From a virus, in IMG/VR virus record IMGVR_UViG_3300027153_000009, positions 1 through 35,928 of that record: a stretch of 35,928 nucleotides of DNA; one strand, given 5' to 3'. A model generated the notes under the pieces. The model was not told the origin of the DNA and ran no database searches. It saw only the letters and a program-made list of their open reading frames with translations. Shown here piece by piece: positions 1 to 35,928 of the stretch. How positions within the stretch are numbered: position 1 is the first letter of the stretch; each line of letters begins with the position of its first letter. The position numbers and the translations under genes were made by a program.

Positions 1-63
1 GCTAACTGCACAAACAATAGTACTGGACGGTAGTTCTTTGATTAGTTGTCTGTAATCTTTCAT
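1..63 (-). CDS. Partial late protein with capsid-targeting N-terminus
   Basis: The first 21 codons of a gene that runs off the left edge. The peptide starts MKDYRQLIKE and continues with a hydrophobic stretch (TIVCAV) that looks like the first strand of an alpha/beta fold. The first ten residues fit the T4 capsid-targeting pattern (T4 internal proteins start MKTYQEFIAE), with I8-x-E10 as the expected gp21 protease site, as in three other genes of this window. A CTAAATA late promoter lies 33 bp upstream. The order targeting peptide, short linker, hydrophobic strand resembles the nucleotidyltransferase at 1909-2523, so a second such enzyme is possible, but the catalytic motif would lie outside the window. 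Confidence 0.65.
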   Translation of the reverse strand, partial: MKDYRQLIKELPSSTIVCAVS

Positions 64-95
64 TTAATCCATCTATAAAGTAATTTCTATTCATT

Positions 96-102
96 TATTT
101 AG
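96..102 (-). promoter_or_regulatory. Late promoter, CTAAATA type
   Basis: CTAAATA on the minus strand, just after the stop codon of the gene at 107-337 and 33 bp before the start codon at 63. T4-type late promoters consist of a -10 like TATAAATA read by gp55; CTAAATA variants are known in marine relatives. The position before a capsid-targeted protein supports late use. Confidence 0.6.
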
Positions 103-106
103 GCAA

Positions 107-337
107 TTATGCCACGCTAATTAACGCTTTTGCTGCTGCAACGATCCAACGACAGGCTACCTCGTCTGTGGCTAACTCCTGTTGGGCACGAATTTCAGCG
201 ATTTCATTGACCAAATACTCATATTCTTCTTTGGATAGCTGTCCCTGTTCATAATTTTCACGAATAACCAATAACTCGTTCGCCAATGCTGCTGCTGGAC
301 CACCCATTCCTGCTGCTTCTCTTAATTGTTCTAGCAT
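107..337 (-). CDS. Small SHOCT-like protein, 76 aa
   Basis: Function not known. The central part (about residues 20-50) has the pattern of a short SHOCT-type helical motif: a hydrophobic helix, a Gly-containing turn, then Ser-Lys-Glu-Glu-Tyr and a second helix. Such motifs usually mediate oligomerisation. There is no signal peptide or clear membrane helix, though the last 15 residues are mildly hydrophobic. The ATG at 337 has a good AAGGGG Shine-Dalgarno, and the start overlaps the end of the upstream gene by 7 bp, so it is co-transcribed with the late operon from 3.7 kb. Confidence 0.75.
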   Translation of the reverse strand: MLEQLREAAGMGGPAAALANELLVIRENYEQGQLSKEEYEYLVNEIAEIRAQQELATDEVACRWIVAAAKALISVA

Positions 338-519
338 CTTGGACCCCTTAAAAATTCAACAATACCTTTGGCAGTTTTCATATGTCGTGCTTTATATGCA
401 CGATATTCATTTACCTCATCCATAATTGGATTCTTAATTTCTTCTAATCCTATAGATTCATATCCTGGATGATAAGGTGCTTCTGCTACTAATCTATCTT
501 CAGTTGTAAATGTAGTCAT
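331..519 (-). CDS. Hypothetical protein, 62 aa
   Basis: I do not recognise this protein. It starts at the ATG at 519, which overlaps the TAA of the lipoprotein gene (TAATG), and ends inside the start of the next gene. An upstream start at 534 would add five residues but has no advantage. The sequence is soluble and charged, with a Tyr/Pro-rich N-terminal half and a Lys/Arg-rich C-terminus ending in a Cys. Tight overlaps on both sides show that it is a real member of the late operon. Confidence 0.7.
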   Translation of the reverse strand: MTTFTTEDRLVAEAPYHPGYESIGLEEIKNPIMDEVNEYRAYKARHMKTAKGIVEFLRGPRC

Positions 520-866
520 TATCTTCCTTTCCAAGCATCTACTATTACATCGATTCTAACTTTATTTGTTTTAACAACAGATTCGCAGAATACTTTGTTC
601 TTGGATTCTCCTGCTTTCTTGATAGCTTCTTGCAATTTTCCAATAGCTTCTGCTTGTGGGTCAGATCTTAAAACAGCATAAACTTTTAATCTCTCGATAT
701 ACTCGTCTGCGTTTTGGAACATTAACTGATTACCACATTCTAATTTATCAACTGCTATTTTGGTATCAACTAAACGACCAAACATTTCTGGGTCGTGTGG
801 TCTTGGTAGGATAACAGAACATGCAGATAAAGAAACTACGGCAAGAATCAGTATTAACTTTTTCAT
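519..866 (-). CDS. Small lipoprotein, 115 aa
   Basis: Residues 1-16 form a lipoprotein signal: two Lys, a run of Leu/Ile/Val/Ala and the lipobox L-S-A-C with Cys16. The mature part is about 100 residues, mainly helical and charged, with two further Cys. It is therefore exported and anchored in a membrane, probably the outer membrane or the periplasmic face of the inner one. Its start overlaps the preceding gene by 4 bp (ATGA). A lysis (outer spanin) or superinfection-exclusion role would suit a late phage lipoprotein, but no inner spanin partner is visible here, so the role is open. Confidence 0.75.
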   Translation of the reverse strand: MKKLILILAVVSLSACSVILPRPHDPEMFGRLVDTKIAVDKLECGNQLMFQNADEYIERLKVYAVLRSDPQAEAIGKLQEAIKKAGESKNKVFCESVVKTNKVRIDVIVDAWKGR

Positions 867-1909
867 ACAGCTTTACCTGCACTCTTTAATGAACTTAATG
901 GATCAGATTGAGAGTCGAACTTATGGGCTTGAGAAGCAAACTTCTTACCATTGTGATAGAAGTGAACAGAGCCACCACTGGATTTAACTGTAATATTCTT
1001 ATGGTCTTTAAGGATATGTTCGTGGTCTTCGCTTGGCTTACTTGTATGGTGTTGAACACCCTTAGCAGTTTGATATGTTGTATGCTTAATAAAACTGTGC
1101 CCCTTTTCTTCTGCAGGAGTCTTATGTGCATGTAGAACTTCACGAATATGTTTAACTACATGGTCGTGGTTATTGTTGTCTAAGTGGTGCTGCAACTCAG
1201 CAGCATGATCGTGAGCAACTTTATGTAAAAGTTCTTTGTTGCGTTTCTTAATATCATCATGCAACTTAGGATCTGCTTTTGCAATTTCTTTACGCTGGTC
1301 TTTATTCTTACCTTTTAATTTAGGATGAGCAGCAAGTATTGCGTCTTGATGATCTTTATAATGCTGTCTGGCTTTTGAACCACCAGATTCCATACCAAGA
1401 CTTGAAGACGGAATGTTTTTACTGGACTTATCGCTGACTTTTAAACTTACGCCATGATGATGTTCTTTACCTGTCTTTGGATGCTTGGTAGTTACATAAA
1501 CGTCAGAAGAATCTTCTTTCTGTGTTGCTTTGTGACCAGTTACCTTTTCTGTATCTCCAGGTTTTGAAGTCCAATGCACTGCTGAAATCTTATGCCCTTT
1601 GTGAGTAGAATCGATATGTGCCTTAATATGATTGGCAGCACTCTCTGCATTTTTAGCGATCTTATCATAATCTTTAGGGTGAATTTGTTTCTTTAATCTC
1701 TCGTGTGCTTGCTCAGGTGTTTCATCGTTTTCATTCTTGTGTTTCTCTAGATGCTTACCACCATTTAAATGTTTGCCGACTAATAGTTCGTGCAACACAC
1801 CTTTAGTGTTATTGGAAACACCACCCTCTTTGGAAGCATCATCAGCTGCTTCGATAAGCAATTCTTCGTAGTATTGTTCTTCTGCTAAGAACGATTTAAA
1901 ATTTTTCAT
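863..1909 (-). CDS. Capsid-targeted basic His/Lys-rich protein, possible PD-(D/E)XK fold
   Basis: 348 aa, starting MKNFKSFLAEE. The first ten residues match the T4 internal-protein targeting sequence with the gp21 protease site L8-A9-E10. The rest is extraordinarily rich in His, Lys, Ser and Asp, as expected of a protein packed against DNA. Around residues 133-160 a strand with Asp (SSDVYV) is followed about 20 residues later by a strand ending in SLK, which resembles the D...(E/S)xK signature of PD-(D/E)XK nucleases; this is weak evidence. The gene abuts the nucleotidyltransferase (shared base at 1909) and is the third targeting-sequence gene of the operon. Likely a packaged, injected protein; the activity is uncertain. 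Confidence 0.8.
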   Translation of the reverse strand: MKNFKSFLAEEQYYEELLIEAADDASKEGGVSNNTKGVLHELLVGKHLNGGKHLEKHKNENDETPEQAHERLKKQIHPKDYDKIAKNAESAANHIKAHIDSTHKGHKISAVHWTSKPGDTEKVTGHKATQKEDSSDVYVTTKHPKTGKEHHHGVSLKVSDKSSKNIPSSSLGMESGGSKARQHYKDHQDAILAAHPKLKGKNKDQRKEIAKADPKLHDDIKKRNKELLHKVAHDHAAELQHHLDNNNHDHVVKHIREVLHAHKTPAEEKGHSFIKHTTYQTAKGVQHHTSKPSEDHEHILKDHKNITVKSSGGSVHFYHNGKKFASQAHKFDSQSDPLSSLKSAGKAV

Positions 1910-2523
1910 TACTTTACACCCATATGTTTACGTAAGTCGTGATACAATTCTGTTTTATGTTCTGGTTTCATCTGTGACGATAGATGAGATTCAAACTTTT
2001 TCTGTTCACCAGCTGCAGCGTGACCACGAAGTTTAGTTCCAGAAATACCTTCAGTTCCTTTTGCATTTGGATCACGTTTACCTGCATTGTGGAACTTTAT
2101 ACTCTTGAAATTGTAATGTCCATGTGGACCTTCTTTTCCATTATACTTTTTAATCAATTCATGCATTGGTTTACGATCATCGCCACCAGCAAAGTGTAAA
2201 TGAGTAACACCTTTTTTGTGCAACTCAGCAGCATGATGAAGAACAGTAGGATGTTCTTTATCAGCTACCTTAACATTGGTTCCAGGAAATGCTCTCTCTG
2301 CATGTTTCTTTTTAACATCAGGTGGTAATGGATTAGATCCGTCTTTAGTTGCATGCGAACCTGATAATACCAATGTATGTTCTGCATTATGTTTCTTGGC
2401 AGTATCATGCATATGGGTTACGAGTTTCTCATGACCAGCAGTTGGAGGATTCATTCGACCAAAAGCAAGAACATGATGAACGTCTTTTTCTGATTCTACA
2501 ATATAAGATTTAAATGTCTTCAT
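1909..2523 (-). CDS. Capsid-targeted nucleotidyltransferase-like protein
   Basis: 204 aa. Residues 1-10 (MKTFKSYIVE) form a capsid-targeting peptide with the expected cleavage I8-V9-E10. From about residue 17 a Rossmann-type nucleotidyltransferase begins: a hydrophobic strand, then GRMNPPTAGH (residues 22-31), the equivalent of the (H/T)xGH nucleotide-binding motif, and near residue 160 ISGTKLR, the equivalent of the ISxTxxR motif of the cytidylyltransferase/NadM/NadR superfamily. Members join a nucleotide to a phosphorylated partner with release of pyrophosphate; the substrate here is unknown. The protein is basic and His/Lys-rich. It overlaps the upstream ligase-like gene by 4 bp. An NAD-related role would fit an injected early-acting enzyme but is conjecture. 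Confidence 0.82.
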   Translation of the reverse strand: MKTFKSYIVESEKDVHHVLAFGRMNPPTAGHEKLVTHMHDTAKKHNAEHTLVLSGSHATKDGSNPLPPDVKKKHAERAFPGTNVKVADKEHPTVLHHAAELHKKGVTHLHFAGGDDRKPMHELIKKYNGKEGPHGHYNFKSIKFHNAGKRDPNAKGTEGISGTKLRGHAAAGEQKKFESHLSSQMKPEHKTELYHDLRKHMGVK

Positions 2524-3713
2524 TTTCTTGGCTTTAATAAGTTGGCTTTACTGAATTCTGCACGATTAACAATTTTAGATGGTTCTTGTTTACCTTTGTG
2601 CGTATAATTTATAACATATCCCTCAGGATCTGTTTTCTTATCTCCAATATGATGCTCAAGACCGCCAGTATGCTGGTTTAAATTCTTAACTAAAAGGTTT
2701 TTACCTTGCTGTAAATGCTGATGCATTTTAAATAGATTCTCATAATGCTCTTTATTTTTCTCAACATGCGCAGCGTGACCAGAACCAAGATTACGCTGAG
2801 CAGTTTGTCCCTTCTCAGACTTTAGTTTAGACGCTTTCTTTTCATAAACATCCTGAATATGTTTAATGAATCCTTTTGCGTTTGGTTTTGTATCTTTGCG
2901 AACTGTTTGATTGATGTAAGTTCCCAAATGTCCAGCATCACCTTTGTGTTCTGGATGGATCGCACCATACATCTTATCGCCGTGTTTATCATGAATATCT
3001 TTTGCAGCATTCATGTGGCTTTGGAATCTTTTCTGATCTGCTTGAGTATATTTAACTTTGCTAGTATCATGCTCGGCACCAGCAAGATGCACATCTTTGT
3101 GTTGACCAAAACTTTTCATATCAGGATGAGGAGTTGCTTTCATCGAAGCAAAATCTTTACCCTCATATTTTTGGTGAACAACTAACCCAAATTTAGATTG
3201 GGCTGTTTTCTTGGCTTCATCGCCATGCGCAGTATACTTAATTGTATTTGGTGTATAAGAAGCAGTTCCCTTCTTCTCATCATATTTAACATCACCCTCA
3301 GAGTGCATAACGTCACCCTGATATACACCTTGCTTAGGTGCAACCTTTGGTAGATGTTTTAGAGCATGCTTTAATTTTTCTGCGAGACCTGGAGCATGAC
3401 CATGGTTCTTGTCAATGTCCTTAGCAGTATAGTTGATTTTTGGGTTTTTATTGAACGCTGACTTGGAAGCAACAAAGAATTTTCCAGTTTCTGGATGCTT
3501 TCCAAAAACCAATGATGGCGATCCGTCATATTTCATGGTCAGATCGCTGGATTGTTTCCCAGCTTTAATGTGTTCATGTCCATGGTTTAGTGCACCAAGA
3601 GCATGTTCGAACCCTGAAGAACCATGGAATAGAGGGCGATCCTCTACATGATGGATGTGCTTCAGTTTCTCTTCTTCGGTTTCTTCTTTAAGGAATGTTT
3701 GGAACGACTTCAT
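2520..3713 (-). CDS. Capsid-targeted DUF6267-like protein with ligase-type motifs
   Basis: 397 aa when started at the ATG at 3713, which places the targeting sequence MKSFQTFLKEE exactly at the N-terminus (an ATG three codons upstream also exists). It looks like the phage family DUF6267. Motifs recall the covalent nucleotidyltransferase (DNA/RNA ligase, capping enzyme) superfamily: K61-Y-D-G-S-P as motif I, GVYQGDVMH near residue 130 as a possible motif III, and PEGYVINY followed by a Lys and R-A-E-F near the C-terminus as motifs IV/V. The protein is very basic and His-rich. First gene of the late operon, behind a promoter cassette and a TATAAATA late promoter. Ligase activity is inference; the capsid-targeting peptide is plain. 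Confidence 0.8.
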   Translation of the reverse strand: MKSFQTFLKEETEEEKLKHIHHVEDRPLFHGSSGFEHALGALNHGHEHIKAGKQSSDLTMKYDGSPSLVFGKHPETGKFFVASKSAFNKNPKINYTAKDIDKNHGHAPGLAEKLKHALKHLPKVAPKQGVYQGDVMHSEGDVKYDEKKGTASYTPNTIKYTAHGDEAKKTAQSKFGLVVHQKYEGKDFASMKATPHPDMKSFGQHKDVHLAGAEHDTSKVKYTQADQKRFQSHMNAAKDIHDKHGDKMYGAIHPEHKGDAGHLGTYINQTVRKDTKPNAKGFIKHIQDVYEKKASKLKSEKGQTAQRNLGSGHAAHVEKNKEHYENLFKMHQHLQQGKNLLVKNLNQHTGGLEHHIGDKKTDPEGYVINYTHKGKQEPSKIVNRAEFSKANLLKPRK

Positions 3714-3732
3714 TTTACCCATCTATACAGTT

Positions 3733-3761
3733 ATTATACCCTACTTTTACAATAAAGTAAA
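3733..3761 (-). promoter_or_regulatory. Sigma70-type promoter, TTTACT-17-TATAAT
   Basis: Minus strand: -35 TTTACT at 3761-3756, a 17-bp spacer, and -10 TATAAT at 3738-3733, about 20 bp before the first gene of the capsid-targeted operon. It shares the flanking GC before the -35 and the 17-bp spacing with the other promoters of this window and lies directly after a stem-loop. Confidence 0.75.
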
Positions 3762-3773
3762 GCATTATTTTAG

Positions 3774-3800
3774 TAACCCTACGTTCTGAAGGGTTATTTT
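3774..3800 (+). terminator. Stem-loop, likely terminator, inverted relative to its relatives
   Basis: TAACCCT and AGGGTTA pair around a 9-nt loop (3774-3796), followed on the plus strand by TTTT. The stem and loop resemble the hairpins at 19493, 28581 and 31092, but here the family sequence reads on the plus strand instead of the minus strand. It may be bidirectional, or it may mainly stop antisense transcription; minus-strand readout lacks a U-tract. Confidence 0.55.
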
Positions 3801-3829
3801 AATCCATTGAAAACAATGACTTACAGAGG

Positions 3830-3837
3830 TATTTATA
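3830..3837 (-). promoter_or_regulatory. Late promoter, TATAAATA
   Basis: A perfect T4 late -10 element, TATAAATA, on the minus strand, followed by CC and CT as in many T4 late promoters. It lies between the stop codon of the PD-(D/E)XK-like gene and the capsid-targeted operon starting at 3713. The stem-loop at 3774-3796 lies between this promoter and the operon and must be read through if this promoter drives it. Confidence 0.75.
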
Positions 3838-3842
3838 AAAGT

Positions 3843-4646
3843 CTATGAAGCGAATGCTTTAAGTAGAGACTGATTGTCAGTTAAGCTGTAAGCTGTTCTA
3901 TTAATAGTGACGTTATTTTGGGATGTAATGGGTGCTAGGTTATAGAGAGATTTTCTTAGGTTTGAAAATTCTAAAGTCATAACGAACTGGTAATCGCCAC
4001 CACCCTTTGGCTGGCATCTAGTTCTGATTCTAGCTGATGTGCAGTTTGAGAAATCTTCGATCTTCTTGGTTAGCTTGGCATTCAATTTTAACGGATCGAA
4101 TTTATTCATTAAATAGAACCCATGAGTACCTACATTGATGTAGTAGGTTTTCTTCTTATTGTAGTAGTCACAGATAGCCTTAGCTGGGACTGTTATGTGG
4201 ACCTCGTTCTCACCCTTATAACTTTGTATATCAATTTCATACGCTTTGCGTTTGTCTTTAATACCACCAGTAAGTATTTTTCTACCAGCTTGGTCATTCT
4301 GTAGAATAGGAACTTTACTTCTCCACTTCTCACCAGCAGTACCCGATACATTCATTTCTTGGAGAAGGTTGTATTGAGTTGCGATATCTCGCATCATGAT
4401 TTTCTCAGGATCGCCTTTAAGGTCTTCAGCGAATGCCCACTTACCGTTGTAGTATTTTAATACTAGAGATCCTGCTGCAGTTGGGGATATCTTTAACTCA
4501 CATCCTGTTGATGTTGATATACTTTTAGTGACGATAGAAAGATCTGGTTTATCGTGCGATGCGCCAGCTGGATCACCTACAGTGATTTTGTATTCTTTCA
4601 ATACGTTATGTGCGTTTCTCTCGTAATCGAAACCTTTTTGTGCCAT
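3843..4646 (-). CDS. PD-(D/E)XK nuclease-like protein
   Basis: 267 aa from the ATG at 4646 (MAQKG); an ATG five codons upstream lies in a palindrome. The N-terminal 55 residues carry the layout of a PD-(D/E)XK nuclease: E9 in the first helix, P34-D35 before a strand, and E50-L-K52 in the next strand. The remaining 200 residues, with several basic patches and a Cys pair, have no motif I recognise. A CTAAATA promoter 28 bp upstream makes it a late gene. A nuclease or a catalytically changed relative with a structural role are both possible. The call rests on motif spacing only. Confidence 0.65.
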   Translation of the reverse strand: MAQKGFDYERNAHNVLKEYKITVGDPAGASHDKPDLSIVTKSISTSTGCELKISPTAAGSLVLKYYNGKWAFAEDLKGDPEKIMMRDIATQYNLLQEMNVSGTAGEKWRSKVPILQNDQAGRKILTGGIKDKRKAYEIDIQSYKGENEVHITVPAKAICDYYNKKKTYYINVGTHGFYLMNKFDPLKLNAKLTKKIEDFSNCTSARIRTRCQPKGGGDYQFVMTLEFSNLRKSLYNLAPITSQNNVTINRTAYSLTDNQSLLKAFAS

Positions 4647-4655
4647 GGGAACCCC

Positions 4656-4673
4656 GTACAATAATTATTGTAC
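4656..4673. repeat. Perfect 18-bp palindrome
   Basis: GTACAATAATTATTGTAC is its own reverse complement. It lies between the late promoter at 4674-4680 and the start codon at 4646, so it would be in the first bases of the late transcript. It could be an operator for a dimeric repressor or an RNA hairpin that affects the nearby start. Confidence 0.7.
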
Positions 4674-5389
4674 TATTTAGGTCTGCGCTGTCTACGAATA
4701 ACTTTCTCGTATTTGCGATCCCACTTACCGATCTGGTCAATGATCTTTCTTGGAGATTCATTGTTTCGGAAGTCGTAGTCGAATGTCTTGAGGAAATAGT
4801 GGAGGGTTTTTGAATCGCGAGATTTCTTGCAGCGATTTAGTAGCGTATTAATATCTACGTTTGGTCTTAGTACTTTGAAGTCTAGGTATACACAATGAGC
4901 ATATGCTTGTATCTCATCGAACTCAGAAAGGTACTTTCTTTCTGCGTCTTTTTTGGCTATACCAACTTTCTTATAAGGAACAACATAATTGCTCCATGTA
5001 TCATCACGTCTATCATATTGCATGAAGTGAATTATCTCATGCATCAAAGTTTGCAATAAACGAAACTTAAACTTTTCCCAAACTTGGTCATTGAAATTAA
5101 ATGTATCAAATTTGGTTGTATGTATTATTAAAAGTGACTGTCTATTTTCTGGATCATACTCACCACCAATACAAACATACTTCTCAGTCCAACTAGCCTT
5201 AGACTTCTCTTCTCTCCATACAACTTTAGTTCGCCACTTTTTAAGATAGTTGGCTAAACCTTTTGAATCGTTTCTATACTTGTCTAGATCCTTGAGGACT
5301 TTTGCTGGAACAAGTTTAGCCCTAAATGGACGCTCATAAAAATTGAGCATGTCCATCCAGTCGGAGTTATAATTTTCCAGGAACTTCAT
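4673..5389 (-). CDS. Zincin-like metallopeptidase (HEXXH), 238 aa
   Basis: A putative zinc peptidase. H117-E118-I-I-H121 is the HEXXH zinc site in a helix, and about 38 residues on comes E159-I-Q-A-Y-A, the usual place and surroundings of the third zinc ligand in gluzincins (E-x-x-A). Both ends are rich in Lys and Arg and may bind DNA or RNA. No signal peptide, so it acts in the cytoplasm. Start chosen at 5389, after the HAD gene's stop, because the longer frame only adds 17 residues translated from that gene's tail. It follows the TET/JBP-glycosyltransferase-HAD block; the link to DNA modification is positional only. Substrate unknown. Confidence 0.75.
   Translation of the reverse strand: MKFLENYNSDWMDMLNFYERPFRAKLVPAKVLKDLDKYRNDSKGLANYLKKWRTKVVWREEKSKASWTEKYVCIGGEYDPENRQSLLIIHTTKFDTFNFNDQVWEKFKFRLLQTLMHEIIHFMQYDRRDDTWSNYVVPYKKVGIAKKDAERKYLSEFDEIQAYAHCVYLDFKVLRPNVDINTLLNRCKKSRDSKTLHYFLKTFDYDFRNNESPRKIIDQIGKWDRKYEKVIRRQRRPK
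4674..4680 (-). promoter_or_regulatory. Late promoter, CTAAATA type
   Basis: CTAAATA on the minus strand, 28 bp before the ATG at 4646. Its last bases form part of the TAG stop codon of the upstream gene. The spacing to the start codon matches that of the CTAAATA element at 21366 (27 bp). Confidence 0.6.
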
Positions 5390-5397
5390 ATTCAGCC

Positions 5398-5850
5398 CTA
5401 TTTGATAAAAGGAACTGGCTCCTGCATACCCCTTTCCCAAAAATACAACTCAACAGTTTGGGGTAACAGTTTGCGCATCCCTCTCAGTACTTTTTTGTTG
5501 TCTTCATAATGTCGTTGTATACCCAATTCAAGCACCCTTTCGGACTTAAATCGGACTACATTTTCAACAGTTCTGGTATTATCTAGAAGATGGAAGGAAA
5601 TTACTCTTCCACCATAATATTTATTCAGCCAGTCTTTTGTGATTGTATGTATTCTTGGCTCTCGTTTTCTTGCAGAAATGGCGTAAAATTGGGTCTCAAC
5701 TGGCTCTATAAGTTTCTCGGCATTCTCGTACCAATCGTACAAAAAGTCCTTCCTAGCCTTTCTTTGAACCCCATTCATTTTACCCCACTTCATTTCGGAT
5801 GGCGGTGGCTGAGCAGCCAGAACCCCATCGATGTCATAAGAAACTATCAT
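5398..5850 (-). CDS. HAD-superfamily phosphatase-like protein
   Basis: 150 aa with the haloacid dehalogenase signature: D6-I-D8-G-V-L as motif I (nucleophile and acid/base Asp), a strand ending in S59 as motif II, K102 as a candidate motif III, and E116-D117-N as motif IV. The family removes phosphate from nucleotides, sugars or polynucleotide ends; the small size suggests a cap-less enzyme such as a polynucleotide 3'-phosphatase or 5'-nucleotidase type. The ATG overlaps the glycosyltransferase stop (4 bp), so the two are made together, which hints at work on a nucleotide or sugar-nucleotide of the same pathway. Confidence 0.8.
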   Translation of the reverse strand: MIVSYDIDGVLAAQPPPSEMKWGKMNGVQRKARKDFLYDWYENAEKLIEPVETQFYAISARKREPRIHTITKDWLNKYYGGRVISFHLLDNTRTVENVVRFKSERVLELGIQRHYEDNKKVLRGMRKLLPQTVELYFWERGMQEPVPFIK

Positions 5851-6854
5851 AGGATTAATGGATCAACCTTTCCAGTCTTTTCTACAACAGCTTTCTGCTT
5901 TTCCCAGATATTTCTACGGACTTCCTCTGGGAATGACGCAAACTTATCCAACTCCATTTTGGTATCTGTAGGGAAACACCAATTCAAACCATTGTTACCT
6001 TTCGGTGCGCAGACAGGAATACCTGCATAAAGAGCATGATATGCACGACCAGTTCTCCAACCAGACTTCTTATGTTTATCGTCATAGACAGCTAGACAGC
6101 CATAGAACTGTTGATAGAACTTTCTACGATCTCTTTGCTGTGGGTTTGGTAGAATCTCAAGTGCTTCAAAATCATCCCATTCAGCTTCTTTACCTGCAAC
6201 TTGAAGACAACGTGAAGAAGTAAACTCTTTGAAGTATTTGGTTCTGCCATTTGGTCTACCAATGTAAACCACCTTCTCAATATTACCTGGATGAAATTCA
6301 GCAAACTCCATACCAGATGCCATGGGTAAATCAACAGTTGTAGTTCCGATAGGACACTTCAGGATAGTTGCAACTTCATTACACTCAGTCGCATTGGCTG
6401 CAATAGTCCAACGTGACCAATCTTCATCAGGTAACAACTCCCAAAGGAATGGAAGATCTGGATCGTCATTCAAAAAGATGATGCGACCCTTATGTGCTTT
6501 AATCATCTCAACAGTTTTATCCCAGTACTTCTGATAGAACTGCAAATTAGTTCCACCAAACTCAAGCATGAGAACATCACAATCTTGATATGTGTCAAAT
6601 GTTTCAAACCCATCATCTTTGGTTGCATCAGTTGCTTCTGATAGTGGAATGATTCGATGACCAAAATCAAGCATGTTCTTGAACAGAGCAACACGTTTCT
6701 CTACCCATGCTCCACGAACACCATTCTCTTTGTTGGTCAAACCAATCTTACCAGAAACTCTGCGATAACCAATTTTAGTTCCAGTATTGCTAGAGTTCTT
6801 TGAATAGAACCACTCTAACAACCTTTCTTCACCTAGAAACTCATGTAGTGACAT
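5847..6854 (-). CDS. Glycosyltransferase (GT-B-like), candidate DNA glucosyltransferase
   Basis: 335 aa. The layout is that of a two-Rossmann-domain (GT-B) transferase: an N-terminal half with alternating strands (DVLMLEFGG, GRIIFLNDD), a hinge, then a second half starting with VVYIGRPNG and a C-terminal donor site region where S-G-W-R-T-G-R-A-Y-H-A-L-Y-A-G-I-P-V precedes a short loop and helix. Overall length is close to T4 beta-glucosyltransferase (351 aa), which glucosylates hydroxymethylcytosine in DNA. It lies 9 bp behind the TET/JBP dioxygenase, which would supply a hydroxymethyl base. Acting on DNA is inference; a glycan or protein target is the alternative. Start at 6854 has an AAGG Shine-Dalgarno. 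Confidence 0.75.
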   Translation of the reverse strand: MSLHEFLGEERLLEWFYSKNSSNTGTKIGYRRVSGKIGLTNKENGVRGAWVEKRVALFKNMLDFGHRIIPLSEATDATKDDGFETFDTYQDCDVLMLEFGGTNLQFYQKYWDKTVEMIKAHKGRIIFLNDDPDLPFLWELLPDEDWSRWTIAANATECNEVATILKCPIGTTTVDLPMASGMEFAEFHPGNIEKVVYIGRPNGRTKYFKEFTSSRCLQVAGKEAEWDDFEALEILPNPQQRDRRKFYQQFYGCLAVYDDKHKKSGWRTGRAYHALYAGIPVCAPKGNNGLNWCFPTDTKMELDKFASFPEEVRRNIWEKQKAVVEKTGKVDPLIL

Positions 6855-6862
6855 AATAAACC

Positions 6863-8164
6863 TTACGCAAAAAATTCATCAAGTGATCCAGACTTCATTG
6901 ATTCTGGATGATATTTAATTAGGATTTCATCTCCAAGTTTTTCACGACAATAGTCGTACCACTCGTCAGAAGTCCACATACCTTCGGAAACACCATTCCA
7001 AAGTTTACGTTGCATCGGATGTTCAGGATTCTTGCGACGTTGTTCAACGAAGTCATAACGACAGTTCTCATATTCCCAAGAACCCAACTCAAGCATCTTC
7101 TCACGGAAGTAGCAAACCAAACTGATACGCTCAGAACCTTCTTCACAAACGATAGGAGTGTTGCCATGCATAACATCATGGTTGTTAATCAATAGCAAGT
7201 CGCCTGGACGTGGATTAACAGCAACACGATACTCAGGTGCAATCAAATAACCACCACTGTAACGTCCATCATTTGACAAAGTTAGTAGATTTGAAAGACC
7301 ACTATTTAAATCGCCAACGTCATAGTGAGCAGCAGTTCTGAATGTTTTATTCACAGTAACAGTTGTGAATGGAGTTCCAGGAACTAGGAAACGAGGATCA
7401 ACTTGTCTCGCTGCTTTCATCTGTGCTTCATAACGCTGTGGTAGTAGATCCCTAAAACCATTTGACAATGTTTGTAGGAATGGGTAAGCAAGTGCAAACT
7501 TCTCAGGATTCTTGGCAGTGTAAGATGTTGCACGACCATAAGGAATGCGAGGATAACGATCGAACCAACCTGCGATGCCAGAATAAACTGAGTTAGCGTA
7601 AGTGGTTGCACAAATCAATTCATCAGCAACAAAGTTTGCTTCTTTAATTTGTTCTTGTCGTGGAAGTGTACGCACTTTCTCAACCCACTGATCGAAATTA
7701 AAATTGGTTGACTTAGTTCTTTCAATCGACCAAACATTATTGCGATTAGATGGAGTAGGTGGTTTACCCTTATAGCGTTTGATAATATCTTCTACAGGAT
7801 CTCCTGCAAGACCAGAGTATGGGTCAAGGAAGTATTCAACCATCTCAGATTCATACTCAGTAACCCATTCACGATTACCCAACTTCTCACCACGTGGACC
7901 TGCTGCTGCGCCACGATTCTGTGTTTCAGTTGCAGCTTCACGAAGACCTGCATACGCTTGGTCTTGTTGTTCTTTGGTGAAGAAGTTCTTACGGAACTTC
8001 AATACAATCCTGTCTTCATTGATAGGATCTTCACCATAAGGTGCTGGCATATAAACATCAGTATCTTCTTCGATAAGATGGTCGTAATGATTCTCGTCAA
8101 CGAATTGACCAATCAAATGTTTACAATCAATCTTTTTATCAGCGACAATAACTTTAACTGTCAT
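6863..8164 (-). CDS. TET/JBP-family 2OG-Fe(II) dioxygenase (DNA base hydroxylase)
   Basis: 433 aa. The C-terminal half is a clear TET/JBP dioxygenase: VNKTFRTAAH (residues 271-280), H280-Y-D282 as HxD iron ligands, a GG-containing loop (304-305), R-P-G-D before a strand, distal His H333 in VMHGN, and R346 in RISLVCYF for 2-oxoglutarate. The family oxidises 5-methylcytosine (TET, phage enzymes) or thymine (kinetoplastid JBP, the first step to base J). Residues 1-260 are a separate region without a motif known to me. The protein ends in SLDEFFA, nearly the same as the polymerase tail SLEDFFG, suggesting binding to the sliding clamp. Followed by a glycosyltransferase. AGGAG Shine-Dalgarno before the ATG at 8164. 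Confidence 0.88.
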   Translation of the reverse strand: MTVKVIVADKKIDCKHLIGQFVDENHYDHLIEEDTDVYMPAPYGEDPINEDRIVLKFRKNFFTKEQQDQAYAGLREAATETQNRGAAAGPRGEKLGNREWVTEYESEMVEYFLDPYSGLAGDPVEDIIKRYKGKPPTPSNRNNVWSIERTKSTNFNFDQWVEKVRTLPRQEQIKEANFVADELICATTYANSVYSGIAGWFDRYPRIPYGRATSYTAKNPEKFALAYPFLQTLSNGFRDLLPQRYEAQMKAARQVDPRFLVPGTPFTTVTVNKTFRTAAHYDVGDLNSGLSNLLTLSNDGRYSGGYLIAPEYRVAVNPRPGDLLLINNHDVMHGNTPIVCEEGSERISLVCYFREKMLELGSWEYENCRYDFVEQRRKNPEHPMQRKLWNGVSEGMWTSDEWYDYCREKLGDEILIKYHPESMKSGSLDEFFA

Positions 8165-8173
8165 TTCTCTCTC

Positions 8174-9571
8174 CTAAAACTTAAATCCACTAAACTCGTT
8201 CTCACTATGTAGTCGTTTACCAAAATCTGATTTATCAAACAATGGTTCGTCTTTTTCTTTAGTTCCAACATCTGATAGCCCTGCTTGCGCAGAAACTTCA
8301 ACATCATATAACTTCATTTTAGATCTATCGATACCAACGACAAACCTCTTGTAGAAATTTGGGTCGTTGTAACGATTCTTCAACTGCTTAACGATAATCT
8401 GATTCAACTGCTCAAGTTCTTCATTACTCACAAGTGCGAACATGAAATCAGCTGTCGCAGGGAGTCCAAAAGATTCTGAAGTGTCCTCAAGTCCTGGGTC
8501 TGAGTTTGTAAATCCAGATCGAGTTGTTTGAGTTGCACTAACAATAGGTACGTTGTATTCAACTGCCAGTCCCCTTAGTTCTTCAGCGATAGCCTTAATA
8601 TATGTATAAGAGTTTACACCATGGGTTTGTTTCATTCTAGATGAAGCACAGATATTCAGATAGTCAATAAAGATAATATCTGGAGCAAACTCTCTCTTAA
8701 GTTTTAACTCTTCCAACAAAGCACGGAAGTGACCAGCATGAGCACCTGCAGTTGGATACTCTTTGACAATCAGTGTTCCCTGTGTTTTTGTAGCAATCTT
8801 CTGTAGACGTGAATCAAAGATATCCCGATCAACAACTTTCAATTCATCCATGGTTAGGTTAAGTAAGTTTGCATCGATACGTTCAGCGATACGTTCTTCA
8901 GCCATCTCCATTGTTATGTATAAAACATTTTTACCCTGCATAAGAACACTGGCTCCAACGTGACACATAAACAACGATTTACCAACACCTGTTCCTGCCA
9001 AAGCAATGTTCAAAGTTTTCTTACTGAGTCCACCTTTGGTGATTTTGTTGAACATCTCAAGATCGAAAGCAATTTTCTCTTCCACCCTGTGATAAAAATC
9101 ATACCTATCATTAGCATCCTGAATGTAATCATGACCAACATGATTATCAAAGCAAACACCAAGTGCTTCACTAAGAATAGTAGGTATCGCATCTTGTTGA
9201 TGCACTTTGTCCCTACCATCGATAATTTGAATTGATTTAAGAATCGCATTATAAACTGCCCTGTCTTTACAAAACTTTTCAGTCTGACCAATCAACCATT
9301 CTTCATTAGGTTCTTTATTAGTCAACTGTTTGGCATATTCTTGGAACTCAGGAACTTCTTTGTCAGTTAGCCCTTTGATATTGCCAATCTCAATAGCCAG
9401 AATCTCAGGTGATGCTGGCTTATTATACTGCTCAAAAAACTCAACTAAGATTTTAGCGATAGCACTTTCTTTACGATCTGCAAAATACTCAGTCTTTAAA
9501 TGAGGAACTGCCTTACGACAGAACTCCTCATTGTGAATCAGGTTCGATAGGATCGCCTGTTCTATTCTCAT
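8174..9571 (-). CDS. gp41: Replicative DNA primase-helicase (T4 gp41-like)
   Basis: Hexameric 5'-3' helicase that unwinds the fork and moves with the primase. 465 aa, against 475 for T4 gp41. The N-terminal ~150 residues are the DnaB-type helical domain; the RecA core has Walker A GTGVGKS, Walker B I-I-F-I-D-Y, and the motif SATQTTRSG. Start taken at ATG 9571 (MRIEQAIL), inside the tail of the upstream gene, with AGGTGG as the ribosome site; the longer frame adds only three residues. A consensus promoter inside the upstream gene reads straight into it. Confidence 0.93.
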   Translation of the reverse strand: MRIEQAILSNLIHNEEFCRKAVPHLKTEYFADRKESAIAKILVEFFEQYNKPASPEILAIEIGNIKGLTDKEVPEFQEYAKQLTNKEPNEEWLIGQTEKFCKDRAVYNAILKSIQIIDGRDKVHQQDAIPTILSEALGVCFDNHVGHDYIQDANDRYDFYHRVEEKIAFDLEMFNKITKGGLSKKTLNIALAGTGVGKSLFMCHVGASVLMQGKNVLYITMEMAEERIAERIDANLLNLTMDELKVVDRDIFDSRLQKIATKTQGTLIVKEYPTAGAHAGHFRALLEELKLKREFAPDIIFIDYLNICASSRMKQTHGVNSYTYIKAIAEELRGLAVEYNVPIVSATQTTRSGFTNSDPGLEDTSESFGLPATADFMFALVSNEELEQLNQIIVKQLKNRYNDPNFYKRFVVGIDRSKMKLYDVEVSAQAGLSDVGTKEKDEPLFDKSDFGKRLHSENEFSGFKF

Positions 9572-9854
9572 CAACACCACCTGTGTACGTTAAATTATTA
9601 TTCGCAATACCTTCATGAATAAGATCTTGAAGGATATCACCTATGTATTTCTCAAAGGGTTTCATGTCAGTGATAACCTTATCGTTGTAGTCAAGAATCT
9701 CATATTCAAAACTAATCTTCAAGGAATCGTTGGCTTCATCTTCTTCGAAACCAACTTTACCATAAGAATAAATTATACCTTCATATGCACCATCTGTCAA
9801 CTTTATCGCATCATGTCCATTACTGCGATTTTGCACAGTAACATAATTGCGCAT
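9528..9854 (-). CDS. Hypothetical protein between uvsX and gp41, 108 aa
   Basis: Function not known. The start at ATG 9854 follows the uvsX stop by one base; the longer frame is the out-of-phase translation of the UvsX acidic tail. The protein is acidic, with a predicted beta-rich middle (about residues 20-60) and a helical end, and no catalytic motif. It overlaps the gp41 start by 44 bp. Its place between recombinase and helicase suggests a replication or recombination accessory protein, perhaps a loader or mediator; that is inference from position. Confidence 0.8.
   Translation of the reverse strand: MRNYVTVQNRSNGHDAIKLTDGAYEGIIYSYGKVGFEEDEANDSLKISFEYEILDYNDKVITDMKPFEKYIGDILQDLIHEGIANNNLTYTGGVDENRTGDPIEPDSQ
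9772..9800 (-). promoter_or_regulatory. Intragenic consensus promoter, TTGACA-17-TATAAT
   Basis: Minus strand: TTGACA at 9800-9795, a 17-bp spacer, TATAAT at 9777-9772. All twelve bases match the bacterial sigma70 consensus with ideal spacing. It lies inside the 108-aa gene and reads toward gp41, about 200 bp downstream. Confidence 0.7.
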
Positions 9855-9855
9855 A

Positions 9856-10923
9856 TTATTCTTCATCATCAATCGCAGCAAGTTCTGCATCGATATCTTC
9901 ATCTTTAAGGATATCTGTTGAACCTACCTGATATTTGTTTTTAACAAACTCAATGAAAGACTTTTGCATAAGTACTGGCATCCAGAAGTCTTTAGTATCT
10001 GTATCTTTCAGGCGATACTTCTTATCTTCAATAACACCATCTGCATCTACTTTACTATACCAACCATTACTTGGCTTGACAACATGCCCAGACTCGAGTG
10101 CGATATCAAGTAAGCCAGACCAACGGCTAATACCCCCATCATGATATACAGTAACAGGAATCTTAGATTTTTCACGCACATAACGAGATTTCTCCACATT
10201 GATAATAAAATTATATCCAACAACTTCAGTCCCTTCTTTTTCTTGTTGACGACCAAGAATGTATACATTATCGGCAGAGTACATGGCACCAGTTCCACCA
10301 CCGACAATAGGTTTGGGGAACATACCGATCTCCATATATGTATGATTAACAACAACCAATGGAATATCTTTAAGGTTCAGGTGTGGTGTAATCATACGGA
10401 ACAATGACTTCATCTGTTTGGCACGACTCATATCAGCAACAGATTTGCCATCAAGTGCATCTTCTACTTCCTTCTTAGACGCAAGATTACCAATAGAATC
10501 AATAACAATAATAAGATGGTCGCCACGTTCAACTCCTTGTAGCTGTTGCATGATGTCAAACTTCAACTGCTCTACGTCAGTAAGTGGTGTATGGATAACA
10601 CGCTCGGTATCAATACCGAAAGAATCAAAGTATGCTTGAGGTGTGCCGAACTCTGAGTCGTAGAAAAGCAACGCAGCATCGGGGTACTTGTCCATATAAG
10701 ACTTAGCCATTAGCAAACTGAATGCTGTCTTGAAGTGTTTACTTGGTCCAGCCCACATTGTGATACCTGGAGTCAAACCACCATCAAGACGACCAGACAA
10801 TGCAATATTGATTGCTGGGACAGTGGTAGGAATCATATCCTTCTTTGTGAAGAACTTTGATTGTGATAGAATAGCAGAATCTTTAATCGTACTATTCTTG
10901 CGAATTTTATCTAGTATACTCAT
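9856..10923 (-). CDS. uvsX: UvsX, RecA-like recombinase
   Basis: Strand-exchange protein for recombination-dependent replication and repair. 355 aa (T4 UvsX 391). The Walker A site is GPSKHFKT, the distinctive UvsX form; Walker B is LIIVIDSI; the DNA-binding loop region follows near residues 205-215. The C-terminus is strongly acidic (DIDAELAAIDDEE), as in RecA-type proteins where it tunes DNA binding. It has its own promoter (10944-10972) and an AGGAG Shine-Dalgarno, so it can be made independently of gp43. Confidence 0.95.
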   Translation of the reverse strand: MSILDKIRKNSTIKDSAILSQSKFFTKKDMIPTTVPAINIALSGRLDGGLTPGITMWAGPSKHFKTAFSLLMAKSYMDKYPDAALLFYDSEFGTPQAYFDSFGIDTERVIHTPLTDVEQLKFDIMQQLQGVERGDHLIIVIDSIGNLASKKEVEDALDGKSVADMSRAKQMKSLFRMITPHLNLKDIPLVVVNHTYMEIGMFPKPIVGGGTGAMYSADNVYILGRQQEKEGTEVVGYNFIINVEKSRYVREKSKIPVTVYHDGGISRWSGLLDIALESGHVVKPSNGWYSKVDADGVIEDKKYRLKDTDTKDFWMPVLMQKSFIEFVKNKYQVGSTDILKDEDIDAELAAIDDEE

Positions 10924-10943
10924 TTTTCAACTCCTAAAATTTT

Positions 10944-10972
10944 ATTATACACGAAGTATGGTTATTTGTAAA
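10944..10972 (-). promoter_or_regulatory. Sigma70-type promoter of uvsX, TTTACA-17-TATAAT
   Basis: Minus strand: TTTACA at 10972-10967, 17 bp, TATAAT at 10949-10944, 21 bp before the uvsX start codon. The spacer begins AATAA, as in the other promoters of this family. No stem-loop lies upstream here, so polymerase from gp43 can also read through. Confidence 0.85.
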
Positions 10973-10975
10973 GTT

Positions 10976-11515
10976 TTATTTTGGGTTAGATTTGTGATGT
11001 GGCACATCGAATACAAAGGTTACACGAACTTCATTGCCAACATTTTCAGTTCCATGTTGCAATTTATTATTGAACCACAACAAAGTTCCTGGCTCTACTA
11101 TGTATTCCTCATCTCCAACCATATATTTGTATCTACCTGCGATGGAGAGATGGTAACGATCTCTGGTCTGATAATAACTACCGATGTCTATATGTTTGCC
11201 GACAGAACCACCAACTGGCAATGACAAGAATCCACAACGTGAATGGTCGTGGAAGTTTCGTTTCATAAATCTAACAATTTCTGTGTGTCTGTTATACGCA
11301 GGTGTTTTAATGCAATACTCAGTGTCACCAACATATTGCGTTTCATTCTCAACACCACCAATAACTAATTGCAAAACACCTGCATTAATTTGTGGGAAGT
11401 CAAATTCTTTCTGGACTGTTGAAGCACCTTTCATCTGACCTTCAGAGTTCCAATCATCTTTGTAAAGTTTTAATTGAGCAAGAATCTTTGATACGTTGAT
11501 TCCTGTTTTAATCAC
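10976..11515 (-). CDS. Aspartyl/asparaginyl beta-hydroxylase-like 2OG oxygenase
   Basis: A non-haem iron oxygenase of the Asp/Asn beta-hydroxylase type. With a GTG start at 11515, just after the gp43 stop, it has 179 aa; the longer frame to 11572 only reads the polymerase tail out of phase. Iron ligands H108-I-D110 and H154, and R164 in R-V-T-F-V-F-D for 2-oxoglutarate, are in place, with the family's R-Y-H-L-S-I and P-G-T-L-L-W-F segments. These enzymes hydroxylate protein side chains or small molecules. It sits between DNA polymerase and recombinase, so a replication or host protein could be the target; this is not shown by the sequence. Confidence 0.82.
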   Translation of the reverse strand: MIKTGINVSKILAQLKLYKDDWNSEGQMKGASTVQKEFDFPQINAGVLQLVIGGVENETQYVGDTEYCIKTPAYNRHTEIVRFMKRNFHDHSRCGFLSLPVGGSVGKHIDIGSYYQTRDRYHLSIAGRYKYMVGDEEYIVEPGTLLWFNNKLQHGTENVGNEVRVTFVFDVPHHKSNPK

Positions 11516-11522
11516 TTTAATA

Positions 11523-14012
11523 TTATCCAAAGAAATCCTCCAATGATGACTTGGCTTCAACATTCCAACCAATCGGCTGGATTACAGTTTGCATTGCATC
11601 GAGGAATGTCTTTTCAAACTGTGTTTCATAATCAATAAAGTCATGCAAACCAAACTCTTTCGGTAGATTTTGCGGGAATGCGATAACGTCTTCCTGGAAT
11701 GGATTTGGTTTTCTCACATATACAAACTTAACCTTCTCACCCTCTTTAATCAACTGATACTTCTTTTCAAGTCCAAGTTTCTTGACATAATGATTGTAAA
11801 GTAGTGAACCCCTTACATGGATAGGTGTTCCCTTGGTATAGATCGGAGAACCAGCATATGTTCTCAAACCATTTACGCCACGTGGGAAAGCAATATCCTC
11901 TACTGGCATTTGGTTGAATTCTTCACGGAACTTTTCGATATACGAGTGTAAGTCCGCTTGACTGCCCTTGAGAATAACTTCGATCGAATCTTTAAGTTTG
12001 TCACGAATAACAGCAGGTGTACTTGACTTGACCATTTCAAGCCCCATAACTTTGAGTTTCGGTTTAGCATACTGCACTCCTTCAGAATTGTGTACGTTCA
12101 ATATGTATCTTTTCTTGGCAGTCCAGATACCCTTATCGGCAAGAACCTCACGTTTCATAATCATCTTCTGAGAGTATGCGTTCATATACTCACCCAACTT
12201 TTGATACGTTTGGTCAATGAATGGTTGGAAGATCTCTTCGCAAACCTTATCCATATATTTAATTTTCTGGTCGTCAGTTTTACCTTCGCAAACTTTCTCG
12301 ATCAGTTCTTCCAATGTTAGATAGATTGAATCTGTGTCAATGGCGATAACAAAGTCTTTACCTTCTGTCTTCATGACCTTGTTGAGATAACGATTAAACT
12401 CATTTGCCATCCAACGAATCGATAGTTGACCACTGGTAGTAATACCTTCTGCCATGCGAATATCAAAGTAACGGAAATACTGATTACCCATCGCACCATA
12501 AGCAGAGTTGAGAGCAATCTTCATTGCCATCTGCAGGTTGTTCAGTCGACTAATCTCTTTCAGTAGTTCTTTCTTGGACTTGTCGTTCTGATATTCCTGT
12601 TCAACTTTCAGCATCTGCTTCTTGAACTTACTGCGGTCTGAATACATCTTCTCCATCAACTCAGGCATGAACCCTTTGATATCTCTGCGGTAAGTCCAGC
12701 CATTGGCAGTCAACGCAAGATCCCTACGCTTACAATATTCAGTATCAACTTCTTGATTGAGCAGACGTTCAACGTTGCATGAGATCTTCTCACCACTCAA
12801 TGTTTCTGGTGAGATGTTATACTGCATAATCAAGTGAGGATATAGACTGTTCAAGTCAAAAGAAGCAACCCACTTATGCATACCCAGCAATGGGTCTTTA
12901 ACGAAAGCACCTTCAAATGCTTCATTCTTACTGGAACCAACCTTGGTAGGAATGGCGATATGTTTCTTACGCAGGTGATTATAGATGATGGCGTCCCACA
13001 TTCTTACCTGAGAGAATACATCTTCATAGTTAATCTTTGCATTGTATGCCATGGTAAGACACAACTCAATCAGTCGCATCTTATCTTCAAGTTTGTCAAC
13101 CAACTCTACGTCGTGAATGTTATACTCAACGAAGTCTTGCCAGTAATTTGTATAGAAGTCTTTAAATGTATCTCCAGGGTTTTCTTTCTTGGCATCACCA
13201 AGTTCTTCACCTGCGATATAATCTAGACGATAGGACTCTTGCTTTTGATAAGTGAACTTCTTATACAAGTCAAGATAGTCAAGTTGGCTTACACCATGGA
13301 TGTCAAATGAAATTTCTTCGTTACCTTTAACAAAGATCTTTCGTTCATTGATATATCCCCATGGTGAAAGTTTGGCTGCGATTGCTTCGCCAAGTTCACG
13401 CTGAATACGTTTAGTCAAATATGGTACGTCAAAGAATCCAATGTTCCATCCAGTTAGAACATCAGGATAATTCTGTTGCCAGAAAATCATAAACTCTTTG
13501 AGAAGTTGTTGCTCGTCTTTGCAACGGAAGTAAGTAACATCCTTGCGAGTATTTTCAAACTCACGTGTGCCGAAAGTGATAATACTCTTAGATTGAAAGT
13601 CTTTGATTGTGATTAGTAAGATCTCTTCATTCGCCTGTTTGACATCAGGGAATCCATCTTCAACTGCAGTTTCAATGTCGATGGTGAACACTTTAATTTG
13701 TTCCATATCCCAACGAACATCACTCTCATAAGTGTCGCTGATATATTGGTGAACATAGTTAGTGTTTCCGTAGACGTTGAAACCCTGCACTTCTTTGTAA
13801 CGATCAAAGAACTCACGTGTTTCTTTTACAGTTCCAGGTTTAACTTCATCGATAACTTGACCATCGAGTGTGCGCCACTGGCTCTCTGCTTTATTTGATG
13901 TTACATAAAGTGTTGGGTAAAAGTCGATCTTACGTTGAAACGCTCTGCCGTTTTCATAACCTCTGACACACATTTTGTTACCAAAGGGAAATACGTGCGT
14001 ATAAAAAATCAT
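11523..14012 (-). CDS. gp43: DNA polymerase, family B (T4 gp43-like)
   Basis: Replicative polymerase with proofreading. 829 aa (T4 898). Exonuclease motifs: D112-I-E114 (same numbers as in T4), GWNIGFFDVP, and YNIHDVELV. Polymerase motifs: DLNSLYPHLI (A), KIALNSAYGAMGN (B) and DTDSIYL (C), all complete. The C-terminus SLEDFFG is a sliding-clamp-binding tail of the kind that holds T4-type polymerases to gp45. Its start overlaps the preceding gene by 4 bp. A perfect consensus promoter inside the exonuclease gene upstream (14472-14500) could boost its expression. Confidence 0.97.
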   Translation of the reverse strand: MIFYTHVFPFGNKMCVRGYENGRAFQRKIDFYPTLYVTSNKAESQWRTLDGQVIDEVKPGTVKETREFFDRYKEVQGFNVYGNTNYVHQYISDTYESDVRWDMEQIKVFTIDIETAVEDGFPDVKQANEEILLITIKDFQSKSIITFGTREFENTRKDVTYFRCKDEQQLLKEFMIFWQQNYPDVLTGWNIGFFDVPYLTKRIQRELGEAIAAKLSPWGYINERKIFVKGNEEISFDIHGVSQLDYLDLYKKFTYQKQESYRLDYIAGEELGDAKKENPGDTFKDFYTNYWQDFVEYNIHDVELVDKLEDKMRLIELCLTMAYNAKINYEDVFSQVRMWDAIIYNHLRKKHIAIPTKVGSSKNEAFEGAFVKDPLLGMHKWVASFDLNSLYPHLIMQYNISPETLSGEKISCNVERLLNQEVDTEYCKRRDLALTANGWTYRRDIKGFMPELMEKMYSDRSKFKKQMLKVEQEYQNDKSKKELLKEISRLNNLQMAMKIALNSAYGAMGNQYFRYFDIRMAEGITTSGQLSIRWMANEFNRYLNKVMKTEGKDFVIAIDTDSIYLTLEELIEKVCEGKTDDQKIKYMDKVCEEIFQPFIDQTYQKLGEYMNAYSQKMIMKREVLADKGIWTAKKRYILNVHNSEGVQYAKPKLKVMGLEMVKSSTPAVIRDKLKDSIEVILKGSQADLHSYIEKFREEFNQMPVEDIAFPRGVNGLRTYAGSPIYTKGTPIHVRGSLLYNHYVKKLGLEKKYQLIKEGEKVKFVYVRKPNPFQEDVIAFPQNLPKEFGLHDFIDYETQFEKTFLDAMQTVIQPIGWNVEAKSSLEDFFG

Positions 14013-14323
14013 ATTTTGTTTGCTAATCTTAAAATTTTAACTTGATCATTGGGTGCAAGATATGCTCTTACAGTTAAGCATCGTCTCATTGTAATTGGAT
14101 CATCGTAGTAAGTAAACTCAACCAGTCTATTCTCGAGCATATGTTTTATCATATCTCGAGTTAGTTTTTCTTTCACCTGCATGATTGCTGTTTCATCACC
14201 ATCTTGTAATAGAGTTGAAAACGATTCATCCATCTCTGCTTTACCCACTACCATCTTACCACCGATGGCATAGTCGTGCGAATGAAATATTGGTACGTTT
14301 AATATTTTGATTTTATTTACCAT
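14009..14323 (-). CDS. Hypothetical protein, 104 aa
   Basis: I do not recognise it. The best start is the ATG at 14323 (MVNKIKIL), overlapping the stop of the exonuclease gene by 11 bp; the frame further upstream is the exonuclease tail. The first half is beta-rich with Gly pairs, the second half is a long charged helix followed by strands. No Cys or His metal cluster. It overlaps the gp43 start codon by 4 bp (ATGA), so translation is coupled to DNA polymerase, and a replication or translational-control role is possible by position. Confidence 0.75.
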   Translation of the reverse strand: MVNKIKILNVPIFHSHDYAIGGKMVVGKAEMDESFSTLLQDGDETAIMQVKEKLTRDMIKHMLENRLVEFTYYDDPITMRRCLTVRAYLAPNDQVKILRLANKI

Positions 14324-14879
14324 ACATAAGTTGCATAGCATCCAATGCACAATCATGTACTGGATGATGTTTGATTACACTGTGTCGTTTAAATGTTGGG
14401 TGATTGACTTCACAATAACCATTCGTGGAACCAGTAAAACAATCAACAGCAGTTCTCACGTCCCTCCACATATTATACGTGGTAATCGGATTAATGTCAA
14501 GTTTAACGCACAAACTATCTATTGCAACTTGGTCAAGAGAACCACGTGCCCACATAGTTTGCTTACTTGCGTTAGGATACTTCGCCATATAATCTTTTAG
14601 AATTTTAATCGCATCTTCTGCAATTAAATCATCTGGACTTGCATCAAAAGAAACCTTGCGAACATATTCGTGTTGATTCTTCCACCAATCAATTGTGTCT
14701 TTTGAAATGGTGCGACCAAGTCTTTCAACTTGGTCTTTTGATTTTAACTTAACGAAACATGCATCGTCAAGAAGTTTCTGATAGTCAGGTTGTTCCTCTG
14801 GATCGAAATAAATTAAACCTGCAGATAAAATCACGCAGGTTGATTCGATACCCAAAGTTTCTACATCAAATACAAACAT
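14313..14879 (-). CDS. dexA: DexA-like 3'-5' exonuclease
   Basis: 188 aa of the DEDDh exonuclease superfamily: D-V-E-T at residues 5-8 (motif I), a conserved Asp in S-L-D-Q-V-A (motif II), and H-H-P-V-H-D-C-A-L-D near the C-terminus, the DEDDh motif III with catalytic His and Asp. It resembles T4 DexA (exonuclease A), which degrades DNA ends, but is shorter than the 227-aa T4 protein. A related exoribonuclease role cannot be excluded. It lies upstream of DNA polymerase and carries an internal promoter. Confidence 0.82.
   Translation of the reverse strand: MFVFDVETLGIESTCVILSAGLIYFDPEEQPDYQKLLDDACFVKLKSKDQVERLGRTISKDTIDWWKNQHEYVRKVSFDASPDDLIAEDAIKILKDYMAKYPNASKQTMWARGSLDQVAIDSLCVKLDINPITTYNMWRDVRTAVDCFTGSTNGYCEVNHPTFKRHSVIKHHPVHDCALDAMQLMYGK
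14472..14500 (-). promoter_or_regulatory. Intragenic consensus promoter, TTGACA-17-TATAAT
   Basis: Minus strand: TTGACA at 14500-14495, 17 bp, TATAAT at 14477-14472, within the exonuclease gene and reading toward gp43. All twelve positions match the sigma70 consensus. Confidence 0.7.
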
Positions 14880-15190
14880 TACCAGTCTCTCTTATATCCA
14901 ATTGGTGTGACGAATGCATTCATCTTTTGTTCATCTGTCCAGTCTTTAGTGTAGTCATTATCTTTATCAGCCAATGGAATAATTTCTTCTTTGGCAATCT
15001 CTCGAGTGCTTAGAATTGTTTCTCCTACCCACAACTGCGAGAACTCATTCATCTCTTCAGATGTAACTGTATCAGCTGCCCATTGTTCAGCTGTGCAAGG
15101 ATATTCACCATCATTGTGGTTATCAGGAACTTCAATAACATAACGCATACGATATTGAGAAATAGTTTCAACCAAAACAAACTTACTCAT
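14879..15190 (-). CDS. Hypothetical protein, 103 aa
   Basis: Acidic, with a beta-strand start (KFVLVETISQY, RMRYVIEVPD) followed by a helical, Trp-containing middle (EQWAADTV) and a polar tail. The pattern is like small phage proteins that handle a regulatory partner, but I see no known domain. It overlaps its neighbours by a base or a few bases on both sides (TAATG-type and an 8-bp overlap), so it is translated as part of the operon running from the ligase region into dexA. Confidence 0.75.
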   Translation of the reverse strand: MSKFVLVETISQYRMRYVIEVPDNHNDGEYPCTAEQWAADTVTSEEMNEFSQLWVGETILSTREIAKEEIIPLADKDNDYTKDWTDEQKMNAFVTPIGYKRDW

Positions 15191-15551
15191 CGATCATCTC
15201 CTTAGTAATAGCAAGTGACTTCTCCAATGCTTTTCCTGCGACACGCAGACCATATTCCATCTCACGCTTTTGCCTTCTCGCAAGCAACAACTCACGATTA
15301 AGTTTCAGATTTTCCTCATACAACTTTGTAGTATTTTTCTGAAGCACATCAACATATGTAGTTAGTTTATGAATAGTCACCCACGATCCATCAGCGAGTT
15401 TAGTGTGACCATCACGAATACGAAATTCGTCAGTCCATCTCTCACCTTCTTTGTACTTGGGCATCGGCTCAAATAAAAACAATTCTTGTTCTTGAAATTT
15501 CTTCACAAGTGGAGCGAATTGACGTTCAACATCGTCTTTACCATAAAACAT
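15183..15551 (-). CDS. Hypothetical protein with C-terminal coiled coil, 122 aa
   Basis: Not recognised. The first 65 residues are mixed and aromatic-rich; from about residue 66 a long helix with heptad-like Leu spacing and many Lys/Arg/Glu suggests a coiled coil of about 50 residues. Likely an oligomeric small protein. The start codon shares a base with the stop of the upstream gene. Confidence 0.75.
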   Translation of the reverse strand: MFYGKDDVERQFAPLVKKFQEQELFLFEPMPKYKEGERWTDEFRIRDGHTKLADGSWVTIHKLTTYVDVLQKNTTKLYEENLKLNRELLLARRQKREMEYGLRVAGKALEKSLAITKEMIDE

Positions 15552-16078
15552 TATTCATTCTCCTCATACTCATATTCTTCAGTACGACCTTCCATTGCTG
15601 CGTGGATATCACACATAGTACGATGCCAACCATCGGTATAAGTTTTACCTGGAGCACCACACTCTTCACATGTACGATAACTCATACTCTCAGCAAAAGA
15701 GATGTAGTTATAGTGTTTATCAGTTGCAGCCTGAACATAGAAACGAAGACCACCGAACTTTTCTTTGACTTGAACAGCAACTGGAACCCTTAGAGTTTCT
15801 TCATCCAGTTTTGCTTTGGCTTCATCAATTGCTTCTTGCGTTACTGTTTTTGTTCCATAAAGAACATTACCAACACCTGTTTCCATAAGATAATCATATC
15901 GACTTTTTGCGCTACGATATTCCGAAGTCAACAAACCACAAAGAATATCGATGATGTTATACCAACCATCACCACATTCGAAACCCCAGCACATGGCTGT
16001 GTGTCGCATATCCGCATTACGATCTTTAAAGATAAGCGGATACTTTGCACATAGTGCTTCGTCTAATTCTTTTCTCAT
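15551..16078 (-). CDS. Hypothetical protein with C-terminal zinc-ribbon-like motif, 175 aa
   Basis: Residues 1-60 hold an aromatic region with Cys (MCWGFECGDGWY), the middle a Lys/Glu-rich helix, and near residue 137 CEECGAPGKTY is followed by W-H-R-T-M-C-D-I-H. The spacing C-x2-C ... C-x2-H fits a small zinc-binding knuckle. Before it lies the segment KEKFGGLRFYVQ, a strand typical of phage proteins with this ending. The acidic Glu-rich tail closes the protein. A nucleic-acid or protein adaptor is likely; no enzyme motif seen. Overlaps its upstream neighbour by 4 bp. Confidence 0.78.
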   Translation of the reverse strand: MRKELDEALCAKYPLIFKDRNADMRHTAMCWGFECGDGWYNIIDILCGLLTSEYRSAKSRYDYLMETGVGNVLYGTKTVTQEAIDEAKAKLDEETLRVPVAVQVKEKFGGLRFYVQAATDKHYNYISFAESMSYRTCEECGAPGKTYTDGWHRTMCDIHAAMEGRTEEYEYEENE

Positions 16079-16230
16079 GATAATTCTCTACTCATTTGAT
16101 ATTGCCAAAACCTATACAACTCTTCATACGCTCTAAGAACTTCATCAGGAAGTTTATTACCTTTACGTATTTCTTCTTCAATCACTCTTCCGAGTGTACG
16201 AGCTAATCTAATTTCTTCTAAATCCACCAT
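16075..16230 (-). CDS. Hypothetical small helical protein, 51 aa
   Basis: The frame is open further upstream, but the ATG at 16230 follows a GGAG ribosome site and lies right after the stop of the upstream gene (16232), so a 51-aa product is likely. It is almost entirely helical and charged (Glu, Arg, Leu). Function unknown. Its end overlaps the next gene's start by 4 bp. Confidence 0.65.
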   Translation of the reverse strand: MVDLEEIRLARTLGRVIEEEIRKGNKLPDEVLRAYEELYRFWQYQMSRELS

Positions 16231-16231
16231 A

Positions 16232-16600
16232 TCAACTCCATGTTCTGTGGTTTTCTGCCACATGCTCAATACCATCATACTCATGAATGTGCCACTCAAC
16301 ACCATCGGGAATATCTACAATAGCAATCTCTGCTGCGAAACCATTGGCAGCACTACCCATCTCTTCAATCACAGCAATCAAGTCTGGGTCTGAACGATCT
16401 TCACAGAACTCATAGTAACTGAGATAACCATCATCTTTGCCACACATACCGTCTTTCCAATATGTAACACCAAAGATTTTTCCTTTGGTTGGATCTTCTT
16501 CCTTCTCAAATGCAATACCTTTACGTTCAAGCAACTTCTCGAACGCTGTATCACTCAAACCAAACCCACCGAAGCAACGATTAATAGCTACTCTTGTCAT
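16232..16600 (-). CDS. Conserved phage protein of unknown function, 122 aa
   Basis: Starts MTRVAINRCFGGFGLSD, a start I associate with a conserved protein of many phages and bacteria whose function is not known. The early Gly-rich turn (CFGGFGLS) is its hallmark, followed by an acidic middle with several Cys and a strand-rich end (EWHIHEYDG). Start codon has a TAGGAGT ribosome site and overlaps the upstream gene by 20 bp. Confidence 0.8.
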   Translation of the reverse strand: MTRVAINRCFGGFGLSDTAFEKLLERKGIAFEKEEDPTKGKIFGVTYWKDGMCGKDDGYLSYYEFCEDRSDPDLIAVIEEMGSAANGFAAEIAIVDIPDGVEWHIHEYDGIEHVAENHRTWS

Positions 16601-16796
16601 TTTTAACTCCTAATACTCTATGTATAATTTTATCCTGAATCATATGTGGGATTGTCATATATGGAAACACAAGAAAGAAAGGACAACCACTAGAACCCCA
16701 ACCACCAGTTTTCAAAAACTTTCTATATGAGTCAAGATCTTGTTTACTCTTTGGGTTGAAAAATCTTTTCTGCCCTAGTTTACTTTCTAGTATCAT
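16581..16796 (-). CDS. Hypothetical protein next to DNA ligase, 71 aa
   Basis: A small basic protein with a Gly-Trp-Gly-Ser-Ser-Gly-Cys-Pro-Phe turn in the middle and hydrophobic residues after it. Not recognised with certainty. Its ATG overlaps the ligase stop by 4 bp, so the pair is translationally coupled, which hints at a repair or replication accessory role. A consensus promoter inside the ligase gene reads into it. Confidence 0.75.
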   Translation of the reverse strand: MILESKLGQKRFFNPKSKQDLDSYRKFLKTGGWGSSGCPFFLVFPYMTIPHMIQDKIIHRVLGVKNDKSSY

Positions 16797-18088
16797 TTAA
16801 TCACCTTGCTGGTATCTGCAACAGTTTTATCATCACGAAGTTCAATAAACACTGGAAGGAACAAACTATCCTCACCTTGTTTATTCTTTATTCTCATATT
16901 ATACTTGATAGCTACAATTTTGTCAACTAAATTTTCTTTCCAATAATTCTTGCGATGTTCCTCAGTAAAGCCAGAGCCAACATTAACTTTTACAACACCA
17001 TCGGCAGATTCGCAAACAATCGCACCAAGCATTCCTGCAGCTTTACCCTTACCCTCTTCCACTGCAACAATCTTCAAGTCGCACTCGAGTTCGCCTTTGA
17101 ATTTAATCTGAGTCTTGCTACGTTTATCTTCCCAGATACCTTTGCGACATTTCAGGATGATACCTTCTTGGCCATCAGCAAGCAATTTCTCGAACAACGT
17201 ATTTGCTTCTTCGATAGCATCAACTTCCCAGCTATCAACAAGACCAACTTTCTTTGGCTGATATGTATCCAGCATTACACAAAGAGAATCAAATCGTTGT
17301 CCGTAAGGAACAAGACATTCACCTTTAGTAAACGCATCATACGGAATCAAATCCCATACTGTGGCATGAACCTTGCGTGCTTCATCAGTTTTGATAGTAC
17401 CCTTGTTGGCTTTATTCAAAATACCATTACCAGTCTGACGATCTAGGATGATACCTTTATCTTTGACGAGCAACTCGCCATCAAACACGCAATCTTGTCC
17501 GTTAGCCATGACAATGAAATCTTCTTCGAGATTACCCAACAAGTCAATCTCTTTACCATTGCGTGAACGAAACTCACACTTACCAGAACGAACGATAGCA
17601 TTGAATCGCATACCATCCATTTTAGTTTGCACGAAAGCAGGGAATTTAATTTTATCAACCAGCTTCTGTTCGAATGGTGAACAGAGCATAACAGGATATT
17701 CAAAAATCAAATTCTTCCATACCTTGTTTGCTGTTGACACATCAACACCACACTTCAAGTCTTTAGCGATGATACGCTCAAGTACTTTAGCATCGTCTGC
17801 GTTTAGTGCTTCAAGATTCGCACGCAGATGGTCGATACCAGCATTACCAGTGACCAATCGTTTAGTCAAATCACCGATTGAATCCATGGCAAACTTGAGA
17901 GAGATTCCATCACCAGTATTTGGTGTATACTCAGGAATCTTACGGATGTAAAACTGAGTGAACGGGTCGAGAGTCTTGCGAACAACCTCACGTAGCACTT
18001 CGTTATCGCTATGTGCGTTTAGTTGCTCGATCTTGAAGTTGCGTGAGTTATTACTCGCAAGACTCTCGAAAAACTTATTCAGATTCAT
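16793..18088 (-). CDS. gp30: ATP-dependent DNA ligase (T4 gp30-like)
   Basis: Seals nicks, including Okazaki fragments. 431 aa (T4 ligase 487). Motif I is K156-M-D-G-M-R with the AMP-accepting lysine; motif III is FDGELLV; motif IV is EGIILK; motif V is QIKFK. The N-terminal ~130 residues are the helical DNA-binding domain and the C-terminal ~110 the OB fold. All essential residues are present, so it should be active. Starts directly after the MazG-like gene. Confidence 0.95.
   Translation of the reverse strand: MNLNKFFESLASNNSRNFKIEQLNAHSDNEVLREVVRKTLDPFTQFYIRKIPEYTPNTGDGISLKFAMDSIGDLTKRLVTGNAGIDHLRANLEALNADDAKVLERIIAKDLKCGVDVSTANKVWKNLIFEYPVMLCSPFEQKLVDKIKFPAFVQTKMDGMRFNAIVRSGKCEFRSRNGKEIDLLGNLEEDFIVMANGQDCVFDGELLVKDKGIILDRQTGNGILNKANKGTIKTDEARKVHATVWDLIPYDAFTKGECLVPYGQRFDSLCVMLDTYQPKKVGLVDSWEVDAIEEANTLFEKLLADGQEGIILKCRKGIWEDKRSKTQIKFKGELECDLKIVAVEEGKGKAAGMLGAIVCESADGVVKVNVGSGFTEEHRKNYWKENLVDKIVAIKYNMRIKNKQGEDSLFLPVFIELRDDKTVADTSKVIK
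16899..16927 (-). promoter_or_regulatory. Intragenic consensus promoter, TTGACA-17-TATAAT
   Basis: Minus strand: TTGACA at 16927-16922, 17 bp, TATAAT at 16904-16899, near the 3' end of the ligase gene and reading into the cluster of small genes at 16.8-14.9 kb. Confidence 0.7.
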
Positions 18089-18388
18089 TTATGCTGCCAC
18101 CTTAATGTTTGACCACTTAGCAAGTTTCTCTTTCTTTTTAATTCCTGCTTGAGCCACTGCATTACCATCAATAATTTGTTCTTCAATCATCATCTCGATC
18201 ATACAAAGCAAATCACCGATCTCTTCTTCAAGACGTTCACGATTAGTTGCACCATTGTGTTCGCCATCAATCCCGAAACGAAACACCTTACTGATTGCTT
18301 GTGTAACTTCTGCACATTCCTCTTGGCAGATAAGCATAATTTCTTTTTGCTTCTCCGAAGTAATTTTATTCATTGCAAATTTATTCAC
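18089..18388 (-). CDS. MazG-like nucleotide pyrophosphohydrolase
   Basis: About 99 aa, all-alpha NTP-PPase superfamily: Q-E-E-C-A-E-V near residue 25 gives the EExxE metal site and E-E-E-I-G-D-L near residue 60 the ExxxD site. Such enzymes cleave (d)NTPs to monophosphates, and phage versions may trim (p)ppGpp or unwanted dNTPs. I chose the GTG at 18388, which has a GAAGGA ribosome site and overlaps the upstream stop by 8 bp; ATGs at 18421 and 18373 are alternatives. It precedes the DNA ligase with no gap. Confidence 0.8.
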   Translation of the reverse strand: MNKFAMNKITSEKQKEIMLICQEECAEVTQAISKVFRFGIDGEHNGATNRERLEEEIGDLLCMIEMMIEEQIIDGNAVAQAGIKKKEKLAKWSNIKVAA

Positions 18389-18725
18389 TTTTAATTCCTT
18401 CAATATGTTTACATTTTCCATGATATTTGTAACCGATGCAAGTACAAGACATACCAGACTCAGTTTCTTCTACATAATACACATGGTCTTTACTACCAAG
18501 AATTTTCCATCGTTTATTAGATGTCTTCTCTTCATAGCGTTTAATTATTTGAAACTTCCGATACCGAGTATCGAATCCCAAAGGTTTCTTGAACTTCATA
18601 AAATCTTTTGGATTGTTCCACTTAAAGTACCCAATGATTTTATCCATTGAATTATTCATGAGGTATGTATGGTTTGGTTGACGATACTCAACATCCCATA
18701 CGGTAATCTCTTTAGCGAGAATCAT
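18381..18725 (-). CDS. SWIM zinc-finger protein, 114 aa
   Basis: The C-terminal region holds C-T-C-I-G-Y-K-Y-H-G-K-C-K-H, the CxCx(n)CxH signature of a SWIM zinc finger. SWIM domains bind DNA or proteins and occur in Rad51-associated and transposase-related proteins. The first 80 residues are aromatic and basic and form no domain known to me. Overlaps the upstream gene by 4 bp. Possible recombination or transcription accessory factor. Confidence 0.82.
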   Translation of the reverse strand: MILAKEITVWDVEYRQPNHTYLMNNSMDKIIGYFKWNNPKDFMKFKKPLGFDTRYRKFQIIKRYEEKTSNKRWKILGSKDHVYYVEETESGMSCTCIGYKYHGKCKHIEGIKSE

Positions 18726-19045
18726 GCTGCCACCAATTCATTGTAATCAATGCGTGGCTCAGGACAAGCAACTTTACCATCATACTCCAACTGCGACTTC
18801 TCGAACCATGACATATAGTCATCACTCTCCAAAGACCAGTCGAGGATATACTCACGACAATACTCGTTATTCTTTTCCACATCTGCAGCAGCAACAACTT
18901 CTGCGTAGTCGATGTTTAGTGGCACACCTTCAATCATATACTCAGAGCCACCTTTCATCTTCCAATACTGGGGACACTCACCCTCGCCATCCCAATCGTG
19001 GGCACCATAATTTTCCATATACTGAGTGCGAATAACAAGTTTCAT
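18722..19045 (-). CDS. Conserved acidic phage protein, 107 aa
   Basis: Starts MKLVIRTQYMENYGAHDWDG, then a Cys-Pro and W-K-M-K-G-G segment and an acidic helical end. I have the impression of a conserved myovirus protein without known function. pI is low, which in phages often suits inhibitors that mimic DNA, but this is only a possibility. AGGAG ribosome site before the ATG at 19045. Confidence 0.78.
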   Translation of the reverse strand: MKLVIRTQYMENYGAHDWDGEGECPQYWKMKGGSEYMIEGVPLNIDYAEVVAAADVEKNNEYCREYILDWSLESDDYMSWFEKSQLEYDGKVACPEPRIDYNELVAA

Positions 19046-19064
19046 AATATAGATCTCCTAAAAA

Positions 19065-19319
19065 TTAAACCAAACTAAAAGTTGTCTTACGTGGCATTCC
19101 CGAAGCAAACCCACTGGTACCACCACAAAAGCCACGTGAATTTTTGCCAGTCATCTTGGCTTTGGGTTCACGACGTTTACGTGAGTCAACTTGAATCACG
19201 CCACCAGAGCGAAGGAATGCTGCAATCGCTTTTTCAGATTCAGCACGAGATTCAGCTTTGGTACGAACAGGGACATTGTAGATAGTAGCAACGATTTGCT
19301 TTTTGACAGACTTTTTCAT
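19065..19319 (-). CDS. Small basic protein, 84 aa
   Basis: Start set at ATG 19319 (MKKSVKK), which has an AAGGAAA ribosome site; the frame is open to 19364 through a GTG without one. The N-terminal half is helical (residues 18-32 rich in Ala/Glu/Arg), the C-terminal half is very basic with a Gly/Ser-rich stretch (GFCGGTSGFASG). Likely nucleic-acid binding. It is the first gene after the promoter at 19353-19381 and so probably early. Confidence 0.75.
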   Translation of the reverse strand: MKKSVKKQIVATIYNVPVRTKAESRAESEKAIAAFLRSGGVIQVDSRKRREPKAKMTGKNSRGFCGGTSGFASGMPRKTTFSLV

Positions 19320-19352
19320 AATCAGGTTTCCTTTTTCATTCATCATAAGACT

Positions 19353-19381
19353 ATTATACACCAAACCTGAATTATTGTAAA
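19353..19381 (-). promoter_or_regulatory. Sigma70-type promoter, TTTACA-17-TATAAT
   Basis: Minus strand: TTTACA at 19381-19376, 17 bp starting ATAATTCA, TATAAT at 19358-19353, 34 bp before the start at 19319. It opens the early-type operon that runs through MazG and ligase. Nearly the same spacer start is found in the promoter at 28514-28542. Confidence 0.85.
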
Positions 19382-19396
19382 GTATTTTTTTTGGAT

Positions 19397-19509
19397 AACC
19401 CTTTGGGTTGTAGGGGATTGTAACTCCTTGATTTTACTGGAGTTTTTATGTGTGTCGACCCTCTATCAGAGAGGGTCTTGGGCTGTAAATACCCCTACAG
19501 AACGTAGGG
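19397..19509 (-). terminator. Array of four stem-loops (terminator cluster)
   Basis: Read on the minus strand, four hairpins follow each other after the LSm-like gene: CCCTAC/GTAGGG (19493-19509); GACCCTCT/AGAGGGTC with a 5-nt loop (19457-19477); AACTCC/GGAGTT (19422-19444), which has a T-run on the plus strand; and AACCC/GGGTT with a 3-nt loop (19397-19409), then an A-rich stretch and the promoter at 19353. The first two also occur, in the same order, at 28554-28597. The set should stop transcripts before the next promoter; the third may work on the opposite strand. Confidence 0.75.
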
Positions 19510-19511
19510 TT

Positions 19512-19790
19512 TTATTTGAAGGAAGATGCGATCTGAATACCAGAGCCGAAGATTCGGTTGTATTCATTCTCCATAGCTACTGTTGGAGAACCTTCTGTTC
19601 CTATTGACGATGAGTATAGGGTGATATCACCATTAGCATATGGCATATAAGGAGCAAGAGCAACACCAACTCCTTGTGCTGTTTGTTGTATAACAATTGC
19701 TGCTGGATCTTTCATAGAATATCCAACACCAGACGCTTCTACTTTTGCAATTATTTCTTCGCCATTCAATAACTTAAACACTTTAATCAT
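19512..19790 (-). CDS. LSm/Hfq-like small protein, 92 aa
   Basis: Begins MIKVFKLLNGEEIIAKV, then a Gly-Tyr-Ser turn, Lys-Asp-Pro-Ala-Ala-Ile-Val-Ile: the strand-turn-strand layout of an Sm1 motif in LSm-fold proteins. The rest is strand-rich with a polar end. An Hfq-like RNA-binding ring is possible. ATG at 19790 has a GGAGAG ribosome site and overlaps the upstream gene by 8 bp. The fold call rests on a short motif. Confidence 0.65.
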   Translation of the reverse strand: MIKVFKLLNGEEIIAKVEASGVGYSMKDPAAIVIQQTAQGVGVALAPYMPYANGDITLYSSSIGTEGSPTVAMENEYNRIFGSGIQIASSFK

Positions 19791-19995
19791 TTTCACTCTC
19801 CGCTAAAAAATCAATAAACGATGCTGCTTGGTCATGATCTGGAAATTCTTGAATAATAAATCTTTCCTTATCATAATAATGTTGTGCAACTAATAACACA
19901 TATCTGGTTTTATACACAGATATTTTCATAACCCAATTGCCACGACGGATCGTGACGAAGGATATTAGATTTGGTGAGATTTTTGCTTTCATCAT
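19783..19995 (-). CDS. Hypothetical small protein, 48-70 aa
   Basis: Function unknown. The open frame starts at 19995 (two adjacent ATGs); an internal ATG at 19929 (MKISVYKTRY) would give 48 aa. Neither start has a good Shine-Dalgarno. A CTAAATA late promoter ends only 7 bp before 19995, so a late transcript would be leaderless for the long form. The shared part is strand-rich, with an acidic C-terminus that overlaps the next gene. Confidence 0.55.
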   Translation of the reverse strand: MMKAKISPNLISFVTIRRGNWVMKISVYKTRYVLLVAQHYYDKERFIIQEFPDHDQAASFIDFLAESEND

Positions 19996-20001
19996 AGAAA
20001 T

Positions 20002-20008
20002 TATTTAG
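20002..20008 (-). promoter_or_regulatory. Possible late promoter, CTAAATA
   Basis: CTAAATA on the minus strand, touching a strong hairpin upstream. The expected start point, about 6 bp further, falls at the first ATG of the gene at 19783-19995. Position is odd, so confidence is lower than for the other late elements. Confidence 0.4.
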
Positions 20009-20025
20009 GGAATCCGAAGATTCCC
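20008..20025 (-). terminator. UUCG-tetraloop hairpin
   Basis: On the minus strand GGGAATC-TTCG-GATTCCC: seven base pairs closed by a C(UUCG)G loop, the very stable tetraloop common in phage terminators. It follows the two small genes behind Hsp20 and is flanked by a further inverted pair (TTTCTATG and CATAGAAA). No long U-run follows, so it may be a processing or stability element instead of a terminator. Confidence 0.6.
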
Positions 20026-20031
20026 TAGTTT

Positions 20032-20115
20032 CTATGATTTAACTGGTTGTGGCGTTTTACCGTTTACCCAATCCCAATCTTCATCGGTCATGGGAATCCA
20101 ATTGTTTACTTGCAT
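20032..20115 (-). CDS. Very small protein, 27 aa
   Basis: ATG at 20115 overlaps the end of the upstream 44-aa gene. The peptide MQVNNWIPMTDEDWDW continues with V-N-G-K-T-P-Q-P, an acidic, Trp-rich composition. Overlap, AT-rich codon use like its neighbours and a stop just before the UUCG hairpin support a real gene, but the size leaves doubt. Confidence 0.5.
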   Translation of the reverse strand: MQVNNWIPMTDEDWDWVNGKTPQPVKS

Positions 20116-20240
20116 TTCCCATACTCCTGCATCAACTTAGTTGCTCGCTCACGATTACCATTGCGAGCAGCATCTGCAGCAGCACGAGCATAGCCAATTC
20201 CCTTTAAAACAACATAGACATGTCGGAAAAATGATTTCAT
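20106..20240 (-). CDS. Small helical basic protein, 44 aa
   Basis: ATG at 20240 with a GAGGAG ribosome site, just after the Hsp20 stop. The peptide starts MKSFFRHVYVV and forms an amphipathic helix followed by an Ala/Arg-rich helix (GYARAAADAARNGNRERA). It ends in CK. It was too short for the usual length cut-off. Probably membrane- or RNA-associated; function unknown. Confidence 0.65.
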   Translation of the reverse strand: MKSFFRHVYVVLKGIGYARAAADAARNGNRERATKLMQEYGKCK

Positions 20241-20717
20241 TTATTTCTCCTCATTCAATAATTGTTTCTCACCTTTAGACTTAATAGCAACTTTCTTTGG
20301 TTTACTTTCTTCAGGTGTTAGACGCTCTAAAGCAATCTTCAACATACCATTAAAAAGTTCTGCGTCTTTAACTTCTACATTATCTTCAAGAGCAAACCAA
20401 CGAGTGAACGCACGATTAGCAATACCCTTAAATACAAAGTTTTCATCATCAGATACGCTATTAACATTACCTTTGATTACTAACTTGCCACCATCAATCT
20501 CGATATCGATGTCTTGCTTAGAGAAACCAGCTACAGCCAATTCGATTGTATATGAGTTCTCACTGTTCTTACGAATGTTGTATGGAGGATAGTTAGGAAT
20601 ATTTTTGGTGATCTGATCATGCATCTCTTTATATTGAGAAAGAGTCTTATCAAATCCAATAAAGAATTTTTCTAGTTCTTTATCATTCCACAAGTTTGGG
20701 ATAAATTGACGATTCAT
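20241..20717 (-). CDS. Small heat-shock protein (Hsp20/IbpA-like)
   Basis: 158 aa from ATG 20717, which has an AAGGAG ribosome site. Residues ~38-135 form an alpha-crystallin domain: P-P-Y-N-I-R-K, the A-V-A-G-F-S-K-Q-D-I-D-I segment, the G-K-L-V-I-K-G strand, and F-x-L-E-D-N-V-E-V-K-D-A-E-L-F-N-G-M-L-K-I-A-L near the end. sHsps hold unfolding proteins; in T4-like marine phages they are a common core gene, thought to help virion assembly. It is the second gene behind a late promoter and a structured leader, consistent with late expression. Confidence 0.93.
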   Translation of the reverse strand: MNRQFIPNLWNDKELEKFFIGFDKTLSQYKEMHDQITKNIPNYPPYNIRKNSENSYTIELAVAGFSKQDIDIEIDGGKLVIKGNVNSVSDDENFVFKGIANRAFTRWFALEDNVEVKDAELFNGMLKIALERLTPEESKPKKVAIKSKGEKQLLNEEK

Positions 20718-20727
20718 AATGTTCTCC

Positions 20728-20952
20728 TTACTTAGTTCCGAATACTTTCTTAGCATCAAATGAAGTTGCTGCTGTACCTACTGTAGTGAAAAAATCTACA
20801 GTTGATTTAGCGACAGTCTTAGCAAATGATTGCTGAGCATCGATGTAAGTTTGGAGGGATTTTGCTACTTCTTCGTTTTGAACGAAAGTCTTAACGAATT
20901 GAGTTTTGATACCTGATACAGTATCGATAGATGTGTTTAATGCTGATAACAT
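20728..20952 (-). CDS. Phasin-like small helical protein, 74 aa
   Basis: Entirely helical, rich in Ala, Thr, Val, Ser and Phe with amphipathic spacing, as in phasins or coiled-coil assembly proteins. No enzyme motif. AAAAGGAG ribosome site before the ATG at 20952. It lies directly behind the ~200-nt structured leader and 10 bp before Hsp20, so it is the gene most likely controlled by that leader. Confidence 0.7.
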   Translation of the reverse strand: MLSALNTSIDTVSGIKTQFVKTFVQNEEVAKSLQTYIDAQQSFAKTVAKSTVDFFTTVGTAATSFDAKKVFGTK

Positions 20953-20961
20953 ATTGTTCTC

Positions 20962-21159
20962 CTTTTCAGCGAGTTTAAAATTGCTACCCCGAAGGCATAG
21001 CGTTAATGCTGGTTACTGGTTCCAGCGACAGCTTAACGTACTGACAGCTTTACCAACGATTCGTAACTTAGCGGTCCTAAGGTGAATTCTTGGTAGTGTT
21101 TTACATGGTTACTACCACCATGTCCCATCCCGAGGGATGCGTACTTGCATGGGTAAATC
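20962..21159 (-). ncRNA. Structured 5' leader RNA of the phasin-like/Hsp20 operon
   Basis: About 200 nt without a credible ORF between a late promoter and the AAAAGGAG site of the phasin-like gene. On the minus strand it holds, in order: CATCC/GGATG hairpin; ACATGGT/ACCATGT stem (21101-21121) whose loop GGTAGT can pair with ACTACC five nt downstream, a possible H-type pseudoknot; CTTAG/CTAAG hairpin; a long stem CGTTAA/TTAACG with an inner GCTGG/CCAGC; and GCTATGCC-TTCG-GGGTAGC, a C(UUCG)G hairpin. The U-G pair in the last stem would be C-A on the other strand, which supports minus-strand transcription. It could be a riboswitch-like element or a stable leader. The context recalls the manA/wcaG candidate families of marine phages, but I cannot assign it. 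Confidence 0.7.
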
Positions 21160-21166
21160 TATTTAG
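21160..21166 (-). promoter_or_regulatory. Late promoter, CTAAATA type
   Basis: CTAAATA on the minus strand, containing the TAA stop of the 58-aa gene. Transcription would begin about 6 bp on, at the start of the structured leader. Confidence 0.6.
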
Positions 21167-21339
21167 GCAGCAGGAAGTTCTGTAGCAGCAGCTTCTTGTT
21201 GCTTAATAATTTCTTCTACCTGTGGTTCACCCTGTTGCTTGATTTTGCTGATTAGGGTTACAACTTCCTCAAATGGATGTTTACCAAGTACACGCAGAAT
21301 CAAATTGCATTCGTCAACTGTTAGTTCAAGTTTAATCAT
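21163..21339 (-). CDS. Small protein downstream of regA, 58 aa
   Basis: ATG at 21339, one base after the regA stop region, with AAGAAGG as ribosome site. Residues 1-40 (MIKLELTVDECNLILRVLGK onward) form a beta-strand and helices; the C-terminal 20 residues are a Glu/Gln/Ala-rich tail. It looks like a short conserved T4-like phage protein, function unknown. Its own late promoter lies 27 bp upstream, within regA, and its stop codon is part of the next late promoter. Confidence 0.72.
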   Translation of the reverse strand: MIKLELTVDECNLILRVLGKHPFEEVVTLISKIKQQGEPQVEEIIKQQEAAATELPAA

Positions 21340-21340
21340 G

Positions 21341-21760
21341 TTATTTTACCTTCTTACCAATGTTATATTTAGGGACTAATTCCCATTCATCTTTCTCTTT
21401 ATAAGAGACCACTTTAATTTGAGATAGAGATGCTTTAGGGTCAGCACGTTTAGAATCAAGAATCTTCAACAGTTCCCAGTCTTCCAACAATGTTGCAATA
21501 GCATTTCTTCTCTCAATATCACCAGAAGTGATATTCGATTCTTTACCATCCAAAGCAAATAGTTCTTTGAAGTGAACGATAAAGTATCTACCCTGCTTAT
21601 GTAAAATATGGCAGGATTGATATAATTTCTTTTCTTTTCTGGATGCGATCCCGATGCGGGTAAGTGTCTCACGAACCTTCAGAAAGTTGTCAGGTTCAGG
21701 TAAAGTCACTTCAAGCATGGACTCTGGCGTCCAGTCGTAGTAAATCATTTCAACAGTCAT
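21341..21760 (-). CDS. regA: RegA translational repressor
   Basis: RNA-binding protein that blocks ribosome binding on many T4 early mRNAs, including those of the clamp and clamp loader next to it. 139 aa; T4 RegA has 122, and the extra residues are mostly at the N-terminus. Family blocks are plain: DNFLKVRETLTRIGIA, LYQSCHIL, RYFIVHFKELF, LLEDWELL and WELVPKYNIG. Gene order gp44-gp62-regA is as in T4. ATG at 21760 lies 2 bp behind the gp62 stop. Confidence 0.95.
   Translation of the reverse strand: MTVEMIYYDWTPESMLEVTLPEPDNFLKVRETLTRIGIASRKEKKLYQSCHILHKQGRYFIVHFKELFALDGKESNITSGDIERRNAIATLLEDWELLKILDSKRADPKASLSQIKVVSYKEKDEWELVPKYNIGKKVK
21366..21372 (-). promoter_or_regulatory. Possible late promoter, CTAAATA, inside regA
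   Basis: CTAAATA on the minus strand in the last 30 bp of regA, 27 bp before the start of the 58-aa gene, the same spacing as at 4674-4680. Confidence 0.45.
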
Positions 21761-21762
21761 GA

Positions 21763-22140
21763 TTATTTTCCACCTTTATATAATTTTTGTTCTATCATAG
21801 CCAACTGCTCATCAGACAATACACTCAATGCCTGTTTAGCCTTTTCGTTAGAATACCCATAGTATTCTTTCACTAAACGTAAAGACTCAGAAATGGCATC
21901 CTTCTTAGACCATTTACTGAATCTTTTCTTTTTAGTAATACTATTTAGCAAAAACGAAAATTGCCAGTTCTTTGGAATCCCATAATGGCGATTCATCTCG
22001 TTGGCGTACAATAGGGTATCTGGAAAATAAGACAACCCTTTATTCACGATCCAAGCATTATAATCCTTATGTGCTTGGGGATCTTCGAATAGGTTTTGTT
22101 TGGTGAAATTTATTGCATTAATATAATCAAATGGACTCAT
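21763..22140 (-). CDS. gp62: Clamp loader small subunit (T4 gp62-like)
   Basis: 125 aa, shorter than T4 gp62 (187), as is usual in marine relatives. It has the family start (SPFDYINAINFTKQNLF), the N-R-H-Y-G-I-P segment, and a basic helical middle. It forms the gp44/62 complex that opens gp45. The start overlaps the membrane-protein gene by 4 bp, so the loader genes are translated in sequence. Confidence 0.88.
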   Translation of the reverse strand: MSPFDYINAINFTKQNLFEDPQAHKDYNAWIVNKGLSYFPDTLLYANEMNRHYGIPKNWQFSFLLNSITKKKRFSKWSKKDAISESLRLVKEYYGYSNEKAKQALSVLSDEQLAMIEQKLYKGGK

Positions 22141-22472
22141 GAATCAAACCCGACTTCTTTCAAATTATCAGGAGTCGCTGCGAACTTTTTACCTGGATAT
22201 CTTTTATCCAAGTTTTCTTCTAGTTCTTTGCGATTAGTTCCCTGAGCCATAAATGTATTATCGGGAAGTGAATATACAAAATATCCATGATCTACCTTCT
22301 CAATTTTAATTGGCAGGTATTTCTTTTTTATTTCATCAATGTGTTCTTGTAATACCTCAAGAGTTTCTTCTTGCTGCATTTTTCTAACTTCAGCAATCGC
22401 TTTAAATTCTCTGAGATACCAACCAAGACGAACAAGCATAAAGGCGACCAAAATGTATATGAGTAGTTCCAT
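22137..22472 (-). CDS. Membrane-anchored protein between gp44 and gp62, 111 aa
   Basis: Residues 3-18 (LLIYILVAFMLVRLGW) are a transmembrane or signal-anchor helix, followed by a charged coiled-coil stretch and a small soluble alpha/beta domain (VDHGYFVYSLPDNTFMAQG...). The C-terminal domain should face the cytoplasm or periplasm depending on topology; the positive residues after the helix favour the cytoplasm. An insert at this place in the clamp loader operon could tie the replisome to the membrane, but that is inference. AAGGAT ribosome site. Confidence 0.8.
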   Translation of the reverse strand: MELLIYILVAFMLVRLGWYLREFKAIAEVRKMQQEETLEVLQEHIDEIKKKYLPIKIEKVDHGYFVYSLPDNTFMAQGTNRKELEENLDKRYPGKKFAATPDNLKEVGFDS

Positions 22473-22481
22473 ATCATATCC

Positions 22482-23435
22482 TTATTTGAATTTACACTGA
22501 GCCATAACTTCAGTCAGTGCTGCCATAATATTTATCTCTTGGTCTGCTACGAATGCTGCTTTATATTGATAGTCTGCAAGAATAAGAATCAACTGAGGAA
22601 TGCTCACTTCTTGCATGTTGCCAACTGCATTATCATACAACTCACGAAACAATGGAGCAGTACCCAACTCGCTATTCTTTCCAACCCACTTGCGAACTTC
22701 ACCGAAGTTCTTTTCCTTCATATCTTTGACAAGTTGTTTGTAAGATTCTGCACTGGCATTGATAAGGATACCAGAATCAATCTTACCAGAAACAGAGTAA
22801 CGCTGAAGTTCGTTCAGGATACGACGATAGTCAGGGAAGTGTTTAATGATGAGTTCAGAAACCACCTTTGGATCAAACTCAATATTCTCTTGTTTGAGAA
22901 TCTGCGCTGCACGCTTGAAGAATGTTGCAGCAATTTCCTGCTTGTCTTTAGATTCAATCTTGAATTCAATCACAGCACAACGACTATGCAATGGTTCAAT
23001 GATTCGGTTCTTAAAGTTACAGGTGAAGATAAAAGAACAGTTGCCAGAGAACTGCTCAATAAAGTTACGAAGAGCAGGTTGCACTGACTCTGCATTCATA
23101 TAGTCTGCTTCGTCAACGATAACTACTTTCTTGGCGTCAGTCAGGGATACAGTAGAAGCAAAGTTCTTGATTGTAGTTCGCAGAGTGTCAATTGAACGAC
23201 CTTCATCAGATCCGTTAATCATAATAAAGTCTGCTCCGACTTCATTGCAAAGTGCTTTGGCAATAGTAGTCTTACCAACACCAGCTGTTCCGCAGAACAA
23301 AAATGTTGGTAGCTGTCCTTTAGATACATATTCCCTGAATGTCTGTTTCAACGATTCAGGGAGAACACAATCATCAATTTTCTGTGGGCGATATTTCTCT
23401 ACCCAAAGAAACAAATCATCACGTGATTCAATCAT
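22482..23435 (-). CDS. gp44: Clamp loader ATPase large subunit (T4 gp44-like)
   Basis: 317 aa (T4 gp44 319). AAA+ clamp loader: start W-V-E-K-Y-R-P, Walker A G-T-A-G-V-G-K-T-T, Walker B V-I-V-D-E-A-D, and the SRC motif H-S-R-C with the arginine finger. It loads gp45 onto primed DNA together with gp62. AAGGAA ribosome site 7 bp before the ATG. Confidence 0.96.
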   Translation of the reverse strand: MIESRDDLFLWVEKYRPQKIDDCVLPESLKQTFREYVSKGQLPTFLFCGTAGVGKTTIAKALCNEVGADFIMINGSDEGRSIDTLRTTIKNFASTVSLTDAKKVVIVDEADYMNAESVQPALRNFIEQFSGNCSFIFTCNFKNRIIEPLHSRCAVIEFKIESKDKQEIAATFFKRAAQILKQENIEFDPKVVSELIIKHFPDYRRILNELQRYSVSGKIDSGILINASAESYKQLVKDMKEKNFGEVRKWVGKNSELGTAPLFRELYDNAVGNMQEVSIPQLILILADYQYKAAFVADQEINIMAALTEVMAQCKFK

Positions 23436-23462
23436 AACAAATTCCTTATAACAAATTAAATA

Positions 23463-24107
23463 TCAAAAATACCTATCATTGGGTGTATAGGTATCTACAT
23501 CAACAACCCCAAAATTAAACGAAAAAGAAATCCTATCACCTTCAGATTTATTTTCTCTTACGGCATGCATAATATTTGCAGGTGCTAAAACTAACGCACC
23601 TTCAACTGGTGTAACGTAATGTTTAACTGCAGTTATATTATTTCTGTTATGGAAATATTTGGCTGCATAATTAAAATATGTACTAATATCTGGATGCAAA
23701 TAAACCAGATCGCCAGATTCTAAAGGTACTTTAGGGTAGTATGATCCAGCTAATACATTCCCTGGATGTGGATGGCTTTCTAGATTAGATCCTGGAGGAT
23801 ATATATTGAACCAACAAGAATCCAAAACCAAATTAACTGTTGGTCTTGGATTTAACTCATTAAAACAAGTCTTTGCATTTTCAAAAATTAAACCAATTAA
23901 CTTTTTAGTTTCTGGGAATGCTAAAAAGTCTTTTTTAGTTAAATTATAACTCTTCCACTTTAAAGAATATTTACTATGTCCCTCTGGGTTTCTATGCTCA
24001 GGATCTTTACTTCTTAGTGTATAAGCATGGCTAGATATTTTTTCATTATCTATTGGCAGATCTTTCCACTGCCAAATAGGATAGGTGAATATATCTGTTC
24101 GAGTCAT
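23463..24107 (-). CDS. 2OG-Fe(II) oxygenase (TIGR02466-type)
   Basis: About 214 aa, from ATG 24107 (a GTG at 24116 is also possible; numbering here is from the GTG). The layout is that of the TIGR02466 family: W-F-N-x-Y-P-P-G-S, H115-P-H117 as metal ligands followed by V-L-A-G-S-Y-Y, P-V-E-G-A-L-V-L-A-P and H184, then R195-I-S-F-S-F-N for 2-oxoglutarate. Cytoplasmic. The substrate of this family is not known. It is placed between the clamp and the clamp loader, overlapping or touching gp45, which makes a replication-linked or host-protein target worth thought. Confidence 0.85.
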   Translation of the reverse strand: MTRTDIFTYPIWQWKDLPIDNEKISSHAYTLRSKDPEHRNPEGHSKYSLKWKSYNLTKKDFLAFPETKKLIGLIFENAKTCFNELNPRPTVNLVLDSCWFNIYPPGSNLESHPHPGNVLAGSYYPKVPLESGDLVYLHPDISTYFNYAAKYFHNRNNITAVKHYVTPVEGALVLAPANIMHAVRENKSEGDRISFSFNFGVVDVDTYTPNDRYF

Positions 24108-24112
24108 TGATC

Positions 24113-24766
24113 TCACTCAAATGTAGAGTCAGCTTCAACGGCTACATAATAAACCAAATCACCAGCACCTTTGAAGCGAGAGATCTTCTTGGAAGAAATG
24201 CTAACATCATAATCTCCAGGAAGCATCTTTAGGTTCTCAACCTTCAAGTTTGCTTTGAAAGTTTTGTTTGTGGTACCAACAGTTTCATTGAAACTATTTG
24301 CGGTAGCATTCTTCTTATCGCCAACGACAGCAATGATAGTTGAACCATCACCGATGATTGATAGGTCTTCACTGCGAAGAACACCTGCAGTCTTACGAAG
24401 CATATCCAACTGAGTAGCAGTTAGTTTGAAGTTAATCTCTGCTTCAGGGAATGTGATTGCTTTCTGCGGAGCAGTCAATACTTCAGGTGATGCAGCGAAG
24501 TATTTAATCGTACTCTTACCTTGTTTGATTGTAACGAACTTCTCACCGAACTCAAGTTCAGGATCTTCGAACAAAGACATGGCACCCAAGAACTCATTGA
24601 GATCGTAGATGCCAAAGTCGGGAAATGTTTCTGCCACTGTAGTGTCAGCCATCACATTTTTCTGTGATGAGATGGTTGCAAGTTTATTACCTTGCTTCAA
24701 CAACAGATTGCTATTAATACCAGCAAAGTTTTTAATTACTGCAACTGTTTCTTTAGATAACTTCAT
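24113..24766 (-). CDS. gp45: Sliding clamp (T4 gp45-like)
   Basis: Trimeric processivity clamp for gp43 and, with gp55, activator of late transcription. 217 aa (T4 228). The start MKLSKETVAVIKNFAGINSN and the D-F-G-I-Y-D-L-N-E-F-L-G block are typical, as are strands around E-I-N-F-K-L-T and the C-terminal Y-Y-V-A-V-E. AGGAG ribosome site. Followed by a 2OG oxygenase and gp44/62. A promoter lies just upstream (24807-24835). Confidence 0.95.
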   Translation of the reverse strand: MKLSKETVAVIKNFAGINSNLLLKQGNKLATISSQKNVMADTTVAETFPDFGIYDLNEFLGAMSLFEDPELEFGEKFVTIKQGKSTIKYFAASPEVLTAPQKAITFPEAEINFKLTATQLDMLRKTAGVLRSEDLSIIGDGSTIIAVVGDKKNATANSFNETVGTTNKTFKANLKVENLKMLPGDYDVSISSKKISRFKGAGDLVYYVAVEADSTFE

Positions 24767-24806
24767 TTACTTCTCCTATTCATATGTAACATAACTATGT
24801 ATTCTC

Positions 24807-24835
24807 ATTTTACCTTCAAACTGATTAAAAGTAAA
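24807..24835 (-). promoter_or_regulatory. Sigma70-type promoter of gp45, TTTACT-17-TAAAAT
   Basis: Minus strand: TTTACT at 24835-24830, 17 bp with an AATCA segment near its start, TAAAAT at 24812-24807, 41 bp before gp45. It begins only 3 bp after the stop codon of the SPFH gene, and no terminator separates them. Confidence 0.7.
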
Positions 24836-24837
24836 AT

Positions 24838-25629
24838 TTATTTTCCAATCATCAAACCAGTCATATTGCTTGGAACAACAATAGTCTGAACCTTGCCATT
24901 CTTAATACCTTCAGAGATATTCAATGCAGCTTGAGCATTCATAAACGCAATGGAACTCGCAGAGTTATTTGCAAGAGCAGCCATCCGCTCAGCTTCTTTA
25001 CGAGCAGTCTGTACTTCTACTTCTTTCTGTTTGAATTCATTCTTTGCACGAACCAATTCATTGGCAGATGCTACAACCGAATCAGCAGGAACGATGTTAC
25101 GAATAAGAACCTGTCCGATAATTAGACTTCCATCAAGTTTCTCATCAGCAAGACTCTTTTGAATCTGCTCTCTGATTGCTTGTTCCATTGCTTGACGATT
25201 GTCCGCCATATCCAGTGCTTCGTACTTACGTGCTTCTTTGTAAATAGCATTACGTGCAGTTTGAACAATGTAATTATACATCAGGTAAATATCGCCATTG
25301 TGTTTAGCGTGGAATGCTTGACTCTTTTGACTATAGAGTTCAGCAACTTGTGCTTGATTAATGTTATAGATAACCACAGCATCAAAGTCTTTCATAGTGC
25401 TGTTGTCTTTGGCAACAGGGGTCATGTCGTCAAGTTTAACATTAACATCTTTGATAGGGAATGTAAGAACATCACCGATCAACACTTGATTAAAAGATCC
25501 AGGAAGCAACTCTCCTTGCTGGACTTGCTTGTCAAATCCAACACGAACACCGACTTCACCTGTTTCAATACGAGTGCAACCAGTGGCAAAAACAGCCAGC
25601 ATGGCAATAGCAAGAACACTTTTCTTCAT
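24838..25629 (-). CDS. SPFH/prohibitin-like lipoprotein
   Basis: 263 aa from ATG 25629 (AAGGAAA ribosome site). Residues 1-18 are a lipoprotein signal with lipobox A-T-G-C18. Then follows an SPFH (band 7) domain with the T-G-E-V-G-V-R-V-G-F start and a long Ala/Glu/Arg-rich coiled coil (about residues 180-230), then a hydrophobic end. Such proteins form membrane rings that guard proteases or organise membranes; phage forms may block FtsH/HflKC-type control of lysis or lysogeny. This one is membrane-anchored by lipid instead of a helix. Preceded by a two-helix membrane protein. Confidence 0.85.
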   Translation of the reverse strand: MKKSVLAIAMLAVFATGCTRIETGEVGVRVGFDKQVQQGELLPGSFNQVLIGDVLTFPIKDVNVKLDDMTPVAKDNSTMKDFDAVVIYNINQAQVAELYSQKSQAFHAKHNGDIYLMYNYIVQTARNAIYKEARKYEALDMADNRQAMEQAIREQIQKSLADEKLDGSLIIGQVLIRNIVPADSVVASANELVRAKNEFKQKEVEVQTARKEAERMAALANNSASSIAFMNAQAALNISEGIKNGKVQTIVVPSNMTGLMIGK

Positions 25630-25639
25630 AATAATTTCC

Positions 25640-25816
25640 TTAAAATAAAACAACGATACCGACCAAAAATAAACCAGTCAGAACTGCACACACTAAACTG
25701 TATGATAAAAGTTTAGAAACATGCCACTTCTGTTTACCAGTCAACGCACAAAATGCTTGAATGCCAAAATAAAAGATAGCAAAAATAATAGCGAATGATG
25801 TAACGATCTTCATCAT
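25640..25816 (-). CDS. Small membrane protein with two helices, 58 aa
   Basis: ATG at 25816 (a second ATG follows directly). Two hydrophobic helices, residues ~5-24 and ~36-58, joined by a basic loop (TGKQKWHVSK), so the loop faces the cytoplasm and both ends are outside. It overlaps the upstream gene by 4 bp and precedes the SPFH lipoprotein by 10 bp. A partner of that lipoprotein, or a holin-like protein, is possible. Confidence 0.7.
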   Translation of the reverse strand: MMKIVTSFAIIFAIFYFGIQAFCALTGKQKWHVSKLLSYSLVCAVLTGLFLVGIVVLF

Positions 25817-26151
25817 TTCTCATCCTTTGAATATTTCACATCGTGTTCGTACAAGAACATTAGACAGCACATTGCGTGTGCCAAATGATTCTTGCTGGTT
25901 TCAGGATCGTTTTGTTCTCCCTCTTTCCATGCCCACAGATGTCTTTGCATTGCATCAAAGTATCTACGCTTTGAATCTGGAACATGTTTCCAATTATCTG
26001 GTTCGTATTTCTCCGCACCAAATGTTAGAATTTCTACAGTTGCTTTCAATGCAAGTGGAGGTAACAAACCATATTGTAGTTTGTTACCATCAAATTTACG
26101 ACCACCTGTAGTGGCGTTTTGGGATTTTTTAATTTCTTCTTTAGTTGCCAT
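25813..26151 (-). CDS. dATP/dGTP diphosphohydrolase-like protein (MazG-related)
   Basis: 112 aa. The start T-G-G-R-K-F-D-G-N-K-L-Q-Y-G-L-L-P and the segment A-E-K-Y-E-P-D-N-W, then R-R-Y-F-D-A-M-Q-R-H-L and H-L-A-H-A-M-C-C-L-M-F, fit the family once called DUF5664 and now named after dATP/dGTP diphosphohydrolases of phages. Such enzymes lower purine dNTP pools; related MazZ enzymes serve 2-aminoadenine phages, but no PurZ is seen here. GGAGAAA ribosome site. Confidence 0.8.
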   Translation of the reverse strand: MATKEEIKKSQNATTGGRKFDGNKLQYGLLPPLALKATVEILTFGAEKYEPDNWKHVPDSKRRYFDAMQRHLWAWKEGEQNDPETSKNHLAHAMCCLMFLYEHDVKYSKDEK

Positions 26152-26292
26152 TATTTCTCCACTACAAAAATTAGTACTGGTTTTTCTTTATAGTCTGTAA
26201 CCAGCAAAAATAGACTGCATCTGTTTATCGCTCTTTAGTTTAAAGTCTGCTCAGCGAAAGGACGCAGTTGTCCTGTAGAGATACGACTCAAA
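26152..26292 (-). other. Intergenic leader with two hairpins
   Basis: A 141-bp space with no convincing gene (the only ORF codes for ten residues). On the minus strand it can form AGGAC/GTCCT and, further on, AGTCT/AGACT hairpins. There is no U-tract, so a leader or processing role is more likely than termination. Confidence 0.4.
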
Positions 26293-26544
26293 TTATGCAA
26301 ACAGACGTGAACCTGCGATCTTGGCTGCAAGACCAACGATACGACGTGATGGTTGACCCATACGATACTTAACAACTTCAGTACCATTTACTACTGCTGG
26401 GTTTGAATAAACACAGTAGCCTTGCTCACGCAAGTTACGAATGGTAGAAGCTGGGTGGGCGATACCGAAAGATGCAGAGATCTGCTTGGCAGTAAACTGC
26501 TTACCTGCTTGTAGGTGCTTCAATAAAAGATTTTGCTTGGACAT
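26293..26544 (-). CDS. Winged helix-turn-helix protein, 83 aa
   Basis: Residues 6-50 form a helix-turn-helix: LLLKHLQAGKQFTAKQISAS, then F-G-I-A-H-P-A-S-T-I-R-N-L-R-E-Q-G as the recognition helix and a wing ending in Y-R-M-G. The C-terminus is basic. A small DNA-binding regulator, perhaps acting on phage promoters. GGAG ribosome site. A strong terminator lies just upstream, so its own promoter must lie between, or it depends on read-through; I see no good -35/-10 there. Confidence 0.82.
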   Translation of the reverse strand: MSKQNLLLKHLQAGKQFTAKQISASFGIAHPASTIRNLREQGYCVYSNPAVVNGTEVVKYRMGQPSRRIVGLAAKIAGSRLFA

Positions 26545-26574
26545 TATATAATATCTCCATAATAAACAGCCATC

Positions 26575-26615
26575 AAAAAAAAGATCGGGAGAAGTGATGG
26601 CATTCCCTCTCCCGA
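26575..26615 (-). terminator. Rho-independent terminator
   Basis: On the minus strand TCGGGAGA and TCTCCCGA pair (8 bp) around a 15-nt loop, followed by T-C-T8. This is the clearest terminator of the window, placed 16 bp after the stop codon of the gene at 26631. Confidence 0.88.
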
Positions 26616-26630
26616 CTAGAAAATAGAAGA

Positions 26631-27068
26631 TTAAACTTCGATGCCATTCTCACGAAGGATTGCGTTGAAATCTTCAACATCAGCATCGTGAACATTAGAC
26701 TCATCAACAATTTTCTCAAGACGAGTTTTCTTGGGAGCAACTGCTTTAGGAGTCTTAACCTTAATGGCTTTGGGTTGTTTCACTTTAACTGCTTTGGGAG
26801 CAGACTTGGCAGCGACGAAGTCAGAAAGTTCTTTCTCCGATGGCCATGGCATTTGATAAGTACCACGACCTACGATGTTAGTTTTCTGGAGCCACATGGG
26901 GAAACCAAGTTTCTCACCAGTAGAGCCACGCTGTTCTTTCAGAAGAAAGTAACCAGCAAGCAACTCTTTCCAAGTAAGATCTTTCTTAGTCTTATACTGT
27001 GGACATACGTCAAGAATACGCACGCAAAATGCTTTTTGTGCTTTAGACAGATCAGCAAAGTTTTTCAT
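26631..27068 (-). CDS. Small protein sharing the N-terminal module of the CobS-like ATPase
   Basis: 145 aa from ATG 27068 (AAAGGTG ribosome site; the upstream TTG is unlikely). Residues 10-75 match the N-terminus of the AAA ATPase encoded just upstream: Q-K-A-F, then P-x-x-K-T, a K/R-x-L-L helix, P-x-W-L, and V-G-R-G-x-Y. After it comes a basic repeat region with four copies of a K-A-x-K/V-K-x-P-K-like unit (residues ~92-118), then an acidic end. It may compete with or guide the ATPase, for example in contacting the same partner or DNA. Own promoter 43 bp upstream. Confidence 0.78.
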   Translation of the reverse strand: MKNFADLSKAQKAFCVRILDVCPQYKTKKDLTWKELLAGYFLLKEQRGSTGEKLGFPMWLQKTNIVGRGTYQMPWPSEKELSDFVAAKSAPKAVKVKQPKAIKVKTPKAVAPKKTRLEKIVDESNVHDADVEDFNAILRENGIEV

Positions 27069-27110
27069 AATATATACACCTTTCAAAGTTAATAATCAAC
27101 TACAATAACA

Positions 27111-27139
27111 ATTCTACCTTAAACCTGATTATTTGTCAA
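27111..27139 (-). promoter_or_regulatory. Sigma70-type promoter, TTGACA-17-TAGAAT
   Basis: Minus strand: TTGACA at 27139-27134, 17 bp beginning AATAATCA, TAGAAT at 27116-27111. It begins 3 bp behind the stop codon of the CobS-like gene and serves the gene starting at 27068. Confidence 0.78.
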
Positions 27140-27141
27140 GT

Positions 27142-28311
27142 TTAAAATGGGATTTCCTGAGCAGGTTCTTGCACAACAGGTGCTTCCACTGCTACAGGTT
27201 CTGGTTGCGGGTTTGCAACTTTATCATACAGGTCAATAAATGCAGCTTTCGTTGCAGCATCAAAACGATTGCAACAAAGTTGGACTGCTTTCTCCCTGTT
27301 CTTGAAGATTGCAAATGCACGAACGATATGGATCATACGACGAGTCGTAATTGTTTCATCCACACCACCATCCTCGAAAGTGCGACGGATAGCATCAGCC
27401 CACTTTACAAGGGTCTCTGCAAACTCTTCGTCAATACACGAATAAGTTTCCATGAGATTCTTGATAATCTTAATCTCAACTTTTGCAGCTGGGTATTCCT
27501 GTTCAAACGTAACAGCGAATCGCTCCAAGAATGCTTCGTTCAATACGTTGGTACCGATATAACGACCATCGTCACTACCCTTACCCTTAGTGTTCGCAGT
27601 TGCAATAACATTGAATCCAGGAGCAGGAACAATCATCTCATTCTTGAGTTTGAAATAGTAAGGTTTACCCTCGAGAATCGGTTGCAAGCACAACAGAGTG
27701 TTGGCAGAGCCAGCATCAATTTCGTCAAGCAACAGAGTAGTACCAGTACGCATAGCGATTAGAACTGGTCCTTCAACAATTTCTACGTTACCATTCTCCA
27801 ATGTTTTGGAGCCGATAAGTTGTTCTTCGTCAGTCATCATGTTTAGGTTAACACGAATGAGTGGCTTTTTGTATTTCGCACAGATCTGCTCAACCATGGT
27901 AGACTTACCGTTACCAGTTGGACCAGAAATATATGCAGGGTAGAAAATACCAGACTTGATAATAACTTCCAAGTCGGAGTAGCTACCGAAAGGGACGAAG
28001 TTTGAATCCTTCTTAGGAATCAATGATGCAGTGTTTGTGTAATCAACCACGAAAGACTCTACAGGTTCAGATTTAGTTTTTACCACAGTATTTCCAACTA
28101 CAACAGTAGAAGGTTTACCACCATTAATTGAATATAAACCACGACCAACAACATCTTGCATTAGCCACAATGGGTGGTAGTCGATTTTGTTTTTGGCACG
28201 AACTTCCAGCAATTGCTTGCGTGTAACTGTACCAGTAGTTTTTGTATCAGGGAACATCTCAAAGAGTTTATCTTCGAAGAATGCTTTTTGTTGCTCAGTA
28301 ATTTTTGCCAT
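27142..28311 (-). CDS. cobS: CobS-like/MoxR-type AAA+ ATPase
   Basis: 389 aa from ATG 28311. Residues ~1-75 are a small module ending in V-V-G-R-G-L-Y, also found in the next gene. The AAA+ core has Walker A G-P-T-G-N-G-K-S-T, Walker B T-L-L-L-D-E-I-D, and sensor 1 V-I-A-T-A-N-T. It belongs to the CobS/MoxR group, whose members act with von Willebrand partners to insert metals or remodel proteins; the neighbour at 28598 is such a partner. CobS-like proteins are common in marine T4-like phages, where a role in cobalamin has been suggested but is unproven. The last residues are Pro/Val/Glu-rich. Confidence 0.88.
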   Translation of the reverse strand: MAKITEQQKAFFEDKLFEMFPDTKTTGTVTRKQLLEVRAKNKIDYHPLWLMQDVVGRGLYSINGGKPSTVVVGNTVVKTKSEPVESFVVDYTNTASLIPKKDSNFVPFGSYSDLEVIIKSGIFYPAYISGPTGNGKSTMVEQICAKYKKPLIRVNLNMMTDEEQLIGSKTLENGNVEIVEGPVLIAMRTGTTLLLDEIDAGSANTLLCLQPILEGKPYYFKLKNEMIVPAPGFNVIATANTKGKGSDDGRYIGTNVLNEAFLERFAVTFEQEYPAAKVEIKIIKNLMETYSCIDEEFAETLVKWADAIRRTFEDGGVDETITTRRMIHIVRAFAIFKNREKAVQLCCNRFDAATKAAFIDLYDKVANPQPEPVAVEAPVVQEPAQEIPF

Positions 28312-28338
28312 CACTCACTCACTTTCATAATAAAAAAT

Positions 28339-28488
28339 TCAAACACTAGACCAAATTTCAAGAACCCCACCATCAGGATAATCAGCAGGTAACACAACAG
28401 ACCGAAGGTAATCATAAGCCAGACCGAAATTAGCGAAACCTTCAGAAACAACAATTTTATTCACAGTATCAATAACAAAGAACTTCAT
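28339..28488 (-). CDS. Small protein, 49 aa
   Basis: ATG at 28488 with an AAAGGA ribosome site, 26 bp behind the -10 of the promoter at 28514-28542. The peptide starts MKFFVIDTVNKIVVSEGF and ends in W-S-S-V; strand-helix-strand layout. First gene of the CobS-like transcript. Function unknown. Confidence 0.68.
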   Translation of the reverse strand: MKFFVIDTVNKIVVSEGFANFGLAYDYLRSVVLPADYPDGGVLEIWSSV

Positions 28489-28513
28489 AACAATCCTTTC
28501 ACTCTATACAATA

Positions 28514-28542
28514 ATTATACGTCTTTTTTGAATTATTGTAAA
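28514..28542 (-). promoter_or_regulatory. Sigma70-type promoter, TTTACA-17-TATAAT
   Basis: Minus strand: TTTACA at 28542-28537 preceded by TTGC, 17 bp beginning ATAATTCA, TATAAT at 28519-28514. It separates the CobT-like gene from the CobS-like gene's transcript. Confidence 0.87.
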
Positions 28543-28553
28543 GCAATATTTTC

Positions 28554-28597
28554 ACCCTCTATTCCAGAGGGTTTGCAATCCCCTACAATCCGTAGGG
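28554..28597 (-). terminator. Two tandem stem-loops before a promoter
   Basis: On the minus strand CCCTAC/GTAGGG with a 5-nt loop (28581-28597), directly at the stop codon of the CobT-like gene, then ACCCTCT/AGAGGGT with a 5-nt loop (28554-28572), followed by an A/T-rich stretch and the promoter. The same pair in the same order is found at 19457-19509. Confidence 0.75.
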
Positions 28598-30823
28598 TTA
28601 TGCAACATAGCCAATAAAGTTATTCAGAAGGACTCGGCTAGTCTTCTTGACATTCAAAAACTTACCAAAGTTTCTTGCGATCGCCTTTGCATTCGCATCT
28701 GCTTTCACATCCAACTCACCCTCTTGAATTCTTGTAGAAGATTGGGGAATCAGGAACAAGTCATCACGACCAGTATTCTTGATTGATGCAAATCCTTTGA
28801 CACGGAAATCTTTTCTCCATTCTTCGATTAACATAGCATCGCTACCTCTATACTCGGGTAGATTTGCTTGCATTGCACCACGCAAGTCACGACGATGATT
28901 CTGACAGATATGAAAGCCCAGTACTGAAATGTTGTAACGATCTTTCATCATTTGCAGAATAGTTTTCGATTGATGGTTACCATACTTATTAAACTCATAA
29001 GTCTTTTGAGTAATTTCATCACGGATATAATGTTTCTGTTTGATACGTTTGTATTCAGCACCAACAATTTCAGTTCGCACATCATCCAAACCACGATGAT
29101 ATCCAACAGGAGCCAAAGAATGACCTTCGCCATCGGTAAGAGTAATGAACGTCATCTTCTCGATATTGTTGTTTTTAACAAACGAACCAACGTTATTGTA
29201 GCACCATACCAATGCTTCGTTAAGTGGAGTGCCACTGGTTTCATATCCTTTGTTCCACTGAAATTTCCAATGCAACAAACGACGTGCCATTGAATTGAAT
29301 TCGCTGGTAGTCATTTTGTTACTGAACAATTCAAGAAGATTGAAACAATTATTGGCAGCACCGATTAATTTTTCGGTTTCAGCTTTAGCACGTTTCGCTG
29401 TTTCAAATTCACGCTCATATGTATATCGTTGTGAACGTGCTTCGTCAGAAGTACAAGCATTCTCACGAACGTAATCATAGTACGCAGATGTAAAAGCATA
29501 AACACGATAAGGAATCTGAACACGATTGCAGAACATAGCCAAATTAACAACCTGCTTAATTGTATCTTGCAAAACTTCATTCATAGAACCAGACCAGTCA
29601 ACCAGCATAATCATACCATGGTTTTTACCCTCTGGTATAGTGGTCACACGTTTAAAGATATCGTCTTTGAGTTTGTATGCATAAACTTTCTTCATATCCA
29701 ATGAACCGATCTTGGATACTTGAGCACGTTTATACATAGTTGCACTCTTGCGCATCTCGAATTCTTTGACCAAATAGTTTACTGCACGACTGGAGTCAAT
29801 CTTAAATTGTTCGAAGTCTTTCTTCTCGGCAAGTTCTTTCTTTGTCAAATAATCTGGCTCAGCATAACGTGTGTATCTTTCTGCACGACCATCTGTATCA
29901 TCTAGCCACTGCTCTGGAGATTTTGTTTCAGAAAGAATCTTTTTAAATGGAACAACAACTTCATCCATATAATCAGTATCAAACTTCCAGTAGTTATACT
30001 CAGTGGTATCGTCAGCGAGATCGCTTAGTTTACTGGAAAAAATACGTTCAGTTTTAGACTCAAGATCTTCATCATCATTATTGTTTGCTTGTTCGTCAGT
30101 TTCTTTGGACTTTGTGCTCTTGACAGTTTTTTCAATCTCTTCCATATCGTCAAGTTCTTCTTCGTCAAAGTCTTCGTCATAATCGATGTCAAAGTCAGAT
30201 TCAATCGGATCTTCTTCGTCTTCATCGTTTGATTGCAAACCCAATTCCTGCATTTGTTTCTTGCGCTCTTCCAGTTGTTTTCTGGAGAATGCGTATACAT
30301 CATTGGCTAGTGTGATAACATCGTCAATAGTTTCGGTGCGTTCAGCACGTTCAACAAAAATCTTTTCTTCAGATGTAAATTTTACACCACAAAATACACC
30401 TGCTTTAAAGTAGAGATTAATTTTGTCGATAAGGTTCAATTCAGCGAATGATTGAATCTGACCAACACCAAAAAAGTCACGATCGTTGAGTTGTTTGTAG
30501 CCATCACTCATACGCTTACGTAGACCTGGATATTTACGTTTGATTAGTTTCTCGATACGCACGTCTTCGATGACGTTTAGATAACTACGAATCTTTGGGT
30601 TATCTTCGATCGGTTTCATATATGCGTCAGTCGTGTATAGCGCATGACCAACTTCATGACCGATCAACATATCTTCAATTTCGGGGGACATTTCTTTCCA
30701 CATAGGAAGAGTCAATACACGACTCTTAATATCGAAAGATGCAGTGCGAGTTCTTGCACGAACAACAGAAAGATTTTCTGTAGCAAGAAGTCTTGCGGAT
30801 AGATCAGATGCTTTCATTTCCAT
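28598..30823 (-). CDS. cobT: CobT-like protein: HEXXH peptidase-like domain plus von Willebrand A domain
   Basis: 741 aa. Residues 56-60 H-E-V-G-H form an HEXXH zinc motif, followed by N-V-I-E-D-V-R-I-E (83-91) where a third ligand is expected. A very acidic linker spans 198-230. A von Willebrand A domain begins near 403 with a MIDAS motif D409-W-S-G-S-M. In cobaltochelatase, CobT-type subunits bind the CobS ATPase through such a domain; other MoxR-VWA pairs work as chaperones. The likely partner is the AAA ATPase encoded next. The metallopeptidase-like head suggests protein or metal-site processing. Whether it cleaves peptides is not known. Confidence 0.86.
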   Translation of the reverse strand: MEMKASDLSARLLATENLSVVRARTRTASFDIKSRVLTLPMWKEMSPEIEDMLIGHEVGHALYTTDAYMKPIEDNPKIRSYLNVIEDVRIEKLIKRKYPGLRKRMSDGYKQLNDRDFFGVGQIQSFAELNLIDKINLYFKAGVFCGVKFTSEEKIFVERAERTETIDDVITLANDVYAFSRKQLEERKKQMQELGLQSNDEDEEDPIESDFDIDYDEDFDEEELDDMEEIEKTVKSTKSKETDEQANNNDDEDLESKTERIFSSKLSDLADDTTEYNYWKFDTDYMDEVVVPFKKILSETKSPEQWLDDTDGRAERYTRYAEPDYLTKKELAEKKDFEQFKIDSSRAVNYLVKEFEMRKSATMYKRAQVSKIGSLDMKKVYAYKLKDDIFKRVTTIPEGKNHGMIMLVDWSGSMNEVLQDTIKQVVNLAMFCNRVQIPYRVYAFTSAYYDYVRENACTSDEARSQRYTYEREFETAKRAKAETEKLIGAANNCFNLLELFSNKMTTSEFNSMARRLLHWKFQWNKGYETSGTPLNEALVWCYNNVGSFVKNNNIEKMTFITLTDGEGHSLAPVGYHRGLDDVRTEIVGAEYKRIKQKHYIRDEITQKTYEFNKYGNHQSKTILQMMKDRYNISVLGFHICQNHRRDLRGAMQANLPEYRGSDAMLIEEWRKDFRVKGFASIKNTGRDDLFLIPQSSTRIQEGELDVKADANAKAIARNFGKFLNVKKTSRVLLNNFIGYVA

Positions 30824-30829
30824 AATATA

Positions 30830-31003
30830 TTATTCTCCAAATGCCATATCAAATTCAAACTCAGTCAATGCTTGCTCAACCACATCACGATTTGCCAACT
30901 TTATCGGTAGGATGTGTTCAAACTCACACACATTACCAATATCATACTTGTGGCAAAGACTTGCCAATTCAAAGTCATCAAAACTACTCCACTGGTTTTG
31001 CAT
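30830..31003 (-). CDS. Small acidic protein, 57 aa
   Basis: ATG at 31003 with a TGGAGAAA ribosome site (the ATG at 31015 overlaps that site and is less likely). The peptide is acidic with two Cys and two His (A-S-L-C-H-K-Y-D, V-C-E-F-E-H), a possible small metal site, and an acidic end. First gene of the CobT-like transcript. Function unknown. Confidence 0.68.
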   Translation of the reverse strand: MQNQWSSFDDFELASLCHKYDIGNVCEFEHILPIKLANRDVVEQALTEFEFDMAFGE

Positions 31004-31026
31004 AATTTTCTCCATTCTATAGTAGA

Positions 31027-31055
31027 ATTATGCCCGAGTTTTGATTATTTGTAAA
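31027..31055 (-). promoter_or_regulatory. Sigma70-type promoter, TTTACA-17-CATAAT
   Basis: Minus strand: TTTACA at 31055-31050 preceded by TGC, 17 bp beginning AATAATCA, CATAAT at 31032-31027. It drives the small acidic gene and the CobT-like gene. Confidence 0.78.
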
Positions 31056-31082
31056 GCACTATCGTAAGTCGTTGATTTTATT

Positions 31083-31112
31083 GGAAAAAATAACCCTACA
31101 GAACGTAGGGTT
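31083..31112 (-). terminator. Rho-independent terminator after gp46
   Basis: On the minus strand AACCCTAC/GTAGGGTT (8 bp) with a GTTCT loop, beginning one base after the gp46 stop, then A-T6. A promoter follows 28 bp later, forming a stem-loop/promoter cassette. Confidence 0.85.
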
Positions 31113-32825
31113 TTAGGCTATAACGCTGAAGTCGTTACGTTTCTCAAACTTAATGACAGACCTAAACTTCTCAAAGAGCTGGTCTCCTTTGTGAGAGATA
31201 ACAAAGATATTTGACTTTTCACCAAACTGGTTCATCAGGTTAAGGAAATAATCAGTTCCAGCTGTGTCTAATGAAGAATCAAAAATCTCGTCAAGCAACA
31301 ATAGGTTTGTATTGACTGAGTTCTTCATTTTTGCAATTTGTCGCCAAGTGAAAAGTATTGCAAGGTCAATCCTCATTTTTTCACCTTCCGAAAAACTTGC
31401 GTAAGTAAAGTCATCACGATAACGTGATTTAATAACTTCGTTAAATGCTTCGTCAAGTTCAAAGTGAATGTAAGTATCCATCGCATTTAGATACTTGTTG
31501 ATCAACTTATTCATGGCAGGTAGATACTCACGAATAATCGCTGTCTTGATACCAGTGTCCTTCAATAAAGCAGAAGCAACTTCTTCAATGTTACGCTGTT
31601 CTTGTAAAGATGTTTTAGTATTAATCTTAACAATGGCTTCAGTGGCAAGTTCTTTTAACTTGGCTTTCTCTTCATCGATGTTAGTTGTGTCAGATTTAGA
31701 CCCCTCAATCTCAGCTTGGAGTTCACCGATTTGTTTGTTGAGTAGGGTGATCGTACTGTTTCTTGTAGATAACTCAATGTTCTTATCGGTAATCGCTTCT
31801 GCCACTTCATTAATCTTTTTGAGTTTTTCATTAAGTCCAGAGAGGATCGTGTCGAGTTCATCAATCTTTGAGTTGTTGTCCATGAGTTTCGCATTAAGAT
31901 CTTTGACAATGGTCTCTTTGTATTCTTCAGCGATATCTTGGTTACACGACGGACATACATCATGTTCATTAAAAAACTCTGTATGGTGTTCGCAAGTTTC
32001 GACTTTCTGGAGCAACTTGGATTTAATTGATTTTGCTTTTTCAAACTCTTGGTTGATTGTTTCCTTCTCAGAGATCTTCCCTTTAAGTGTTGATATTTCT
32101 CCGAGAATGACATCAATCTCCGACTGGATTCTGCTAATTTCTCCAGAATGGGATTCGACTTTGGCTTGGAAATTTTTAATCGTTTCTGTCTTCGCATCGC
32201 TAATAGTTTTAATAATACTCGTTTGGCTTTCAACTTTCGTCTTAGCGTTAGCAATCTCCGATTCAATCTTTGCGATCGCATCTTTAGTCTCCTGTGCTTT
32301 TTCTTTTAATAATGTATTCATGGTAGAGAAAATGCGAATGTCAAGAATGTCTTCGATAACTTCTCTACGTTGTCCCGATGGTAGTTGCATGAATGGAACA
32401 AAAGAAGCACTACCAAGAATAACTACTTGTGTAAAAGTTTTATAATTTAATTTAAGGATTTGCTGTTCGAGACTTTTTTGATAATCACGTGAAGCAGCAT
32501 CCTGATTAATCAAAGTTCCATTCTGCCAGATCTCAAAGATGTTTGGTTTGATACCACGAACAACTTTATATTCAGCTGGACCAATATTAAACTCGATAGT
32601 AACTAAACAGTTCTTACCATTGATGCTGTTAATCAACTGATTCTTATTGATGTTACGAAATGGTTTGCCAAACAACGAAAAGCACAATGCATCTAAGATT
32701 GTGCTTTTTCCTTCACCATTCTTACCAATGATTAAAGTAGTTGGTGATTTATTCAATAATACTTTGTTTGCTGCGTTACCTGTTGAAAGAAAGTTCTTCC
32801 ACTCTACACTTTTAAATACAATCAT
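31113..32825 (-). CDS. gp46: Recombination nuclease ATPase subunit (T4 gp46-like, Rad50/SbcC)
   Basis: 570 aa (T4 gp46 560). Walker A G-K-N-G-E-G-K-S-T near residue 35; two coiled-coil arms (about 170-270 and 300-390) on either side of the zinc hook C-P-S-C; the ABC signature F-S-E-G-E-K-M-R; Walker B L-L-L-L-D-E-I-F-D. With gp47 it processes DNA ends for recombination and host DNA breakdown. Start overlaps the preceding gene by 4 bp. Confidence 0.95.
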   Translation of the reverse strand: MIVFKSVEWKNFLSTGNAANKVLLNKSPTTLIIGKNGEGKSTILDALCFSLFGKPFRNINKNQLINSINGKNCLVTIEFNIGPAEYKVVRGIKPNIFEIWQNGTLINQDAASRDYQKSLEQQILKLNYKTFTQVVILGSASFVPFMQLPSGQRREVIEDILDIRIFSTMNTLLKEKAQETKDAIAKIESEIANAKTKVESQTSIIKTISDAKTETIKNFQAKVESHSGEISRIQSEIDVILGEISTLKGKISEKETINQEFEKAKSIKSKLLQKVETCEHHTEFFNEHDVCPSCNQDIAEEYKETIVKDLNAKLMDNNSKIDELDTILSGLNEKLKKINEVAEAITDKNIELSTRNSTITLLNKQIGELQAEIEGSKSDTTNIDEEKAKLKELATEAIVKINTKTSLQEQRNIEEVASALLKDTGIKTAIIREYLPAMNKLINKYLNAMDTYIHFELDEAFNEVIKSRYRDDFTYASFSEGEKMRIDLAILFTWRQIAKMKNSVNTNLLLLDEIFDSSLDTAGTDYFLNLMNQFGEKSNIFVISHKGDQLFEKFRSVIKFEKRNDFSVIA

Positions 32826-33130
32826 TCACTCTTCCATTTCATACCCATAGACTTATAAATGAATCTCATTATGAAGTTGGGTTTCTTTTTAGAAATAACA
32901 GTAATTGGCATAGCATCTACATTAATAGTAAAAGATGGCGAGCCAAGATTATTTGAGATAGTGGTCCAACCTACAGTACCACCATTACCAATAGACAAAC
33001 ATAATCCAGAACCAGAAATAACGGATCCAACATTTTTGCTAGCAGCATATTCAACACATGGTGTAAAATCTAAATCAAGTGGAATCTGTTCTGTTAATGG
33101 AAAGAAATACTGGATCTCAAGTTGTTGCAT
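32822..33130 (-). CDS. Conserved protein between gp47 and gp46, 102 aa
   Basis: Starts MQQLEIQYFFPLTEQIPLDL and is strand-rich, with a Gly/Ser/Thr-rich middle and a basic amphipathic C-terminus (K-K-K-P-N-F-I-M-R-F-I-Y-K). I recall a similar protein at the same place in marine T4-like phages, with no known function. Overlaps gp47 (one base) and gp46 (4 bp), so it is made together with the nuclease complex and may be an accessory of it. Confidence 0.8.
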   Translation of the reverse strand: MQQLEIQYFFPLTEQIPLDLDFTPCVEYAASKNVGSVISGSGLCLSIGNGGTVGWTTISNNLGSPSFTINVDAMPITVISKKKPNFIMRFIYKSMGMKWKSE

Positions 33131-34185
33131 TAGACCACCTCTACGTTAATGGCTTCCGTATATAATGTTTTCATAAATGTTTTAACATGCTCTTTATCAA
33201 CGTCAGTTTCAACGCTGTCAATATAATTAGATAAAACACTTAGCGTATCTTCAAGATTGATATCTTCACCAACCTCTCCGTCTTCAAACTCAGACATGTC
33301 CTCAATAATTTTAATTTCATGACATCCTTTATTATACAGCTTTTGAATAAATTTGTCAAATTTATAAAAGTCAGTTTTATTTACAACAACTAACTTAACA
33401 AACTTATCGGCTAGATCGAGAGAGTCGAGGTCGATGGGGTCGGATCCTTTGTCGGAATACTCAACTCTGGTGAACATTGTATAAGGATTTGGGATAAACT
33501 CGAGTTCTCGATTATCAAGGCAGAACAAATGGAACCCTCTTGGATCATTATAATCTTGCCAAGTAAGTTCATAGGGATTACCGAGGTAATGAATGTGACC
33601 ATTGCCACTGCGGTGATGATAATGCCCACTAAACACGAGGTCAAACTTATCAAACAAACTTGCTTCCAATCCTTCATGAGATTGCATACCTTTATACATA
33701 GCAAAGCCAGCAATTTCAAAATGCCCCATACAGAGGTCTGCTTGCGTTTGCTTTAATTGATCGAGTGACTCTTGATAGTTATCTGGACAAATCCATGGCA
33801 TCATACATATCGGGATACCACCAACAAAGATTGTTTGCGGATCATCAATAACTTCGATGTTGGAGTATTCACGCAAAAGTAAATCTGGTGAATTGACTTC
33901 ATTGGTATTTTTATAGTATGTGTCGTGATTACCTGCTAACATATAAACTCTTATACCACGTTCTTGTAATTTATCAAAGAACATTTCCTTTGCTCTTTGT
34001 AGAGCATAGAAGTTTACATATTTGCGTCTATCAAATGTATCACCAAGAATAAGAACAGTGTCAATACCAGATGAATCAATAGTAGGAAAGAAAGTATTGT
34101 CATAGAATTTTTGAAAGAAGTCTAGGAAAGCAATACTGTCATTACGAGCACCAAAGTGTTGGTCAGTAATAATTGCTACTCGCAT
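33130..34185 (-). CDS. gp47: Recombination nuclease subunit (T4 gp47-like, Mre11/SbcD)
   Basis: 351 aa (T4 gp47 339). Metallophosphoesterase motifs in order: D-Q-H-F-G (I), L-G-D-T-F-D-R (II), A-G-N-H-D (III), M-G-H-F-E and F-S-G-H-Y-H-H-R (IV/V), all intact. Forms the Mn-dependent nuclease with gp46. The coding sequence contains a perfect sigma70 promoter (33331-33359). Confidence 0.95.
   Translation of the reverse strand: MRVAIITDQHFGARNDSIAFLDFFQKFYDNTFFPTIDSSGIDTVLILGDTFDRRKYVNFYALQRAKEMFFDKLQERGIRVYMLAGNHDTYYKNTNEVNSPDLLLREYSNIEVIDDPQTIFVGGIPICMMPWICPDNYQESLDQLKQTQADLCMGHFEIAGFAMYKGMQSHEGLEASLFDKFDLVFSGHYHHRSGNGHIHYLGNPYELTWQDYNDPRGFHLFCLDNRELEFIPNPYTMFTRVEYSDKGSDPIDLDSLDLADKFVKLVVVNKTDFYKFDKFIQKLYNKGCHEIKIIEDMSEFEDGEVGEDINLEDTLSVLSNYIDSVETDVDKEHVKTFMKTLYTEAINVEVV
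33331..33359 (-). promoter_or_regulatory. Intragenic consensus promoter, TTGACA-17-TATAAT
   Basis: Minus strand: TTGACA at 33359-33354, 17 bp, TATAAT at 33336-33331, inside the C-terminal part of gp47 and reading into the 102-aa gene and gp46. Full match to consensus. Confidence 0.7.
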
Positions 34186-34322
34186 TTTTCTCCATTCGCA
34201 TTAATTTGCATAGTAGCAATATATTTTTCATGTTCAACCACAAAAGAAAGCATCTGTTCAAATGTTTCAAATGTGTTTTGAATTTCTTCACCACTATCTA
34301 AAGTTAATTTGACTTCATACAT
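34176..34322 (-). CDS. Small protein upstream of gp47, 48 aa
   Basis: ATG at 34322 shares a base with the TGA of the AAA ATPase gene (TGATG), and the gene ends 8 bp inside gp47. The peptide MYEVKLTLDSGEEIQNTFET continues with a helix and a strand and ends in C-E. It fills the gap exactly and has gene-like codon use. Function unknown. Confidence 0.7.
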   Translation of the reverse strand: MYEVKLTLDSGEEIQNTFETFEQMLSFVVEHEKYIATMQINANGEKCE

Positions 34323-35521
34323 CAGACAAACCCTACCTTTCTTTCAGGTGTTTTATGTTGTTGTTCATTAAATACTTCAGCGATAGAATACTTATTAGTT
34401 TCTTTACCACGTGGACGTGCAGGAAGGTTTACTCCAAGTCGTTTGGCAAGTTTGTTAGCATGCTCAACATTCAATTCATCGAATGTAAGAATATCGAAGC
34501 AACGTCCTGGACGAATCAATGCAGAGTCGATATCACGGATGCTTGGTAGGTTAGTGGAGAAAATCATCTTCTTACCTTTAGTGGTTACGAGACCATCACC
34601 TACGTTAAGAAAACGATGCATCATTGTATTACCATCACTACGTGACTTTAGGAATGCGTCGCTATCTTCAAGTACCATCACTTCAGTATCATCCTCAATA
34701 AAACGAGCAAAGAAACCATCTTTCTCGAGGATACCTGCATCATACGTTACGATTGCAGATGCGTTACGATAAGCCAATAAGCCACGGATAAATGTAGTCT
34801 TACCAGTTCCTGGGGGACCAATCAACAATAAGATGTTCGCAGAAGATTCCATGTAACGATCATAGTAGTCACCAAGAGTTTCATCTCCAAGGAATGGATA
34901 CATTTCTTCAACAGGAAGACGATCACGATTCAAAGGTACATTGACTGAGTTACCATCACTACCATAGATCCACTCAACATAAGATGTAACAACATCAAAA
35001 TTTGTTGCTACCTCAGCAATGATACAATCTGCGAATTCAGCGTCACCGTATGCACGAACAGTAGTTGAGTTGGAGTTTACATCAAACTTGATAAAGTTTT
35101 CAGTTTCTTCTGCGATAATAAACCCAGAAGAAGAATTGCTTTGAACATAAAGCATATCGCTATAATGTTCTTCTGCCCAATTAGCCCAGCGTTCACGATT
35201 ACATAGAACAGTAGTCTCTCTTTGAACAGTCGTCTCACCAGCTTCGATGCGACGTTTCATAATTTCTGATACGATTAGGTCTTCAACATCTGAAACACCT
35301 AAGAAAATTTTGTTGTCACTATTACTCATAATTTCTTTCAAATTAAATTGATTATCTGTCGCATCCCAAATGTGACCACGCAATAATCTATCTTTGCGTT
35401 TTCTTGCTCTAACTTTTGAACGACCTTTTCTGACTAGTGCTGGAGCTGGTCTAAACTCAACGTTACCATCACCCAACTGACGGATCAAATCTCTAATACT
35501 TCTGTGCGCTGTCATCTTCAT
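34322..35521 (-). CDS. AAA+ ATPase, about 399 aa
   Basis: Start set at ATG 35521, behind AGGTG and overlapping the gp55 end. Residues 1-65 are basic (K-G-R-S-K-V-R-A-R-K-R-K-D-R) and may bind DNA; a middle region of about 140 residues follows; then the AAA core with Walker A G-P-P-G-T-G-K-T-T, Walker B V-M-V-L-E-D-S-D, sensor 1 S-T-N-L, and D-S-A-L-I-R-P-G-R-C with the arginine fingers. This core is like the BCS1/FtsH-type AAA clade. It is placed between the late sigma factor and the recombination nuclease. Role unknown; remodelling of a phage or host protein complex is likely. An internal ATG near residue 64 is a less likely start. Confidence 0.82.
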   Translation of the reverse strand: MKMTAHRSIRDLIRQLGDGNVEFRPAPALVRKGRSKVRARKRKDRLLRGHIWDATDNQFNLKEIMSNSDNKIFLGVSDVEDLIVSEIMKRRIEAGETTVQRETTVLCNRERWANWAEEHYSDMLYVQSNSSSGFIIAEETENFIKFDVNSNSTTVRAYGDAEFADCIIAEVATNFDVVTSYVEWIYGSDGNSVNVPLNRDRLPVEEMYPFLGDETLGDYYDRYMESSANILLLIGPPGTGKTTFIRGLLAYRNASAIVTYDAGILEKDGFFARFIEDDTEVMVLEDSDAFLKSRSDGNTMMHRFLNVGDGLVTTKGKKMIFSTNLPSIRDIDSALIRPGRCFDILTFDELNVEHANKLAKRLGVNLPARPRGKETNKYSIAEVFNEQQHKTPERKVGFV

Positions 35522-35928
35522 TATCACCTATAAAATCATCAAGTGTTTGTTTCTTCTTTTTATTTTTTTCTTTTTTCTTTGTTATAAACGAATCATCGAA
35601 GTTGCTATTACTTTGCATAAAATCAAGATATGCATTATGATAATGTCCGTCTTCATCTTGCTCTTGTAATTCAAATGCATCAAAAGCCATATCTTGAATC
35701 AATTTATTTTTGATATACGAATGTTTCTTCTCCTTCCCTATGCGACGTAGGAAAGCGAAGTAAATAATTTGTGTGAAATATGCGAACGGATTGCTCGACT
35801 TCTCTGGATCAAAATTATCAAAGTAATTGATACAATTCTCAATACCATCGAGAATCATATCATCTTTGTAAGTATAATTAATAAAGTTTGGTTTATATGA
35901 TAAATGCGTTGCAATTTTAAGAATGCAC
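35493..35928 (-). CDS. gp55: Late-transcription sigma factor (T4 gp55-like), N-terminus outside window
   Basis: The frame is open to the right edge, so the first part is missing. Visible are K-I-A-T-H-L-S-Y-K-P-N-F-I-N-Y and the core-polymerase-binding block S-N-P-F-A-Y-F-T-Q-I-I-Y-F-A-F-L-R-R-I, the hallmarks of gp55, which directs host RNA polymerase to TATAAATA-type promoters. Near the end T-L-D-D-F-I-G resembles the clamp-binding tail of the polymerase; T4 gp55 is known to bind gp45 by its C-terminus. A Lys-rich stretch precedes it. The last 35 bp overlap the AAA ATPase gene. Confidence 0.93.
   Translation of the reverse strand, partial: CILKIATHLSYKPNFINYTYKDDMILDGIENCINYFDNFDPEKSSNPFAYFTQIIYFAFLRRIGKEKKHSYIKNKLIQDMAFDAFELQEQDEDGHYHNAYLDFMQSNSNFDDSFITKKKEKNKKKKQTLDDFIGDNEDDSAQKY

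Follow-up and report, generated by a model that had tools for sequence, protein, structure and literature searches.

A CobT/CobS-like gene pair with a HEXXH head, and a third protein sharing the ATPase module, among replication genes of uncultured T4-like phages

Marine T4-like cyanophages have cobS among their core genes (PMC3037559), and it is widely regarded as an auxiliary metabolic gene for vitamin B12. The pair that it forms with a neighboring gene annotated as "peptidase" is already known; it was named viral CobST in 2021 and has been proposed to use host CobN to boost cobalamin production (PMC8651126). By published report, similar pairs occur in phage DLP6 and in haloarchaeal tailed viruses. 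A MoxR-class AAA+ protein and a partner built of an N-terminal domain, a disordered linker, and a VWA domain with a MIDAS also make up NorQ/NorD, CbbQ/CbbO, and RavA/ViaA, and metal insertion is a common job of such MoxR/VWA pairs (PMC13036017, PMC9976466). The phage proteins described here differ from these MoxR/VWA systems by a HEXXH head, an N-terminal module on the ATPase, and a third protein; as to the HEXXH head, the distinction follows the descriptions in the two NorQD papers, which mention no such motif.

The DNA studied here (the window) is the 35,928-nt IMG/VR record IMGVR_UViG_3300027153_000009. An earlier note on this DNA had described a CobT-like protein, a CobS-like ATPase, and a small protein as consecutive genes, each with its own promoter. 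This was borne out, with the three open reading frames (ORFs) at the stated positions on the minus strand, located among DNA replication genes in a group of uncultured T4-like phages (Table 1). Predicted strong sigma-70-like sites precede a 61-amino-acid ORF plus the CobT-like gene, a 49-amino-acid ORF plus the CobS-like gene, and the small gene. Nine sigma-70-like sites in the window had one mismatch or none, all nine on the coding strand; weak promoter-like sites were, taken together, no more numerous than in shuffled sequences, and only the strong sites are informative. A fourth gene of the cassette encodes a conserved HTH_39 winged-helix protein, which lies at most 193 nt from the small gene in 102 of 108 distinct cases and is also close to CobS in pelagiphage HTVC008M. 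This gene, the C-terminal peptide of the small protein, and the C-terminal tip of CobS are all conserved and had been absent from the earlier note.

Table 1. Features of the locus, with positions in the window
Feature	Position	Strand	Evidence
CobT-like VWA protein, 741 aa, phrog_459 "peptidase"	28598..30823	-	phrog_459 E 1.6e-185 over residues 10-741
CobT-like head, residues 1-195	30239..30823	-	AlphaFold2 pLDDT 90.7, pTM 0.85
HEVGH (HEXXH), residues 56-60, within predicted helix 47-63 (AlphaFold2)	30644..30658	-	H56, E57, H60 invariant in 70 heads
E86-D87 on predicted helix 76-97 (AlphaFold2)	30563..30568	-	invariant in 70 heads
Acidic low-complexity linker of CobT-like protein	30044..30238	-	net charge -31 over residues 190-300
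MIDAS DxSxS, D409, S411, S413	29585..29599	-	completed by T532 (29228-29230) and D564 (29132-29134)
CobS-like MoxR-class AAA+ ATPase, 389 aa, phrog_249	27142..28311	-	phrog_249 E 1.8e-104 over residues 82-368
ATPase N-terminal module, residues 1-66	28114..28311	-	alignment; hhalign to small protein E 3.6e-10
ATPase C-terminal tip QEIPF, SSB-Ct-like, behind variable Pro/acidic linker	27145..27159	-	conserved ending
Third protein, 145 aa, stand-alone module protein	26631..27068	-	ORF
Third-protein module, residues 1-75, winged-helix-like	26844..27068	-	hhalign E 3.6e-10; AlphaFold2 pLDDT 91-96 for residues 1-80
Lys/Ala/Pro-rich linker of third protein, residues 84-114	26727..26819	-	net +10 over 31 residues
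Conserved C-terminal peptide TRLEKIVDES..DVEDFNAILRENGIEV of third protein	26634..26726	-	conserved alignment columns
HTH_39 winged-helix protein, fourth conserved cassette gene	26293..26544	-	PF14090 E 2.1e-6
Sigma-70-like promoter, 5' of 61-aa ORF and CobT	31026..31055	-	10/12 match
Sigma-70-like promoter, 5' of 49-aa ORF and CobS	28513..28542	-	11/12 match
Sigma-70-like promoter, 5' of third gene	27110..27139	-	11/12 match

The CobT-like protein consists of a metallopeptidase-like head, an acidic linker, and a C-terminal VWA domain, whose five MIDAS residues are invariant in an alignment of 33 relatives. Relatives without HEXXH would have spoken against the earlier note, and none was encountered: the motif followed by the ED pair was found in all 128 distinct phage CobT-like proteins. 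E86/D87 is a candidate for the third metal ligand of a gluzincin-like site. The solved folds nearest to the predicted head are the HEXXH metallopeptidases jannalysin, abylysin, selecase, ArdC, IrrE/PprI, and myroilysin, none of them a significant match (best for jannalysin, with a probability of 1.00 and an E value of 0.073; no solved fold below 0.07), and the solved CobT N-domain (21vu, 9uka) was not among the matches. The likeness of the modeled head to minigluzincins, ArdC, and IrrE lies in a HEXXH helix followed by a Glu helix behind a small sheet, whereas the phage head is fused to a linker and a VWA domain and paired with a MoxR ring. Wss1-type, AAA+-assisted DNA-protein crosslink proteases (PMC5557861) may serve as an analogy, with no claim of membership.

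In the CobS-like ATPase, Walker A (GxxGNGK) and Walker B (LLDEID) are conserved, the Pfam matches are AAA_5 (E = 8e-19) and CbbQ_C (E = 1.5e-5), and comparison with the PDB yielded midasin (E = 2.8e-63) and CobS (E = 1.8e-32). A new observation of this analysis is that its C terminus resembles the tail of bacterial SSB (DDDIPF; consensus from PMC5872125), with CobS of this clade ending in [DE]E[IV]PF behind a flexible linker. EIPF or EVPF are the last residues in 92 of 95 CobS ORFs, and all 157 ORFs with this ending among 5,613 of at least 80 amino acids encode CobS. The difference from the bacterial tail is that the tip sits on an ATPase, where it would mediate SSB-like docking. Origin of the tip from a bacterial-type phage SSB was considered and rejected, since PF00436 was found in none of 9 phage records and the phages use gp32, which lacks an IPF end.

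The small protein had been said to repeat the N-terminal block of the ATPase, with a profile comparison named as the check. BLASTP of a single small protein against the ATPase N terminus gave an E value of 2e-5 (32% identity over 71 amino acids), and the comparison of two independent family profiles by hhalign succeeded with a probability of 96.7 (E = 3.6e-10). Judged by these comparisons, the first ~75 residues of the small protein are homologous to the N-terminal domain of the ATPase. Across 94 loci, a hidden Markov model (HMM) of the CobS module matched small proteins and CobS and no further ORF. In seven large records of phages with the trio (127 to 171 kb), the small-protein profile found the small gene in 7/7, with CobS as the sole other match (5/7). 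Furthermore, a structure search of viral models placed a phage AAA ATPase within the top three. AlphaFold2 predicts the topology H-H-E-H-H-H-E-E, and winged-helix domains, including those of ORC1, MCM8, and cullin, recur among the PDB matches, weakly and with no probability above 0.41. The modeled module resembles a small winged-helix domain and could bind DNA besides docking to protein; of the earlier idea of a docking unit, the homology holds, while docking is one of two conceivable roles.

The new third protein combines a winged-helix-like module, a variable Lys/Pro linker, and a conserved C-terminal peptide. The previously noted Lys/Pro region is real and basic, but it is dispensable and not a core feature, because its length in relatives ranges from 0 to ~70 amino acids and it is missing in several. 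Electrostatic pairing of this linker with the acidic CobT linker was dropped as a rule that would hold throughout: several members with the trio have no Lys linker, and CobT-like proteins of pelagiphage and cyanophages have acidic linkers without a third gene. The C-terminal peptide is acidic, and its HMM matches no other ORF. We do not claim that this peptide copies the tail of phage gp32 (SSB), because gp32 tails led the ranking of two genomes by a negligible margin over the tails of other proteins, barely above background (24.1 and 23.9 versus 23.4). The family has no counterpart in Pfam, PHROG, NCBIfam, or PADLOC, with scattered weak matches of one to five members only, and a PADLOC defense-system search gave only weak P-loop matches. 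tblastn against cultured phages yielded no credible match (a Serratia phage at E = 0.8 was disregarded). A scan of a genome collection for cellular relatives gave seven matches; since these lie mostly in metagenome-assembled genome (MAG) contigs and may be phage contamination, no cellular ancestor is claimed.

Co-occurrence of the three genes, which the earlier note had suggested examining, is strict within this clade, where the small gene lies 0 to 183 nt downstream of CobS for 92 of 92 CobS genes. Cyanophages and HTVC008M have the pair but no third gene, which makes the third protein an addition specific to this clade and not an obligate part; of the proposed three-part machine, the linkage within the clade is borne out. 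The cyanophage and HTVC008M pairs (phrog_459 plus phrog_249) are direct homologues in the same order and the same neighborhood, with gp55-gp47-gp46-CobT-CobS adjoined by clamp and clamp loader genes, which places the adjacent CobT-like and CobS genes within a replication/recombination cluster. The examined cases differ in lacking a stand-alone module gene and an SSB-like tip on CobS. The N-terminal module of cyanophage CobS is a divergent HTH-like form: its profile E values against the trio module (0.001 to 0.0035, versus 0.012 for a control) are not significant alone, and the two are linked only via HTVC008M as intermediate.

From the homologies, conservation, gene linkage, and motifs of the trio, we infer with moderate confidence a MoxR/VWA remodeling machine with a metallopeptidase-like head and a role in replication or recombination, in which the small protein would act as adaptor or competitor. 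On assembly, the MoxR-class ring of the CobS-like protein would work with the CobT-like partner, whose VWA domain would sit in or on the ring; the MIDAS would grip the target and ATP hydrolysis would move it, as described for NorQ/NorD (PMC13036017). Since the tethered N-terminal domain of the partner appears to retain a complete HEXXH plus Glu/Asp site, remodeling probably goes together with cleavage of the target, or at any rate with binding of a metal; handling of the metal, instead of cleavage, could be what the site is for. The ATPase, with the winged-helix-like module at its N terminus, would be guided to replication or recombination proteins by its SSB-tail-like C terminus, while the third protein, in which a free module, a flexible linker, and a conserved tail are joined, would bind the ligand of the ATPase module, be it DNA or protein. 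Against this reading stand the nonsignificant fold matches of the head, the pairs of other phages that do without a third gene, the missing SSB-like tip of cyanophage CobS, and the scant likeness of the small protein's tail to that of gp32. A more specific version, which we consider fairly unlikely, is a replication-coupled, AAA+-driven metalloprotease whose head would cut and whose CobS ring would unfold DNA-bound or crosslinked proteins, with recruitment by the winged-helix modules and the SSB mimic and the third protein as adaptor; it would fill the role that Wss1/SPRTN has with Cdc48 in eukaryotes.

The published alternative (PMC8651126), a true cobaltochelatase motor that takes over host CobN and raises cobalamin production, appears very unlikely here. 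The phage proteins do share with CobS/CobT (TIGR01650/TIGR01651, PF06213) the AAA+ core and the layout of acidic linker and VWA domain; the ATPase has matches to both TIGR01650 and solved CobS, and its partner can be aligned with CobT in the VWA part (E = 4.3e-5 for the whole profile). However, both equivalog cut-offs were failed, with 90 of 558.55 bits for TIGR01650 and no match to TIGR01651, for which genuine CobT as positive control scored 786 bits against a cut-off of 759. The CobT N-terminal domain PF06213 had no match in the window, whereas the same family was found in 31/31 genomes of one bacterial order. As the earlier note had argued, the head points away from cobalt insertion, with HEXXH in every phage head versus 0/21 genuine bacterial CobT proteins. 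No phage-encoded CobN was found in 8 phage records (the host may have one), and NrdB, indicating a B12-independent class I ribonucleotide reductase (RNR), was found in 8/8. We disfavor a cobaltochelatase role because of the failed equivalog models, the records without CobN, and the class I RNR; the phage-specific ATPase module and the location among replication genes also count against it.

Quite unlikely is a NorQD-like chaperone whose head would hold a metal and load a phage metalloenzyme, such as di-iron NrdB or Fe(II)/2OG oxygenases: it would fit the frequent task of MoxR/VWA pairs, the NrdB in all eight records, and the annotation of 2OG-Fe oxygenases close to the pair in phages HTVC008M, P-RSM4, and ACG-2014f, but metal storage would not need the invariant catalytic-type Glu57. 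To our knowledge, the class I RNR of most phages requires no such chaperone. The same invariance, extending over H, E, and H plus E86/D87 in all aligned heads, makes it improbable to a similar degree that the head is purely structural, a noncatalytic relic of the fold like that of genuine CobT, which functions without HEXXH; the two heads may be alike through common descent, although hhalign gave no significant match between them (E = 0.26). Doubtful, finally, is an independent DNA-binding role for the third protein, histone-like or regulatory, with nothing more than an ancestor in common with the CobS module. Its winged-helix-like model with the weak matches named above, basic linker, own predicted promoter, and adjoining HTH_39 gene are in line with this, whereas the invariable placement of its gene right after CobS throughout the clade, the acidic conserved C-terminal peptide, and the dispensability of the basic linker argue against it.

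The B12 reading is doubtful because HEXXH is present in all phage partners and in no genuine CobT tested, CobN is missing from the phage records examined, the RNR is of class I, and the setting is one of replication; the HEXXH comparison offers single-residue tests of that reading. Missing from family libraries yet encoded by all members of one phage clade, the third protein provides a handle on the ligand of the ATPase module. If the replication-coupled metalloprotease reading is true, the cobS and "peptidase" core genes of marine T4-like phages would not be B12 auxiliary metabolic genes.

The small protein (145 amino acids) repeats the N-terminal module (residues 1 to 66) of the CobS-like ATPase, as the earlier note had proposed. 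BLASTP of the two window proteins gave an E value of 2e-5, and hhalign of independently built profiles (26 small proteins, 25 ATPase N termini) yielded a probability of 96.7 and an E value of 3.6e-10 over QKAF...P-x-WL...VGRG-x-Y. In 94 loci, an HMM of the ATPase module had small proteins and CobS as its only matches, while the small-protein profile found the small gene in seven large records of phages with all three genes, CobS being the sole other match in five. The CobS module of Pelagibacter phage HTVC008M can be linked to the small protein as well as to the N terminus of cyanophage CobS. Phage CobS therefore probably carried the module ancestrally, and the third gene would be a stand-alone copy of it. 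AlphaFold2 predicted a small winged-helix-like topology (pLDDT 91 to 96); matches in the PDB, all weak, include winged-helix domains of ORC1, MCM8, and cullin. Searching viral models returned an uncharacterised phage protein (E value, 4.5e-7) and, at rank 3, a phage AAA ATPase (probability, 1.00; E value, 5e-3), in line with the sequence link.

Behind its module (residues 1 to 75), the small protein carries a Lys/Ala/Pro linker and a conserved C-terminal peptide (RL-x-KI...DVEDFN-x-ILRENGI-x-V), whose HMM matched no other ORF. The Lys/Pro region described previously is present in the window protein, but its length ranges from 0 to about 70 residues, and divergent relatives have lost it and have a shorter tail. 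A likeness of this tail to gp32 failed a background test. Two phages harbor tandem stand-alone module genes behind CobS (L130:9972-10337 and 10438-10785; L131:9960-10325 and 10425-10772), each copy lacking the Lys-rich linker and the full tail.

For 131 distinct CobS sequences, a sample fetched partly with the small protein itself as query, the available DNA extends at least 900 nt downstream. The small gene lies 0 to 183 nt downstream of CobS in 102 of them; it was also present in the 80 loci fetched by CobS alone (L002 to L081). Every CobS of the high-scoring clade (92/92) is followed by the small gene, and the 29 CobS of the sample that lack it are cyanophage-type or from HTVC008M. In 102 of 108 distinct cases, an HTH_39-like gene, a fourth conserved cassette member, lies no more than 193 nt behind the small gene. 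In HTVC008M, its counterpart adjoins CobS (L095:10526-10861).

The pair of CobT-like protein and CobS is already known: it was matched by tblastn in hundreds of cyanophage records, cobS belongs to the core genes of cyanophages (PMC3037559), and the pair has been named the viral cobST cluster (PMC8651126). The trio is not known, and the small protein had no family in Pfam, PHROG, NCBIfam, or PADLOC and no credible match among 50,697 phage records.

In CobS of the trio clade, a variable Pro/acidic linker leads to a terminal EIPF or EVPF (92 of 95 ORFs), an end missing from cyanophage and HTVC008M CobS. All 157 ORFs with this end, among 5,613 ORFs of at least 80 amino acids in the fetched loci, were CobS, although they represent copies rather than independent events, many loci being overlapping or closely related. 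This end is similar to DDDIPF, the tail of bacterial SSB (PMC5872125), and the CobS tip may dock to SSB partners.

In this 35.9-kb window from a virus, the genes around the trio are all on the minus strand, in the order of a T4-like replication/recombination cluster. HTVC008M and the cyanophages P-RSM4 and ACG-2014f share the backbone gp55-gp47-gp46-peptidase-CobS-clamp-clamp loader. Nine strong sigma-70-like sites (TTKACA...TATAAT type), only on the minus (coding) strand of the window (9771, 10943, 14471, 16897, 19352, 27110, 28513, 31026, and 33330), suggest host-polymerase promoters spread along the cluster. Two further window proteins end in SLEDFFG (829 amino acids) and SLDEFFA (433 amino acids), and gp55 has TLDDFIGDN close to its C-terminal end; we take these to resemble T4 clamp-binding tails.

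Features of the trio region and further window proteins
Feature	Position	Strand	Remark
Late sigma factor gp55	35493-35858	-	First in order
AAA protein			After gp55
gp47	33130-34185	-	After AAA protein
gp46	31113-32825	-	After gp47
61-aa ORF	30830-31015	-	Between strong promoter and CobT-like gene; no PHROG match
CobT-like protein	28598-30823	-	phrog_459 'peptidase'
49-aa ORF	28339-28488	-	Between strong promoter and CobS gene
CobS-like ATPase	27142-28311	-	phrog_249
Small protein	26631-27068	-	After CobS
HTH_39 winged-helix protein	26293-26544	-	After small protein
829-aa protein	11523-14012	-
433-aa protein	6863-8164	-

The published reading, in which viral CobST is a cobaltochelatase part hijacking host CobN (PMC8651126), appears improbable for this phage. 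The ATPase scored 90 bits against TIGR01650 (cut-off, 558), the CobT-like protein did not match TIGR01651, for which a genuine CobT scores 786, and PF06213 is absent from the window. CobN was not found in eight phage records, all of which encode NrdB and the ribonucleotide reductase (RNR) large subunit and thus a class I enzyme that does not use B12. Use of CobN from a host would remain compatible with these data, yet they weaken the published reading considerably. The RNR large subunit of trio phages (L269:892-2691, minus strand; L270) has only about 600 amino acids, compared to ~775 in the cyanophage form, ends in TCLACEG, and gives a split profile match.

The HEXXH head also argues against cobalt insertion, as previously suggested: the motif is kept in 128/128 distinct phage CobT-like proteins with complete N termini, cyanophages included, and occurs in 0/21 genuine CobT proteins, which PF06213 retrieved from a single bacterial order to which a Rhodobacteraceae genome belongs. 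An alignment of 70 heads shows no variation at H56, E57, H60, N83, E86, D87, R89, or E91. The head model (pLDDT 90.7) has three strands; helix 47-63 carries HEXXH, and helix 76-97 carries E86/D87. Its nearest solved structures, jannalysin, abylysin, selecase, ArdC, IrrE/PprI, and myroilysin, are HEXXH-type metallopeptidases or their relatives, with a best E value of only 0.07.

In NorQD structures, a MoxR ring receives a VWA finger in its pore, and the target is levered by an N-terminal domain that a long linker keeps attached (PMC13036017). The phage CobT-like protein shares this three-part layout but bears a metallopeptidase-like site on its N-terminal domain. By this analogy, the favored reading of CobS and the CobT-like protein is a remodelling machine with coupled cleavage. 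Homology, conservation, and linkage of its components are observed directly; we infer how it would assemble, catalyze, select a target, and dock. The MoxR-type CobS ring and its CobT-like partner would remodel a target at replication or recombination complexes, with cleavage coupled via the N-terminal head, and the small protein may supply an extra, untethered copy of the ATPase recognition module, as adaptor or competitor.
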